Below, in pieces: positions 1-64,000 of a stretch of 64,000 nt of DNA. The DNA is from Serendipita indica DSM 11827. Its lineage: Eukaryota; Basidiomycota; Agaricomycetes; Sebacinales; Serendipitaceae. Made by a program: the position numbers and the translations under genes. Every line of letters starts with the position of its first letter. Within the stretch, counting starts at the first letter, position 1. The stretch spans positions 496,001 through 560,000 of the forward strand of contig CAJVGD010000042.1 in assembly GCA_910890315.1 (NCBI GenBank). The letters run 5' to 3'. A model generated the notes under the pieces. It saw only the letters and a program-made list of their open reading frames with translations, was not told the DNA's origin and made no database searches.

Positions 1-1173
1 GATATTTGAATGCTAACTCAACTCTACAGAAACGTAGTAGCGCCTTGTTCCGTATCCATTCGTGCCCAAGACGGGCACAAATGGGGACCGCAGCAGTACA
101 TTGCTCTTCCACGGCTGTAACAGACATCTCTTCCAAGGAACGAAGAGCGCCTTGACTTAGCACGTGGTGTCGTGGTGGCAAGAGGAATCGGTGACTGGCA
201 GGATTACTCACCGTAACCCAGCTGGGCACGAGATCACACTTGTTGATGACAAGAACAATCTGCTTATGCGCCTTTTCCCTTTTGATGTATTCTAGAACAG
301 AGGTGCACATGGTCCCGATAGGGTCTCGTGCGTCGAGGATATGCAAGACAACATCAGAGGAGTCGATGACTTTGTAGAGCTCGCCATATATCCGCCGCGA
401 TGTTCCTTTTTGATAGATGGGTTCGTTATAAGTTCCGAATTGAACTTCCTCGAAGAGCTCTAGAGAACCCGTTCAATTGTGGCATAGCGAGGAGAGAAGT
501 TAAGCTACCTTCTGCAGCACCGGCCGGCAGATCTGCAGCGTCCTCCATCTCGGCATCTGCTTTTGCAAGCTCCTCAAAAGATGCTACATCCAGTCGGGGT
601 CGTTTTCGTTGAGCCTTGGGCCCAAATGTATCCGCAAAAGGCTCAGTTTCGACAATGTGTGAGCGCTTTAGGAGACTTCTTCAGCATGAAAAAAAAATGA
701 TAGAGGGGAGACTTGTACCTTTTGTATATGAGGATTTGCAGCGGCATCAATCAAACTCATCGGGAGTTTGTTTCTTCGTAGCAGAACCGAATACGAATCG
801 TGCACTTTCGATCCCAGGCTTTCTCTAAAGTGCTCCAAGGCTGTTTGAGAGATTACACGTGTATTACCTAGTCTTCTGTGAGCCTTTTACGTCTACTTCC
901 TGAACCGAGGGCGAGCGTACCAAACCATCGCCTGTCAGGTTGAACACGGCCAGGTTTTGCGTCTGCTTCTCCCTTCTGAAATGCTGCAGCTTGGATCATC
1001 TTGCCGTTGCGGTCGTAGACGGGCTTGCCACCGGTGAGCATCTTGACTTTTGCCGCCTTTTTGGCGTCTCTGTAAAAGTTCTCGCCCTTTACTCTCTTCA
1101 TTCCCTTTTCTGAGAGTGAGGAGCGCGTTTTACCCCCATCGCCGCCGCCTTTTGATTTTTTCGTCGGGGCCAT
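1..1173 (-). CDS. NOG2: NOG2/NUG2 nucleolar GTPase, 5' part
   Basis: Circularly permuted GTPase that acts in late nuclear maturation of the 60S ribosomal subunit. The start is the ATG at 1171-1173 (protein begins MAPTKKSKG). Exon 1 is 921-1173, exon 2 is 719-867, and two further exons run to base 212. Visible are the NOG2-type N-terminal region ([15 protein letters not shown], then DRRWFGNTRVIS across the first splice), PHIVETEPF-like text ([14 protein letters not shown]) and the GTPase entry with DARDP and the G4 motif NKCDLVP followed by SW. G4 preceding G1 is the permuted order known for this family. The next expected segment (ARW..HL and then the P-loop) is not seen in bases 1-205, so the gene continues off the window or is interrupted there. 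It is divergent from the F-box gene with about 217 bp between the two starts. Confidence 0.9.
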
Positions 1174-1390
1174 TTGTTGGGTTTGGTCGTGTCCAAGTTT
1201 GCCCCTCGCTCTGACCTCGGGCAACGTCCTAGCGAGTCTCGTAAATGCTGAAGAATTTCCTTAATTGGGGATTGTATATATGTCAACCCGGGACATGCTC
1301 GTGATTCTGTTCACAAGACGCGGACGGGACTTGTACCCGGCCATTCCGCACGAGACCAGCGTTGGCTAACTCCTGCGACGCTGTGGATCG

Positions 1391-2730
1391 ATGAACAGCA
1401 TCTTCCAAGGCGATCCAGTCCTCCTACGTCCCCGGGCTGCGACACATCCAAGTGTACATCTCGTCTTGCTCCCTCTTCTTCCAACCGCTCCTCAGCGCGC
1501 TCCAATCCCATCAGAACTATGGGGTAGGATATTAAGAAACACCATATCCTCGAGGTCAGACACCAAATCACAGGATGAACAATCTGCGCTGCTCAAACTC
1601 GTTCTAGTTTGCAAGGCGTTCAAGGATGTCGTCCTGCCGTTGCTTTATACGAAGCCATATATACCATCTTTCGATAAATTTGTCCAATTCTGCGACAAGC
1701 TCATCGATTCAGATCGCAAATGGGACAAGTAGGTCGCGCCACCCTCCTATTTCGCAGATCTCTGACACCTTCCAGTCTGCGTCGTATACGATACTCGACT
1801 CCCGGGAGATGGGTCGAATCACTCGATCTATCGCACCTCTCCCATCTGACGGGGGGTCAGCATCTTAAGTTTGACAAGCTCGTTGCACAATTATTCCCTA
1901 TCCTTCCCTTTCTTCGACGCCTAACCCTTGATCACACTGCCCCTCTCTCAAGGGGTGCCATGCACACCCTCGCCGACTCCGACGCCGCGCTCTCACTCAC
2001 GATCCTGCGTGGTGTGCATATTCCATCTACCCAACGTGCATCGTATCTACAAACCGAATCCTTGGTTCAACTCCTTCGCTCCTGTGTCAATCTCGAGCAG
2101 CTCGAGCTGCGTGGAGAGGGGCTAGATGGAGATGGCGACATGCACGACCCAGACGCCATCTACGCTCCGGCAAACTTTGACCTACCGAACCTTACACTGC
2201 TCTCGGTTGTGCATGTACCCTTTTCTCCAATCATCCAAGCACTTGCACGAGCCGAGTTGGCATCATTATGTGCTATGACTATCACGTTGTACGCAGACTA
2301 CGCCAAAACTTCTGACGCGAGCAAGCTTCTCGATGCACATGCCACCAAACTGACGACCCTCACATTTTCCCCGTGTGAAGCATGGCCGTCAACCACCACA
2401 CATACACCAGAGGACATACTCGACATGTGCCCGCGTCTACGGTATCTCTCGCTGGCAATCATCCCCAATAGCCTTTCTCGCCCGACCGTCCCTAGTCCAC
2501 TTGCGATCCTTTGCATCCCACGGCCAACAATAGAGTTTTTGAATCGGATCGTGGAGCCGCTGATGCCCTCGTTGCGCGAAGTGCGAATACGAGAGGTGCG
2601 GTATCTGAGCAAGGCCATGGGGATGGGCGCGGCAAAGGCCGGAAGCAGTGCAATCATCCTTGAATGGAGGAGAAGACTCTCAAGAAGGGGAGTAATCGTT
2701 CTCGATGCCGTAGGGAGGAGTGGGCCATAA
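1391..2730 (+). CDS. F-box/LRR-like protein
   Basis: Two exons, 1391-1728 and 1776-2730, joined by a 47-nt intron (an acceptor 18 nt earlier is also in frame). The protein is about 430 residues. Residues ~38-85 resemble a fungal F-box: PIPSELWGRIL, then LLKLVLVCKAFKDVVLPLLY. The rest is leucine-rich in irregular repeats (LDLSHLSHL, LPNLTLLSVVHVPF, MCPRLRYLSLAIIP), as in fungal F-box proteins that offer substrates to SCF ubiquitin ligases through Skp1. The F-box match is by eye and weak at the edges; the substrate is unknown. It shares a short divergent promoter region with NOG2. Confidence 0.7.
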
Positions 2731-5700
2731 TGAGTCTCTTCTTTTCTTTCTTTGTTGTTTGAAATGTACTAAGCTGTATCGAGTTGAACACTGCTCATTT
2801 CTATTCCAGCTCGTTCTACGGTCAACAAGCTCGTCTTACAGATCAGCAGGTAACAGAATCCTTTATGGGTCACCAACAAGTGCCGTTGCTTCACATCCTT
2901 ATTGGCCTCTCTGCGGTCGCATTATACAAAAATTGATCCTGGACGTTGATGCAATAGTTTCCGTCTCTAAAAGCTGCACAATATTAGCGAGTAAGTTGGT
3001 AGGAGCAAGAATGCTGACCACTCTCGGAACGCTCGAAGAGCTGCTCGTCCAGGATATCTCTTGAATGATTGCACGCGATAGGCTCTGTATTGACCTCTAA
3101 ACAGTGGATATTAGCGAGAATGGCACAGACGATCTCATTGCCTTGCCTGCATTCCTGGAGGCTTGGGCGGCACGACGGTTCAATGGACGCGGAAGACGAC
3201 CTATATAGTCGCCAATGATTAACCTCTCGCCATTCCCGCCTCCTTTGCGCGCATCCTCTACTCTACTCACCCCCTCGTTGCCCCATGGACTCTGAGGCTC
3301 TAGTTCTGGCGTTTCGTCGCGCGCGCGGCATGGTTTAGAGAAGAGAAAGATGGGAGAAGGGATCCAGGATCTTTGCAAAAGCGTAGCGATTGGGTTGTGC
3401 CTTACTCCGACATGGCCCACGGTCACAGCGCCCCCCCTTTTGACCTATGGCCATGAATCTCGAGGGTCTACGCGTGACATACCTCGCTGCATGAGGCCCT
3501 TTGAGTCTATTCCCTTGCTGGAGCACGATGCTCTCTCTCGTATGGGAGGATTGCACTTGTGGTGGAATATAAACCAGCTCATTCGAGTGGCTTCACGCCA
3601 TTTCCCGACAATTCTTGTCAATAGTATCAATTAGATCGTGGTCGACGTTCCGTGTTATGGGAGCAGCCATCTCGTTCATGTGCCTCAGCACGCTGTGCAT
3701 CGGCTTCCCAATGCAAAAATAGGCATAAGGAGCCTCAAGGCAACCGGTTTCGGATACCAACTCATGCTATTGGCTCTTATCTCCTGACCTCTACACCTAT
3801 CCACGTCCAGCCTGACTTTGAGGATGCAGCAGTTCAAATTCTTCAGCTGGTTAACTGATTAATAGGTGATCAAATACCATATTCACCGTCCTCTGAGTTC
3901 GACACTGGCAGAGCCCTGGATGAAACGCCTGGACTATTGCTTCACGACACCTTACTCCTGTTCATATGGGTCGAATCCTGTTCACAACCTGGTATCGTAG
4001 TCTATTCAAACTTGCATAAGCACTCCTCATGTCGACCACAGAGCAGATACAACGATTGAGCAATGTCAAGAATCGAAACCGTCGCTAGTCTACAGCGCAT
4101 CAATTACGCAGCCAAAAAACCGCAATAAACACTTTCTAATAGTGCATCAATACTCTTAGACTCATACAGGAATGACAGGTTTGCAAAGCCGCCCAAATGA
4201 CCTCTCTTTCGAACGTGATTGTTGTTAAACGGACGCTAAACGGATGATGGTTTTGACTCCAGATATTTGAGTGTGGCCTTATTTGCTTTTTTTTCTCATC
4301 TGTGTGGTGAGTTTTGTTGAGGAGCGACAACCAGAGCTGATGCGCGTAGGCCTGTGAGAGTGGGCCATACTCGTCTCCGGCGTTGAATTGTTGATCAAAA
4401 GAGCATCTATGAGTACAAATAGCTGTTTCATGAGGCATTGGAGCTCATTCTATTTCTATGACACGATGTTCTCACTTCCAAGGGGGCTTCACCTATTGCC
4501 GAATAAGAATCAGCTGAGCGCAACGGCTGCGCATCCTTTCCTGAAAGTAATTTATGAGCATTATTATGAATATTATCAGTTGGATTATGGGCAGCGATAT
4601 ACAGCACGCCTGGCAGCCAAGATCGTCACTGGGCATTTGAGAACTTGCTCATGTTTTGAGGTTGATTATACTTTGATAATTCAAATACGGGTAAGACAAG
4701 CCTCGAGGCCACCGGTCTTAGGTGGTAATTCCTTCCACTGGCCCGGTTGTACCCGACATTGTACGTATCTAGTGTTGGAGCGGAGCCACGAGGACGCAAA
4801 GGGCTGATCGCGGTCCTGGTTAAATTTATCGTTACGCGAACCGATGCCACATCCATCGTCGACCAGGCTCCACGATAAGCTTACTACTGGATGGACTCAT
4901 TCATACAACCGGAGCGAGTAGCCGAAGGGTGATCCCTTAAATGACAGTATTTCATTTATTCGGGAGCTTCGCCTGCAACTCGAGGCCTCTGTAATAAGTA
5001 CGTAAATCCGGACAAGTTCCCGTAAGTTGAGGCGCGAACTGACTAGAGACTAGCATAACGTTGTGCACCGCATAGGGTACGCGCTTTCTCGCCCTCCAAT
5101 GTCGGACCTACGTGTCGTTCCAGCGGCAATGGACCGCTACCAGACGAATTCAAGTTCCCCGAGGGCCATAGATACTGGAGTACAGACGACAGAAAGACGT
5201 TTGGTATGGATACCGGTAAACCTGGATATTCACTCAGATCAGTACCGCCCACCCAAACCATAGACTGAATACCAATCTCGGCCTCTAACCAACAAACGGG
5301 TCCAGATCCAGAGCCGAATACAGCACAGCTGGGAAGTGGAATGTGTCCAAGCCCCACCCTTCATCGCTGGAAAGGGATTTCCAAACACGCCTGACCTAGT
5401 GTAGTGTCCAATGCTTTAGGCCATCAAATCACACAGTCAAATATCCACATCGTTTCTATCTGCCTCGTAGCGATAGTCTGCATCTGTACATCCTTCGTCG
5501 CTCACTCATCCCGGCTCGGTTGGCGACGACTCTTTGCTGCACAAGCACTGCATACTATCGCTATGTAATGGTGAGCTTCGAAGATGGTGAAGCGCTGATA
5601 CCTTCGTCCCGTCAAGTGAGCGACGGAAGCGTGGCATTTGGAGAGGATATGATATCCAGACGAGAGATCTTCACATCCACGGCTCAAACTTATATCTCAT

Positions 5701-6250
5701 GTTTCACCTATAGACGTATTATCGCTCATTAGGACGTTTCAAGCCATAATCGTGAGAGTTTAGCAGGCTTCCAGTGATACAATCGTCACCGTAGTTTGAT
5801 CAGAAACCCTAAGCCGTTCAGAGACAAACGTATTGGTCAAAAGTGCATTGATTCTCAGATACAAATGGGAAGCGATCACGGTAAACCTACCAGATCGAGC
5901 TTCCCTCTCAATGCTGTATTGGTATAGATACGATAACAAGTGTGCGTGCAGAGATGATTCAGGTTGATGGGATGGTTGACAATGCAAGTGATGGTCGAGG
6001 CGAAGAGGTCCCAGCTACAGATGCTGGACGCATCCTCGCGGATGATCCATGGGTTGGCCGAGTATACCGTAAAAGATACATTTGGTGGGACACTTGATGA
6101 TGATGATGGGTCGGGTGCGATGCGATGCGGTGAAGAGATGATGCAGACAATATAAGTGACGTGGGTTGATAAAAACGTTCTCCCGCCAAATACCAATCAT
6201 GACCGAGGGTTCATATGATTGTATGCAGTTTGAGGTGGAAATTGATTGGC
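2731..6250. other. gene-poor interval
   Basis: About 3.5 kb without a gene I can support. Open stretches are short, lie in conflicting frames and resemble no family I know. Between 3104 and 3208 the plus strand reads as a short coding-like tail (DISENGTDDLIALPAFLE, then a basic end and a stop) after a plausible CAG acceptor. It may be the last exon of a decayed gene. The last part holds the 3' flank of the PUF gene. Confidence 0.5.
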
Positions 6251-9200
6251 TTAATAGCCGTAGTAGGCCCGCTATCGACGCGTTAGCATCAGCGGACTGG
6301 TAAGCAATGAGAAGTACCATTCTGTCAAAGAGCCAAATGACGCGAGAGCCAGTCTTGCAGCTATTACTTGTTTAGCCTTCAATGTTTTGGGGAGAGATTG
6401 AGATACGTACCCTCGTAGTGTGACCGTGTGGCCTTTGACAGCATCATACAAACGCGCACGTTGTTCCTTGTTTGCTTCTGGTAAGACCGCCTGAATGATT
6501 TGACTGCCGTTGGTGGAAAGTGCAAGGTCGACGATGATGGGACGCTTTTGACGTGTGCCATTGACGTTGGGTTCGCACATCTTGGAAATGATGGCGTCGA
6601 CGGTGATTGGATTCTTCTCCTTGAGCAGCTTGAGAATAGACTTGACAGCAATGTCATGCGTCCCATAGACAGCAAGACCATTGATGAGCGAAAGAGTGGT
6701 ACGCTGGGATGAGTTAGAGTCGCCATGCTCAATAACTGTAAGAGATTTGTTAGAAAGAATGTTCGGTATCTCGTCTCGACGTACTATGTTGTACAACAAA
6801 AGCACCAAACTGAGTCTTGACGACGTCTTCAAGGTTGTTGAGAATCTCATCAACGATAACGAGCGTGTCTCCTGCGTCGTCCATGTTTTCAAACATCGTC
6901 TGAACGACTACAGATCATGAGAAAGCTAGATGACCGTCATAATGGATGCTCACCAAGAGAACCGGTCTCATGGCAAGCAAGGGTTGCCCATTTGCCGCGC
7001 AATGAGCGATTCACACTGACGAAAGATGAGAAAAAGTTCCGTAACTTGGTAATGAAGGCACCCACATGCTGAATATGGGAGGTGGTGGTCCGTTGACCCA
7101 ACTGAGCTCCATAACCTTGGCCCAGACATGACTAGAAGCGGTGAGAAAAGGCGAAAGCGTTTGAAGTCGACTATACCTGCAGTGCTTCGAGGTGAGTGTA
7201 TATGCAGGATCGTTGTTGAGAAGCTCCGTTACGATGACACGACGAAATTCTTCCTCGCATTCCAAAGCCTTTTGGACGACGTGCGTCCCATAACAGTTGG
7301 TTGCGAGCTCAACTACATGACCACTATTAACGGATTAGACAATGCTGCGCACGTAAAGAGGGCCTTACATCATGCAAGCAAGGACCTTCATACGTTCTTC
7401 CTTTGTGCAGGGGCTCTCCAAGCATCGCTGGACGCACCAATTGCCAAACCGTCCTTGCATCATCTCGAGACCTCGTTCCGCAATCGCAGATACAATCCTG
7501 GCGCGTTCGTCAGGATGAGCGTTCTTGAGTTTCTGCTGGATGAAGATGGAAGCTTGCTGGTCAGATCTCTTGACAATGCGATGGACCAAAACATGGTACG
7601 GAGGCTTGGAGTTTGGTTGCAACAGCTGCAAGAAGTTGAGAGCCTATGAATGTAAGCGAGGTTCAATGTCACGAGAAATTGCTTACCTCATCGTCATCCG
7701 TCGGGACAGCTTGATGTTGCGAGTCGAGTAAGCGAAGGGGAAGAGCATAGCTACTGCCAGCCGAGTCGGAATGATTCGGCGACGCGTTGAGAACGGTAGC
7801 CATCCTGGGGCGGACATAAGCTGGCGAAGGCGCGATCCTATCCTGAGTTGTCGGATCCCAGGGTATTGAAGATTGTGCACCAAACGTTGCGGTTGCGGGA
7901 GAATCAAGAAGCGGATGCTGTGCCAAGTTGACCTCGGAGGGGAGACCTGCGGTGCCCAGGATGAAAGAGGGCAAGGTGTCCAACTTATCAAATCCATCCG
8001 ACGCAGAGGACGCGGAGTCTCGAGGGGATGTGATTGGTGTAGGGAGAGACATGATTGATGCCGGTTGATTGGACGAATGAGCGGTCGTAAATAAGCCTTG
8101 CAGAGGGTTTGAATCCGTCGACCAGTATGAAGAGTCGTGAATCCAAGTGGAGTGTGAAGTATTTGCTAGTGGATGATAAATCGAATTGCCGTCCGCGGGA
8201 TATCTTGCGTCTACGTTGACTGGCGCAGAGGATACCCAATCGTCGGGACCAACGCCAATCTTCCTCGAGATATCGTTAGTGGAGGAGAGCGCGAGTGACG
8301 GATGAGAGTGGGATCCCGTCGCATGGGCTTGAGGTAGGCTCCAGGACGACGATGCAGAGCTAGCAAGAGATGGTCGGCTCGGAGACTGATGATACGGAGC
8401 ACCTTGATGTGATTTGGATGGATTAAAGAGCGGTGCGTGCTGTACCTTGTGCATGCCTTGTGCCGCATGATCGCCAAGACCCAAGGTAGTCGGAGAGGAA
8501 AGAGTTGGAGATGAAGCAGGGAGAGAGACTCCTTGCGAGATGTCTGCAAGAGAGTGTCCAAAAAGAGCGTTCTGAAGACTAGCGAGAGATGGACGACGAG
8601 AATCAAAAGCGAGGGAATCATAAGGGTTTGCATTCAAAGAAAGGTCGAGCTGGTGATAAGAGGAAGCGGACAACCCGCCGGATTCATTTGCTGGAGATGT
8701 AACGAGTGGCTGAGACAAGGGAGTGATGTGCGAAGGTGAGTGAGAGAAAGGATAGATGGGTGAATGCCGAAAGTAAGAGTCGTTATCGTGATGGTTCTTT
8801 GTTGCGTCAAACGTGCTCGACATGCTAGTCGGAGGTGTGAGAGCAAGGGTGCGAAGAACCGAGGCAGCTTGGGCAATCTCAGACATTCCAAGGCTACTGT
8901 CGTGCACCTGTGGCCATGTCAGTAACCGCCGTGACGAAGATGGACATAAGACGTCATCGTCAACAACACGAAAGGAGGATACGGATTTACTGAACAGGAG
9001 ACTGAAGAAAAAGAAATTGCTCACAGTCTGAGGGCTACTGAGCCTTCTCCCATCACCAATAGCACCAACGGCCGCGCCGTTAAGAGGACCAAGCATTTTG
9101 CTCGAAGGACGAGTAGCCAGAGACCCCAAGCTTTGCTTGCGGACGTCGTGCGCATGCGCAGCGGCAACACTGTTCTGATCGCCGAGCATGCTCGAAGCAA

Positions 9201-9546
9201 GCTCGAGAGGCTTCAAAGAGCTCTGTGAATGCAATAAATTGGAAGAAACAGCGTTCTGGACTATCGTGTTCGAGTTTGTCGTGGCCAACGGGCGACGCAA
9301 CGTCGAGGACGATGAGGACGAGGGAGCTTGAAGCGCTCCCATGGCCAATCCCGATTGTTGACCAACTGAAGCTCCTCGAGAGGAATTCCAGTTTGACGAC
9401 ATGCTCGACGGCGAGTAGGAGAGAGCCTCGACTTCGGCCGCGGTTGACATGGTGGTCGGGGACAGAGTTGCTCTAGAGGCCCACCAAACAGCGTCTAACG
9501 GGGTTTTATACAAGTTTGGATTTCTCATTTTCTCATTTATGGCCAT
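6251..9546 (-). CDS. Pumilio/PUF-family RNA-binding protein
   Basis: PUF proteins bind 3' UTR elements and repress or localise mRNAs in the cytoplasm. Start chosen at the ATG at 9544-9546 (MAINEKMRNPNLYKTPLDAV); an ATG at 9526-9528 is also possible. A long Ser/Pro/His-rich, probably disordered N-terminus fills about 9546-7700, with one in-frame 117-nt intron near 8910-9030. The C-terminal PUF domain is spread over at least eight small exons. Its repeat cores are visible: RFGNWCVQR, YGTHVVQKAL, ETGSLVVQ, FGAFVVQH, NGSQIIQA and CKTGSRVIW. The protein ends AYYGY at a stop at 6251-6253, a typical PUF-type C-terminus. All splice junctions I read keep frame. It most resembles the fungal Jsn1/Puf-like group; the exact orthologue is not settled. 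Confidence 0.88.
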
Positions 9547-9875
9547 CGTAACCAGTATACTCTCCTCTAAGCTGCTTTGGACAACCCACGCTCGGGAGGG
9601 TATGCGCCCAAGCCTTGAGAATACGGCATTCATCCAATACAGGCTACCCAAGCATTCTAACAGAAGCATTTGCCCTGAGCGTCTGATTCTTCTACAGCGC
9701 GGTGGCACAAGAGTCAAGAATCTTCCAAGTGAGACAATCTGTAATGGATTGACGAGAATATGATTTGTAGAAAAAAGATGATGCACACAAGTCGAACAGG
9801 ATCTGTGCAGCAGATGGATCAGCGTTGGTTCTTGTAAACTTTTATATGTGATATAAACGCACCTAAAAATCTATA
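9547..9875. promoter_or_regulatory. PUF 5' flank / complex I gene 3' flank
   Basis: A 329-bp spacer between two minus-strand genes. It should hold the PUF promoter and the end of the NDUFB3-like transcript. The minus frame stays open upstream of the chosen PUF start, so a longer N-terminus cannot be excluded. No clear TATA box was identified. Confidence 0.4.
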
Positions 9876-10199
9876 CTAGTGATGACCGTGCTCCTTTTCT
9901 GATGACCCGGTCATCATATCCCAGGCGAGATAGAGCCCAAACGCTCCAGCACCCAGTGTGAATCCAGGAAACATTTTGCCGAGTTGTTTGACCTTTCCAA
10001 ACTCTGGCGAGTGTCTCCATGCTTCTCTTTTAGCCCATGGATCGTTTGCTGGCGGCGAAACAAGTCGTCGACTGCTCGACGACAGGTAGCGACTCTGAGC
10101 TCGTTGTGCACCCCTCAGGAGACAGTGTGATCTGAATAGGAAGGTTAGCGAGCGCAGATCTTTGAAGAGTCAAACGGACCGTCGAGAAACGTTCAACAT
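9876..10199 (-). CDS. Complex I B12 subunit (NDUFB3-like)
   Basis: Accessory subunit of mitochondrial NADH:ubiquinone oxidoreductase, in the membrane arm. Two exons are proposed. The first encodes MLNVSRRS and begins at the ATG at 10197-10199. The second carries the conserved text NDPWAKREAWRHSPEFGK, then a hydrophobic stretch (FTLGAGAFGLYLAWDMM) and a His-rich tail ending EHGHH at the stop at 9876-9878. The DPWA(K/R)REAWR signature and the single membrane segment are diagnostic of the B12 family. The intron begins GTCCGT, which is less usual, so the first exon is the weaker part. The basic N-terminus suits mitochondrial import. Confidence 0.8.
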
Positions 10200-10419
10200 T
10201 ATCCAATATTTGCTTGTCGGTAGTGTTTAATACCAGGTATATCCAGTCTTATTGATTGTAGAAACGCCTGGAAGCAGTTTCTATATGGTCCAAGGAGCTA
10301 TCCGGGATGCCTGGAATGCGGTCGAAACCAAGTTGTCGAAGTCGCCACTAATGAGCTTAGTGGTTTCAAAACCTCTCAATATTCTACATCAGAATCTGCA
10401 TTCCATTGAAAGACATGCA

Positions 10420-11097
10420 TCACGACGCCTTTTCTTTCTCCTCCATCCGCTTTCTCGCCTCCTCCAGCCGCACTTTTGCCTTCTCCAAACGGACTCTCTT
10501 TCTCCGTCCATTCCCTCTCTTTGGTCCAGCGACCGTAACCCCTTCAAGAATCTTCTTCTTCTTCAGCGCGAGAATCTCCTGTCGAGCCTTTTCCTTTTTC
10601 TTGTCTCTCTTGCGCAGCGTCTGGGTCATCGTACTCTTGAGGAGTGCTCCATAGTGCGCATGAAACTGTGGAAGCGCGCTCGAGCGTACATGAGTTGCAA
10701 TGGTCGTCTCTTTGCCATCAGTGGCACGGAGTAGACATGGATATTCTCGTTCTCCACTTTCATTCTCGACAGCCATGGAATCATCATCCTCATGAGTAAC
10801 TGTTGATATGATCAATCATCGTCCACTCTTTAGGCAAAAGGAGCCACAGGGCCCCTACAAAAGTAAACGGAACATACGTCGTTTGTGAGTTAGCCATATC
10901 GATCTCCCTTTGTCTTTAGTTTTCTGAAAGAGCGATTCTAAGCTTTTGAGAAACTATGGATATATCAGTCACTCCAATATTTCGGAGAGTATCGCGTGAT
11001 GCGGATAAAACACAAAAATAACGAGGGATAATAAACGAGGATAGCGTACTTCTTCATTATCCAGAAGCTCATGGGACTTTCCCTTGCTACTCGGCAT
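10420..11097 (-). CDS. SRP14: Signal recognition particle subunit SRP14
   Basis: SRP14 binds the Alu end of SRP RNA and takes part in elongation arrest during co-translational targeting. There are three exons. The first (ATG at 11095-11097) gives MPSSKGKSHELLDNEE, the second FLKSLESLFQKTKDKG and IWLTHKR, and the third begins LTHEDDDSM. The third exon holds YPCLLRATDGK and the conserved ALPQFHAHYGALLKSTM with the following basic helix (LRKRDKKKEKARQEIL). A lysine/arginine-rich C-terminal extension (GRRKRVRLEKAKVRLEEARK) follows the normal SRP14 core, as in several eukaryotic homologues. All junctions keep frame. It is followed on the same strand by the complex I subunit gene. Confidence 0.9.
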
Positions 11098-11332
11098 ATT
11101 GCTTCGTCTCCCGTCGGATCAAACGCCGCTACAGATTGGATAACAAAGTTAGACGTCCAATAAGCGAGTTTGAGGGACTAGTACGTTGCGTTTGGTGCAA
11201 ACGAGTCCGTGGTGCAAGTCGTTGAAGGGTCTAAGGTTCTGATCCCTCAATCATAAATCTTACTCTGGAAGTTCTCTATACTGTCAGATTAGATACTACA
11301 GGCGTCCCCTATTCTACCTAATCTCTAGTGTC

Positions 11333-12622
11333 CTACGTGTAGAGGTCAATGAGGCTCTCCGCCCCGGCAGACTTCACACTAGTGCTTCGTCCCATGGTGA
11401 TACCTAGGCCAATATTGAGTGAGCTTCCTAGTTTTATGCCACTTAATTGCTCGTATTCATCTGTGGTAGGTCTTCGCGACTGCGAACGAGACATCTTGGA
11501 GCGCGAGCGCGACAATGTTTGGAGACGCATCATCTCCTGACACCATACTGCCCCTTCTTCCTCAAATGTTTCTTCCCATAGGCCTTGAATGATTTGCTTC
11601 ACGTGGGCGTGCACGGCGCAGCGACTTTGCCTGTGCTTCAAACGGGCAGAGTGCTGCCGAGTGGTACGACGGCGTACCACAGTCGATGCAAGACGATGAT
11701 ACGTGCTAAGGGAAGGTATAATATCGTCTGCCTCCTGCAGAACTCCCGAGGCAGGGATAAAGTGTTCGGCATTGTCGTTTGTGTAAAGTGGATCCTTAGT
11801 CCGGCCAGAGGGGTCATTCTGCTCGGCCTGTTCATGAATGAGACCTGGAAGGACAGGTGTTTCGACGACCTTGACCTTCCATCTTCCACGCTGTGCTTTG
11901 GAATTTCCTTCGCCATTGTTCGGACAGGGAGACATGATCCCGCATTCCTGTTCCAGTTTGCGCCAAAGCTTCTCTGCACTGTCAAATTCTTCCTTCTCCG
12001 ACTCCCATTGGACGAGGCACTCATAGGAACGGTCCCCAGCCAGAACAAGAGGCAAATCGTGAATGGTCCCAGGCTCTTCGTAGACCCGCGACCTTCGCCT
12101 CGACTTCTTATCCTCGAGACGTAGGCTCGCATCTTTGATCGTCTTAGGATTCACTCGAGAGGTCTTTGGGTCCCTCCTCATAAAATCATGGTCCACTTCG
12201 GAGGTTGAGCCTCTCTTGTTGACTCTCCTCTTGCGTTGAAGGCGTAGCTGAGGAGCAGCACAGTCTATGTGTGAGTAGGTATGACCGTCATTGGCGGGCG
12301 CTCTCTTCTTGATGGACAACGCTTTCACTGGTGCAACGTCGCCTCGCATAGAGCTACGGAACTTCCTAGGTGTCGCAGAGCGCGACGAAGAGCTCGATGT
12401 AGAAAGAGACATCTTTCTACTGTACGCAAGATTCTTCCTTGTCTTGGCCATTGAATCCTTGGTAGACGTCGGCTGCGCGGCATGGGATCGAGTGTGGCGG
12501 TCGGCACGAGGTTGATATTGAGAAGGATTGTGTCTTGGATTCGCCTTCTTTACACCTTTCCAATTTGCAGAAGGTGGTAAAAAGGGGAACGGCTCCTCCT
12601 GCTCCGGACTTGAATGAAGCAT
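11333..12622 (-). CDS. basic Ser/Arg-rich protein of unknown function
   Basis: A single open frame of 429 residues from the ATG at 12620-12622. I do not recognise the family. The N-terminal half is low-complexity and strongly basic (SLSTSSSSSRSATPRKFRSS, QRKRRVNKRG, KKSRRRSR), with clusters that could be nuclear localisation signals. The middle (ECLVQWESEKEEFDSAEKLW) looks folded and acidic. Near the C-terminus is another basic, predicted helical part (CAVHAHVKQIIQGLWEETF) and a Ser/Arg run (SRSRSKMSRSQSRR). Codon use and the open frame favour a real gene. An undetected intron is possible. It lies upstream of SRP14 on the same strand. Confidence 0.6.
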   Translation of the reverse strand: MLHSSPEQEEPFPFLPPSANWKGVKKANPRHNPSQYQPRADRHTRSHAAQPTSTKDSMAKTRKNLAYSRKMSLSTSSSSSRSATPRKFRSSMRGDVAPVKALSIKKRAPANDGHTYSHIDCAAPQLRLQRKRRVNKRGSTSEVDHDFMRRDPKTSRVNPKTIKDASLRLEDKKSRRRSRVYEEPGTIHDLPLVLAGDRSYECLVQWESEKEEFDSAEKLWRKLEQECGIMSPCPNNGEGNSKAQRGRWKVKVVETPVLPGLIHEQAEQNDPSGRTKDPLYTNDNAEHFIPASGVLQEADDIIPSLSTYHRLASTVVRRRTTRQHSARLKHRQSRCAVHAHVKQIIQGLWEETFEEEGAVWCQEMMRLQTLSRSRSKMSRSQSRRPTTDEYEQLSGIKLGSSLNIGLGITMGRSTSVKSAGAESLIDLYT

Positions 12623-13059
12623 CGTAGTGAATATAGCGAATCTATTCCCATGCTAAATTGTTTCAGAGTTCTGGTGGTTGTACACGAACACAATTCACCT
12701 TACGAGTCTGAGGAAGCCACACGCTATGAGTTGCGGAAGCGCTACGACTCCTTTTCTGCGCACTTGGGTGAAATTTGGACCTCGGAGAGTACGGAGGACA
12801 GTTTTGTGGCGTGTACGGATTCATATCCTCACTGGCAACAAAGGATTTATCTTGTTCTGGGACCGGCGGTAGCTGCATGTTATGTGAAACATGCTTGAGG
12901 ATCCCTTTCAACTCGGATATAGGCATAAAGAGAAAATAATTTGGTAGCGTCGAAGAAGATGGGCACCAGGCCGAAAAGGGAGCTCGCAGAGTGGGATTCA
13001 CCACCTTCGTACAAGAGGGATAATATTGCACGAGACCACGACAAAATAGACACAAGTGA
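12623..13059. other. CDK11 3' flank / upstream of the unknown basic gene
   Basis: A 437-bp spacer between two minus-strand genes. It presumably holds the CDK11-like 3' UTR and the promoter of the 429-residue gene. Short open frames on both strands have no recognisable content. Confidence 0.4.
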
Positions 13060-14609
13060 TCAAACGTAGTCGTATTCTTCTTTGGCTTTTGCTCGCTCCG
13101 GAGCAGACGGACTGGCAAATGGTTTTCGCCTCCTGAAACGTAGTTAGTAACAAGACGACGCAATACAATAACAGAAACGACTTTTCTCCAGCGGCAAGCG
13201 AAGGGAATGATGGAAAGAGATCAGGGTGCTTTGGAAGTGGAGATTCCCTGAAATCAACGCTAAGAAGAATGCAGAGACCAAAGGAGGGGGCATACTGAAA
13301 GTACAGGTGCTTGAGAGCCTCTTCCGCTGATATTCTTCTTTCTGGGTCATAAGCTAGCAAGGATGCCATCAAGTTCAGTCCTGAGGATGTCAGATACGAA
13401 AACTTTTGTCGCAATGTTGGCGCGTGAGGAGCAGGCATATTCAAAGTCTTCACCAATGGAAGACTCTCATATTCAGGCCACTCCTCGACGGTTGGAGGAC
13501 CAAGCAATCTGAAAATCTACCAGGGGTTATCCATCTGACCATCAAAATCCAAAGCGAACTCACCATGCCGATCATCTCTAACTCATTCTTCGCTTGGAAG
13601 ACCGGCTCGTGGAGTATGAGTTCGCCAAATATACATCCAACAGACCAAATATCGATCGGCGTCGAATACGTCTCCGCTCCGAGGAGGATTTCTGGTGCTC
13701 TGCGCATGGGAAATGCCCAAAGAAGGTGTGGGCAAAGTACGTGTCAACGCTCTTTTCGCGAAAGGAAAGAACAGCGTTCCGACCGATACCAAAGGGTGAC
13801 CACCAACTGGGTCATTCCGCCTATACCAACTGGGTCGCCAAAGCGTCGTGCGAGACCAAAGTCGGCCACTTTGATGATCCCCCGGTTATTCATCAACAGG
13901 TTTGACGTCTTGAGATCACGGTGGAGGATCCAGTGAGAGTGACAGTGCGCGACCGCCCGTAACAGTTGGAGAGTAAGGGTCTTGATTTCCGACTGAAGGA
14001 AAGGATTGGGCATCAAGGAGAGCAGCGTCTTGAGGTCATGCTCGATAAAGTCCATTACTATGAACACCCTGCCAAAAGTGGTCAAACACGGCAACAACAG
14101 TATAGGCAACTGACTGAGTGAGAGTATCTCCAACAACTACCTCCCGAATTCGTACGACATTCTCATGTCGGCACTGCATGAGCGAATGTATTTCTCGCAG
14201 CGCTGTGATTGGAAAGCCGTATTTTTCTTCGTCGAGTTTGAGTCGCTTAAGAGCAACGATATCTCCTGTTTGCTTGTCCTTGGCCCGAAAAACTACACCA
14301 TACGATCCCTCTTCAATCTGGTTTAGGCGCTCGTAGGTGTAGACAGACCGAGAGGTCTGGATGGGCGGATGGGCTGCCCTCGTCAGGATTCCCTTGGTAA
14401 TTTCAGGGCCTTTCTGTTGTTTGGTGGCATTCGAACGCTCTTTCGAGTTGGACTCTCCAGTCACTCTCAACTTTTTGGCCTGCCTCTCCTCAGCATCTGC
14501 TGTGGACGTCGAATTGACGCGTTTTCTAGGGATGGAGCTTCCTGGTTCTGGAAATTACATGTAAGGAATCGATCTTAATGGAGGATCTCCCGCCATTACC
14601 AATGTCCAT
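13060..14609 (-). CDS. CDK11-type (PITSLRE) cyclin-dependent kinase
   Basis: Ser/Thr kinase of the CDK11/CDC2L class, known to act in transcription, splicing and mitosis. The start at 14607-14609 gives MDI, then a 50-nt intron, then EPGSSIPRKRV, which keeps frame. The kinase begins at YERLNQIEEGSYGVVFRA (Gly-rich loop), then VALKRLKL (catalytic Lys). The C-helix motif is FPITALREI, where CDK11 normally has PITSLRE. Next come VMDFIEHDLKTLL, HRDLKTSN (catalytic loop), DFGLA, the T-loop with TLWYRAPE, and DIWSVGCIFGELI. The last short exons read SPLPKHPDLFPSFP and KRRKPFASPSAPERAKAKEE, ending DYV at the stop at 13060-13062. WILHRDLKTSNLL and FLQSEIK are CDK11-like rather than CDK10-like. The 5' end overlaps the divergent tubulin-ligase gene. 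Confidence 0.88.
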
Positions 14610-16076
14610 GTTTACTTTGGTCGTGGTTGAGGGTAAAGTTGCTCCGAGCCTCATTTCCTCAATGACAGCGCTGGACAATGTTCGAGTGTTTGTTTCGTTC
14701 CCCGACGCAAAGTATACGGAAAAGCTGGTCCATCAGGCCATTCATCACCTTTCTCCCAACATCCCGATTCACTCGCACCTAGTAGATTGCCTAGGGGCCC
14801 AACATGTTCTACAATGGTCAACATACGATGAAATATCACACGAAGCGACTATGGCAAGACCACAGGATGTGCTCTCAAGCTCCTACGTGATTAGAAAGAG
14901 CCTGATTCGCAAACACTTCCTTCATCGATCCGTCAAAACCTACCTTGCAAAGAATCCAACATCTCGCTTGGGCACAAGTGTTCCCCAAACTTGGAACGTA
15001 GAGATTGTTCATGCAGACGAGCTCGATGAGTTGTGGATGGACGACCTCTATGATCTCGCCCAACTCCTCCCAGACGAGTCAAACGATGCAGAAGAAGATA
15101 AATGGTTTATACTAAAGCCTGGAATGGCAGATAGGGGGATGGGAATCAGGCTGTTTAAGAGCAAGGCCGGTCTACAAGCCATATTCGATGCTTTTAACTC
15201 CGACGAGGAAGACTCGGAAGGTGAGGAGTCCGATACCAACGTCGTGACGAGCCAACTGCGGCACTTCGTGATCCAAGTGTGTTTCAAACGCTACTTTTTA
15301 CATTGTTAACAGGTTTTAGGAATATCTACCCAACCCACTGTTAATCGACCCGAGAGAATCCATGGGTAAAGTCAGCGCTCTCGAAGGAAGAAAGTTTCAC
15401 CTTCGTGCCTATTGTGTCTCCCAGGGTGCACTGAAAGTGTTCTTATTCCCGCGAATCCTCGCGCTGTTTTCCTCTGCAGCCTATCAGCCACCATCTGACA
15501 AAGAGGAGGGATCCTCTCAGCTTTCCGCGCACTTGACAAATACGGCTTTGCAAGAGTCGCGTGGCGAAGAAAACGTGCGATTGCTTCAAGAACTCGTCGG
15601 CTCACATATATTCGGACGCGAACAGAATCATGGGCGAAGTTTCACACAAGCGGACGTTGACTGGATCATAGACGAGGTGGTAAATTGCCTAGGCGAGGTG
15701 TTTAAAGCCGGCCTAACGTCAGCTATTCACTTTCAGGTAACATTTGCGAGTCGGCAGCCTTGGAGGGTTCTGACGAGACCCACAGACCCTCCCGAATGCG
15801 TTCGAGTTGTTCGGTGCCGATTTCCTGGTCACATATAGCCCTGAAGGAGAGGGAGGCATCCCTTTCCAGGTGCACCTTCTTGAGATCAACGCGGAGCCGG
15901 CCATCCATCTCACAGGACCTCGGCTAGGCTGGATCCTGGAGGAACTGTTCAGGGAGATTGCAGATACATGCGTGGGGCCCTTCTTTACGCACACGCCGCG
16001 AGAGGAAACAGGCGACGCTCCGGGACGTCTGCGGCAATGTTTGGAAATCCAAGTTCGCGGGACGACGGCTTGGTGA
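14608..16076 (+). CDS. Tubulin-tyrosine-ligase-like ATP-grasp protein
   Basis: Three exons, 14608-15276, 15320-15736 and 15786-16076, give 458 residues. TTL-domain enzymes ligate amino acids to tubulin or other protein tails using ATP. Visible are an N-terminal FPDAKYTEKLV-type entry, SLIRKHFL, the ATP-grasp strand KWFILKPGMADRGMGIRLF, RHFVIQEYLPNPLL across the first splice, GRKFHLRAYC, and the metal/ATP-binding end FQVHLLEINAEPAIH. Upstream in-frame ATGs at 14578 and 14602 would add 10 or 2 residues. I prefer 14608 because homologues begin near MFT, but this is not certain. The start region overlaps the CDK11-like gene on the other strand. Confidence 0.85.
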
Positions 16077-16630
16077 CCGAGAGGTAAAAGCCTCCTGCCC
16101 TTTCGTCATAAACTGGACTGATGGGTCCGACTGCAGGGTCAGTTTTTATCGTGGGATAAGCTGGGCCACTTCTGCGCGGCATATGTGCGGCCTTGACCGC
16201 GTTTAGCGCCGAGGGCTCAGAAAAACGAAGATCATTCTGAAAGGGAAAGGGGTGGGACGCGTCCCCGGCGCTGCGGTAGGATGCGCTTGCAATAGGAAGG
16301 GGAAAAGAGAAGGGCAATTTGGAGAGACGACGACGACCGCAGCGACAGTGACAGAGACGAGGAGGAGGGCCAGACTGTTCGGCCATTGATGGGACTCAAG
16401 ATAGCTCAAGCTTGCGCACCACCGAGCGCAAGACGCATGGCAGCTGGCCGGTGGCCACTAACCGCGGGGTGAGCGTTGTCCACGCCGTCTGCCCCTTGTG
16501 ATAGCGTTGCTTGGACATATCGAGTGGTAATATGAGCGTCGCACGCGTTTCCCGCGTTATTTACGGTCCATAACGACACATTATAAAAGCTCGGTAGTGA
16601 CCATGTCTGTGCAGTCGAAATCCAGTGAGG
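16077..16630. promoter_or_regulatory. MAPKK upstream region with TATA box and small uORF
   Basis: A TATAAAA sequence lies at 16582-16588, about 45 bp before the chosen MAPKK start. An upstream ATG at 16603 opens a 19-codon frame closing at 16659. It overlaps the main ATG at 16631 in another frame. A minus-strand open stretch at about 16080-16386 exists but has no support as a gene. Confidence 0.45.
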
Positions 16631-18691
<2,061 letters not shown>

Positions 18692-18999
18692 ATGTATTCG
18701 AATGTCGCACCGCGCTTTGTGGTCGCTGGTGCCATCGTACATGGGGAATTTCCCCCCTCTCTCTCTCATTTTCGTGCATTGTTGGGCCATCAACACTCGA
18801 AGTGGTCGTCCCTTCTCTCTCAGTTTTTCTCTCTAGTCTGTAGTCGTGCCTGCCCATTGTATATCCCTCAAATCCAGATGGTAGAAAATTCAATGTGCGA
18901 TTAGTCAGAGGAAGAACAGCCGTAGTCATGGACTCGTTACGCCGGTAGTTTTGGACTATGAGCGAACCTGGGGCCCTTCGCCCACGATCCTGATCGCCA
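18692..18999. other. MAPKK 3' flank
   Basis: About 308 bp between two plus-strand genes, with pyrimidine-rich stretches (TTTCTCTCTAGTCTG-like). It probably holds the MAPKK 3' UTR and the next promoter. Nothing else is recognised. Confidence 0.4.
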
Positions 19000-19537
19000 A
19001 TGGGTCGGTATGAGGGGGCCTATATCTTGTATTGGATTGTTCCATGCGTTCTATCCCTCCCAATATTCGTATTCTGCACCATCCGCTCGACTATCCGTCG
19101 GATAAGGCTGCACAATCGGGTGAGGCGGATGCTAGACGGCGGATACGCGGTCTTCTGGGTTTCGACAGACGATGTAAACCAGACTTTGGATCAGAACAAA
19201 CCACCGAAACTCTGGACATACGCCAATTCGCCAGGGACCATATTTAGCCAATATTATGTCGAAAGGCATGTGAGTCCAAGGATACAAACGAGTTCAAAGT
19301 ACCAATAAAGCTGACTACTCGTATGTTTAGCCTCTCAGTTGCGCTGTACTACCATCAGAGTCGAGCGTGCCGGTCATATTCGGCGCTTCGAGGGCTAGCC
19401 GGGTCCCATTTAGACCAAAGGTGAAGAAAGATGACGAAAAAGATGGAATTATATTGGTACTTCCGGTCCAGATGCCGGGCTCTCCTATGCAGATAGCGCT
19501 AGGAACATATGTGTGCGACTATAGTCGCCAGGACTAG
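19000..19537 (+). CDS. small single-pass membrane protein, unknown
   Basis: Two exons, 19000-19269 and 19331-19537, joined by a 61-nt intron (GTGAGT..TTTAG) with perfect phase, encode 158 residues. The N-terminus carries one clear membrane segment (ILYWIVPCVLSLPIFVFC), followed by a strongly basic stretch (RSTIRRIRLHNRVRRML). That predicts a signal anchor with a cytosolic C-terminus by the positive-inside rule. The remaining text (GYAVFWVSTDDVNQTL; GIILVLPVQMPGSPMQIAL) looks folded. I do not recognise the family. Both exons stay open and the junction is canonical, so the gene is probably real. Confidence 0.55.
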
Positions 19538-22500
19538 CTACTAGGTGAATAGAATCATTTTTATTAGTTTTGACCTGTCCCATATTCCGAGTTATAGCGA
19601 GATGGCGAACATATGAGTATTCGGGACACGTCTAATTATAAACCCGCACTGAGTGGCTAGAATCTCCTAGGGAGGGCGAACGACTATCATTGATCAAAAC
19701 ATAGAGGCTCAAACTCGAGTTACTACAGATTCATACTCATGTCTCTTTCGTGTCAAATCACACAGCGTCGCTGTGGTTCTGGGTGATCGAAGGAAAACTT
19801 GCGATGTATGCGGGGACAGTTCCTGACCGAAGGTTGGATGGGGCCGTGTGCATATGCCCTTGAGGCTCACGTCTTTTCCCAAACCATTATTTCGGCTCGA
19901 AATCAACTTGACCCCGGACATAATAGCAGGTCGTCACTTCATCAGCATATCCAGACATCGCACCGGAAGAGCTATGGTATGAATTGAAGCTGGTATTGGG
20001 TCGGAGGGGCACGATCTTCAAGAGGCCCACGGATGTTGGGACTCAGGCGTATTGACGAAGGGGGTCTTATATGTACACGAAAACTCCTAGCATGGCTATT
20101 ATCACACAACACATCGATTAAGCCCAGGGTAGGACCCCGTGACAAGCGATTGTTGGGAGACATGCCACAAAAAGGCGATGAGAATGATCGATTTTTCAAT
20201 ATATGATCGACACAATAATATGAAACATGTTCTGCGTGGCATATACTACGCCCCCCGCATACTCGCTTCTCTCAATCTGCATACAGGTGGGGAGATAAAA
20301 TAGTCGTTCGCAAACTGCCGCCCTCTATGTGCAAGATAATGACACAAATCTCTGGGCTAGCGATTGTCTAGCCCCCTTTCGATGCATGGCATGTGATGAT
20401 CCAACGTAATGGACGATCAGAACGTTAGCACATATCTACATATTTAGCTAACTGAGCAACTGAGAGCATCTAGATGAATTTTCAAAATGATAAATGCCGA
20501 ATATTACCCATGTTTGGACCCTGATACCCAACCTGTGGCGTAGACAAGAGGGGAATGATAGAGTGATAGAAGTCACACAGGACGGACGCCGAAATACATA
20601 TTGAGCGTGAAACATCGATTTGAGGTCTGTTTCAGAAGGCGTGATCAGGGGTTGGTGCGTCCAGGTCGCAGGGTGGATATAGGCGCAAGAAAAGCCCGTG
20701 TAATCACATACTATCATGGCCATAGAGCCATTTATTATGTAGCATAATAGCCTCGCGGGGCAGTCTGCCTCTAAATAGAGAGAAATGATCGAAACAGGAT
20801 AGATGCGTGCTTCGAGAGAAATGCGGTGCCTATCGCGGCTCTTCAGATCTGTACATCAGGGCCTTGGGTCTCAGATGACCTGCGGTATGGCCATCTCTCG
20901 AGATTTGAAGAATGCAGTTGTCCGAGCCAGGACGGGGCCACAGCGGTGGTGTTCTCCCTACGGATTATGGTGTGAAAAATCATCTCAGATGCCAAATTTG
21001 TATGTCCTTAGGTAAACAAAGCTGCCGTCAGTCCTGCACGATGTTGCGGTCGCGTGGAGAATTGGGGGAGAGCATTAGCTTCTAGAATCCTGTACGTGCA
21101 GGATATAGCGAAAAGGCAACAACAGTTTGTACCCACAAAGCTGGTCCAGCTGTGAGGAAGCAAAGCGCTCCTGATCCAGCTTTGGTCTAGAGCCAAAGCA
21201 GGCGAGCATCACGTGTGGTCCATTGCTTGCTCTGGTGTTGTAAAGTTGAAAAGCCGCGCAGATGGTCTGTGGGCAAGACGGCGAAGCGGTCCAACCTTTG
21301 CCTTTCGACCACATTCTTCATGACACGCCGTTGAAGGCCGGGATTCTGGCAAGAGCCATGCACTGGACTTTCTTATGCACAAAACACCATGTCGAATGAA
21401 CCGGTGGCCATAGAATACCCTTTGATGCCCGCCAACCTTTATTGGGCTGGCCTTGATCACTAAATCGCGTCGAAGATACTCTGAAGATAACATGAAGACC
21501 TTGGGGCTACAAAATTACCATTTTGAAGCCTAGTAGCGTTATCGTGAAGATGTCTTGACCGAATCTGTCGACGCGACGTAAAAGCCGCGGGAGGATTCTT
21601 TGCTCCAAAACCCACCGATCTCAGGCAAATTTCTGCCCGCGATCGAGGCCATAAATGCTCCACCATGACGCCATCCACCAGGTTTAGATTTACGACGTAT
21701 GTACCAGTTCTCTTCCATGGGTTGTCCCTGAAAAGAATAAAGACAGATGTGATTCGAGAACATTGAGGCCTGTCAAAAGATGCATCGCTCCAGGAATCTG
21801 ATGTCCATCGAAGCACCTCTGGTGATTCAATAGAGCCACGTTCTATGGTACGTGAAGTACAAAGAACAACAACTGTTGAACTTGAGATCGCGCAACAGAT
21901 GATTCACAGAGTTTTATGAATTTCCTATGCTTGGCAAGCGAGCAAAATGTCTTCGCGCGTGTTCTGTTGCTTGCGTCTGCTGCATGTGTGTGTTAGCGGT
22001 TGCGACAAGTAGCGTTCTACCAGCCCCTAAATTGGCATGGAAATACATATACCTTCAAGTTTCGTCCGGAATTACGGGGTCAGCTTCGCGGTTGATATTC
22101 AGCTGCCCGCTCGCTGCTGTATTTGCATCCAACGATGCACCCTCGACCATAAGAACGCACCATTCATTGTACAAGATCCAAATCATCTTCGCGAAAACGA
22201 TGCCGACAGGTAGGGACCAAGCTTCGCGCCTCTGGGCGAGTGCGACGTGGACGACGACCGCTGGCAGTCAAAAACTTCCATTCTATGACCTTTTTAACTA
22301 TCTAATAGTATCAGCCATGCGGTCAAACCACGAGCGTGGACCGCAAGACAATCTTGAAATGGGCTGGCCTCAACCACGATTCCAAGGAATGTCTGCGGCC
22401 AAACTCGTGGGTTTTATCATGCTGCGTATTTTGATCACATGAAACGAGTCCAGATCATTGGCGACACCACTCTACCGACCAGGGATGGCATCATGAGGCG

Positions 22501-22827
22501 AGAAAGGTGAGTCTTAACGCTGTCTAAGGAAAGCGAATAATAGCGTAATCTAGAATCAAGGCGATAACATATGGCCATCTCTCTCGCAACCCAAGTCTAG
22601 CCTGCAATTCATGAGCGCATCTCTGACGTTTATATCAGGGAAACAAACCTGGAACTTACAAGCTATGAAATTATGACTTGTAAAATGTACTTGAGCAAGG
22701 GTTCTCACTGGACGCTTCCGAACTTACAATGTTACACGGGCTGGGCAAAAAACATCGCAGTTCACAGGATCAGACGACAAAACAAACATCGGCTAAATGA
22801 CATTTCTACGAGAGTCTCCTTTCGCGC
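19538..22827. other. gene-poor interval
   Basis: About 3.3 kb with only short open frames. The minus strand at 21460-21816 has several overlapping open stretches in two frames (for example PMEENWYIRRKSKPGGWR) that could be worn remnants of a gene, but no family is recognised. No terminal repeats or transposase motifs were seen. Confidence 0.45.
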
Positions 22828-24422
22828 CTACTTGAGCGGACTAAAGGATAGCGGGGTCAGGATAGAGGCGTCCATGATATCTGCGAGCCGGGCCGTCTTG
22901 ACCACCGTCTCGGGCCAACCTTGCTGGGACCATGCCTTCTCACGCATCAGTTTACGTTGATTGAGATCTCTGTAGATTGATCAGAATATAGCCGAACCAA
23001 TGGGGAGGTATTTGACGTACTTGTATTGCCACATATGGTGAACAACATGAAGTCGGCCAACTTGGCTGAACCACGCGCCTACCGGTGCAATAACCTTTGC
23101 TCTCGCTTCGATCCCGACCCTCCATGCATTCTCCCACTCGAGGAGCGAGCCTAACGGTACATTAGGATTAGCTCCTGACAAATGACAGAGACCAACCTGG
23201 TTTGAGAGTATAGCTTCGAAGCTCAAAGATTCCACCCTCGTTATGTGGAGGCGCTGATGGGAAGAAGGCGAATTCTTGGCAAAGTTGGGACCAGCGAGAG
23301 TTGATAAAAGGGAGGAGCGCCTTGTAGTTTTCCATATGTTTTGAGCTCCGTATAAGATCCATCGATCGGTCGTAGCCTGTATAGTTTTCGAACTCGAGAA
23401 TATGCACTGGATGGGACTCAGAACGAGTATCGCCTCTTGGTGAGCGAGGAACTTACCAAAGCTGTCCATGTCCGGTCCAACTAGAGTTTCCCAGCTTCCA
23501 GTGAGCTTGACATGAAGCTCGGGGTCTTCAACGAGACCCATGTAGTACTTCTCCGCCGCCGCTTTGTATTCCTCGGTCCTATCCAGCTTCACACGGTGTC
23601 CTAATAATATGAATTAGGCTCATGTTTCGACAACCTGCAGGGACGGCAAGGCGTTCGGCGAGCTTATCACACGCAACGACCTGCGTGATTCCGGTCTCGA
23701 ACACGGAACGGGAGGAAAACGCGGGGTTAACCGTATATACGTCTTCATGCGGGGTCAACCGCTCGGGTATGGCCCTATAGGCATTACCCGGCTAGCCACA
23801 ACGAATGAGGAAAGAGGGATTTTGCGGGGTCACCATCCCAACTCGAGCTGCAAACGCAAGCAGTAGTTGCATAAACAGCAAATAGACGCAAACGAGGCAG
23901 CTTTGTGATGCCATAGATGTGAGCCGCTGTACGTTGTGGGCAGCCATGCCCGACCCCCCTGCGTTGGCAAATGCTTACCTTCGAAAGCATGAATGTATTT
24001 CCCTCGGGCAACTAGTCTCGAATGTTGCTGAATATCCTGCTGACCCTCCTCCTTTGCTGTTTGGGATCCGTGTAGGATGGCCTACGGGTACCAGGACGTG
24101 AGAATACGCAGATAACCAGATCCATTGATCATATTTGGTACGAAATCCAAAAATTTGCGCAAACATCCAACCGGTCGGCCGTCGGTGGTGCGAATGACGG
24201 AGAAGGTGTCGATCAAAGAGGCGAGTTTGGCGCGATTAGAAGAAGAAGGAGAATGAGCAATCGATTCAAGGAGTTCGAATATGCGTCCGGGGACATTTCA
24301 CGTACAGATATTAGTCCTCTTGCTTGAACTGGCTGCACAACTGGGACTCGTTGGGACGCCAATCTCGCAGCGATGAATCTACTCGAGTTTACAGTGGCTC
24401 TGCGAGCAACTTGGGACAACAT
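22828..24422 (-). CDS. NIPSNAP family protein, mitochondrial
   Basis: NIPSNAP proteins are conserved mitochondrial proteins linked to mitophagy and vesicle functions; their chemistry is unclear. The start ATG is at 24420-24422 and the stop at 22828-22830. The N-terminus (MLSQVARRATVNSSRFIAAR) is a good mitochondrial presequence. Exon 2 (23979-24081) gives AILHGSQTAKEEG and LVARGKYIHAFE. Later exons give HRVKLDRTEEYKAAAEKYY, LTGSWETLVG, HILEFENYTGYD, GGIFELRSYTLKPG, LLEWENAWRVGIEAR and VHHMWQYKDLNQRKLMREKA. The end is LTPLSFSPLK. FELRSY and HMWQY are the family's diagnostic strings. Introns 1 and 2 are 224 and 378 nt, far longer than the usual ~50 nt here. Confidence 0.9.
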
Positions 24423-24551
24423 GGCAGACGAGCGTGATGTGGGGCGCGTCCAAGTTATAGTTGCCGGCGGCCGTGGATTTCGACAAGGAAAGATAGCAGG
24501 AGAAAGTAGACAAATCGACATTGAGCAGACAGATTCAAGAGATACAAGGAG

Positions 24552-26455
24552 CTACTCTTCCTTGTCAAACCGGATATCGGGACCTTGTCTCGGCGGGAAG
24601 CCCTCTTCACCCTCGCGCTTAAAGCCAAAGACTTTTCGAGGTATCATCTTCATCTGGGGGACGATACGACCCGTGGTAGTGGTAGGATTCTGTCTCTTCC
24701 ATCTTTGATAGTTGCCGTAGCCAATCATGAGCTGAAGGGAGTAGTCACCCGAGACAAGAGTGCTGGAACTGATCTTATTTGCCGAGAATGCAGTTCCAGC
24801 AGGAAAGTTCCTGAACCTATCACTGGAGTGAGTGGCAAGTAGGTAAGGGTGTGAGGTGCGTCTCACCAATCCATAGTGCCCTTATCGTTTACAGAGACGT
24901 ATCGACCGTTTCGGAATACAGGGGATGGGGGTGTCATGGATACGACGGATGACAGAGGTTTGCTTTGGTCCATTTGTGCAGTGGAGTGGCAGGACGCGCA
25001 GGATGAGATAAAGTTGTCGGCTGTATGATTATTGTGAGCAAGAGAGGCAACATGAAAAAAGGAGAGATACCAGATCCGTTGAGTCGGCCATTCCATCCCC
25101 AGCTCGGCCTCTTGCCGCCGAGGCCCCTTCTAATCTTCTCCGCTACGGGATTGATCCAGGACTCTTTGACCCGCTCACCAGCATCATATGCCGCTTGGTT
25201 CAGTTTCTCGTCGTTCCCCCACATACGTCCAACAGGAGTAAGACGATTCCCACGCCTATGCGAATAAGCTCCTGGTTCATGTACACGGTTAGCACTTACA
25301 TTGGGATCCTTGAGGTTACTGTTGTACATAAAAGTACCAAAGACCCATCCATTTTCGGAGCTTTTGTCGCGTACTGCAAAATCTACTTGGAACAGGCGGA
25401 GTGTCGAATCGTAATTATTCCTCGTAGATGGATCGGCAGGTGCGTTGAGAGGATCAGCTTGAGTAGGCGCAATCATCTGTATAGGAAGCTGAGCAATCCA
25501 CTACTTGGACACTCATACGCCTTACAACTTGGAGCCCAGGCGCACCCGCCATGGATGGAACCTCCTGATCCGTCGCGTCACTGAGAAGGATCTAAAGAGT
25601 GTCAGCTTATGCTAAGACATGGAAATGTCTTGGACCTTGAATACGCAGGTCCCGATAGGAAACTGGACGCTATGCGACCAGTCTGGTTTGTCGGGATTTG
25701 CCCAAATCTGACCGAAAACGGTTGCCCCTAAGGCTGCATTAGTAAGAGGACTCGCGATTCGTACACAACATACCCGCGGCGTTGTAGTATCCACATGCCC
25801 AGGTCTGCAAAAATCGAGCTTGGGTACGAGAGGATTCAAACGGTGGGGGAGAACGTTCATAAGTAAGTCCGTTGATTGGTTCACGGCCATGATCTCCCCA
25901 ATGCATTCATGGTGCATGATACCAGTTGCGGATCTGCAATGTGGTCAGTACCCTGGACAGCCAACGCGCACGAAAGGAGTATTTACCGGATTGCGTTGAA
26001 CAGCAAAGCCATTGTTCACGTTTCCCTCCCAGCAATATTCCTTGATCATATTGCAGTAACCGATGGGATCAGTGCGAAAGTCAATGGCAAGCCAAGGTGC
26101 ATCCGCGGTTGGGTCAGGAGACCGTATAGGCGTAGAGGGATCAGGGAGTGGGGGCAGCGTCGTTCCGGAAGTCGACGCTCCGGGTGCATCTCTGGGATAA
26201 TTGTTCGAAAGCACAAACGAGGGACCACTCCAGCCAGTCGGGAGAGCATACATGGACGCTTTGTTGAACTGGGTTATCGCAGGATCATTCTCACCCGTTC
26301 GACGGATTTGAACTTGCTGAGCAGCGAGTGATGCACCAGCAAGCCTGATGGCGTTGATGTTTGCGCCTCGAGCGAAAAAGCGATAACGCCAGTGACTTGA
26401 ACGAGTCCAAAAGCTCGTCTTAAATGGGGGAAAGGGACAGAAGGGTGTCTGCAAG
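24552..26455 (-). pseudogene. conserved CxxCH (haem-c-like) protein with one in-frame stop
   Basis: A multi-exon gene matching a conserved fungal/bacterial protein of unknown function that carries a CxxCH haem-c attachment motif. Segments in order: GENDPAITQFNKASMYALP, FDFRTDPIGYCN, HAP(stop)MHWGDHGREPINGL, FGQIWANPDKPDW, LRLFQVDFAVRD, NGWVFGTFMYN, LTPVGRMWGNDEKLN, SWGWNGRLNGS, ISSCASCHSTAQ, and the end at 24552. At 25907-25909 the codon expected to be Trp (HAPWMHWG in my memory of the family) is TGA; every other exon I read stays open. The first exon is unresolved: the most upstream exon has no ATG in frame. I label it a pseudogene because of the stop, but a base error or an unusual allele is possible. 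Confidence 0.65.
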
Positions 26456-26687
26456 AGCGCGCATTCTTAAGTCTGGCGGGAATGCTGGCGGCTTGGCTTT
26501 AACAAAGCAGAGTATATAACTCTCTGGGGGAATGGGATTGTTTCTAGCAGTAATTGCATTGAAAGTAGCAGCCCTCGAGTTCAATGTCATGTCGTGGAGG
26601 ACGGACAAATGGATGCAACCCGGGTACCAGCATTCTCCCGAGCAAGGAAAGGAAAGATATATACAAACATTGAAGAGAATAAATCAA

Positions 26688-27774
26688 TCACTCTTGCTTC
26701 TGTTCCTTGACCTGGCGTCTCTCCTCCAATTCTGCTTCTTGCAACATCGCCAACTTCCATTCTCTCCACATCCAACTCAGGGCAATGAGAGCTCCTGGGC
26801 CAGCGAGTGGCAAGAGCATGGGTGCAATCATTGCGAATCCCAGGAGCTCGCTCGAGGAGTCAATGTAGAAAAAGGCGGCGACGATGGGAGGGATGACTGC
26901 AAATACCCAGTCCCATTGAAGGAGCTGCAGTAGGATGCTCTCCGACGTCATCGTTCTAGCATCCCCGGTTGTCGTGGCTGGCAGCCACTGAACAAAGCTG
27001 TCCCAAGTGGTCCTTGGGGCATAGCTGGTAGTCATCGTGAGATGAACCGCAGAGGTTACCATAAACGTCGTGCCCAAGGCCAGCTGAGTAATCCAAAGCC
27101 AGATTCTGTGGTGGGTGGCCGAATGTTGAGCCATAGCCTTTGAATGATGGGTACCCAGAAGATGAAGAAGGTCCACATCAGTATGGCGTACTCATTCATA
27201 GTCACCACCATCACGCAGTAGGGCAACAGATACCCAAAGACGTGCGCGATGAATGCGGCTTCTGCAGCTGGGCGGCTCAGGGGCTTCTTGGGTTCCCGTT
27301 GGAAGATGACGAGCATGAATAGCCATGCTGCAGGCATAGCGAGTCCAGCGGCACTAGCACTGAAAACAAGGCCGAGGGTTGAAAACCATTGGCCGGGTCC
27401 GTCCGCCCGCAGGGCTTCAATGCAAAGCGTTAGGAACGCTGGTGAGATGCACGATAGCAAATATATCGTAAAGGGTTGGAGATGGCGGAACAGGGAGAGT
27501 TTCATAAACTCGACGCCGACACAGAGTTGTTGGTCCAGAGCCGGAATGCCAGTATACCGAAGTTGGGATTCGGAGAGATATTTTGGTGGGTTTGGACATT
27601 CAGGCGGATGAAATAGAACGTCCAGAGCGTCCGCGGCGATGAGTTGGCCATATATCAACCAAATGGCTGCTCCAAAGAGCGGGATAAAGATACCAGCACC
27701 AACTAAGAAATAGTTTAGGCGCGTTTTGAGCTTGTTGCGCGAGATTCCTCACCGACTGGCTTGAAGGAGGGCAT
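26688..27774 (-). CDS. multi-pass membrane protein, unknown
   Basis: The start at 27772-27774 gives MPSFKPV, then a 50-nt intron, then VGAGIFIPLFGAAIWLIYG, in frame. The protein has about seven hydrophobic segments (for example FTIYLLSCISPAFLTLCIEA, FSASAAGLAMPAAWLFMLVI, VFGYLLPYCVMVV, WVFAVIPPIVAAFFYID) and a charged, probably cytosolic tail (EAELEERRQVKEQKQE). It resembles membrane proteins often seen in fungal secondary-metabolite loci, but I would not assign a function. Near 27050-27150 the frame must change by one base. A 71-nt intron from GTACCC to TTACTCAG would restore it (FFIFW joined to LALGTTFMV); otherwise it is a frameshift. Confidence 0.6.
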
Positions 27775-28056
27775 TCCAAGTTGTCGATATTTGGGCGGCG
27801 CTTAGGACTGGGAGAGATCAGCGTTGGAAATATTGCATTGTTTCAAGTGAATCTAGTTGAGAGTTGCATTGTTTATTGGTACTAGCGGGGGTGATAGTAA
27901 TCTGCGAGAGTTCCCAAGGTTCAAAGTCAATAAAACATGTAAATTTCTTATTTTCCAGATTTATTCTGCAATTTCCAGCGTCTGTCAGGATCCGGTTTCC
28001 CGTTGCTCACGTCTTGCTCAGCTTTTGGACAACCCGCCATCGTAGTCTTTTGCTCG

Positions 28057-31000
28057 ATGGCGGCCCAGACGTCTCAAAATTCTACTCCAACAACTTCTTA
28101 CCCCTGGTATTCGCTCTTTAGATCGTTTGGGACCAAGGCCCCGACTACGCCGTCTATCCAGGAGCAGTCGGCAGCCAAGGGAGATTTCAAACGGAGACGC
28201 TCACCAGTTCAGGAAACAGAGGATGAGAGTCCGCAGAAGAGGATTAAACGCTCTAGTCCTCCCAGGCAATCCAGCGCTTTACCGTTGGCATCCAATTTCC
28301 AGCGGGAAGGCTCCGTCAAGAAATTGGTAAAAATATTTAAATCTTGCACAAACAAAACGTGCTAACGAGAACTTAGACGTTAGATTCTGTCCAGAGCTTG
28401 GGAGCTGCCAAATCGTTGCGCAATGCGGCCCCTTCAGAGGCGACGTTTGCAAGTGGACGGACTGGTTTATCTCGTGCTCCTTCCACGGGACTTTCTGTCC
28501 ACATGAACCGCTTTAGTTTGCAAACTCCGCGCCTCGAGACGCCCGTGAAAGAAACCATCCAAATTCCTGCCCGCGTCGCTGGAGTCTCGCAAAAGGCGTA
28601 CAACGTCAATCGTTCCATCGCACAAGCAGATTCTCTTTCTTTTCCAACACATCGTGCCAGCTCGACCACCCCCATGCTCGAGGATCGTGCGAGCGTTCAG
28701 CGGCAGTCTACACCATCGGGAGCTAGCTTTGGTCCAATGAAGCAGCCATATGAAGCCAGATCCACCACTTCATTTGGCAGGTTGTCGCCCTCCTCCCCGC
28801 CTCAATCAAAGCCTGCTCTCGAGCGCCACTCAGTCAGCGCTCCCTGGGCTGGCCGCAATGGTGCACACCAACCTCACCGACTGGGAAATGTATGTGCAAA
28901 CTATTGATCAAACTATCTCCGACTCATCTACTTTTTTTTTCCTTCTCAGGGCTCGCTTTCCAGAAACCGAACAACCTCGTTGCTCTCCGTTGCATCACAG
29001 TCTGAAGCGCCGTCTGTGACCTCTGGACACGAGGAGCGGACAACTCCAACGCCCAAGGATGGATCAGTGTCCTCTCCACCATCTGTTACCTCTCCATCCG
29101 GCTCGTCGGTTGGCAGCCCACCACCTACCACGGTCCCCCTTTCCAAAATGGTAGGACATGCCGCGCGTGCAGTCAGGTCGGTCAAGCAGCTAGATACTCC
29201 CCTCAAACATTCGAGGTCATACAGCCAGCCGTACGCGTACAAAGTCAAGGTGCCCGTCCCCAGCCAGACCAACTCTGTCGCAAGTTACGAACGCAGTTCC
29301 GACGCGAGCAGCACACACGCCCAGATTGCTTCGTCCACTGCTAGGCTCAAGATGGAACGCGCTGGAGCTCCTTATGCGGTCGCACAGGATAACGTCTCTT
29401 CACGAAGCAAAAAGATTCTGGAAAGGCGGAGGGAAGAGGAGCAAGAGATTGATACAATGGAAATGGACGACGATCTCAAAGTTGAGCCTATCAACAAGGG
29501 CAAGGAAAATGCGGCGCCAGAATCTGTCCCAATGTCCGAGGACGGCGCGACGGAGACGAGCACAGAGTTGGGTCGCGGCATCAAATCACGCATGGGGCCT
29601 CTTTCCAGCGAGGCTACTAGTGTTGCCTCTTCTCGGACTGCTGGTCGTTCGCAGCTACGCGTTGGACGAGAGAAGCTCGGGCACGGAACGTCTGCTAGCG
29701 TGTCTTCTGCGTCTGGTGTCGAAAGGCGATCGCGCATCGCGTCAGCTGACCTCTCCTCTCGCTTCAACCCAAGTGCCAACGAGCGTTATCAAAAGACGCG
29801 GTCGACCGGTCGATTCTCTGCACCTCCTGATGACTATGAAGATGTCGTGTCGAAACCCAGCGCACCACAGGAGATGAGAGCGACTCCAGCTTTGGTCATT
29901 CCCAGGTTGCCAACTCCCGAGGAAACGCGTCTGCCTGCGTCTGAGGTATGTCCCTGCCAGCGACACATGGATGCTGCTGACCAAATCGCTAGCCTATGAA
30001 CATTAGTCCAGTCAAGGAAACGGCCACGAGTGGAGATGTGAACGTCGATATGGCCTCTACCACGCCCACAGAGTCGTCGGTGCGCAATGCGTTCAAAATG
30101 ACCCCTATCACGGCGCCGGCTCCTGAGGAAGTCAAGTCTGTCGTTGACCATAGCTGGCCCGAAGTCAAGCCACTCGTCCCGCCCGTCAAAGTATCTGCGC
30201 CGACCGAACCCTCACCGGCTCCAGTGGCACCTGTTTCCTTTGGCTTTACACCCAGCATTCCTGCGACGACTTCAGCTCCGGTTGCGCCACCGCCTCCAGC
30301 GCCCGTTCCTGCAGAACAGAGTAGTGCAAAGTCGGAGAGTAAATCTGTAACAGGTCCTACTCCTTCGCTTTTTGCGTTTGCGCCCCCGAAACCAGCCGAA
30401 ACAGCGCAAGCTGACAAGCCTGCACCGGCTTTGGCAGGATTCAGCTTTGGAACTCCGCCTACTATCCCAACCAAGGCACCTACCCCTGCAGCGCCGTTCT
30501 CTCTCGCTCCACCACCAACCGTGGTAGTCACAGAGCCACCTAAGACGACCTTCTCCTTTGGTGCTCCCGCTGTCGAGCCAACAAAGCCCGGTGCTCCTGC
30601 TGGATTGTTCGGACCTGCAGTGACTCCGGCAGCGGAACCTCCCAAGCTGTTTAGCTTTACGCCTGCGCCAGTCGCGGAACCACCCAAGACGACGGGATTC
30701 TCGTTTGGCCAACCTCAGCCCGCGAGCACGCCGAGTCCAGTCAAGGAGCCAGTACCAGAAGCGAAGGCCCCATTGGCTCCGTTTTCGTTTGCGACTCCGA
30801 CACCAGCGGCTTCTGCTTCAGTCTCTACAACGCCGGCCACGCCAGCCACGCCTTCGCCTGTGAAGCCTGCCTTCTCGTTCCCTGCGAGCACGCCCACCGT
30901 TGTTCCTGGCCTCAATCTGGGTGCAGCCACGCCCTCTTCGAGCCCATTCTCCTTTGCCGAGTCGCCTAGCCCAGCAAAGAGCACTCAGGAGGCTGTGGAT

Positions 31001-32167
31001 CTTAGTACCCCGACGAAGAGTACACCATTCAGCTTTGGAACTCCGTCGGCTACTCCAGCCACGCCTACACCGGCTCCCTTTTCGTTTGGAAATCCACCCT
31101 CGACCACGCCCTCTGCAACCCCTGCGTCACAGCCATTTACATTTGGGGCTCTCCCATCTACGACGCCCGCATCTACGACCAATACTCCATTTACATTCGG
31201 CGCGCCGAGTGCAGGAAATACCTCTACCACTCCAGCGGCTACGCCTGCTCCCGCGTCTAATGGCTTCTCGTTCTCGTTTGGCAGTAGCACCAACAACCCA
31301 TTCGCATCCACGACGCCAACGGCACCCAAGACGTTTACGTTTGGTGACAGTCAAGGGCCTACGACTGCTCCCCCAACGTTTCCATTCTCAAAGGCGCCTG
31401 GTGATGCGACGCCGAAAGGCAAAGCCCCAGAGTCTACCCCCTTCACGTTTGGCCAACTTGCTCCTCCCAGCAGTGCTCCTCCGACCGGCGGATTCTCCTT
31501 TCCTCCCTCAAACAAGTCTGGTCTCGTCTTCCCGACTGGACCCACCACACCACTCGGGAAGACGCTCGAACTAGATAGTATGGACGCAAGTCCTATTCGT
31601 GGAGGTGGAAATGGGCCGAGCAATGGAACCGCAGCTAGTTCCTTCACCGGAGCCAGCAGCCAACCCTTCAACTTTGGCCCTAGTCCTGCTCCAAACAGCG
31701 CTCCGCCATTCGCCTCTAGCAGTGGATTTGGATCGCAGAGTGGGCCCGGCTTTGGAGGCTTTGGCAAAGATTCCGCACCCAACCCAACACCTGCTCCGTT
31801 TAGCTTTGGCAACGCGAGCGGTTTCACGGCGCCTGCTCCCACTCCTACGACTCCATTCGCTCAGACTAGTGGTACTGGATTCGGGTCTGGCGGGTTCTCG
31901 TTTGGTCAAACGACTGCTGGTGCGACCGCGAGCCCGTTTGGTCAGCCGCAGGCACTTCCGTCCCCCTCCGTTGGTGGCTTTACGCAACTTGCTTCGCCAG
32001 CGGCTAGCCCATTCAATGCACCAGCCCCGCTTGCTGGCGCCGCAGAGGGGTTGCTGCTCGGTCCCGGCGATCGCAAGATTGCTCCCATGCCCAAACCACG
32101 AAGACAAAGAACCGAAGCCGAGAGGAGGGCTGGTTTGCAAAAGTTCCATCAAAATAAAGGACCATAG
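28057..32167 (+). CDS. FxFG nucleoporin (Nup1/Nup153-like)
   Basis: Exons 28057-28326, 28377-28889, 28950-29945 and 29993-32167 encode 1317 residues. FG nucleoporins line the nuclear pore and bind karyopherins. The N-terminal 100 residues are basic with possible nuclear signals (FKRRRSPV, PQKRIKR). A Ser/Thr-rich middle follows, with a charged helix (SKKILERRREEEQEIDTMEM). From about residue 650 onward there are roughly 25 FG-type repeats (FSFGTP, FTFGAP, FSFSFGSS, FTFGQL, FNFGPS, GFGSGGFSFG) spaced by Pro/Thr/Ala linkers. The C-terminus is a basic motif (RKIAPMPKPRRQRTEAERR) like the karyopherin-binding tail of yeast Nup1. That tail and the FxFG type suggest a nuclear-basket nucleoporin; the exact orthologue is inferred. 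Confidence 0.85.
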
Positions 32168-32962
32168 AGATAGATGAAGATGGGTACAGGCACGACGACG
32201 CTCTTCCATACCCCCTATGCTTCAAGCTTGGTATCTCCTGCGAACTTTGGCTTCTCCGGCCCTCGTCCTCGTTCAACATGATGACGATTGTCTTCCATGC
32301 TCTCTCCTTTTTTTTCTTCCACTTTTACACCACAAAAAAAAACAGCGGGGCATGCATGTTGACGCTCACGAGGCGTCCTACTCTGTCCTTATGGTCCTCT
32401 TTTTCAAGGTTTCTCACAATCAGCATCAGAGGTCGATTCAAGATCTCACTCAGCATCCAGCGTCAACGGTAGACGTCGACCACGGCATCCAGTCACCCGA
32501 TATCCGAAGGATAATCGACCATCGTTATTATAACAACCAGCATGCATCCGCCATCCATCTTAACATTGGGTTTTTCTCCAGCGGGAATCGGCCTTCGTCG
32601 CCCCTTTCGGGAGCATTTATGAAGACTTCGGTATTCTGCGCAAAGCATTCTTTGATCCATAGGATTCTACGTCACGCACCACATTCCCCGCATATTACAT
32701 TACAATCATGTCGTCTTGTTACTCGCCCAATGAAGCCCTTGGCGAATCGCCCTTGTATACATATTTTGGCCTGGCCACTTGTGCGATAGATTACTTAACT
32801 CCGTATATTCTCGAGCTAAGACTGCACATGAGATGACTCGAGCTCAAGATCCAGTCGGCTCCGCTGTTTGAGATATTGCGGTGTTAGAAACTTTGACCTC
32901 TACCACGACCTGCCCGTGCCCTCGCCTCTGTTTTATTCACATCGTAATCTCCACAAATAATC
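32168..32962. other. nucleoporin 3' flank / MBF1 promoter
   Basis: About 795 bp between two plus-strand genes. It holds a short A-run near 32333-32342 and pyrimidine-rich segments. A plus-strand open frame of ~190 codons crosses it, but its content (CVLMVLFFKVS, SCRLVTRPMKP) looks random. The MBF1 promoter presumably lies in the last few hundred bases. Confidence 0.4.
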
Positions 32963-33695
32963 ATGTCCAACGTTGAATGGGATTCTAAACTCGTTATCGG
33001 CAACAAGGCTCAAGCCCGCCGTCCTGTCGCCATTGCGAGCACGAGCAACTCTGCTTTGAATGGTGAGTCAGCGCTCGTCTCTCGTCTTTTCACTTGGTTC
33101 TAACGGTTCCATGTCTAGCTGTGCGTCTCTCAGAGTCTCAAATTCCTCTTAGTCTTGCTTACGTAGATATTTTTTAGGCCCGCCGCCAAGGAACCGTCGT
33201 AGGCGTCGACAGGCGCACTGCTGGTGGATCGAACAAGGCTCACCAAGGTACTTATCTGCCTTTGTTGCCATGAAAATCTCCTTCAAGTCGTTTTGGTACG
33301 CAAGCGCTGACTATTTGCCACAAAATAGGACCAGACCACCAGCGCATTGCAAAACTAGACCGTGACAACGAAGTCGCACCTCCTCCAAAGATCAACCCAG
33401 CCGTCGGAAAGGCAATGCAGACTGCCCGCCTGGCGATGCAGCTCTCCCAAAAGGACCTGGCCGCAAAAATCAACGAGAAGCAGTCTGTCCTTGCAGACAT
33501 CGAAACCGGAAAGGCGACTGCCAACCCTCAGATCCTCGGCAAGATTGAGAGGCAGCTTGGGGTCAAACTGCGGGGTATGTAGCATTCTTTCTCTCGTGCT
33601 TGGGCGCGGCAAGACTAACGGGGCGAATAGGTAACGAGATTGGGAAGAAACTGGAAGGGCCCAGGCGCGCAGCGGCATCGACCTCGACGTCGTAA
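32963..33695 (+). CDS. MBF1: Multiprotein-bridging factor 1
   Basis: Transcriptional coactivator linking bZIP activators to TBP; it also acts at colliding ribosomes in yeast. Exons 32963-33062, a 2-nt exon 33119-33120, 33178-33247, 33329-33574 and 33631-33695 give 160 residues. The N-terminal MBF1 domain (MSNVEWDSKLVIGNKAQARR; NAARRQGTVVGVDRR) and the Cro/C1-type helix-turn-helix (AVGKAMQTARLAMQLSQKDL; AAKINEKQSVLADIETGKA; ILGKIERQLGVKLRGNEIGK) are complete. The NAARRQG text matches yeast Mbf1 exactly, and is read only if the two bases CT form an exon of their own. The flanking introns are 56 and 57 nt with GTGAGT/GTGCGT donors and CTAAC/CTTAC branch-like sites. Confidence 0.92.
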
Positions 33696-33850
33696 AGTGG
33701 AAAAGCATTCACTTTTGATGCTCGCTTGGTGGCTCCCTTCCATAACTAGTGCTTCCCCCCGCAGATTTCAGTTGTATAGAGAGATCTGAATGGAGGCATC
33801 CTTGTGCTGAAATCGACCCAAGCAATAAGCTAGAGATACAGAGTGACAAA

Positions 33851-35731
33851 TTAGGAGGCATCTGCTTCGCCAGTCCCCTACCAATTTGTCAGTGGTCTCA
33901 TGAGAGGATTTGACACGAGAAACATACATAGGATATATAATCGGGGCTCTCGCAAGCCTGGTATTCTCTGAGCAACTCTTCTACCACGGCGCTTGTCGAG
34001 AGTCAGAGACGGTAGACGAGAGATTATCTACTGACCGTGACTCGTCAAACTCTCCATAGCCACCCTCAAATATCTTCTCTTTCTTATACTGCTCCAAGAA
34101 CGCGTTTCGTTTTCTTAGTCGGTCGTATTGATCCAACATCCGCTTGAAAAGCTGCCGCCCTGTTAGCCTCTATAAAGAGTTTCGAGTTCTATACTTACCG
34201 AAGCGATACTCGTGTGGTTTGCGAGCATCAAACCACTCACACGATGGCTCGCTGCAATATAAGGTGACTTGCGTGTGAGGGCCACCTGGATGGATGCGGG
34301 TCCCCATGGGATAAAGTTTGCAAGTTGGCGTTCTCGGATACGAAGGAGGGATTGATGGACCTAGATTCTGTTACGCCGTGAAGGACCGGGGGGTTAGAGG
34401 ACGCACGTCTGTTGGATCGACATTTCCTTGGATAATATTGAGGATGCTGATGTAGCATGCAGTTTTGTTCGGTGTTGTTGATACCATTCTGTTCTTAGGC
34501 TGCAAAAGACGACGCATTACGTCTAATACCGTCGTCTTGCGTGTGGATTTGGCCTGTCGACGAGTCAGGATGCAAGTCGCTGGGTCATAAAATAGAAACG
34601 AACTTGGTCTATTTGATCACCGGTGAAGGGAGTATACGAGGTCATCAGGAAGTGGCACCGAGGAGTTGGAATGAGAGACGCGACAATGCCAACGAGGTCG
34701 TTATTCATATAACTCGGATAGCGAAGGGTTTGAGTGGACGCTGCAATAACAGTCGATACCTATTGCACCTTAGGACTATATATCATCGAGTCACACATGC
34801 ACTCACCAGTTGGTTCGTCTGGTCGAAGCTGGGATTCTGGATGTGGAGTCGGTCTGCCGCTATCCGTGCGAGCGCGCCATTGTCCAATACGACCACCGAG
34901 TCTGCATGATCCACAAGTCTTCGAAGCGTGAGTAATGAGTTGTAGGGCTGCACGACAACGTCTGGTTCGGCGTGATTAGGGAACACCGAATATGTCTGGA
35001 TGAGCTTCTTGGGGAATCGGTCGTTCAACCGCTCGAGAACAAATGAGCCGAGTCCTGATCCAGTTCCACCTGCAATAGAATGCATGAGCATGAACCCCTA
35101 ACAGTTATCAGTCTCCTCGTTATCAAGAAATGAGAGCTTTTACCTCAAGAGAGTCACTTCCTTCTGCTTCTCGGTCAACCATCTCCATAACCTCTTCGTA
35201 AATCTTCTCTCCGGCCCCATAGCCTTGAGCCCAGATGTTTCCGGCTCCGCCACCGTCCTTTGAGACAAAAATGTTCTCTGGATTGTACAGATTCGCAAAT
35301 GGAGATGTCAAAATGGTATTAATGACCTGAATAGGGCGTTATAGTCAGCGAATCGCTTAGTTAATGCCTTCGGTGTGTTCTGAGTGATCAACAGAGGACA
35401 AGACGTACTCGAGGCTCTAGATCCACAAGAATGGCGCGAGGAATATAATGCTCGTCGTCTGCTTGATAGAAGAACACGTCTTTGCGGTCGCCACCTTCCG
35501 TTGCCCATTCTTCTAGGATTCCTTCCTTGTTGATGCCATGTTCTGCACATAGTCTCTGCCAATAGACGGATCCCACTGCAGTTTGCACGCGTCGAAAGGG
35601 CCATCCGATGGTTCAAATGTCGATATTAAAGGAAACGCGTCAATGGAAACGCGTCGTAAATGATTAAAGACGAGAAACTAACTCTGGTTACCGCATTGTC
35701 CTAGTTGAACTGTGACTATTTCGCGCGGCAT
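33851..35731 (-). CDS. Gamma-tubulin
   Basis: Gamma-tubulin nucleates microtubules at spindle pole bodies. The start (35729-35731) gives [17 protein letters not shown]; the second exon gives [18 protein letters not shown]. Also visible are [19 protein letters not shown], which is gamma-type text and not alpha or beta, [16 protein letters not shown], the GTP-binding [71 protein letters not shown] and [20 protein letters not shown]. The end is [10 protein letters not shown] at the stop at 33851-33853. At least seven short introns keep frame. One intron near 35630 is about 95 nt. I saw no missing key residues. Confidence 0.93.
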
Positions 35732-35878
35732 CGCGATTACGCTCAAGTGTGGATGCCCTTTCGGAGACGGGTGGTGTCAAAGTCAGCGGTCAACACTCAA
35801 CCAACGCCAAAGCACTTTCTCAGAATCATTATCCAAAGAGAACTAGACAAACAGAGATGAATGTAACATGCTTATTCT

Positions 35879-37388
35879 TCAGCTAGAGCTTGTCGATGCC
35901 GGACTACTCTCATCCTTTGCCTGGGTGGCTTGAGCCGCTTGAGCCTCGGCGGCAACCTTTAAAACCTGGTACACGACCGAGAAATCTTTCTGCGCCAGTG
36001 TACCGTGTTTTGCGACATTTTCGTACACGTCCTTGGCTGTAGCTCCTAATATGAGTGGCGACGTGAAAGTTGACGCTGCCTGCAGCGCGAGGTTCATGTC
36101 CTAAGCCCCTGTTAGTACACCGAAAGTAGATTTACACGTCTGCCTTGCCTTGAGCATGAGTGCTGTAGCAAACCCTCCATCGTAATCTCGTGTACAGGGT
36201 GGGGAGCTATTTGGAAGCGCCCCGGGGACCGGGTTATTGACTTCAGAGCTCCAGCATCGACCTATCAGAGTCGTGAGCGTGGGGCTTAAGAGGTACCGGA
36301 AAGGGCATACCAGTTGAGCTGTTCAGGACGCCAGCCAGAACGTCTGGCTTCAAACCCATCCTCTCGCCCAGAAGCATTCCTTCAGCCACCACAATTTGCT
36401 GAACTCCCAGTATCATATTGTTGCATATCTTCGCCGCAAGCCCCGAGCCTGAGGGCCCACAATGAATGCTTCGTGCACCCATCAGGGAGAGATACGGTTG
36501 GGCCAGGGTGACAGAAGGTTGTGGTCCACCGACCATAAAGGAGAGCGTTCCAGCGCGAGCACCCGAAACGCCTTGACTCTCCGCATTAGTTTCCTGTTGT
36601 AGAAGGCAATGAAGCGTACCTCCTGAGACAGGTGCATCTACCATCATCGCACCCGCTGCCTCTGCCTTGGCGGCCACATCCCGCGCGACTTCAATATCCA
36701 AAGTCGTCGAGTCAATCAGCAAAGTTGGCTCGCCGTTAGCTAACTTAGCAAGTGCTGGAACAATCGCGTCTGCTGAATCAAGGTACGCAGACTAGTATTG
36801 TCAATCCAAGCGTCAGAGGATGAGCGAGTATTAACCTTTACTTGTGGTGACGAAGGCAACATAGTGACGAGTGTGGATGACAGAGAGACCACTCTGAATG
36901 GAATGAGAATCGAAGCGAAATGTCTAACAAACTCACTCGGCAGGACTCTTTGCCACGATGACCTCGTATTCGGGAAACTTTTCCTTCATCTTGCTTATGA
37001 TAGTCTGGGTCGCATCTTGATTGACATCGCATACGACAAATGCAGGCGGTGGATTCTGTTGTCCCCCAGCACCCGAGGTCTTTGCGGTCAACGGCGCAGC
37101 TGTCGATGCACCCGAGTCAATGGTCATCCCAGAACTACTTGAAGAGCCCGTTTGGTGTGCAACTATGGTTTTGGTGAACAAGTTCGTCGCCATTTCGAAT
37201 CCCATGCGTCCGAGACCAATGAATCCTATCGTGGTAGCTCGGTTTGCACCACTTGACAACGCATGTAATCCTCTTCGACTGTTTAAAATTGAAAGTCGAC
37301 TCCAAGAGAGAGTTGGTCTGATGCCTCTACCCCGCATTGTATATTGGACAAGAGGACTAGGGCCGCGCATTACGACGATTTTCTGCAA
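35879..37388 (-). CDS. 3-hydroxyisobutyrate dehydrogenase, mitochondrial
   Basis: NAD-dependent enzyme of valine breakdown (3-hydroxyisobutyrate to methylmalonate semialdehyde). The first ATG (37386-37388) gives MQKIVVMRGP; an internal ATG 17 codons on (MRGRGIRPTLSWS) gives a better presequence. The Rossmann fold is at TTIGFIGLGRMGFEMATNLF. The substrate loop DAPVSGG is split by a 48-nt intron before VSGARAGTLSFMVGG, and the catalytic Lys lies in GLAAKICNNM. NSSTGRCWSSEVNNPVPG and GGFATALMLKDMNLALQA are diagnostic of the family. It ends SPASTSSS. Odd for the family is a ~35-residue low-complexity insert (GSSSSSGMTIDSGAS, TSGAGGQQNPPP) between the nucleotide-binding strands. Confidence 0.92.
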
Positions 37389-37927
37389 CCTTTCGGTAGT
37401 AGAGTGAATTCCTTTGGTGGTTCAGTCGTCATGAATGGATTAGAAGCGCATGTGAAAACATACGGGCCACGGAGCTAGCGACGTTCGCCTAAAGCCAGCA
37501 ATTTGGAGAGTTTAGACCAATTCTCGACGTGAGAGACAACCTCAGTGTAAGCTCGCAGACAATTTCTCTCGGAGTATGGCACCAGTCTTTCAACGACTGT
37601 TGTCAGCTGATGGCGTCGAATCCAGGTTCCGGTACCAGCCTCGACCAAACGAACAGACAGCAAGCTTGGCGAGTAAAGCCAGAATCTTCAATAACGTCAA
37701 TGGTACGACAAAGCATACGCTGGTTACCTGCAAGAGCATGGAAGAAACGTCTACAAGAACAGACTTCAAAGGATTACACAAAGAGAACCCGGTATAGCCA
37801 TAATCCGTGATGAAGAACTCGAGGTGATCTAATGATCACAATACTGTGAACCCTCATCACCTAGGGTGGATTCAGGCTGACTGTGAATACAAGATTGGAG
37901 AAACGTACCTGAATACTTCTCTGACGA
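37389..37927. other. intergenic, no gene seen
   Basis: 539 bp between two minus-strand genes. Short open frames on both strands have no recognisable content. It probably holds the HIBADH promoter and the 3' flank of the coiled-coil gene. Confidence 0.4.
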
Positions 37928-38430
37928 TTATTTAGCGTCCTCCTCGTGGTCTTTTCGCTCTTCAGATTGCTCTACAGCCCTATCATCCTCGTCGTTACCC
38001 GTCTGGTCGACCTCATCGGCGACATCTGAGACCATCGAGCTCAGGAGCTCTTCCAAGCCACTGAGCAGCGCGTCTACCTTTCCTTCAACGCCTGAGGCAA
38101 TCTCTTCTGCGGCCTCCAACTTCTGCAGCAGCTCGCGTACACTCTCCGCATCTTCCAAGGCGGGAACCCTTGCCTCTTCTGACGTGTAGAGTGACGTGAT
38201 GTCTATATTATTTGACCTTGGAGATGTATCCTGGTCTTCATTTGCAGCCTTTGCTCCACTGCTAGACTGTGCGCGCTCAGTCTCCGCTTCATTGAGGGTT
38301 GCGAGAAGATACGAGAGTGCAGAGATATCTTCCTCCACCGTTTTGAGCTGCTCGTTGGCTCGGAAAGTCACATCACGCATGACAGCCAGTGATGGTCGGG
38401 TGGAAGTGGCAAGGCTGATAATAGTCACCA
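37928..38430 (-). CDS. acidic coiled-coil protein, unknown (5' end unresolved)
   Basis: The main exon encodes about 165 residues after a probable acceptor (TTTGTAG) near 38456. Text such as NEQLKTVEEDISALSYLLAT, VRELLQKLEAAEEIASGVEG and ALLSGLEELLSSMVSDVADE has heptad-like leucines and predicts coiled coil. The last 25 residues are Glu/Asp-rich. No ATG is available in frame near the exon start, so an upstream exon must supply it. A hydrophobic open stretch just upstream (about 38527-38612, reading PLLTFLEWVFLAAMSAYSIV) is a tempting first exon with a membrane segment, but the splice phase does not fit as I read it. Family not recognised. Confidence 0.5.
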
Positions 38431-41400
38431 GGTAATCTTCTTGAAATACGAATCTACAAAGTAGAAAAGCAGTATAAATCCACCAGTATATTATTACAAG
38501 GCTGTCGTTCTATACGAACCACTATACTTTGAGGAAAACAACAATGGAATAGGCAGACATGGCAGCAAGAAACACCCACTCGAGAAAGGTCAAGAGCGGG
38601 CATTGCATATATACTCTGTGTGTGTCTGAGAACGAGCCGGAGCGAAGGGACACAGTTTTGGTTTCCTCACGTTGGGCACCATCCAATAAAAAGCCCAAGA
38701 TGAGGCTTTGGACATGAATATGTGGGTGGTGGCATCAAAGGGCCAGTTTCCTAGCATGTAGCAACGAGAATGGAGAGTTTGGGCGCTTCAGACTACTCGC
38801 TGGTTGGATCGGACAAAAGCCAGAGACAAGTTCGATCCATTGTTTATATCCAGACAAGCAGCGGGTAAGAGTACATTATCGCTGGGTTAGATACACTCCA
38901 ACGGATCAAGGAGCTTCATTAAATGCATAAGCAGCCTTTCGGCACAAAATAGTGCCAGCTACAGCGGCTACACCAAGGTCCTCAATCGTGGAATGATTGT
39001 AATTTCTTGTCAGCATGTTCTGGCCGATTGAACATGCAATGGCGCCATCGTTAGCTATATCGAGGCACCATATCCCCGACATTCTCGGTGCAAGGACCTG
39101 AGCTAAGAGCGATCAAAGTCCGAGTGGACACGAACCACAACCATTGTTTACTCTCGCAAGTCCTTTGGACAGAGCTTCGTCCTGAAAATATGAAATTCTT
39201 TACTCGAGGACATCCGCCTCGACTTGCTGTCATTAATGGAGTCATCAGTGATCTCACTGTGACATGACCCTGGAAATTGATTTGTAGACGCCTGACATGC
39301 GGTATACCACGTTCAAGAACCTTTCATTAAGACAAAGAATCCTCTAGAACGGCCATCAAGTCCCGATTTGGCCGGGCGTCGCAGCAACCGTTATCCACTC
39401 TTTTGTCTGTCGGCCGCCAATCCAAAGATACATAACACACAAAAAAGAAATGAGAAGAAAGAAGCTGCCCGACTCTTGCTGGGGCAAGCGCTATTGAGTG
39501 GAGAGACCGACTTGGCGAGGTCCACTTCAAAGCGACAACAGAAACACGCAGAACATAGAGGGCAAGTCTAAACTCTGGGAGCTCCTGGTGTTTAACAGTG
39601 GTTTTGAGGAGAATGCAGAGCCAAGTCGTCCAAAGGGGGACCCGAATATCTCCTGTCTTGTTCGTCTGATGACCATGTATCCCAAGTTTGATGTATTGAT
39701 TACCGCTATCCCGAATACCGTGACACCACCGACATCTTGGTGACCCTATCATCGAATGTCCTTCCTAAAGATGCAGAACGGCCTGGCTTACCGACTATTT
39801 CAGGGCACAGTCAGGCCATATCTTAGAGGAAAGCCTTGATAATATTCTTTCGAGGCTGAAGACTTGATAGTTTTCCTTTAAATTGAGAGTCAGTCATGAG
39901 CATCCTCAGACCGCGGTCGCTCATCATGCTGCCTCCAAATCACGCGGTTGAGTGGATCGTGTATTCAAGTATAAGAAATATCTGTCCAAGGGATGTCGTA
40001 GAAGACCAATGACGCATGAGATAATGATCTGGTATGCCGACAGCACTCGCGGCTCTGGCAATGGAGAGAGGCGGTCACTGGTAATAAACCTCCAAAGTTT
40101 GTGATCAATAGATGTACGTTCGTGAGAGAAATAGAGCCCTGCCTCGTCTACTCTCTTGTAAGTTGTATTCAAGGTACTCGAGCGGAGAAGAATCACTCAC
40201 TGATAGAACGTCTACGTCAGCGGCGTTCTGAGAGACATCTTTGATTGACATCACGGCAGCAGTCACTCGTCTACGCTCGAAAGAAGCTAGGAGAATGGAC
40301 ACGCATTGGTGAGCGGCCGAGTAGCATGAGGCTAGACTCGTTGAAACACGAATGTCCCAAATGGTTTAGATCGTGCCAAATTGGTGCGTCAGGCTCGCAT
40401 TGGGCAATAATTCTGGATGAAAAGGAACAAGCATGCGGATGTTCCATCTCTTGGCGTATAGAGTATATCAAGAAAGGAAATATAGAGCCCTCCAAGAGAC
40501 CCGATGGGCGTGGACAATCGGGATGACTGACGGTGAGACCAATTCATGGGATCTCCTCAAGAGACCAGAATAGTGAAAGAAAAGCTCATCACCATACTCT
40601 CCTGTATCCTTGGAACCCCTTTAGCCGCAGATGATTGTTTGTGGAAGTGGACCAATCTGGGACAGCGCAGACCAGTTATCTCGATGTAGAAGGAAGCCTA
40701 GCCGCAGGTTGTATCACCTAGATTGCGACGAGATGCAAGAAAGTAACGTATTAGCCCTCGAGGCAGGCTATTTTCTGCATTGCAATGTGATCCCTCGCGC
40801 TCCTGCATTGGAGAGAGGAGATACAACCTGATCAGCTTGACCTCGGACATGCATCAAGAAACTCAGCCTTGGAGCCCTGTCGCCAAGATCGAGCTTTTGG
40901 TTCATCAGCGACAACACGGGCCAGCAGGGAGATGGATAACCGGGCCTCGGGCCTCACCACGGAGGGAGGAGAATAAACCTCCATCTGGAGCGTTTTACTA
41001 AAACTTCCTTGGCTTCTTTTTCCCTGGTGATAGAAACCTTGGGGCCAAGCGTGAATCAGGAGCATGGCCATCTCTTTGGAAGTTTGGACCCAACAAACGA
41101 ACCCCAGTTGAGCGTGGTCCAAGTAAATCGGTTCGCTGTGTACGAGAAACTCAATTTCAATGCAAGTTTGTGTGGAGGATATCCAGACACACACCATTGC
41201 CGAGGTATGAGCAGCCGTGGTGCCGACCCCTCACCCTAAGCGTACTATAGCAGCAGCCTATAATGTGGACTCTTGTGTAAGCACGATGCAGCATTTGTGA
41301 AAGTGGCCCCAATGGTGCACGACAAGCCTACCTATCCCTCGGCAGAAACACTGATATGATTACCAATGCGACGCATGACGTCGTAAATAACTCTACAATG

Positions 41401-42218
41401 ACGTCTTAAAATATACATGACCTAATATGTGGCGGTCGCTCGACCTTTGAAATTTGTACGACATCAAGTGGGACTTTACAAATCTCCTCCCGCCGTTTGG
41501 ATCCACTATTCTTTGGCTCGCCTGATCTGCTCTAGTCGCATTCGATGTGATTCGGAGGTAATTACACCTTTTACCAACTGTAAAGCCAGATTTGCTGCGC
41601 TGAATCTGCACATTTTGCGTGACAAAGTCGGCATAGCTGGCACGATCAAGAGAGAGAAGGAGCAATACCTATACGCCTTGAAACACTCGATAAATGCAAC
41701 TAGTCGCTTTGGCCGTATATCTTTCCCGGTGTCTCTACACGGGTGGGAGATGGTCTCTGAGATTGCCGCTGTAGCTATTCAAGTGTGTAGTAGGCACAAT
41801 GTCGTTGGCCACGCTATTCCCATCGGAGATGGTATTGACTGGGCGTCTGGCATTCTAGTGACTCGTGTCGCGTGGAGGTGAGTGACATCTAAGGGTTATT
41901 CTAAGAGGTAGGCCTTACTGGAATGCTGAGTCTAGACCGATCGACCCATATTTGTGGGCGATCCCCCTTTTGGAATAAGACGCCAGCCAGCCTGTTGTGG
42001 AGCGACAGCCGTGCCTGGTCCACTCACCTCGATTGTTGCACCCAGCCACGACTCTGACCATCGGCGCCTGGACCACGCAAGCTATTCCACAGCGACGACG
42101 GCAGGAAAATACTGAGGGATCTAGGAACCTGTTAATCATATCCAGGAGGAGCATTAGACAGCAACAAGTCCCAAGAGCATAATTTTTTGGACGCCGCAGG
42201 CTGCAGCAGCGTGTTTCA
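38431..42218. other. gene-poor interval
   Basis: About 3.8 kb with no supportable gene. A 55-codon open stretch on the plus strand around 39102-39266 (ELRAIKVRVDTNHNHCLLSQ, then LRPENMKFFTRGHPP) lacks a start and may be a fossil exon. No terminal repeats, transposase or reverse-transcriptase motifs were seen. Confidence 0.45.
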
Positions 42219-44219
42219 ATGTCGACAACACCATCTTCTCGTCCTGCCTTTCTTCGTGGACAGACAATGCCAACCTATCTTCCTTCCTCCTCGTCTTCGT
42301 CTGGAGTTGGCGCCCCGATGGCGAGCAAACACATTGTGTCTGCACTTGACGGCGCCGTCGCCGCACTCTCTTTTGCCAACGGTGCGCATATTCACTCTTT
42401 TCCATTTCTTTTCTCAGATGATGTTGATACCATTATGTTCGGTCACTCGGTTCTTCCTATTTGGTTCTGCTGTCCTCCTGGAACGAAATGAACATCCGAA
42501 ACTATATTCCCACCTGATCAATTTGGCGTCTGCGTGGTCGGCATGCTGAATGGGAATCGGTCGACGTGCAGGCTCGCAAACCGCCGTGCGCCATGTCGTC
42601 GCTGACGATGCGGTGAGCAATGCCAGTAGCGGCAGTAGCACCGGGAGCACCCCTCTCCCCTCCCCGGTTGGGCCTCCAACGGTTACCCAGGTCGGTCTCT
42701 TTTTCTTCTTGATAACTAGATGAACCTGACCATTCATTTTCATATGTCTACTTGGCACAAATTCACCGCATCGGCAACTCTCGGCACACCCTTTGCGCTC
42801 ACATTGACGTCGGGCCCACGCGGATGAACACCCGTTTTGTGGTTGTCGACGCTCCCTTTCTCCTGCCTTTTTGCCTCACTCTCCCCCGTCCGATTACTGG
42901 CTTATTCGCCCACCCTCCATCGGTCCGATTCGCGCAATGTCCTCAAAACTCTATATTCCGGCTCCGTGACGGCACCACTCGGCTGGGATCGCATACAAAA
43001 CGCACCTCTGCTAAACTCCACTTGTGGATGCAACGCCATGCCTCTATCGTCCTTTTGGACCCGTTCTCTCGTGAATGTCGCCGTGCATCTGGATGGCCGT
43101 CGTCCTCTTTTGGTGTGGACTCGGTACGGCCGAATGCGTCGCGGGCTCGCGGGGATGATATCACTACTGATTGGCCCTGCTATCACCCTTTTTGGTCACC
43201 GGCTCGTCCATATAACCCGACTGTCATTCCCTCTCTGTATATTTTGCACTTGCCTCTTCACGGCCGGCCTTGCAATCCCCTCGTCGCTGAAACTGCAACT
43301 GGCTCCACCGTTGTCGGCTGACCCTGCTCCTCTCATTCCTCTGCTCCTCGCAACCATCTGATTCGTACGGCTCTCCTCCGCTTCTTCCAACTCCCTTTTC
43401 ATATCTTCCGATTCCTATTTCTGAACTGGGGTGCCCGCCGACTCTCCGTCTCCTAAACTCTCGGCGCCTCGTGTCCTGCTTGCGCCACTGACGCTATAAA
43501 TCACGACTCCTATCACGATCTCTTTTTTTTCCCCCCTTCTTGTCGCCACGACTATCTGCCTCGGTCGATTTCCCCATCCGGTCCGTCTCATCCTTGGGCT
43601 CCCTCTTACTCCACTACCCATCGCGCGTGTACCGACGAATCCCCACACCTTCTCAATCTGCCGCTTCTCAATCTTCTCGCACCACTCAACGATCGCATTC
43701 AAACTCTGCCGCGCGTCTGCCGATATCTTGTACGGGCTCTGAACACTGCGCCCTCGAAACGACTTGGACTCGCCCTCATCTACCATCGTTGATCCCGTTG
43801 GCTCGCGCCTCTGCTCCGATCCACATCCACATCCACTTTCCGATTTTGACCACAGGTCGCTGCGCCCACCACGGTTCCACCTGTCCATCACCCGTCTCGA
43901 AGGATGAATCTCGACTCGCAACCATCTGCATATGTACTCAGCACACCGCTCGGACCTGGGTTCTCGTCCGAGTGCATTACAATTGCCGCCAAGCGCGGCA
44001 GCATACTCGTCATTATTGCAGACCGCTGGGATTCGGAGACTGACAGTGAGTCAAAAAATTCCCCTTTGTTGCGTGTTTGCAACCACGTGCTCATGACGAA
44101 AAAAAGGTCATTTCGAATGGAAGATTCACTTTGACCGCGACGCGGACATGACGAAGATTCAAGCCAACTTTAATCAGGGTCTGCTCAAGGTCACCGTCCC
44201 TAGAATACGAACGTACTAA
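42219..44219 (+). CDS. HSP20/alpha-crystallin-like protein with a 1.17-kb intron
   Basis: Four exons, 42219-42381, 42572-42690, 43856-44045 and 44107-44219, give 194 residues. Residues 1-110 are Ser/Thr/Pro-rich and probably disordered (TPSSRPAFLRGQTMP, SSGSSTGSTPLPSPVGPP). The C-terminal ~85 residues resemble an alpha-crystallin domain: ITIAAKRGSILVIIADRW, HFEWKIHFDRDADMTKIQAN and NQGLLKVTVPR, matching the usual A-x-x-x-x-G-h-L-x-h-x-h-P pattern. HSP20 proteins bind unfolding clients; related p23-like folds act as co-chaperones. The intron 42691-43855 is about twenty times the local norm and holds a TATAAA box (43495-43500). A short form starting at the ATG at 43904 may therefore exist. The family assignment is by eye. 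Confidence 0.62.
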
Positions 44220-45353
44220 CCGTGAGCCCATTTGGAGCGCGCGGTTTGTGGTTGTACGCCGCGTCACTCCACCACTCCCTTTTTTGCCTTGGCGGCGCGT
44301 GGGTGTTGATGCGGCGGCGACTTTTTTTTCTTTATCCACTGGAGTGGGATTTACGGGTGAGAAATGAGGCGGGAGAACCGACGTCGTCGGCCTCGTGCTC
44401 GACGCCTCCTTTCCCGCAACACCCCAGCCGACTCCACGGGTTCACCACGCTGCGGCAAATCTTTGCGCTCGCCTCACCGACAGGTCTATATCGTCGTGCG
44501 TCTTTTCGGTGTACCTTTTATCCGCAAGTCGACGGCGTTGTGTCCCGAGTGCCCTGACGTGTCGCACGTCGGGTCAACATATTTCTGGCGCTGCGCATGT
44601 GGGACCACATTGGTCCCTTGTCGACGCTGGAGTTGCGGTCGAGCGCGTCGTCGTGTGTGGAGGCGGTTCCACTTTGACGCGCTACGCATGCTCGTGTCCG
44701 ATGCAGAAGTGGCGTCGTCCATTGCACCCTCACTGAACCGGATCTTGCAATGCGCACTCAATACAGACGAGGACGACGTGGCGGTGCCGGCTTCTTCCAG
44801 CGACGTGCACCTTTGTCGGCTCGGTGTCTGTCCCCCCCCAAAAAAAAAAACATTTCACCGACATCATCTCTTTCTCATATTGGGTTTCATTTCCGAGTAT
44901 CCTTATTGCGATTTCGACAACTATATACACTCTCGACAATCTACAGCTCCCGACATCTCGCTTTCCCTATCCAGCTCCAACCGAATACTCTTGCCATTAA
45001 CTTTGCATTGCACTCGTCCTCATGCCTTCGTCATCTTTGTAGATGTATGAAGGCGTGGGCGTTATCTTAAAAGTTGGCCTCGCGGGCGGCCAATCCCTTG
45101 TAGGCAAGCTAGGCTATCGTACTCAATTTACATCTCTATCGCCATTTATCGTCGTCATCTCTTTGTGTTTCCCATATTCGACTCGATCCCTAGAGTGATC
45201 CGCCCTCCGTATGTCTTGTACCGCTCGTCATGTTCATTTAGTCTCGTAGGATAGAATTCAAAGGGTTTTCTGACATCATTCAGATTTATCGTTGTTTTCA
45301 CGCGAGTTTTCCGTCGGCCGTGTCGCGGTTCATAGTTCATAGATCACTGGTTC
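44220..45353. other. 3' flank of HSP20-like gene and upstream region of Family 1 member a
   Basis: 1.1 kb without a supported gene; a long plus-strand frame at 44364-45050 looks like chance (CCRRWSCGRARRRV-type composition). It contains a C-run joined to an A-run near 44826-44850. The block from about 44750 to 44975 resembles the DNA upstream of Family 1 member c (about 50250-50390), see findings. Confidence 0.5.
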
Positions 45354-46963
45354 ATGCCCGCTGGTTCACTATCGACCTTGGCTTGTCCTCCCCCGCTCCC
45401 GCCTTTTCCCGTTGATCTCAATCATTTCGCGTACTTGATGATGCAAGATTGTCTCTGGGAGGTGGAAAGGCGTCCCGCATCGATCAGGGCGGGCCTTGCT
45501 TTTGGGAACTTGGCGCGTAAGGAGAAATCTGAGGAGAGACCTGAAGATCCCGAGTCTCTCGTCAACTCCAGTGAACCACAGCCTTTAGGTAAGTACACTC
45601 CAACGCGTTAAGAGAAGTACATTCTCAAGGTCATATCTCGCAGTCAGGCGGAGTTCCGACCCCTACATCGGTTACAAACTACTCTACTCCAACCCCTGGA
45701 CGAAAATTGTCGGGCTGGATGATTTTGGGTCGTGTAAGTATCTTACTATGACATGCGTGGCAAGCCAAAGACTCTTAGCTCATTTGTCACAGTCGTTACC
45801 CCAAAAAACGATGAATTGATCGAAACGTCTTCATTGGCAGTCTCAACTTGGGATACAACTGTTCGCCCCTCGGATGTACTTGCGGACACCACCAATTACA
45901 CTGATCCATCGTCTGTACACAACCTGGGCCACTCTCAAGCGTTCTTTCCTGCTTCATTGCCAGCTTCGACCTTGAAACCGGCCACTCTTTTCGAGCACCC
46001 TCGGTCGGCTGATGTTGGTGAGTCTCTTACCGCGATGTGTGTATCAAGTGAAACGCCTTTTGAGCTAATTGTACCGCAGCCAGTCTCTCTAGCACGGATA
46101 GTCCTTCGCATTCCCAGCCAAACTCCCTTGATAGCAGTGTGCTTGATGGCCCAAGGATACGAACCAGGAAGGCTCCCACACCGCGGTACATTCCGCGGTA
46201 CATTCCGAGACCTCGTTCAGTTCTACAAAATTTCCGCTCACCGGTGACGGCTCAACCGTCAGTCAGAGTCCTAGTTTGGACCAAGTTGGTCAGTATCATC
46301 AAGCTCGATGTACTTTGAATGTTCTTACATAGTCCAAAGCCGACGGATTCGAAAGCCCGTCCAGGTGTCTGGCATTTCAAGCCTGCATACAGCGATCAAG
46401 GAACTTGCATTGTTCCCTCGTCAAATGGTCACCTACTAGACGTCTTAGCGTCGCTGGGTTCACGAGACGGGCGGCAAATTGCTTGGTTTGACTATGGCAC
46501 AGGCGCATGGAACTACCAAGATGTCGATACGCCTATACATATCGAGCATGATCGACCTATACTCTTGTGCAACTACCGAGTAGCCCATCAATTATCCGTT
46601 AATTGGGCCATTGTAGGAGAACTGACTGGTTACAAGTACAGATCCTTCGAGCCTCCTCAACCATACCGCGTGTCGGTGTCACCCTGCAAAAGAGGGGAAC
46701 ACTCGATGAGGGACAAACCGGCGGGCCAGGTGTTGCAAGCGCTCGAAGAGTTTGAATTAGACTTGGCGACGAATAAAAGGGGGGAACCGGTCATAAACCG
46801 ATTCAGATCTCGGTTTCATGACTTCAAAGGTTCTATATCTGCTATGAACAGAATTCGTCGTGCCGCAAGGGCATTGTCTGAAGAGGAGCGCAAGGTATAC
46901 ACCAGCCCAAATGCGGGTCGGATGTTTGGGGAGATAATGGATAACCACAAAGGAGGCCACTGA
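45354..46963 (+). CDS. Family 1 member a: tandem paralogue, unknown function
   Basis: Five exons are proposed. The first starts at 45354 (MPAGSLSTLACPPPL; an ATG at 45438, MMQDCLWEVERRP, is an alternative). The next read RRSSDPYIGYKLLYSNPW and FVTPKNDELIETSSLAVSTW, then a Ser/Pro/Arg-rich linker (TRKAPTPRYIPRYIPRPRS). The last exon (about 46333-46963) has the family core: GVWHFKPAYSDQGTCIVPSS, QIAWFDYGTGAWNYQDVDTP, RPILLCNYRVAHQLSVNWAI. The C-terminal box is SAMNRIRRAARALSEEERK. The last splice uses GTCAGT..ACATAG in phase 2. The order core-linker-RRA box is shared with member c at 50.7-52.4 kb. I know no described family with this pattern; a nuclear role is only a guess from the basic box. 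Confidence 0.6.
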
Positions 46964-48007
46964 ATACCTCTTACGAACATGTCCTCCCCAGCGGAAAAGC
47001 ATTCTACCCCTTCTACAGATGATTGTATCTTGTATTCCCTGACCTTGATGGCGAGGAGTACAAGCCTTTGTATGGTTTGGTCTATGTTTGCCTCGTAGGC
47101 ATATTCATGATGTATATAAGTGAGGTACGGTGACAGGAGATAACCTTACTCGTGTCTGCTCTCTCCGTCATCAGATCTATCTATAAACCTTACTCATTGT
47201 CGTATGTCTCCTCTCACCGTCCTCACCCTCCTTTCAAGACTTTGGCCGCTACCGTGAGGACCCTCCAGGGTCCCTGTCCTTTGGTCTTCGCTCTCATGGT
47301 TTGAATATATTTGGTGTTGATCTTGCTCCCGGTACCAGCGCCCTCGGAAGATTCTTGCCATCGACTTTGCAGTATGGGGTCGAGTGCATTTAATCTATCA
47401 GGATAAAATTAAAAAGTGATTCAGATCACTTGCACGGCTGGGATATCCTAGGGATGGAAGACGGGCAAGTGCGGTGCGAAGCTCATCTAGGCGACTGCAG
47501 CAGCGTTTACGTAACAGAGGCGAAAGGAGATTGCATTCTGGAGGGTGCTTGGGCGAAGAGAGTCGCAACATGATCCTCTGGAGTGGCTGGACTACTCTAA
47601 TTTGCGATTACTGACGGTACGGCTAGGACGGCTATGAACGGTGCGACGGTCAACATCGACACCACAACCTATGAGCAATGTGCTTGTGTCGGATGTGGGC
47701 GAGTAACGCGGCTCGGAAACCTGCCCATCCGGGCCACCGCGCGTTTGTTTGATTCTGGCCTCATGACCACAGAGCTGGGTGAAGGCTAGCGCTCGAAGTG
47801 TGCCAGATGAATAAGAGGGATTTTTCTGGTCATTGGGTACCCTAATTCAACACCTGTGTTTATCTTTGGACATGGTGGCCAAGTAGGCCCCAGAAATCGC
47901 GTCGCGATTTTGAGAGGCGGGTAAATTGAAACCATGTGACAAGGATGATTCGAAACACACTAATAATGTGGTTTCAAGTCGAATAAACTCCAAATCCTTT
48001 CAGCGCA
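46964..48007. other. intergenic, no gene seen
   Basis: About 1.0 kb between Family 1 members a and b. Nothing recognisable was found; open frames are short on both strands. Confidence 0.4.
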
Positions 48008-49174
48008 ATGCCAACTGCGGCTGCTAGAGCGGTGACAAATGATGCGCTCGAATTTCCAAGGCATGAGGGAAGCACCACGAAAAAAGTACCATTAGGCGTG
48101 AATCGAGATTGGTATTTGAATTACGTTACTTTTGACCCAAAAGGGCAATCTACAGAGCAGCCAAGCGCAAAATAACTGCAGGCCACAACTTCCAAGGAGT
48201 GCTTGTGAGAGAAAGGAATTCCCTCAGATTATACTAGATTTGATACTGTACACATTAGTATTAGCGGGGGGTTGGCTAGAAATACAGAGCCTTCAGGAGA
48301 TTGCTTTGTTACCAAACATGGTCGCCAGACACGTATCCAAACCATGCGGGAGGCAGCAAGGTCATATACTGTTGAGTTCAACCCATCTGGCGCCAGGACG
48401 ATCGCATTTCCGCAGGCTGGCCAGCACTCTAGGAGAATGTCCGCTCATACGCAACTTGGTTGTAAGATGAAACTGCAAGTCGGTTTCGACAAATCGAGCC
48501 GGCAGGTGCTACAAGTTGCCCCAAGCTGCCCCAAACTGCTGCTAGCTGCTGCTAGCTGCTGCTAGCTGACGTTATGGAAGTCTTTAGCCACAACTCAAAA
48601 CGTCTCTGCGACGACCGCTGGCCGCGGAGAGAATCCTTCGCTCCCTCCAGTCAATGCCTATTTTTGGGCCCAGGTAGGTTCTGTCAACGTTGACATTTAT
48701 CTCTTCCTAAACATTTCAAAGCACGTTAAATCTCCGATTTCTATTGTCTCACAACCGATTTTGGTCACTCTCCGTCCTCAAGAAGGTCAATCCGGTCTTG
48801 TCGTCGTTCCGTCGTCCAACCCCTCTTTGTTGGAGCAGCTCGGCTCCGGCCGCAACATCGGGCTATACATAGTTAGCCAAAGTTTGTGGAAGGTTAAGGA
48901 TCCAACCGATCCGATTCAAGTACGAGAAGGAAGCCTCCTCCTATGCGATCCCCGCATTATACATTACATGCCGAGGGACCTCAGTCAACTTTTGGCCAAT
49001 TTACGCCTCAACCCACGAGCATTTGCGCCAGGGCCCGCATGGACGACCCCTTCGGAAATCCCTCCAGACCTGGAGATCACGAGCGTGTATGAGAGCTCCC
49101 ATTTCCGTCGCAAGATTCCACCCTATCAAAGTTTGGAGATATCTCCTACAGGTTCTATGATGGACCTTGACTAG
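48008..49174 (+). pseudogene. Family 1 member b: incomplete paralogue
   Basis: The recognisable part starts with FWAQ before a 48-nt intron near 48673-48720. It then reads GQSGLVVVPSSNPSLLEQL, NIGLYIVSQSLWKVKDPTDP and SLLLCDPRIIHYMPRDLSQL, and stops at 49174. This aligns with the core of members a and c (PSS, W..Q..P, LLC). The intron sits at the same place as in member c (FWSQ in that gene). The C-terminal RRA box is missing. Upstream, an ATG at 48008 opens a 55-codon frame (MPTAAARAVTNDALEFPRHE), and 48272-48460 has another plausible exon (NTEPSGDCFVTKHGRQTRIQ). I cannot join them in frame to the core, and a short tandem repeat (48512-48568) lies between. Probably decayed. Confidence 0.45.
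48512..48568. repeat. short tandem repeats inside Family 1 member b
   Basis: Two copies of an AGCTGCCCCA-like unit are followed by about three copies of a 10-base unit (CTGCTGCTAG). The second array contains in-frame TAG in one phase. It falls exactly where the 5' exons of member b should join its core. Confidence 0.7.
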
Positions 49175-49460
49175 TTTGACGTGGGTGAGTTCCTCTCGCC
49201 GGCTGATTATTTAGCTGACGCTTCTGACGTTCTTTGACCGTCAACAAACTTGACTCTAGGAATAGGCATTCTAACGATAAAAATACGATTGATTGGACCA
49301 AATGGCTGTAGTCACGCGGTTTCTGTCTCTTTTGGCTTGTACTTTCTTGGGTCCTACAGGTAGCAATACCTCGACTTTGTAGTCTACTCAGATTTGCCAT
49401 CTAATGTTGTCTCTGATTTTTTCCTGATTTTCTGAGATTTCTGTCTGAGCTTTCTGCTGG

Positions 49461-50081
49461 TTGTCGTTCACAGTGTACATCACCAAATTCGAAGCAAACT
49501 CAATCGATTTCCTACCTGGATCACGAAACAGGGTGTGGAAGACCCAAAAGGTCGACAGGCCTATAAAGACGTATCCTGATCACCCAGTGCTTCTCTGTAA
49601 TTATCACTTATCTGATGACCCCGTAAACCGGGCTCAAGTGAGAGATGTAGCCAGCTACGATCATAAACCATACAAACGCTATCACCCATACACGTCTGCG
49701 CGTGGAGGATCGCCTTCCAAATCGTCTTTCACGAATAGACCAGCAGGCGAAAGCCGAGAAACGCGCAAAAAGTTCGAAGAATGAGGAAAAACAAAGAAAG
49801 GAGGTGACGCAGCGCTCGAACAATTCAAATCTTACTTTCCTGACTTCCATGGCTCTACATCTACTATGGGTAGAATCCGGCGCGCCGCGAAGAAGTTGTC
49901 GGAGAGTGACTACACACTCTATACGACCGCGATGGCGGGCAGCCAGTTTGGAGATGTGCTGATGCACGCAGAGAATCTCAGGAAATTCAAGAAGTCCACC
50001 TCGGTGAATGCCACGAGCTCCGAGAGTCATGCGCTGCACAGCGCTACGCCAGGGGAAGATTCAGAGGCCGATATGCATTAG
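49461..50081 (+). pseudogene. Family 1 member b2: 5'-truncated paralogue with one stop
   Basis: After a possible acceptor (GTTCACAG at about 49467-49474) the frame reads RNRVWKTQKVDRPIKTYPDH, PVLLCNYHLSDDPVNRAQVR, then NRPAGESRETRKKFEE. A TGA at 49782-49784 interrupts, and the same frame resumes with DAALEQFKSYFPDFHGSTST and MGRIRRAAKKLSESDYTLY, ending at the stop at 50079-50081. It aligns end to end with the second half of member a (KPAGQVLQALEEF, FHDFKGSISAMNRIRRAARA). The PSS half of the core is missing. It therefore looks like a truncated and stopped duplicate. A very short intron removing the stop was considered, but no GT..AG pair fits. Confidence 0.6.
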
Positions 50082-50731
50082 GTTCGTCGATCTGTGTCAC
50101 TATGGAATCCCACTAATACACCTTGAATCCAGCACTAGGGCCTCACCAATGTCTTACTTTACCGCCACCAACCTATACAGACGACAGCCGTCACAAATCA
50201 ATATATCATGTAGTCGTAATAAAATGTAATCCGAGAACGTGCTGTCGTGTGATCCAGACGAGGACGATTCACAGACTTGACCTTCTGCCTCCCCCTACGT
50301 TGGGTCACTCCGGGTATCTTTATCACGGTTTTGACATCTATATACGCTCTCATTATATGGGTTTCCTATCCAGCTCATTCTCACTGAAGTGAGATCCAAG
50401 ACGCATCCTGTTACTGGCGTCGCATTACCTCCGCATCTCTCCAATGCGTCCAGAACAGCACCAATGTCCAGAAACTAGTAGCCTGGACTAGGGGACGTTC
50501 ATTCACAATCGTGCATTGGCGAGCCAGTCAGTGGCCAAGTGAGCGAGCTGCACCTCGAGCAGCGCTCGGTGCAGGGCTCAGTGAACTGAATGGTGAACCG
50601 AACGGAGCGGCGACTTTGAACAATGGCTTATGTAATCTTTTAGGGCCTATTTAAACAACCGCGCTCTCACGTTCTCTCCGCTACTACGACCTTCTACACC
50701 CCAACCCGCCCGCCAACGGTGCATTTACCTC
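50082..50731 (+). promoter_or_regulatory. upstream region of Family 1 member c
   Basis: 650 bp. The block around 50315-50390 resembles the block 44900-44975 upstream of member a (both contain TATATAC.CTCTC and CCTATCCAGCTC). A TATA-like TATTTAAA lies at about 50648-50655, some 77-84 bp before the ATG at 50732. Confidence 0.55.
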
Positions 50732-52373
50732 ATGCAGAACGCTTCTATCGATTTTCTCGATGTATTGGGCTTCGAGAATCTCAACGTCCTACCTGTAAGT
50801 TTGCGGCTATGCCTGCTCTGTCGTGTGCATGTATCCTAGTCCTCAGCAGCAATTGAGGATGATTTCTTCACATTTCTTGATCTTAGTGGCGACTTCAGCG
50901 ACGGCGCTGGCACTGACCACAGCTCGTCGTTGAATGGGTTCGACCACGGTTTTGGTCATGTAACCCAAGCTCCAAGCATGGAGCCAGTAGAAACAGCCTC
51001 TTCATTATTCTGCATGACCGTTTCTGAATCGCTGCCTACATCTCACGGCTTCCGACAGCAGTCTGCGCCCCCGGACAGCGCATGGGCCGGATTGGGACTC
51101 TCTGGCTCAACGGACCCTATTAATACCGCTACTGCCGAAATAATGTCGACCGATGTTGATCCTCTCTTTCTCCAGCCACCCAACGCCATAGAGAAACCTC
51201 AAACTCCGCTGCCCCCGCCGCTGCCCAACATCAGAGTTCCAGTGGTCTTCTGGAGTCAATTAGTAAGTATAGTTCACGTAGTATTCTCGAAAATCCTAAT
51301 GCGGTTCACAAGCCCAATGCGATGGATCGTCCCTTTACTTGGAGCTTCAACGGTATGCGCACCCACCAAGGAATTGTAGTCATTCCCTCTTCAAGTATCC
51401 AATTCTGCAACCTCTTAAAGTCGCCATTTTCAGAAAACCAACAAGTGATTGCCTATTTCAACTACAAGACGAATACATGGCATGGCCAAGAGGTGGAGGA
51501 ACCCATAATAACAGAAGAGGGACGACCAGTTCTTCTCTGCAATTACCGCATAATAAGTCAGATGTCGGTGGATTGGGACGTTGTCAAGGATCTTACCGAG
51601 TACGAACATCCTTCCTTCCAACGCCACATGGCGCGCGGCCCTACAGACGACGTCGCAGATATGGGTGTGGACCCAAATCTGCTTGCCAAGAGTGTCAATA
51701 AACGTGAGTTCCACTAGGGTCCCCAGTAATATATTAACGTCCACCCTCAGGATTTGACCATCGCTCTGCTCGCAAGGTGACTCACCCCCTTATCATTTGG
51801 ACCTATCATTGACACATTCAGGTGTTGTCTCCGGTGAAAGAAAGTCGCGCCCAGCTAGTCGTTCGGGGTGCTGCGGGGGGCGACAAGAGACGTCGACACC
51901 AACAGAGCCAACCATATCTTCAATCCGCTCCATCTTTGACTTCTCTTGCACCTCCTTTTCTGCCTGCCAGCAGGTCTGCATCACCTGCTAAAGGCGAAGA
52001 CCGATGGTGGGCGAATATAGAAGCCAAAACCATGCTCCATAAAGTCGCCAAATTCGAACGAGACGTGAACACCGACAATGGAGCTAACGCAGAGGGCTCT
52101 GCAGTCCTGGTTCAGTTTCAGAACATGTTCGACAATCCGAATATTTCAAAATCGTCAATGGGGCGAGTTCGGCGCGCAGTCAGGAAGCTGAGCTTCGAAG
52201 AGCTCGAAGAATTCATTTACTTGAGGCCGACAGAACCTTTCAAAACCTTGCATCGGCTTACGTCCAAACGGGATCTCGAAGACAATGGCGGAGTAAATTG
52301 GGATAAGATACTCGAAATTATCGCCGCAGAGTCCGTGACTGCTGCTTGGTTTGACAGTATCCAAGGTCTGTAG
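50732..52373 (+). CDS. Family 1 member c: complete tandem paralogue
   Basis: Five exons, all junctions in frame. Exon 1 is MQNASIDFLDVLGFENLNVL. Exon 2 is strongly acidic and hydrophobic-rich (AIEDDFFTFLDLSGDFSDGA), then Ser/Thr/Pro-rich to VPVVFWSQ. Exon 3 holds the core: RPFTWSFNGMRTHQGIVVIP, SSSIQFCNLL, VIAYFNYKTNTWHGQEVEEP, RPVLLCNYRIISQMSVDWDV. A tiny exon (RFDHRSARK) follows, then a basic, Ser/Pro-rich part (GGDKRRRHQQSQ) and the C-terminal box SSMGRVRRAVRKLSFEELEE, ending DSIQGL. The acidic-aromatic N-terminus looks like a transcription activation domain and the basic parts could bind nucleic acid. A regulatory role is inference only. This is the best-preserved member of the family. 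Confidence 0.72.
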
Positions 52374-55052
52374 ATTCCTCGTCAGCCATTCGATGCTCAT
52401 CGTCAAATCTTATCTCTTCAGACGTAGGAAACAGTGGTGGAAGCCAAAGCTAACTGATGTTGCCTGTCGCCTCTTGTGGGAGTGCAAACTAGTGCATGCT
52501 CGAGCTGTGGAAAATTCGGGCTTGCGACCTAGTCAAATATCGAGACGACCAACTTGGATTCCGTCACATTTGACGATTGTTTCATCAATTCCTCGCTAAT
52601 TTTCTGCATTTTTTATATCAGTCATATTCAGTGTTGCTATCATAAAGGGCCAGAGTGCTATTCGTTGTCGACTCGGGAGATCCATTCTTGTCGACGCGCC
52701 ATCGATCCTAGCCAGTTACGTTACCATTGTGTTTAGTTATCTATGCACTTCTCTGTCACGATTCATCTCCGCTAGCTGAGATAACCATGCAGGTCGGAAA
52801 TGCCATAGTAGAGGCCCGTCTCTTTGTATATAATTGAATGCACGCCTCCTCAGGAGACATATAACCTAATTATAGACATTGCAGAGTCAACTATATTCGG
52901 AGGCCGTGGCTCTTGTACTATAAGATTTCGACGACAGTAAGCGCTAGGTCTGGAAGGCAGCAAGGATCCTTGTGGTTGTAGGGGTTAAGAATGAAGACCG
53001 TATCAAACGTGTCTTAAATAAGTGCGAAAATTTTTGCCCTTCAGGCCACGATCATGCCCACTATCGCGTCGAGGATGCGGTCTTATCTTGACCCCGGACA
53101 AGCATAACGATACATCGCATACTTCTATTATTCAGACACCACGCAAACTGGGTTGAAAATCTAAGTTATGTAAGTCTGTCATTCCGCTTGTGCGGGGATG
53201 AGAGAACTGACCAGAGCAAGAAAGAGCGACGTTGAGACAACCTTGATATCGGAAAGAAGGGGGTTTTAAAGGCGATGAGCCCGAGCAGGCTTCCGAATCT
53301 GGGTCAAGCACGAGAGCTGGCCAACCCGCTCTTCTGGGACTCCGTTCCTTGAGATGTATATATTCAAAGAAAGAGAAGAGCAGAATTTTTCTGAAACGCG
53401 CATTCGGCGGGTCTTAACGCGTGTTTATGACCAGATGAGACCCTGTCCTTGGCGCCAGACAGAAATCGGACCTTATTCCAACACCAAAGTCTCAAAAGGC
53501 CCCCAGAATGCCTATTCGTCATACAAGGTGGGGTACAAGCGGTACGTCAACGTCGGACAGTGTCATCCAAGCGTTTGAATGGTTCAGCCACAAGGCTCTA
53601 GGCGAGTTATTGCTGTATTAGTCGCGTCCCTCTCCGGCGGAGGTCCGAAGCGCCAGCCGCTATTGAGTAAGCGGCGATTAGAAGCTAGGGATCGCGTTGG
53701 TGCTTGAGGTTCGGCTTTTGTGCATGTTATATATCGAGTCCGAATGTCAGCAAGGTCAGGCTACATTCATGAACTACTCATTAGATCTGGTCCACGAAGC
53801 GTCTATCTGATCATTTCGACTCTCATTCAAGGAGTCGGAATTTTGGGATACAGACCTTTAAAGGCCCTAGGGATGGCTGGCTTATAGAATACACTGCTCG
53901 TTAACCGGGTTTGAATTAAAGCGAAACCCCGAGTGCATTCTCGCTCACGCAGATCTCGCGCGTTTCGAAACTGCCAACGCCGATACGAATCGGGTGGAGG
54001 TGAATACGGGCGAGTACAATGTGCTTAGGTCACTCCTTCGGGACACATCTTCACTCATGTTTCAAGATCACCTCATCTTTTGGTAGGGTCATCGGCAATC
54101 GGACACCCTTTATTAGCCATAGGCACCAGCCAAATCAATAGGAAATATTCCAATTTTCAACTAGACCAGAATTTGCTTAAGAAACTTGTCCCGGATTATG
54201 TATCGATACCACCAGGACGCCGATGGGCGTATCGCCTTGGCTATACTGCGTGGCACGACCGTATCTGTCAATCACGAGAGGAAGTCTGTGGCAGAATAAC
54301 GACTCGCGAGCTGTGCGGACGACCAATATCGCGACCAAACTGTCCCGGTCCTTAGTAGCGAAACTCTGTCCGAAACCATTGCCACTTCAGTGCTTTTGCT
54401 GAGATCCACCGACAAAGGTGCCATGGTGAGCACATGGGCCACCAGGTGGCCAACTCTTTGAACACATTCAGAACTTTCGGCACCTGCACGGCCAGGTTTT
54501 GTACTTCAGGGAAAATGGGCACAGAAGCTGGCCAGTCTGGAGTATTTGTTGGTACTAATGCAGCTTTAGGGGCACTCGCAACGTGCAACGCTCGACCGGA
54601 TATCCACATTGGTAGCGAGCGTAAATACGAATTTGACAGGCTCCGCGTGCTGCGATTTATTGCACGATATATGAAAGTAAATGTCTTGTGGGATTCCCTT
54701 GTGCTTGTTGTTCATCAATGCGCGAGCCCTATGAGAGAGCATCCTCTTACATTTGGGGTTCGCGAGTTGATACTTGAAGTCTGATCTAAGATATCTTCGG
54801 AAGAGCTACAGCTTTGAGTGTGCTTTTGTATAGTTGTCCTACGTTAGATTGTGGATAAAGAAGCTTGCTCCCTGCTTCCTCAGGGCTTGCACGGGGCACC
54901 AGCTATATACCGGCTCGCTCAAGGGTTCAATAGTAATGAATCGATTATTTTACGATAAAATACCTCCAAATATCTTTCGTAGCACCGCTCATCGATTTCA
55001 GCAACCTTGGCGCCGGCCTCGGCCAATAATTCGTTACTTACCATCCTGACGG
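52374..55052. other. gene-poor interval
   Basis: About 2.7 kb without a supportable gene. The text CTTGACCCCGGACA at about 53088-53101 also occurs near 19905-19920, which may be a shared short repeat. Nothing else is recognised. Confidence 0.4.
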
Positions 55053-56528
55053 ATGTCCTCGACGTGGAAAAAGAGACTCGCGGCCACTGTTTCACGTAGC
55101 AAAGCAGGAAACAATGACACACCCTCTGCTTCCATTACTCGCGCACCCAACTCGCTTGCTTTCGTCGAAGACAATCCGTTTGTCGACGATGATGCATCAG
55201 AATGGGACCCAATCATCACAGAGGATGTAGTCATACATTTCAAGTATGATGTCGCCAATCCGCCTCAACGGCCAGACCAGCTGGACGTGCCTGCAGACAC
55301 GGGGCCGGTAGGGAGTGGAGACTCCCAATGGACGAGATTTATTTGCATCTCGGATACTCATTGCAATACGTTTGACCTTCCGCAAGGGGACTTCTTGCTA
55401 CATTCTGGAGACCTGACCCATACAGTGAGTACATACCAAGTTTTGTCGGAAAAGAATGATAAGATTTATAGGGAAGAGCGAAACAAGTACAAGGAACAAT
55501 GAAATGGCTCAAATCCCAGCCGCATCCTCATAAAATGTATGACGGTATTGCCAATGGAGAGCGCACGATTGACTGCCCCTAGTATTATTGCGGGAAACCA
55601 CGATGTTTGTTTCAATCTGGTGTCTTCGGTGTCGAAAATAACACATTGACAGCTAACTCTCGACCGTGACTTTTATCTGGAACATGGAAGTCGATGGCAT
55701 CGCCAACAGACCGAGGTATGTCAACCGGAGTCTTTTATCTGGTTCTCATCTCTGGCCCTAGGACGTGGAAGAGATTAAAAAGTTTGTGGAGCCCCAGGGC
55801 GACACGACCTTTCACTACCTGGAATACGAAAATATGACCATTACTGAGGGTGGGGCCACATGGAAAGTATATGGGAGTCCGGTAAATGGTTCAGATTGCC
55901 CGCATCTGCGGCTCTGACGGTTCGTTCAGGGGAGCCCTTGGTTCGGAGGTGAGAAGAGGGAGTTTCGAGGTTTCTGTTAACCAAGGAATAGGATGGGCAT
56001 TCAACTATGAGCAGGGAGAAGCCCCAGGTACGGGTTTGTTTTGTTGGGATTCGGCTTCTCACAGTTTGCCAGAACTGGTCAGCAGGATTCCGGACGATAC
56101 GGATATCCTGTCCGTAGCATTCTCCCCTCATGACCCTTCCTAAGACTTTCTATAGACTTACTCATGGGCCTCCCTCTGGAATCCTTGACGAGACGACGCA
56201 GGGGCAAGAGTGGGATGTCGCGAGCTCTGGAAGAAAGTACAGTCAGTCCGACCCAAAATCCATGTCTTTGGCCATATCCACGAAGCAAGAGGAGCTGTCG
56301 TCAAATACTGGGACGAGGAAGATGCGACTGGAACACCCGTGACCGGAGACCTAGGCCAGAGGCGATTCACCGTGTTTGTCAACGCCGCAACATATCCGAC
56401 ATACAAGCATCCGAGAGATACAGGTGACATCATCTTCTCTTGTTGCGGCGTATCTAACATCTGGACAGAGCAAAGGGACAGAAGGATATCATTACCCAGC
56501 CATCATTGTCGATATACGGAGCGAATAA
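55053..56528 (+). pseudogene. calcineurin-like metallophosphoesterase with one frame break
   Basis: A multi-exon gene of the MPPED/metallophosphatase type, with about nine introns of 45-50 nt. Metal-binding motifs appear in order: FICISDTHCNTFDLPQGDFL, LHSGDLTHT, IIAGNHD, LTHGPPSGILDE and IHVFGHIHEARG. Also visible are TLDRDFYLEHGSRWHRQTED, VEEIKKFVEPQGDTTFHYLE, WFGGWAFNYEQGEAPELVSR, FTVFVNAATYP and the end YPAIIVDIRSE (stop 56526-56528). At about 56208-56213 the frame shifts: QGQE is followed, one base out of register, by GCRELWKKVQS. No intron can absorb this. The other exons are in perfect phase, so the lesion is recent or a base error. The N-terminal 60 residues are Ser/Asn-rich. Confidence 0.75.
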
Positions 56529-56609
56529 CTTTATTGACCATTAACAACGCAGTGCACTTCACTTGCCCGCTACGAGATTGAGCACGACAAAATATGGGCA
56601 CCTGCTCAG

Positions 56610-57062
56610 CTAGAGACATGGCTTTGATAGGCGATGTAACCCGGAGAATTCGCTGTTGCCCTCCAAGATCAGCTCAGATATCGAAGGAGGTGACTGGCTT
56701 ACCCGCTCTGGACACTCCATTGCGGCTCAAAGACTATCCATGAAGGCATCAATGCACCTGAAGAGGTAGTGTTGTAGTGACTTACACTCGTGGACGACTG
56801 AGCTAGCCTCGCTGTGGGTTTGGCAAGGAGCAGGCGGTCTATGGTCTGTCCCCGGGGGGTGAGTCGATTGGGTAAGTACTGTCACGACATTGATGACAGG
56901 TTCTTGTGAGTGCACCTGCATGGCATTTGGTGTGACTACTTTAGCGGTAGAGACGTCTATCACCGGAGGAGCACCTGCCTGGATAGGGGTCTGGAGAGTC
57001 GTTGCGGACGTGGCTTGGGCGACTGGGGACGCGTTGTTATCACCCGTGTTTGGGGAAGACAT
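56610..57062 (-). CDS. Family 2 member A: small Pro/Thr/Ser-rich tandem paralogue
   Basis: Three exons. The first, from the ATG at 57060-57062 (MSSPNTGDNNASPVAQ), is low-complexity (TSATTLQTPIQAGAPP, THPPGTDHRPPAPC) and ends VVHE plus one base. The second encodes FFEPQWSVQSG and the third EFSGLHRLSKPCL. Splice phases (1 then 2) match the other three members. No signal peptide or membrane segment is seen. The open frame continues upstream to 57356 (MEDYAGFSNGLPDP), so a longer N-terminus is possible, but that part has no counterpart in the other copies. Function unknown. It is the most divergent copy and the one nearest the phosphoesterase gene (82 bp, tail to tail). Confidence 0.6.
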
Positions 57063-58580
57063 TGGCGGCTTTGCGACTTGAAGGCACAAAGAGGATTGAT
57101 GTGGGGACTTTTTAAGGAGAGAAGTATTATTAGAGGGCTCGGATTTTGGAGAATTCGTGGCGCGGAATGCTAGATAGCCGTAGTCAATCGGCAAGGAGAT
57201 AAACGTGGTAAGCTTCCTTGGCGGATCATTGGTGCGAAGCAGAATTGACCGAAGTTTATAGGTACATCCCGACATCTCGCGAGGTCCGATGCGACAGTTG
57301 AGTATCGAGATGATTGGGTCAGGTAAACCGTTTGAGAAGCCGGCATAATCTTCCAAATATCCGAAATAGACCGCTTTTATGTGTGTGCTTGTTCTCTCAT
57401 CAACGGCATTCAGCGCCCGTCTAGTCGTCGTGCAATGTCTGGCGGATTTCGATGCGGTCCGTAGGCAATACAGGATATCCGAATTGGAGGTATCGTTTTA
57501 AGCTTTCCTGTCTCACAGCGCACCTTGCTGGTCGGATGGTGTCCCCTCTATTTACTTGACCCCTTCCTTTCATGGGCATTTTATTGGCGGTCACCCTCCC
57601 TTGCCATGCACGCGGAGATATGGTGCCCGCCATCATACTATCTTATGATCCGGGCTGGTTTGTGGCAACGAGGACCGCAGATAATGGCCCTACAGGTTGA
57701 AGCGGATATGGGGATCGGCCACTCAAGGAAACGGTTATCAGTTGGCTGGCTGTATCTTCCTATTCGGATACAGATACTCTATCATCTCCATCTCCAATCG
57801 CTCTGGACGGAAGAATAACTACAGCACGTTTACCGTTCACCGAAGCGTTGATAATGACCACTGACGGCCATTTAGACTCTTATATACCTGCAAGACTTTC
57901 GCCATTTATCTTCCACGTCATCAAGATATAGCTCTATATGCCTACCATTCACGGAGGCCACAGCAGTTGACAAAGGCAATCCCGAATTGCATCTCACAGC
58001 AATCAATTGGCTCAACGTCATGTTATCTTAAATAATTGACTTAGATAAAATCGAACCTAGGCCATTGGACGCGATGTGGAGCGCCTGGACCAGCAAACGA
58101 ACACGGTACACTTCAGACCTTCTGTGTGAGTCGAGCCCACCCCTCAGTCCTTCAGGGTAGCATACTGGCTCTAAGCGAGATACGCGAAAGCTCAAAGCAA
58201 GGCTACAATGGATTCAATCTCGCCTCACAAGTCGCTCCCTCGCAGGCTATTCTCATGTCGACTACACACAGCGCGGACTATACTCGCCGTTATTGAAATG
58301 CAATCACACACAAGCTCCAAGTACATCATCATATCACCCAATCATTGACATTCAATGCATCAAGCATTCTTCGCCTGCAGCAACGTAACCCACTCGCAAA
58401 TATCGAGATACAAGTGAGTACGTCTTCTTATTACAGCCTGTCTGATAGCGGGATGGAGGAATGTAACACGTAACATTGTACGAGATATCGTTTCGACATA
58501 CGAGGAGGATGACTTTGGTTCGGTACGCTCAGCACAAAACGACAAACAAGACGTGCATCCTCCAACTTAACCCACTCAAG
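57063..58580. other. spacer of the Family 2 array
   Basis: 1.5 kb between members A and C (C lies upstream). The part about 57880-58160 resembles 59975-60180 in the next spacer (shared CACAGCAGTT.ACAAA.GCA and ATTGGACGCGA). The part 58330-58460 resembles 60430-60560 (GCAGCAACG, then TACGTC.TCT). No gene is supported in it. Confidence 0.5.
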
Positions 58581-59161
58581 TTAGAAGAAAGGCTCCGGGG
58601 ACCGATGGAAACCGGAGAATGCGCTATGGCATCCCGAGGTCAGTAAGGCATGGCCGGCACCTAGGACTTGGCTTACCTGTTCTGGCCGTTCCATAGAGGC
58701 TCAACGACTACTCGAGGACGCGTTAATGTAACAAAAAAGGCGGGTGAAGTGGAGAGGCATACATTCGAGCGTGGTTGGATCAACCTCGCTATGGTTCCAA
58801 TGCGGGACGGGAGCCCCGTCATTTGTCGTGGGGGACTGAGACGACTGGCTCGGTGGTGCCGCTGCATCGTTGATTGTGGTCTCTTGTGGTTGCGTCTGCG
58901 CAGCATCGGGTGCGACGATGACGGCAGCTGGGGGATGGGCGACCTGGGGATCTCCAGCTTGGGTAGGGGCATCTCCAGACTTTACGGACGTGATTTCAGT
59001 GACTGAAGTTGTTTCGGAACCTACAGGGACTGGCTGAGCACTGGCATGAGGAGCGAGGGTTTCGTGGGCGGCGTTGTCTGTAGCGAGCGAAATGGGACGT
59101 TAGCTCGGTCTGCTCCTCGTCTTCGCATCGAGTAGAGTACGTACTTCGCGGCGTAGACATG
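58581..59161 (-). CDS. Family 2 member C: small Pro/Thr/Ala-rich tandem paralogue
   Basis: Four exons. The first (ATG 59159-59161) gives MSTPR plus one base; the second runs NNAAHETLAPHASAQPVPVG, VTEITSVKSGDAPTQAGDPQ, QPQETTINDAAAPPSQSSQS, HWNHSEVDPTTLE. The third is FVEPLWNGQNS and the last AFSGFHRSPEPFF, stopping at 58581-58583. Exon order and phases match members A, B and D. The protein is about 150 residues and the longest certain member. It has no recognised domain; composition is that of a disordered protein. The second intron found in B and D is absent here: exons 2 and 3 of B correspond to one exon. Confidence 0.65.
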
Positions 59162-60667
59162 GTAGAGTTGAGATTGAAGATGGTTGGGTAAGGATCCGTT
59201 AGTCTTATATCTTGCTTGGATAGTCTATCCAGGTTGATACGACACGCAATGTATGTCCGTTTTTCGATGGTTTGGAGCGCCGACGAGAGCGCGGCACCTA
59301 ACTGGCGCCCGAAACCGCTCTCCTCTCGTTTGCATTGATGGCGCTCAGCGCCTGAAGTGTAAGCGCCTTCCAAAAAGAGCAGTGCACTATTGGTCGGAAA
59401 CCTAAGATTAAAGTAAGGAACCGTTCTCGAATTGGCTTGCTTTCTCCCGGTTTTTGCGATACTGCATATGCTTAGAAGCGCCTAGATTATAGTTGAGGTT
59501 GCTACTGGACGGTCGCCCCCAGATGGTCCGCGTTTCAATCCGCCTCCTGGGCTATGGGGCGCAGATGTGGACACACCCCCTATGCGGAGTTACGTGGCCC
59601 AAACTCACCTCTGACAAGTCACCAGCGATACTTGATATACAAATATAGCCCGTGGACATTAAAAGGTACATACAACAAAATGTCTTATTTATACGTTCTC
59701 CCCATAGCCACTGGCCAGGGTTAGGTTGAGGTGGGTAACAATCCTTGTCGCCAACTCAATCGGCACATTATCCCCTCTTGCCGTCCACATGGAACTCTGA
59801 AGGTTGAATTTGTGCCTTGTTGTTTGGATCTCTCTGCAGGTCGCGAGAAGGTTCAGATAGCTCTACAGGGAGTGCTCGTTGTCACTTCTTTCACCTTACT
59901 CGACTCGAACTTACAGCAGCACCTGTCATTTACCGGAGCGCTAGAAATGATCATGTCGGCTCTTGGAACTATGTAAAACTTCCAGTTATCCTGCACACTT
60001 TCAACACGCGCGCCTGCTCGGAAGTCACAGCAGTTTACAAAAGCAGTCCCAAATCACATCTCACGACCTATTGAATCGAATGCATACACGATCCAGAGAC
60101 GATTGAAACAAGCAAGGCTATTGGACGCGACATGGAAGTCCTAAGCCAACAAACGAACGTCGTCGCGATTACTCTGGAAAGCTGCGTTCAGAGCATCTTG
60201 TGACTTGTAACCGGCATAAAAGCCGGAAACTCACGTACGCCAGCCTCGTACCCAGCATGATCGTACACTAGCGACTTCGAGGACTCCAATGATCGAATTG
60301 AGAATGTATGTAATGGAATCTACTTTGTCCCGCTAATCACACGACCGTAGCCTCTCCCAAACAGAAAGGCACGCGCACTATCCTTAGCGTTATCGACATG
60401 CAATTACCGAGGCGCTCCAACTCGATCATTATTTCACACGAGTATTGAAACTCGAGACATGAAGCATTTATGTCTTTCCAGCTGCAGCAACGCCCGACCC
60501 ACGAGTAGGTACGTCGTCTGTATCCCGACGTATCTGGTATCTAACAGAAAGCGGAATAACGACATTATGATGGTCGATACACAAAGTAAATGACACAAGT
60601 GCAAGATGCCCAGCTCTCGAGTTGCAAGGTTGAACACGACAAACACGAGGACTTGGAGCCACCCAAG
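59162..60667. other. spacer of the Family 2 array
   Basis: 1.5 kb between members C and B. Large parts are related to the neighbouring spacers (see findings). The stretch 60494-60720 is closely similar to 63380-63600. A plus-strand open frame at 59731-59976 is not supported as a gene. Confidence 0.5.
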
Positions 60668-61188
60668 CTAGCAGAATGGCTTGGAGGAACGGATGAAACC
60701 GGAGAATGTGCTGTGACGTCCCGAGATCAGCAATGTCATGCGCGACGGCGACGACGACGAGGAGGGCTTACCCGTTCGGACCGTTCCGTTGCGGCTCGAC
60801 AACTACGTGTGTGGATTCATCAGTGTAGGGGAAAGGAGGGGTCAGGTGAGAACGTACACTCGTCGGTGGTCGCAGGGCCATGGAAGTGCATAGGCGTGGG
60901 CGGCTGCGGCGGTTGCGGTGGTGGGCCATTGTTGGTGATTGGAACTTGTACGGGAACTTGGGGTGGATTTGATCCGGGGGGAGTGAGATTGGGAGCGGGG
61001 CCGGTAGGAGGAGGAGCGTGGGCCGAGGTCGATTGGGAGACTTAGAGGAGGTCAGTCAGATATTCCCGAAGAGAGTTCAATCATTCACCAGCAGCGTTGT
61101 CTAGAGCGAGCGAAATGGATGGCATCAGCTTGGTCTCGTCGTCGTCGTCGTCCCCTCTCGAGGTATGCTTACTTGGAGTAGCAGACAT
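60668..61188 (-). CDS. Family 2 member B: small Pro-rich tandem paralogue
   Basis: Five exons: MSATP plus one base (ATG 61186-61188); NNAA plus one base; VSQSTSAHAPPPTGPAPNLT through PPPQPPQPPTPMHFHGPATT to DE plus one base; FVEPQRNGPNG; TFSGFIRSSKPFC (stop 60668-60670). All introns are 45-65 nt GT..AG. The phases agree with C and D. The protein is about 100 residues, a third of them proline. Where other copies have W in EPQWNG, this copy has R. Function unknown. Exon 1 sits 40-60 nt before a GAC-repeat stretch in intron 1. Confidence 0.68.
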
Positions 61189-61961
61189 GGGAGAGATGAA
61201 GTTGGGATACAGAGGCTTGAGGAAGGAGCTCGAATTTATAGGCCCGTTCACGAACCGAGCCATAGCCGCGCGAACTGCTCAGTCGAATACGTGAACTGAC
61301 TGCTGCTGTCATGTACAGCCCCCTTTTTAGAGAGTTATATTGTTGATCATTCAATCTCCGCAAAGGCCTCGAATTTGGCCGTTGGTCAAAGGGGGAGTTG
61401 TCCTTCCTGATATGACTTTCGCCAGATGTCCGCTTGCCTGTTAGTCACTCCACCCTCACCGACGGCAGTGATAGTGATCGGGACATGTGTATTTTGGGGT
61501 GTTTTGCTGCCCGCACTTTCTTCACATTTGCAATGTTGCCAAGAGGTGGCAGCACGGGCCTGACTGATGACAATTTTTTGAACCCGACCTTGATGGCACG
61601 TAATGGCACCCGCCATGCAACCCCCAGTTCGGAATGTCAATTTCGCGCTGCCTTGTTTATTTGGGCTGGTCTGTGGGGCCATAATGGACAGGTGGTCCGG
61701 CAGTCATGAAACGCTGCGACTACAGGATCATGGGACGTAGTTCCCTTTCTCTATTCAAAACATACATGCATGATTTGAGTCTTGGAATGCTCGTTTCCTA
61801 CAAGTCAGGGCTCGGCTTGACGCACCAGCGCGTGTGTTATTCACTAGAGTACCCTAAACGATTACTGGCACCGCCCATCCTTCCCGTCTTTCAAATTTGG
61901 TGAATTACTCCTTTGCACCCGAAAGGCAGACACTGACGTCCATGCCTTTCCGTAGCCGACA
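61189..61961. other. upstream region of Family 2 member B
   Basis: 773 bp with the presumed promoter of member B. Short frames on both strands look like chance. No TATA box was confirmed. Confidence 0.4.
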
Positions 61962-62460
61962 ATGGCTCTACGCCACTCCTACGGCTTTCTGCTGATCTAT
62001 GGAGCATGGTATCGAGTGCCATATCTGTCCGTGATAGCTCAGTCAGGGCATTGGTCTGCAGAGACTGGAATCGGATCTGGTGCGACACGCCGAGGATCTG
62101 GAGAAGAATCCTCTTGTCGGCGGATACTACACCAGATCCATTCTGTACCGGCAGGTTTGTCCAAGAAGACTGTCGACGGCACCTTGAGACGTGCCGGTGC
62201 CAATTCTACTCGAGCCTACCCTGGCCGCAGATCTCGGTGACGAAAGGCACGAGTTTCCGAAGCCAGGTGTTCAGATTTTTACACTGTCAAGGCCCCCTCT
62301 CAATGATCACGTTCTCATCTAACACTTGGACCTGGTCAAGCTCCCCCTCGGAGGCGTCTTTGAACAAGGCAACCTCACGAGCCTCAAATCTTTCATGATC
62401 GCGTCAGAGTACCCAGTCGGCTTGCTCTACAAACCGCTAAGAGGGCGATACAGTTAACAG
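61962..62460 (+). pseudogene. F-box/LRR-like gene remnant
   Basis: The plus strand reads LLRLSADLWSMVSSAISVRD, then SVRALVCRDWNRIWCDTPRI and WRRILLSADTTPDPFCTGRF. This fits the fungal F-box pattern (ALVCRDWNRIW..TPR.WRRI). Further on, leucine-rich text appears in another frame (HLDLVKLPLGGVFEQGNLTS, LKSFMIASEYPVG), so at least one frame change separates the two parts. No proper start and no complete LRR region follow. It is probably a broken copy of a large, repeatedly duplicated F-box family, lodged in the Family 2 array. A short true gene with introns cannot be excluded. Confidence 0.5.
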
Positions 62461-63551
62461 ACCGTCTGACAGGCTCTAGCGTCTACATACATCGAGCACT
62501 TCAATCAAGATTTTCCCGTTGGCGTTTAGGAACGGGCCGTCTGGACTAGGCTCGTCCGTATCACCGTTCGCCGCGAGTTTGACGTGGGTAGACGCACCTT
62601 GCTCTGTCGCTGGAGCTTTGGTTCCACTCTGCTTGGCCTGCATGGGCCGAGGTGAACCTCAGGCGTGCTCGAAGGAACGCCTTCAGCATGCCCAAGGCCT
62701 CCAGTTCCCCATACACTGGTTATCCCGCCGCCGCCACCGCCGCCGCCACCGCCGCCGCCGCCACGACTACACCCGCTCATCAGCCACGGCCTTGCACTTG
62801 CCCGACGGTGGGGACAGCCGCAGTGGTAATGCAGGCCCCTGACATTCTACGCCAGATTCAAACCGTCATACATGCGCATGCTAACGATGTCCCTTGCAAC
62901 ATATTCAACAGATTAGAAGGGCTATATCGACCAAAGCACCTCTCCAACTCGACTCTAGCACTATAAGCACCCTCTCAAGGTGCTCAAAGTGCGAATCCAA
63001 CTCGACTTCACTCTCTATCGACTGATGAAAACGTGCATCAAGTCCCTGTTTTGCAAACTCGGTTCCCTCGACGCGGCTTGCTCGTTCATTCTTTGGCCCA
63101 CCGAGCCTTCTACAACCCGACCAGTCCCTTCCTCTTGCCCAAATTGAGGAATAGACGATGGAAATGCAGTGGCCCCAGGCCTCCAGACGCTCATTGGGCA
63201 ACGCAGGTCGCACGCTGCTGGAGCTAAGCGAAGAGTTTGCATCCATTGAGGTGCATATCCGAACTCGAGCTCATCACATGCAAGCAGAGGGAGGTAGTAC
63301 TACACGCGTCGCAATACCCTTTCTCTCCCTCCACGGATACTTTCCACTTGCAGTAACGTACATGTCGAGAGCCACGGTATGTACGTTGTCCTTATTCCGA
63401 CGTATCTAATATCTGACAGAGAAAGGAACAAAAAGTACTATAATTGCCTATATACGAAGTAAATGACGCAAGTACAATATGCCCAGTTCTCGAGGTACAA
63501 GGTTGAACGCGAAAACACAAGAACTTGGAGCCAGCCATGCTAGAAGAATGG
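62461..63551. other. spacer of the Family 2 array, with trinucleotide repeat
   Basis: About 1.1 kb between the F-box remnant and member D. It contains a CCG/CCA repeat at 62725-62763. The right end (63380-63551) is closely related to the sequence 3' of member B. Open frames here are short and unsupported. Confidence 0.45.
62725..62763. repeat. (CCG)n trinucleotide microsatellite
   Basis: Thirteen consecutive CCG-type triplets with two CCA interruptions. It lies in unannotated spacer sequence and gives a long glycine run on the minus strand, which is not evidence of a gene. Confidence 0.9.
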
Positions 63552-64000
63552 CTAGGAGGAATGGATGAAACCGGAGAACGTGCTATAGTGACCCGAGATT
63601 AGTGGGGCGAACACAGGCAGTGGCAGTGACGACTTACCGGTCTGGACCGTTCCATTGTGGCTCGACAGCTATTCGAGGATGGGTCAGCGTAGGCGAAGAA
63701 GAGGGCAAGAGAGAGCGCGTACACTCGTCGGTGGTCGTAGCGGTGTCGTTGTGCGTTGGATGGACACCGTTGGTCGTAGAGGGTTGAGACGGTTGAGGTG
63801 TTTGTGGACCATTGCTGTTGGCAGATGGACCTTGTGCGGAGCCGTGGGAGACATTTGGCGTGACGGGACCGGCATTGGGGGCGTAGGCGGCAGGAGGGGG
63901 AGCGTGCACCGACGTCGTGCTAGGGGTCGTCGTCGAGGTCGATTGGGAGACTAGGAACGTGTCAGTCAGACCATTTGAAGAGCGCGAGTGATCCACCAGC
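63552..64000 (-). CDS. Family 2 member D, 5' end beyond window
   Basis: Read from the right edge, the last two or so bases of an exon are followed by GTGGATC..CCTAG, then VSQSTSTTTPSTTSVHAPPP, AAYAPNAGPVTPNVSHGSAQ, SNGPQTPQPSQPSTTNGVHP, TTTDE plus one base, then SVEPQWNGPDR and TFSGFIHSS (stop 63552-63554). The intron positions and phases equal those of member B, so only the MSxTP and NNAA exons should lie outside the window. The last exon is a few residues shorter than in B because of an earlier TAG. It is the closest relative of B in both coding and flanking sequence. Confidence 0.62.

Follow-up and report, generated by a model that had tools for sequence, protein, structure and literature searches.

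Can a gene for a conserved protein be split by two complete introns that leave only two nucleotides between them? The question is raised by an MBF1 gene in a 64,000-nt stretch (C40:496001-560000; here called the window, to which positions refer unless a contig is named) of a fungal genome assembly of 24.7 Mb in 55 contigs. The gene lies on the plus strand at 32963–33695 and is predicted to encode a protein of 160 aa in five exons, one of which is the dinucleotide CT; with CT, the coding sequence is 483 nt including the stop codon (Table 1). The original prediction had named the gene MBF1 and had set CT between two introns, one of 56 nt with a CTAAC branch and one of 57 nt with a CTTAC branch. 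These coordinates proved exact, and the protein contains both domains by which family membership was judged: the MBF1 N-terminal domain (PF08523, 80.8 bits, cut-off 22.2) and the C-terminal cro/C1-type HTH domain (PF01381, HTH_3, 43.6 bits, cut-off 23). Yeast Mbf1 (9f9s) was the best match among solved structures (E 2.4e-34). We found no second copy of MBF1 in the genome: the four matches at E <= 1 were all pieces of the 32963–33695 gene. Both yeast Mbf1 and EDF1 are known to bind collided ribosomes (PMC7486125).

Table 1. Predicted exons and introns of the MBF1 gene, in window positions.
Feature	Position	Strand	Description
MBF1 coding exon 1	32963..33062	+	100 nt; phase 1 at its 3' end; covers residues 1–33 plus the G of codon 34
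Intron 1	33063..33118	+	56 nt; GTGAGT...TCTAG; branch CTAAC at 33100–33104
Exon 2 (CT)	33119..33120	+	2 nt; completes codon 34 to GCT (Ala34)
Intron 2	33121..33177	+	57 nt; GTGCGT...TTTTAG; branch CTTAC at 33158–33162
MBF1 exon 3	33178..33247	+	70 nt; opens GCC CGC CGC CAA, A-R-R-Q-G
Intron 3	33248..33328	+	81 nt; GTACTT...AATAG; branch CTGAC
MBF1 exon 4	33329..33574	+	246 nt; bulk of the HTH domain
Intron 4	33575..33630	+	56 nt; GTATGT...AATAG; branch CTAAC
MBF1 exon 5	33631..33695	+	65 nt; stop TAA

With CT included, the junction of exons 1, 2 and 3 reads N-A-A-R-R-Q-G, and the alignment with yeast Mbf1 (9f9s) runs without a gap across this motif, bearing out the likeness to yeast that had been proposed. 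CT forms the middle and last base of codon GCT, which encodes the first of two alanines common to yeast Mbf1 and EDF1; Ala34 and Ala35 are invariant in all three aligned sequences (the predicted protein, yeast Mbf1 and EDF1). Given the leading G, the odds of alanine for a codon completed in this way are about 1/4 by chance. By the chain ranges of the structure matches, Ala34 corresponds to Ala30 of EDF1, which falls within the portion modelled on the 40S subunit. An N-terminal helix of that portion touches rRNA helix 16 (PMC7486125), and Ala30 probably sits in this helix. When CT is skipped and 33062 is spliced directly to 33178, the frame is lost, as the original prediction had stated; the resulting ORF ends after 68 aa and matches nothing in Pfam at E <= 0.1. 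Retention of an intron also ends the protein prematurely, after 46 aa for intron 1 and 52 aa for intron 2. CT is needed for the conserved reading frame. The stronger claim that the frame continues only with CT went too far: CT does restore the frame, but so do other models.

Over positions 32990–33247 we enumerated GT/GC-AG splice models that had a single intron, a pair of introns or one intron nested in another. An open frame was kept by 5041 models, which give 707 distinct proteins. Splice sites other than those around CT left the frame open in 35 of 272 one-intron models and in many two-intron models. The CT model ranked first of the 707 against yeast Mbf1 (score 322), and first on the sum of the scores against yeast Mbf1 and EDF1 (601.5, followed by 580.5 and 576.5 for two models that both use GC donors within exon 1). 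Against EDF1 alone it ranked second of 707, with 279.5 versus 282.5 for the top model, which requires the GC donor GCGAGC within exon 1. The PF08523 score was 80.8 bits for the CT model and 70.7, 67.3, 58.6 and 53.7 bits for four rivals; the nearest product, with NARRQG (70.7 bits), loses one of the two invariant alanines and about 10 bits of Pfam score. For residues 1–34, a stretch that includes Ala34, none of 5000 shuffles equalled the match to yeast Mbf1, and only 15 of 5000 equalled or surpassed the match to EDF1. Exon 1 is very likely coding, because residues 1–34 match yeast and the alternative start at ATG 33060 yields only 53.7 bits for PF08523. Judged from the sequence, CT is not forced by the reading frame alone; frame, family and ordinary donors together force it.

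We compared the two introns with 119 reference introns of the same genome, which have a median length of 48 nt (5–95% range, 43–99 nt), a GTANGT-like donor and a CTRAY-like branch, mostly 11–14 nt upstream of the acceptor. The abundance of short introns fits the basidiomycete origin assumed in the original prediction. At 56 and 57 nt, introns 1 and 2 exceed the median, and their branch-to-acceptor distances are 16 and 17 nt, respectively. Intron 1 falls at the 35th percentile for total score and the 65th for donor positions +1 to +6, and intron 2 at the 25th and 54th, such that CT has a canonical donor, branch and acceptor on either side, with both introns within the range of the 119. By splice score alone, introns 1 and 2 together (1.43) are close to a single 115-nt intron (-0.25); the two-intron structure is preferred because of frame and homology rather than splice score. 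Use of the AG at 33176–33177 requires that an earlier AG at 33165–33166, 5 nt beyond the branch A in intron 2, be skipped; splicing at that earlier site would lengthen the exon by 11 nt and throw it out of frame.

We also ran a gene finder of our own, which is homology-free, has no minimum exon length and was trained on 264 kb of the same contig (the window plus 200 kb). Although rough (it misplaces the first acceptor of a tubulin gene, and a built-in cut-off bars donors under 0), it returned the exact five-exon structure when the MBF1 introns were excluded from site training, and did so again when the whole MBF1 gene was excluded from training. Destruction in silico of the acceptor at 33118 or the donor at 33121 cost 5.28 nats each, and led the finder to drop exon 1 and to start at ATG 33060. 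The expectation that gene finders would miss the exon was not borne out in general, since a genome-trained finder without a minimum exon length picked it, and since the BRAKER1 models described in PMC6540522 include predicted 2-nt exons; programs that impose a lower limit on exon size may still overlook it.

The frequency of such an exon by chance was assessed in three sequence sets. In the first, the six outermost bases on either side were kept and the 103-nt interior was dinucleotide-shuffled (n = 20,000); in the second, the last 25 bases, with the branch and acceptor, were fixed (n = 20,000); and the third, a real-sequence control, consisted of 20,594 overlapping 103-nt stretches, intergenic according to the gene finder, taken every 7 nt on both strands. 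With our rough intron model, on which all of these figures hinge, a frame-restoring 2-nt exon of equal or better splice score occurred in 9 of the 20,000 interior shuffles (encoding Ala in 2 of them), and a 2-nt exon of equal or better score in 14 of the 20,000 shuffles with the last 25 bases fixed (Ala in 7) and in 0 of the 20,594 intergenic stretches. Two-nucleotide exons of whatever score occurred in 1523/20,000, 1322/20,000 and 1289/20,594 sequences, respectively, and frame-restoring exons of up to 30 nt at that score in 116/20,000, 400/20,000 and 34/20,594.

A single 115-nt intron (33063–33177) would draw on the donor of intron 1 and the branch and acceptor of intron 2, all of them good, and would give the product N-A-R-R-Q-G if the assembled exon contained one surplus base, such as G 33062. 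Indeed, when one base was removed in silico, the gene finder adopted the 115-nt intron, with a score of 6.55 compared with 8.76 for the real sequence. We nevertheless consider this very unlikely: the product retains only one of the two Ala found in all three aligned sequences, with a fall from 80.8 to 70.7 bits in the Pfam score; an intron of 115 nt would rank at the 97th percentile for length; and a well-formed internal acceptor, a 2-nt gap and a donor would all be there by chance. The product N-A-R-R-Q-G is also expected from a stwintron, in which one intron sits inside a splice site (donor or acceptor) of another and no exon is kept. Such arrangements are well known from ascomycetes (PMC9024468), and four nested models with an open frame yield this product, two of them using AGT 33134–33136, an overlap typical of stwintrons. 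All four, however, depend on a GC donor (GCTGTG) or on the weak donor GTCTCA, and the product is again short of one Ala (70.7 bits). In the one of the four that we scored (internal intron 33135–33177), the donor is below all 119 references, from which donors under 0 were barred, and the external intron is at the 1st percentile. A stwintron is recognised by an internal intron that interrupts an external splice element, whereas the best model here consists of two complete introns 2 nt apart. We consider a stwintron extremely unlikely.

Exon 1 might instead be untranslated, with a start at ATG 33060–33062; removal of a single 115-nt intron would then yield a protein of 127 aa that begins M-A-R-R-Q-G. 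The frame of this model is open, and it is the structure to which the gene finder turned once the internal sites were destroyed. Its price is the conserved N-terminus, whose match to yeast no shuffle equalled; PF08523 drops from 80.8 to 53.7 bits and the coding frame of exon 1 is left without a purpose, so that we give it hardly any credence. Were CT skipped in an mRNA read from the usual start, the ribosomal shift required would be +1, and might be made at AAT-G-GCC as a programmed frameshift; AAT-GGC is not, to our knowledge, a slippery site. Yeast Mbf1 itself is described as a suppressor of +1 frameshifting (PMC7486125), but the frameshift product would be short of one Ala (70.7 bits), and the splice signals flanking CT would be unexplained. 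The probability of such a frameshift is close to nil.

The explanation that we favor, and regard as very probable, is that MBF1 is split by two complete U2-type introns 2 nt apart, with CT as a constitutive 2-nt exon that is presumably retained in the mature RNA. Both introns would then fall in the codon pair GCT-GCC (Ala34–Ala35), intron 1 in phase 1 and intron 2 in phase 0. Intron definition is expected because the introns of this genome are very short (median 48 nt, n = 119), and each of the two would be recognized independently; exon definition is needless, and the exon need not pose the challenge to exon-definition models that had been claimed for it. The introns would probably be removed in succession, because two spliceosomes cannot flank 2 nt simultaneously, and either order would be workable, because the flanking "exon" of each intron is merely adjoining RNA. 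CT differs from an RS-exon, in which the first splicing step recreates a donor precisely where the exons join (PMC6224609): once intron 1 is gone, the next donor, GTGCGT, lies 2 nt beyond the junction. A CT-skipped transcript would carry a frame-shifted ORF of 68 codons and would probably be a target for decay. In junction sequences across CT, AATGCTGCCCGC would indicate inclusion of the 2-nt exon, and AATGGCCCGC or AATGCCCGC would be incompatible with it.

There is a slim chance that CT acts as a switch, with inclusion giving full-length MBF1 and skipping giving either an mRNA destined for decay or an N-terminally short MBF1. ATG 33060–33062, at the end of exon 1, is out of frame when CT is present and in frame when CT is absent (M-A-R-R-Q-G, 127 aa). 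Use of this ATG upon skipping of CT is speculation, and its start context, with T at -3, is poor. The short form would miss part of the N-terminal ribosome-binding segment.

Exons shorter than a codon have already been verified in plants (1 nt), and predicted 2-nt exons are mentioned in another basidiomycete. For Arabidopsis APC11, work in plant cells with reporter constructs established a constitutive 1-nt exon, and the authors argue for intron definition and successive intron removal (PMC4674806). The MBF1 exon is similar in being shorter than one codon, in lying between two introns and in the sequential removal proposed for them; by contrast, it is 2 nt rather than 1 nt, is in a fungus rather than a plant, and is predicted from sequence. 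One-nucleotide exons are described in plant APC11 and VPS55 (PMC8831610). According to the same source, the VPS55 microexon is absent from annotations, and its omission, like that of CT in MBF1, deprives a conserved protein of its N-terminus; the VPS55 exon is kept across land plants and is backed by RNA-seq and RT-PCR.

Among fungi, the closest likeness is in Phlebia radiata, also a basidiomycete, for which BRAKER1 with RNA-seq predicted exons down to two nucleotides, the relevant part of the article giving no specific gene or validation (PMC6540522). Among the articles consulted on short exons or MBF1 introns, this was the only one in which 2-nt exons were met, and further fungal cases may be published; "microexon" occurs once each in PMC4014442 and PMC3990503, in the matching text as an aligner setting. 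The shortest P450 microexon given for Phanerochaete chrysosporium is 6 bp (PMC1184071), and the microexons of Tuber melanosporum are codon-sized (named in PMC4986451), compared with 2 nt in MBF1. The Trichoderma Xlr2 microexon is described as a regulated switch (PMC11121469), whereas CT is proposed to be constitutive; some fungal genes with short exons are reported to show alternative splicing (PMC1184071, PMC11121469, PMC4986451). Stwintrons (PMC9024468) resemble the MBF1 pair in being two adjoining introns that need successive removal; the internal intron of a stwintron, however, splits or adjoins an external splice element and nothing is kept, whereas the MBF1 introns are complete and two bases are kept.

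The CT exon overturns no splicing model, since plants are known to have exons of this kind and another basidiomycete has been mentioned as having them. If confirmed by RNA, it would be a clean fungal sub-codon exon, housed in a gene that is compact and conserved and has short introns, and the order and fidelity of intron removal in MBF1 would be measurable by simple RT-PCR. It is also a test case for annotation tools, as one missed dinucleotide loses the conserved N-terminus of MBF1.

We found no fungal relative in viral_contigs or genome_contigs; the genome set contains no relatives of this genome. Homologue searches returned seven viral-contig loci and three prokaryote loci, all 10 of which match only query residues 78–153, the C-terminal part with the HTH. 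A tandem origin of introns 1 and 2 was rejected, as their mutual similarity was reached by 129 of 500 shuffles, with no sign of duplication, and a repeated (introner-like) intron was rejected because a 501-nt probe matched only itself. The window contains no Rfam family at gathering thresholds, and a single fold of 33043–33197, computed without a control, showed nothing readable as presenting or hiding the CT exon.

Tiny exons are rare in this sequence, and CT may not be the only one. Internal exons of up to 5 nt numbered 3 of 322 in gene-finder genes of at least 450 nt: the CT exon, a doubtful 4-nt exon and a 5-nt exon in a cytochrome P450 gene. The 5-nt exon, ATTGG, is predicted at C40:339123-339127 (minus strand, locus L010) between two 45-nt introns, and the P450 protein scores 155.6 bits against PF00067, compared with 148.7 bits without the two residues concerned (6.9 bits gained). 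The 4-nt exon at C40:305416-305419 is likely an artefact, being preceded by a 2-nt first exon and followed by a weak intron, and the corresponding protein matches no Pfam family at E <= 0.001. The neighbour of MBF1, arranged tail to tail with it, is a tubulin gene (33851–35731, minus strand; Pfam Tubulin, 181.5 bits), which we take to be gamma from its N-terminal motif. A small exon hidden in its predicted 140-nt intron (35543–35682) was considered and rejected, as by eye there is one ordinary intron, 35576–35682, with the acceptor at 35576 placed by motif. At 35879–37205, also on the minus strand, lies a 3-hydroxyisobutyrate-dehydrogenase-like gene (PF03446, PF14833).
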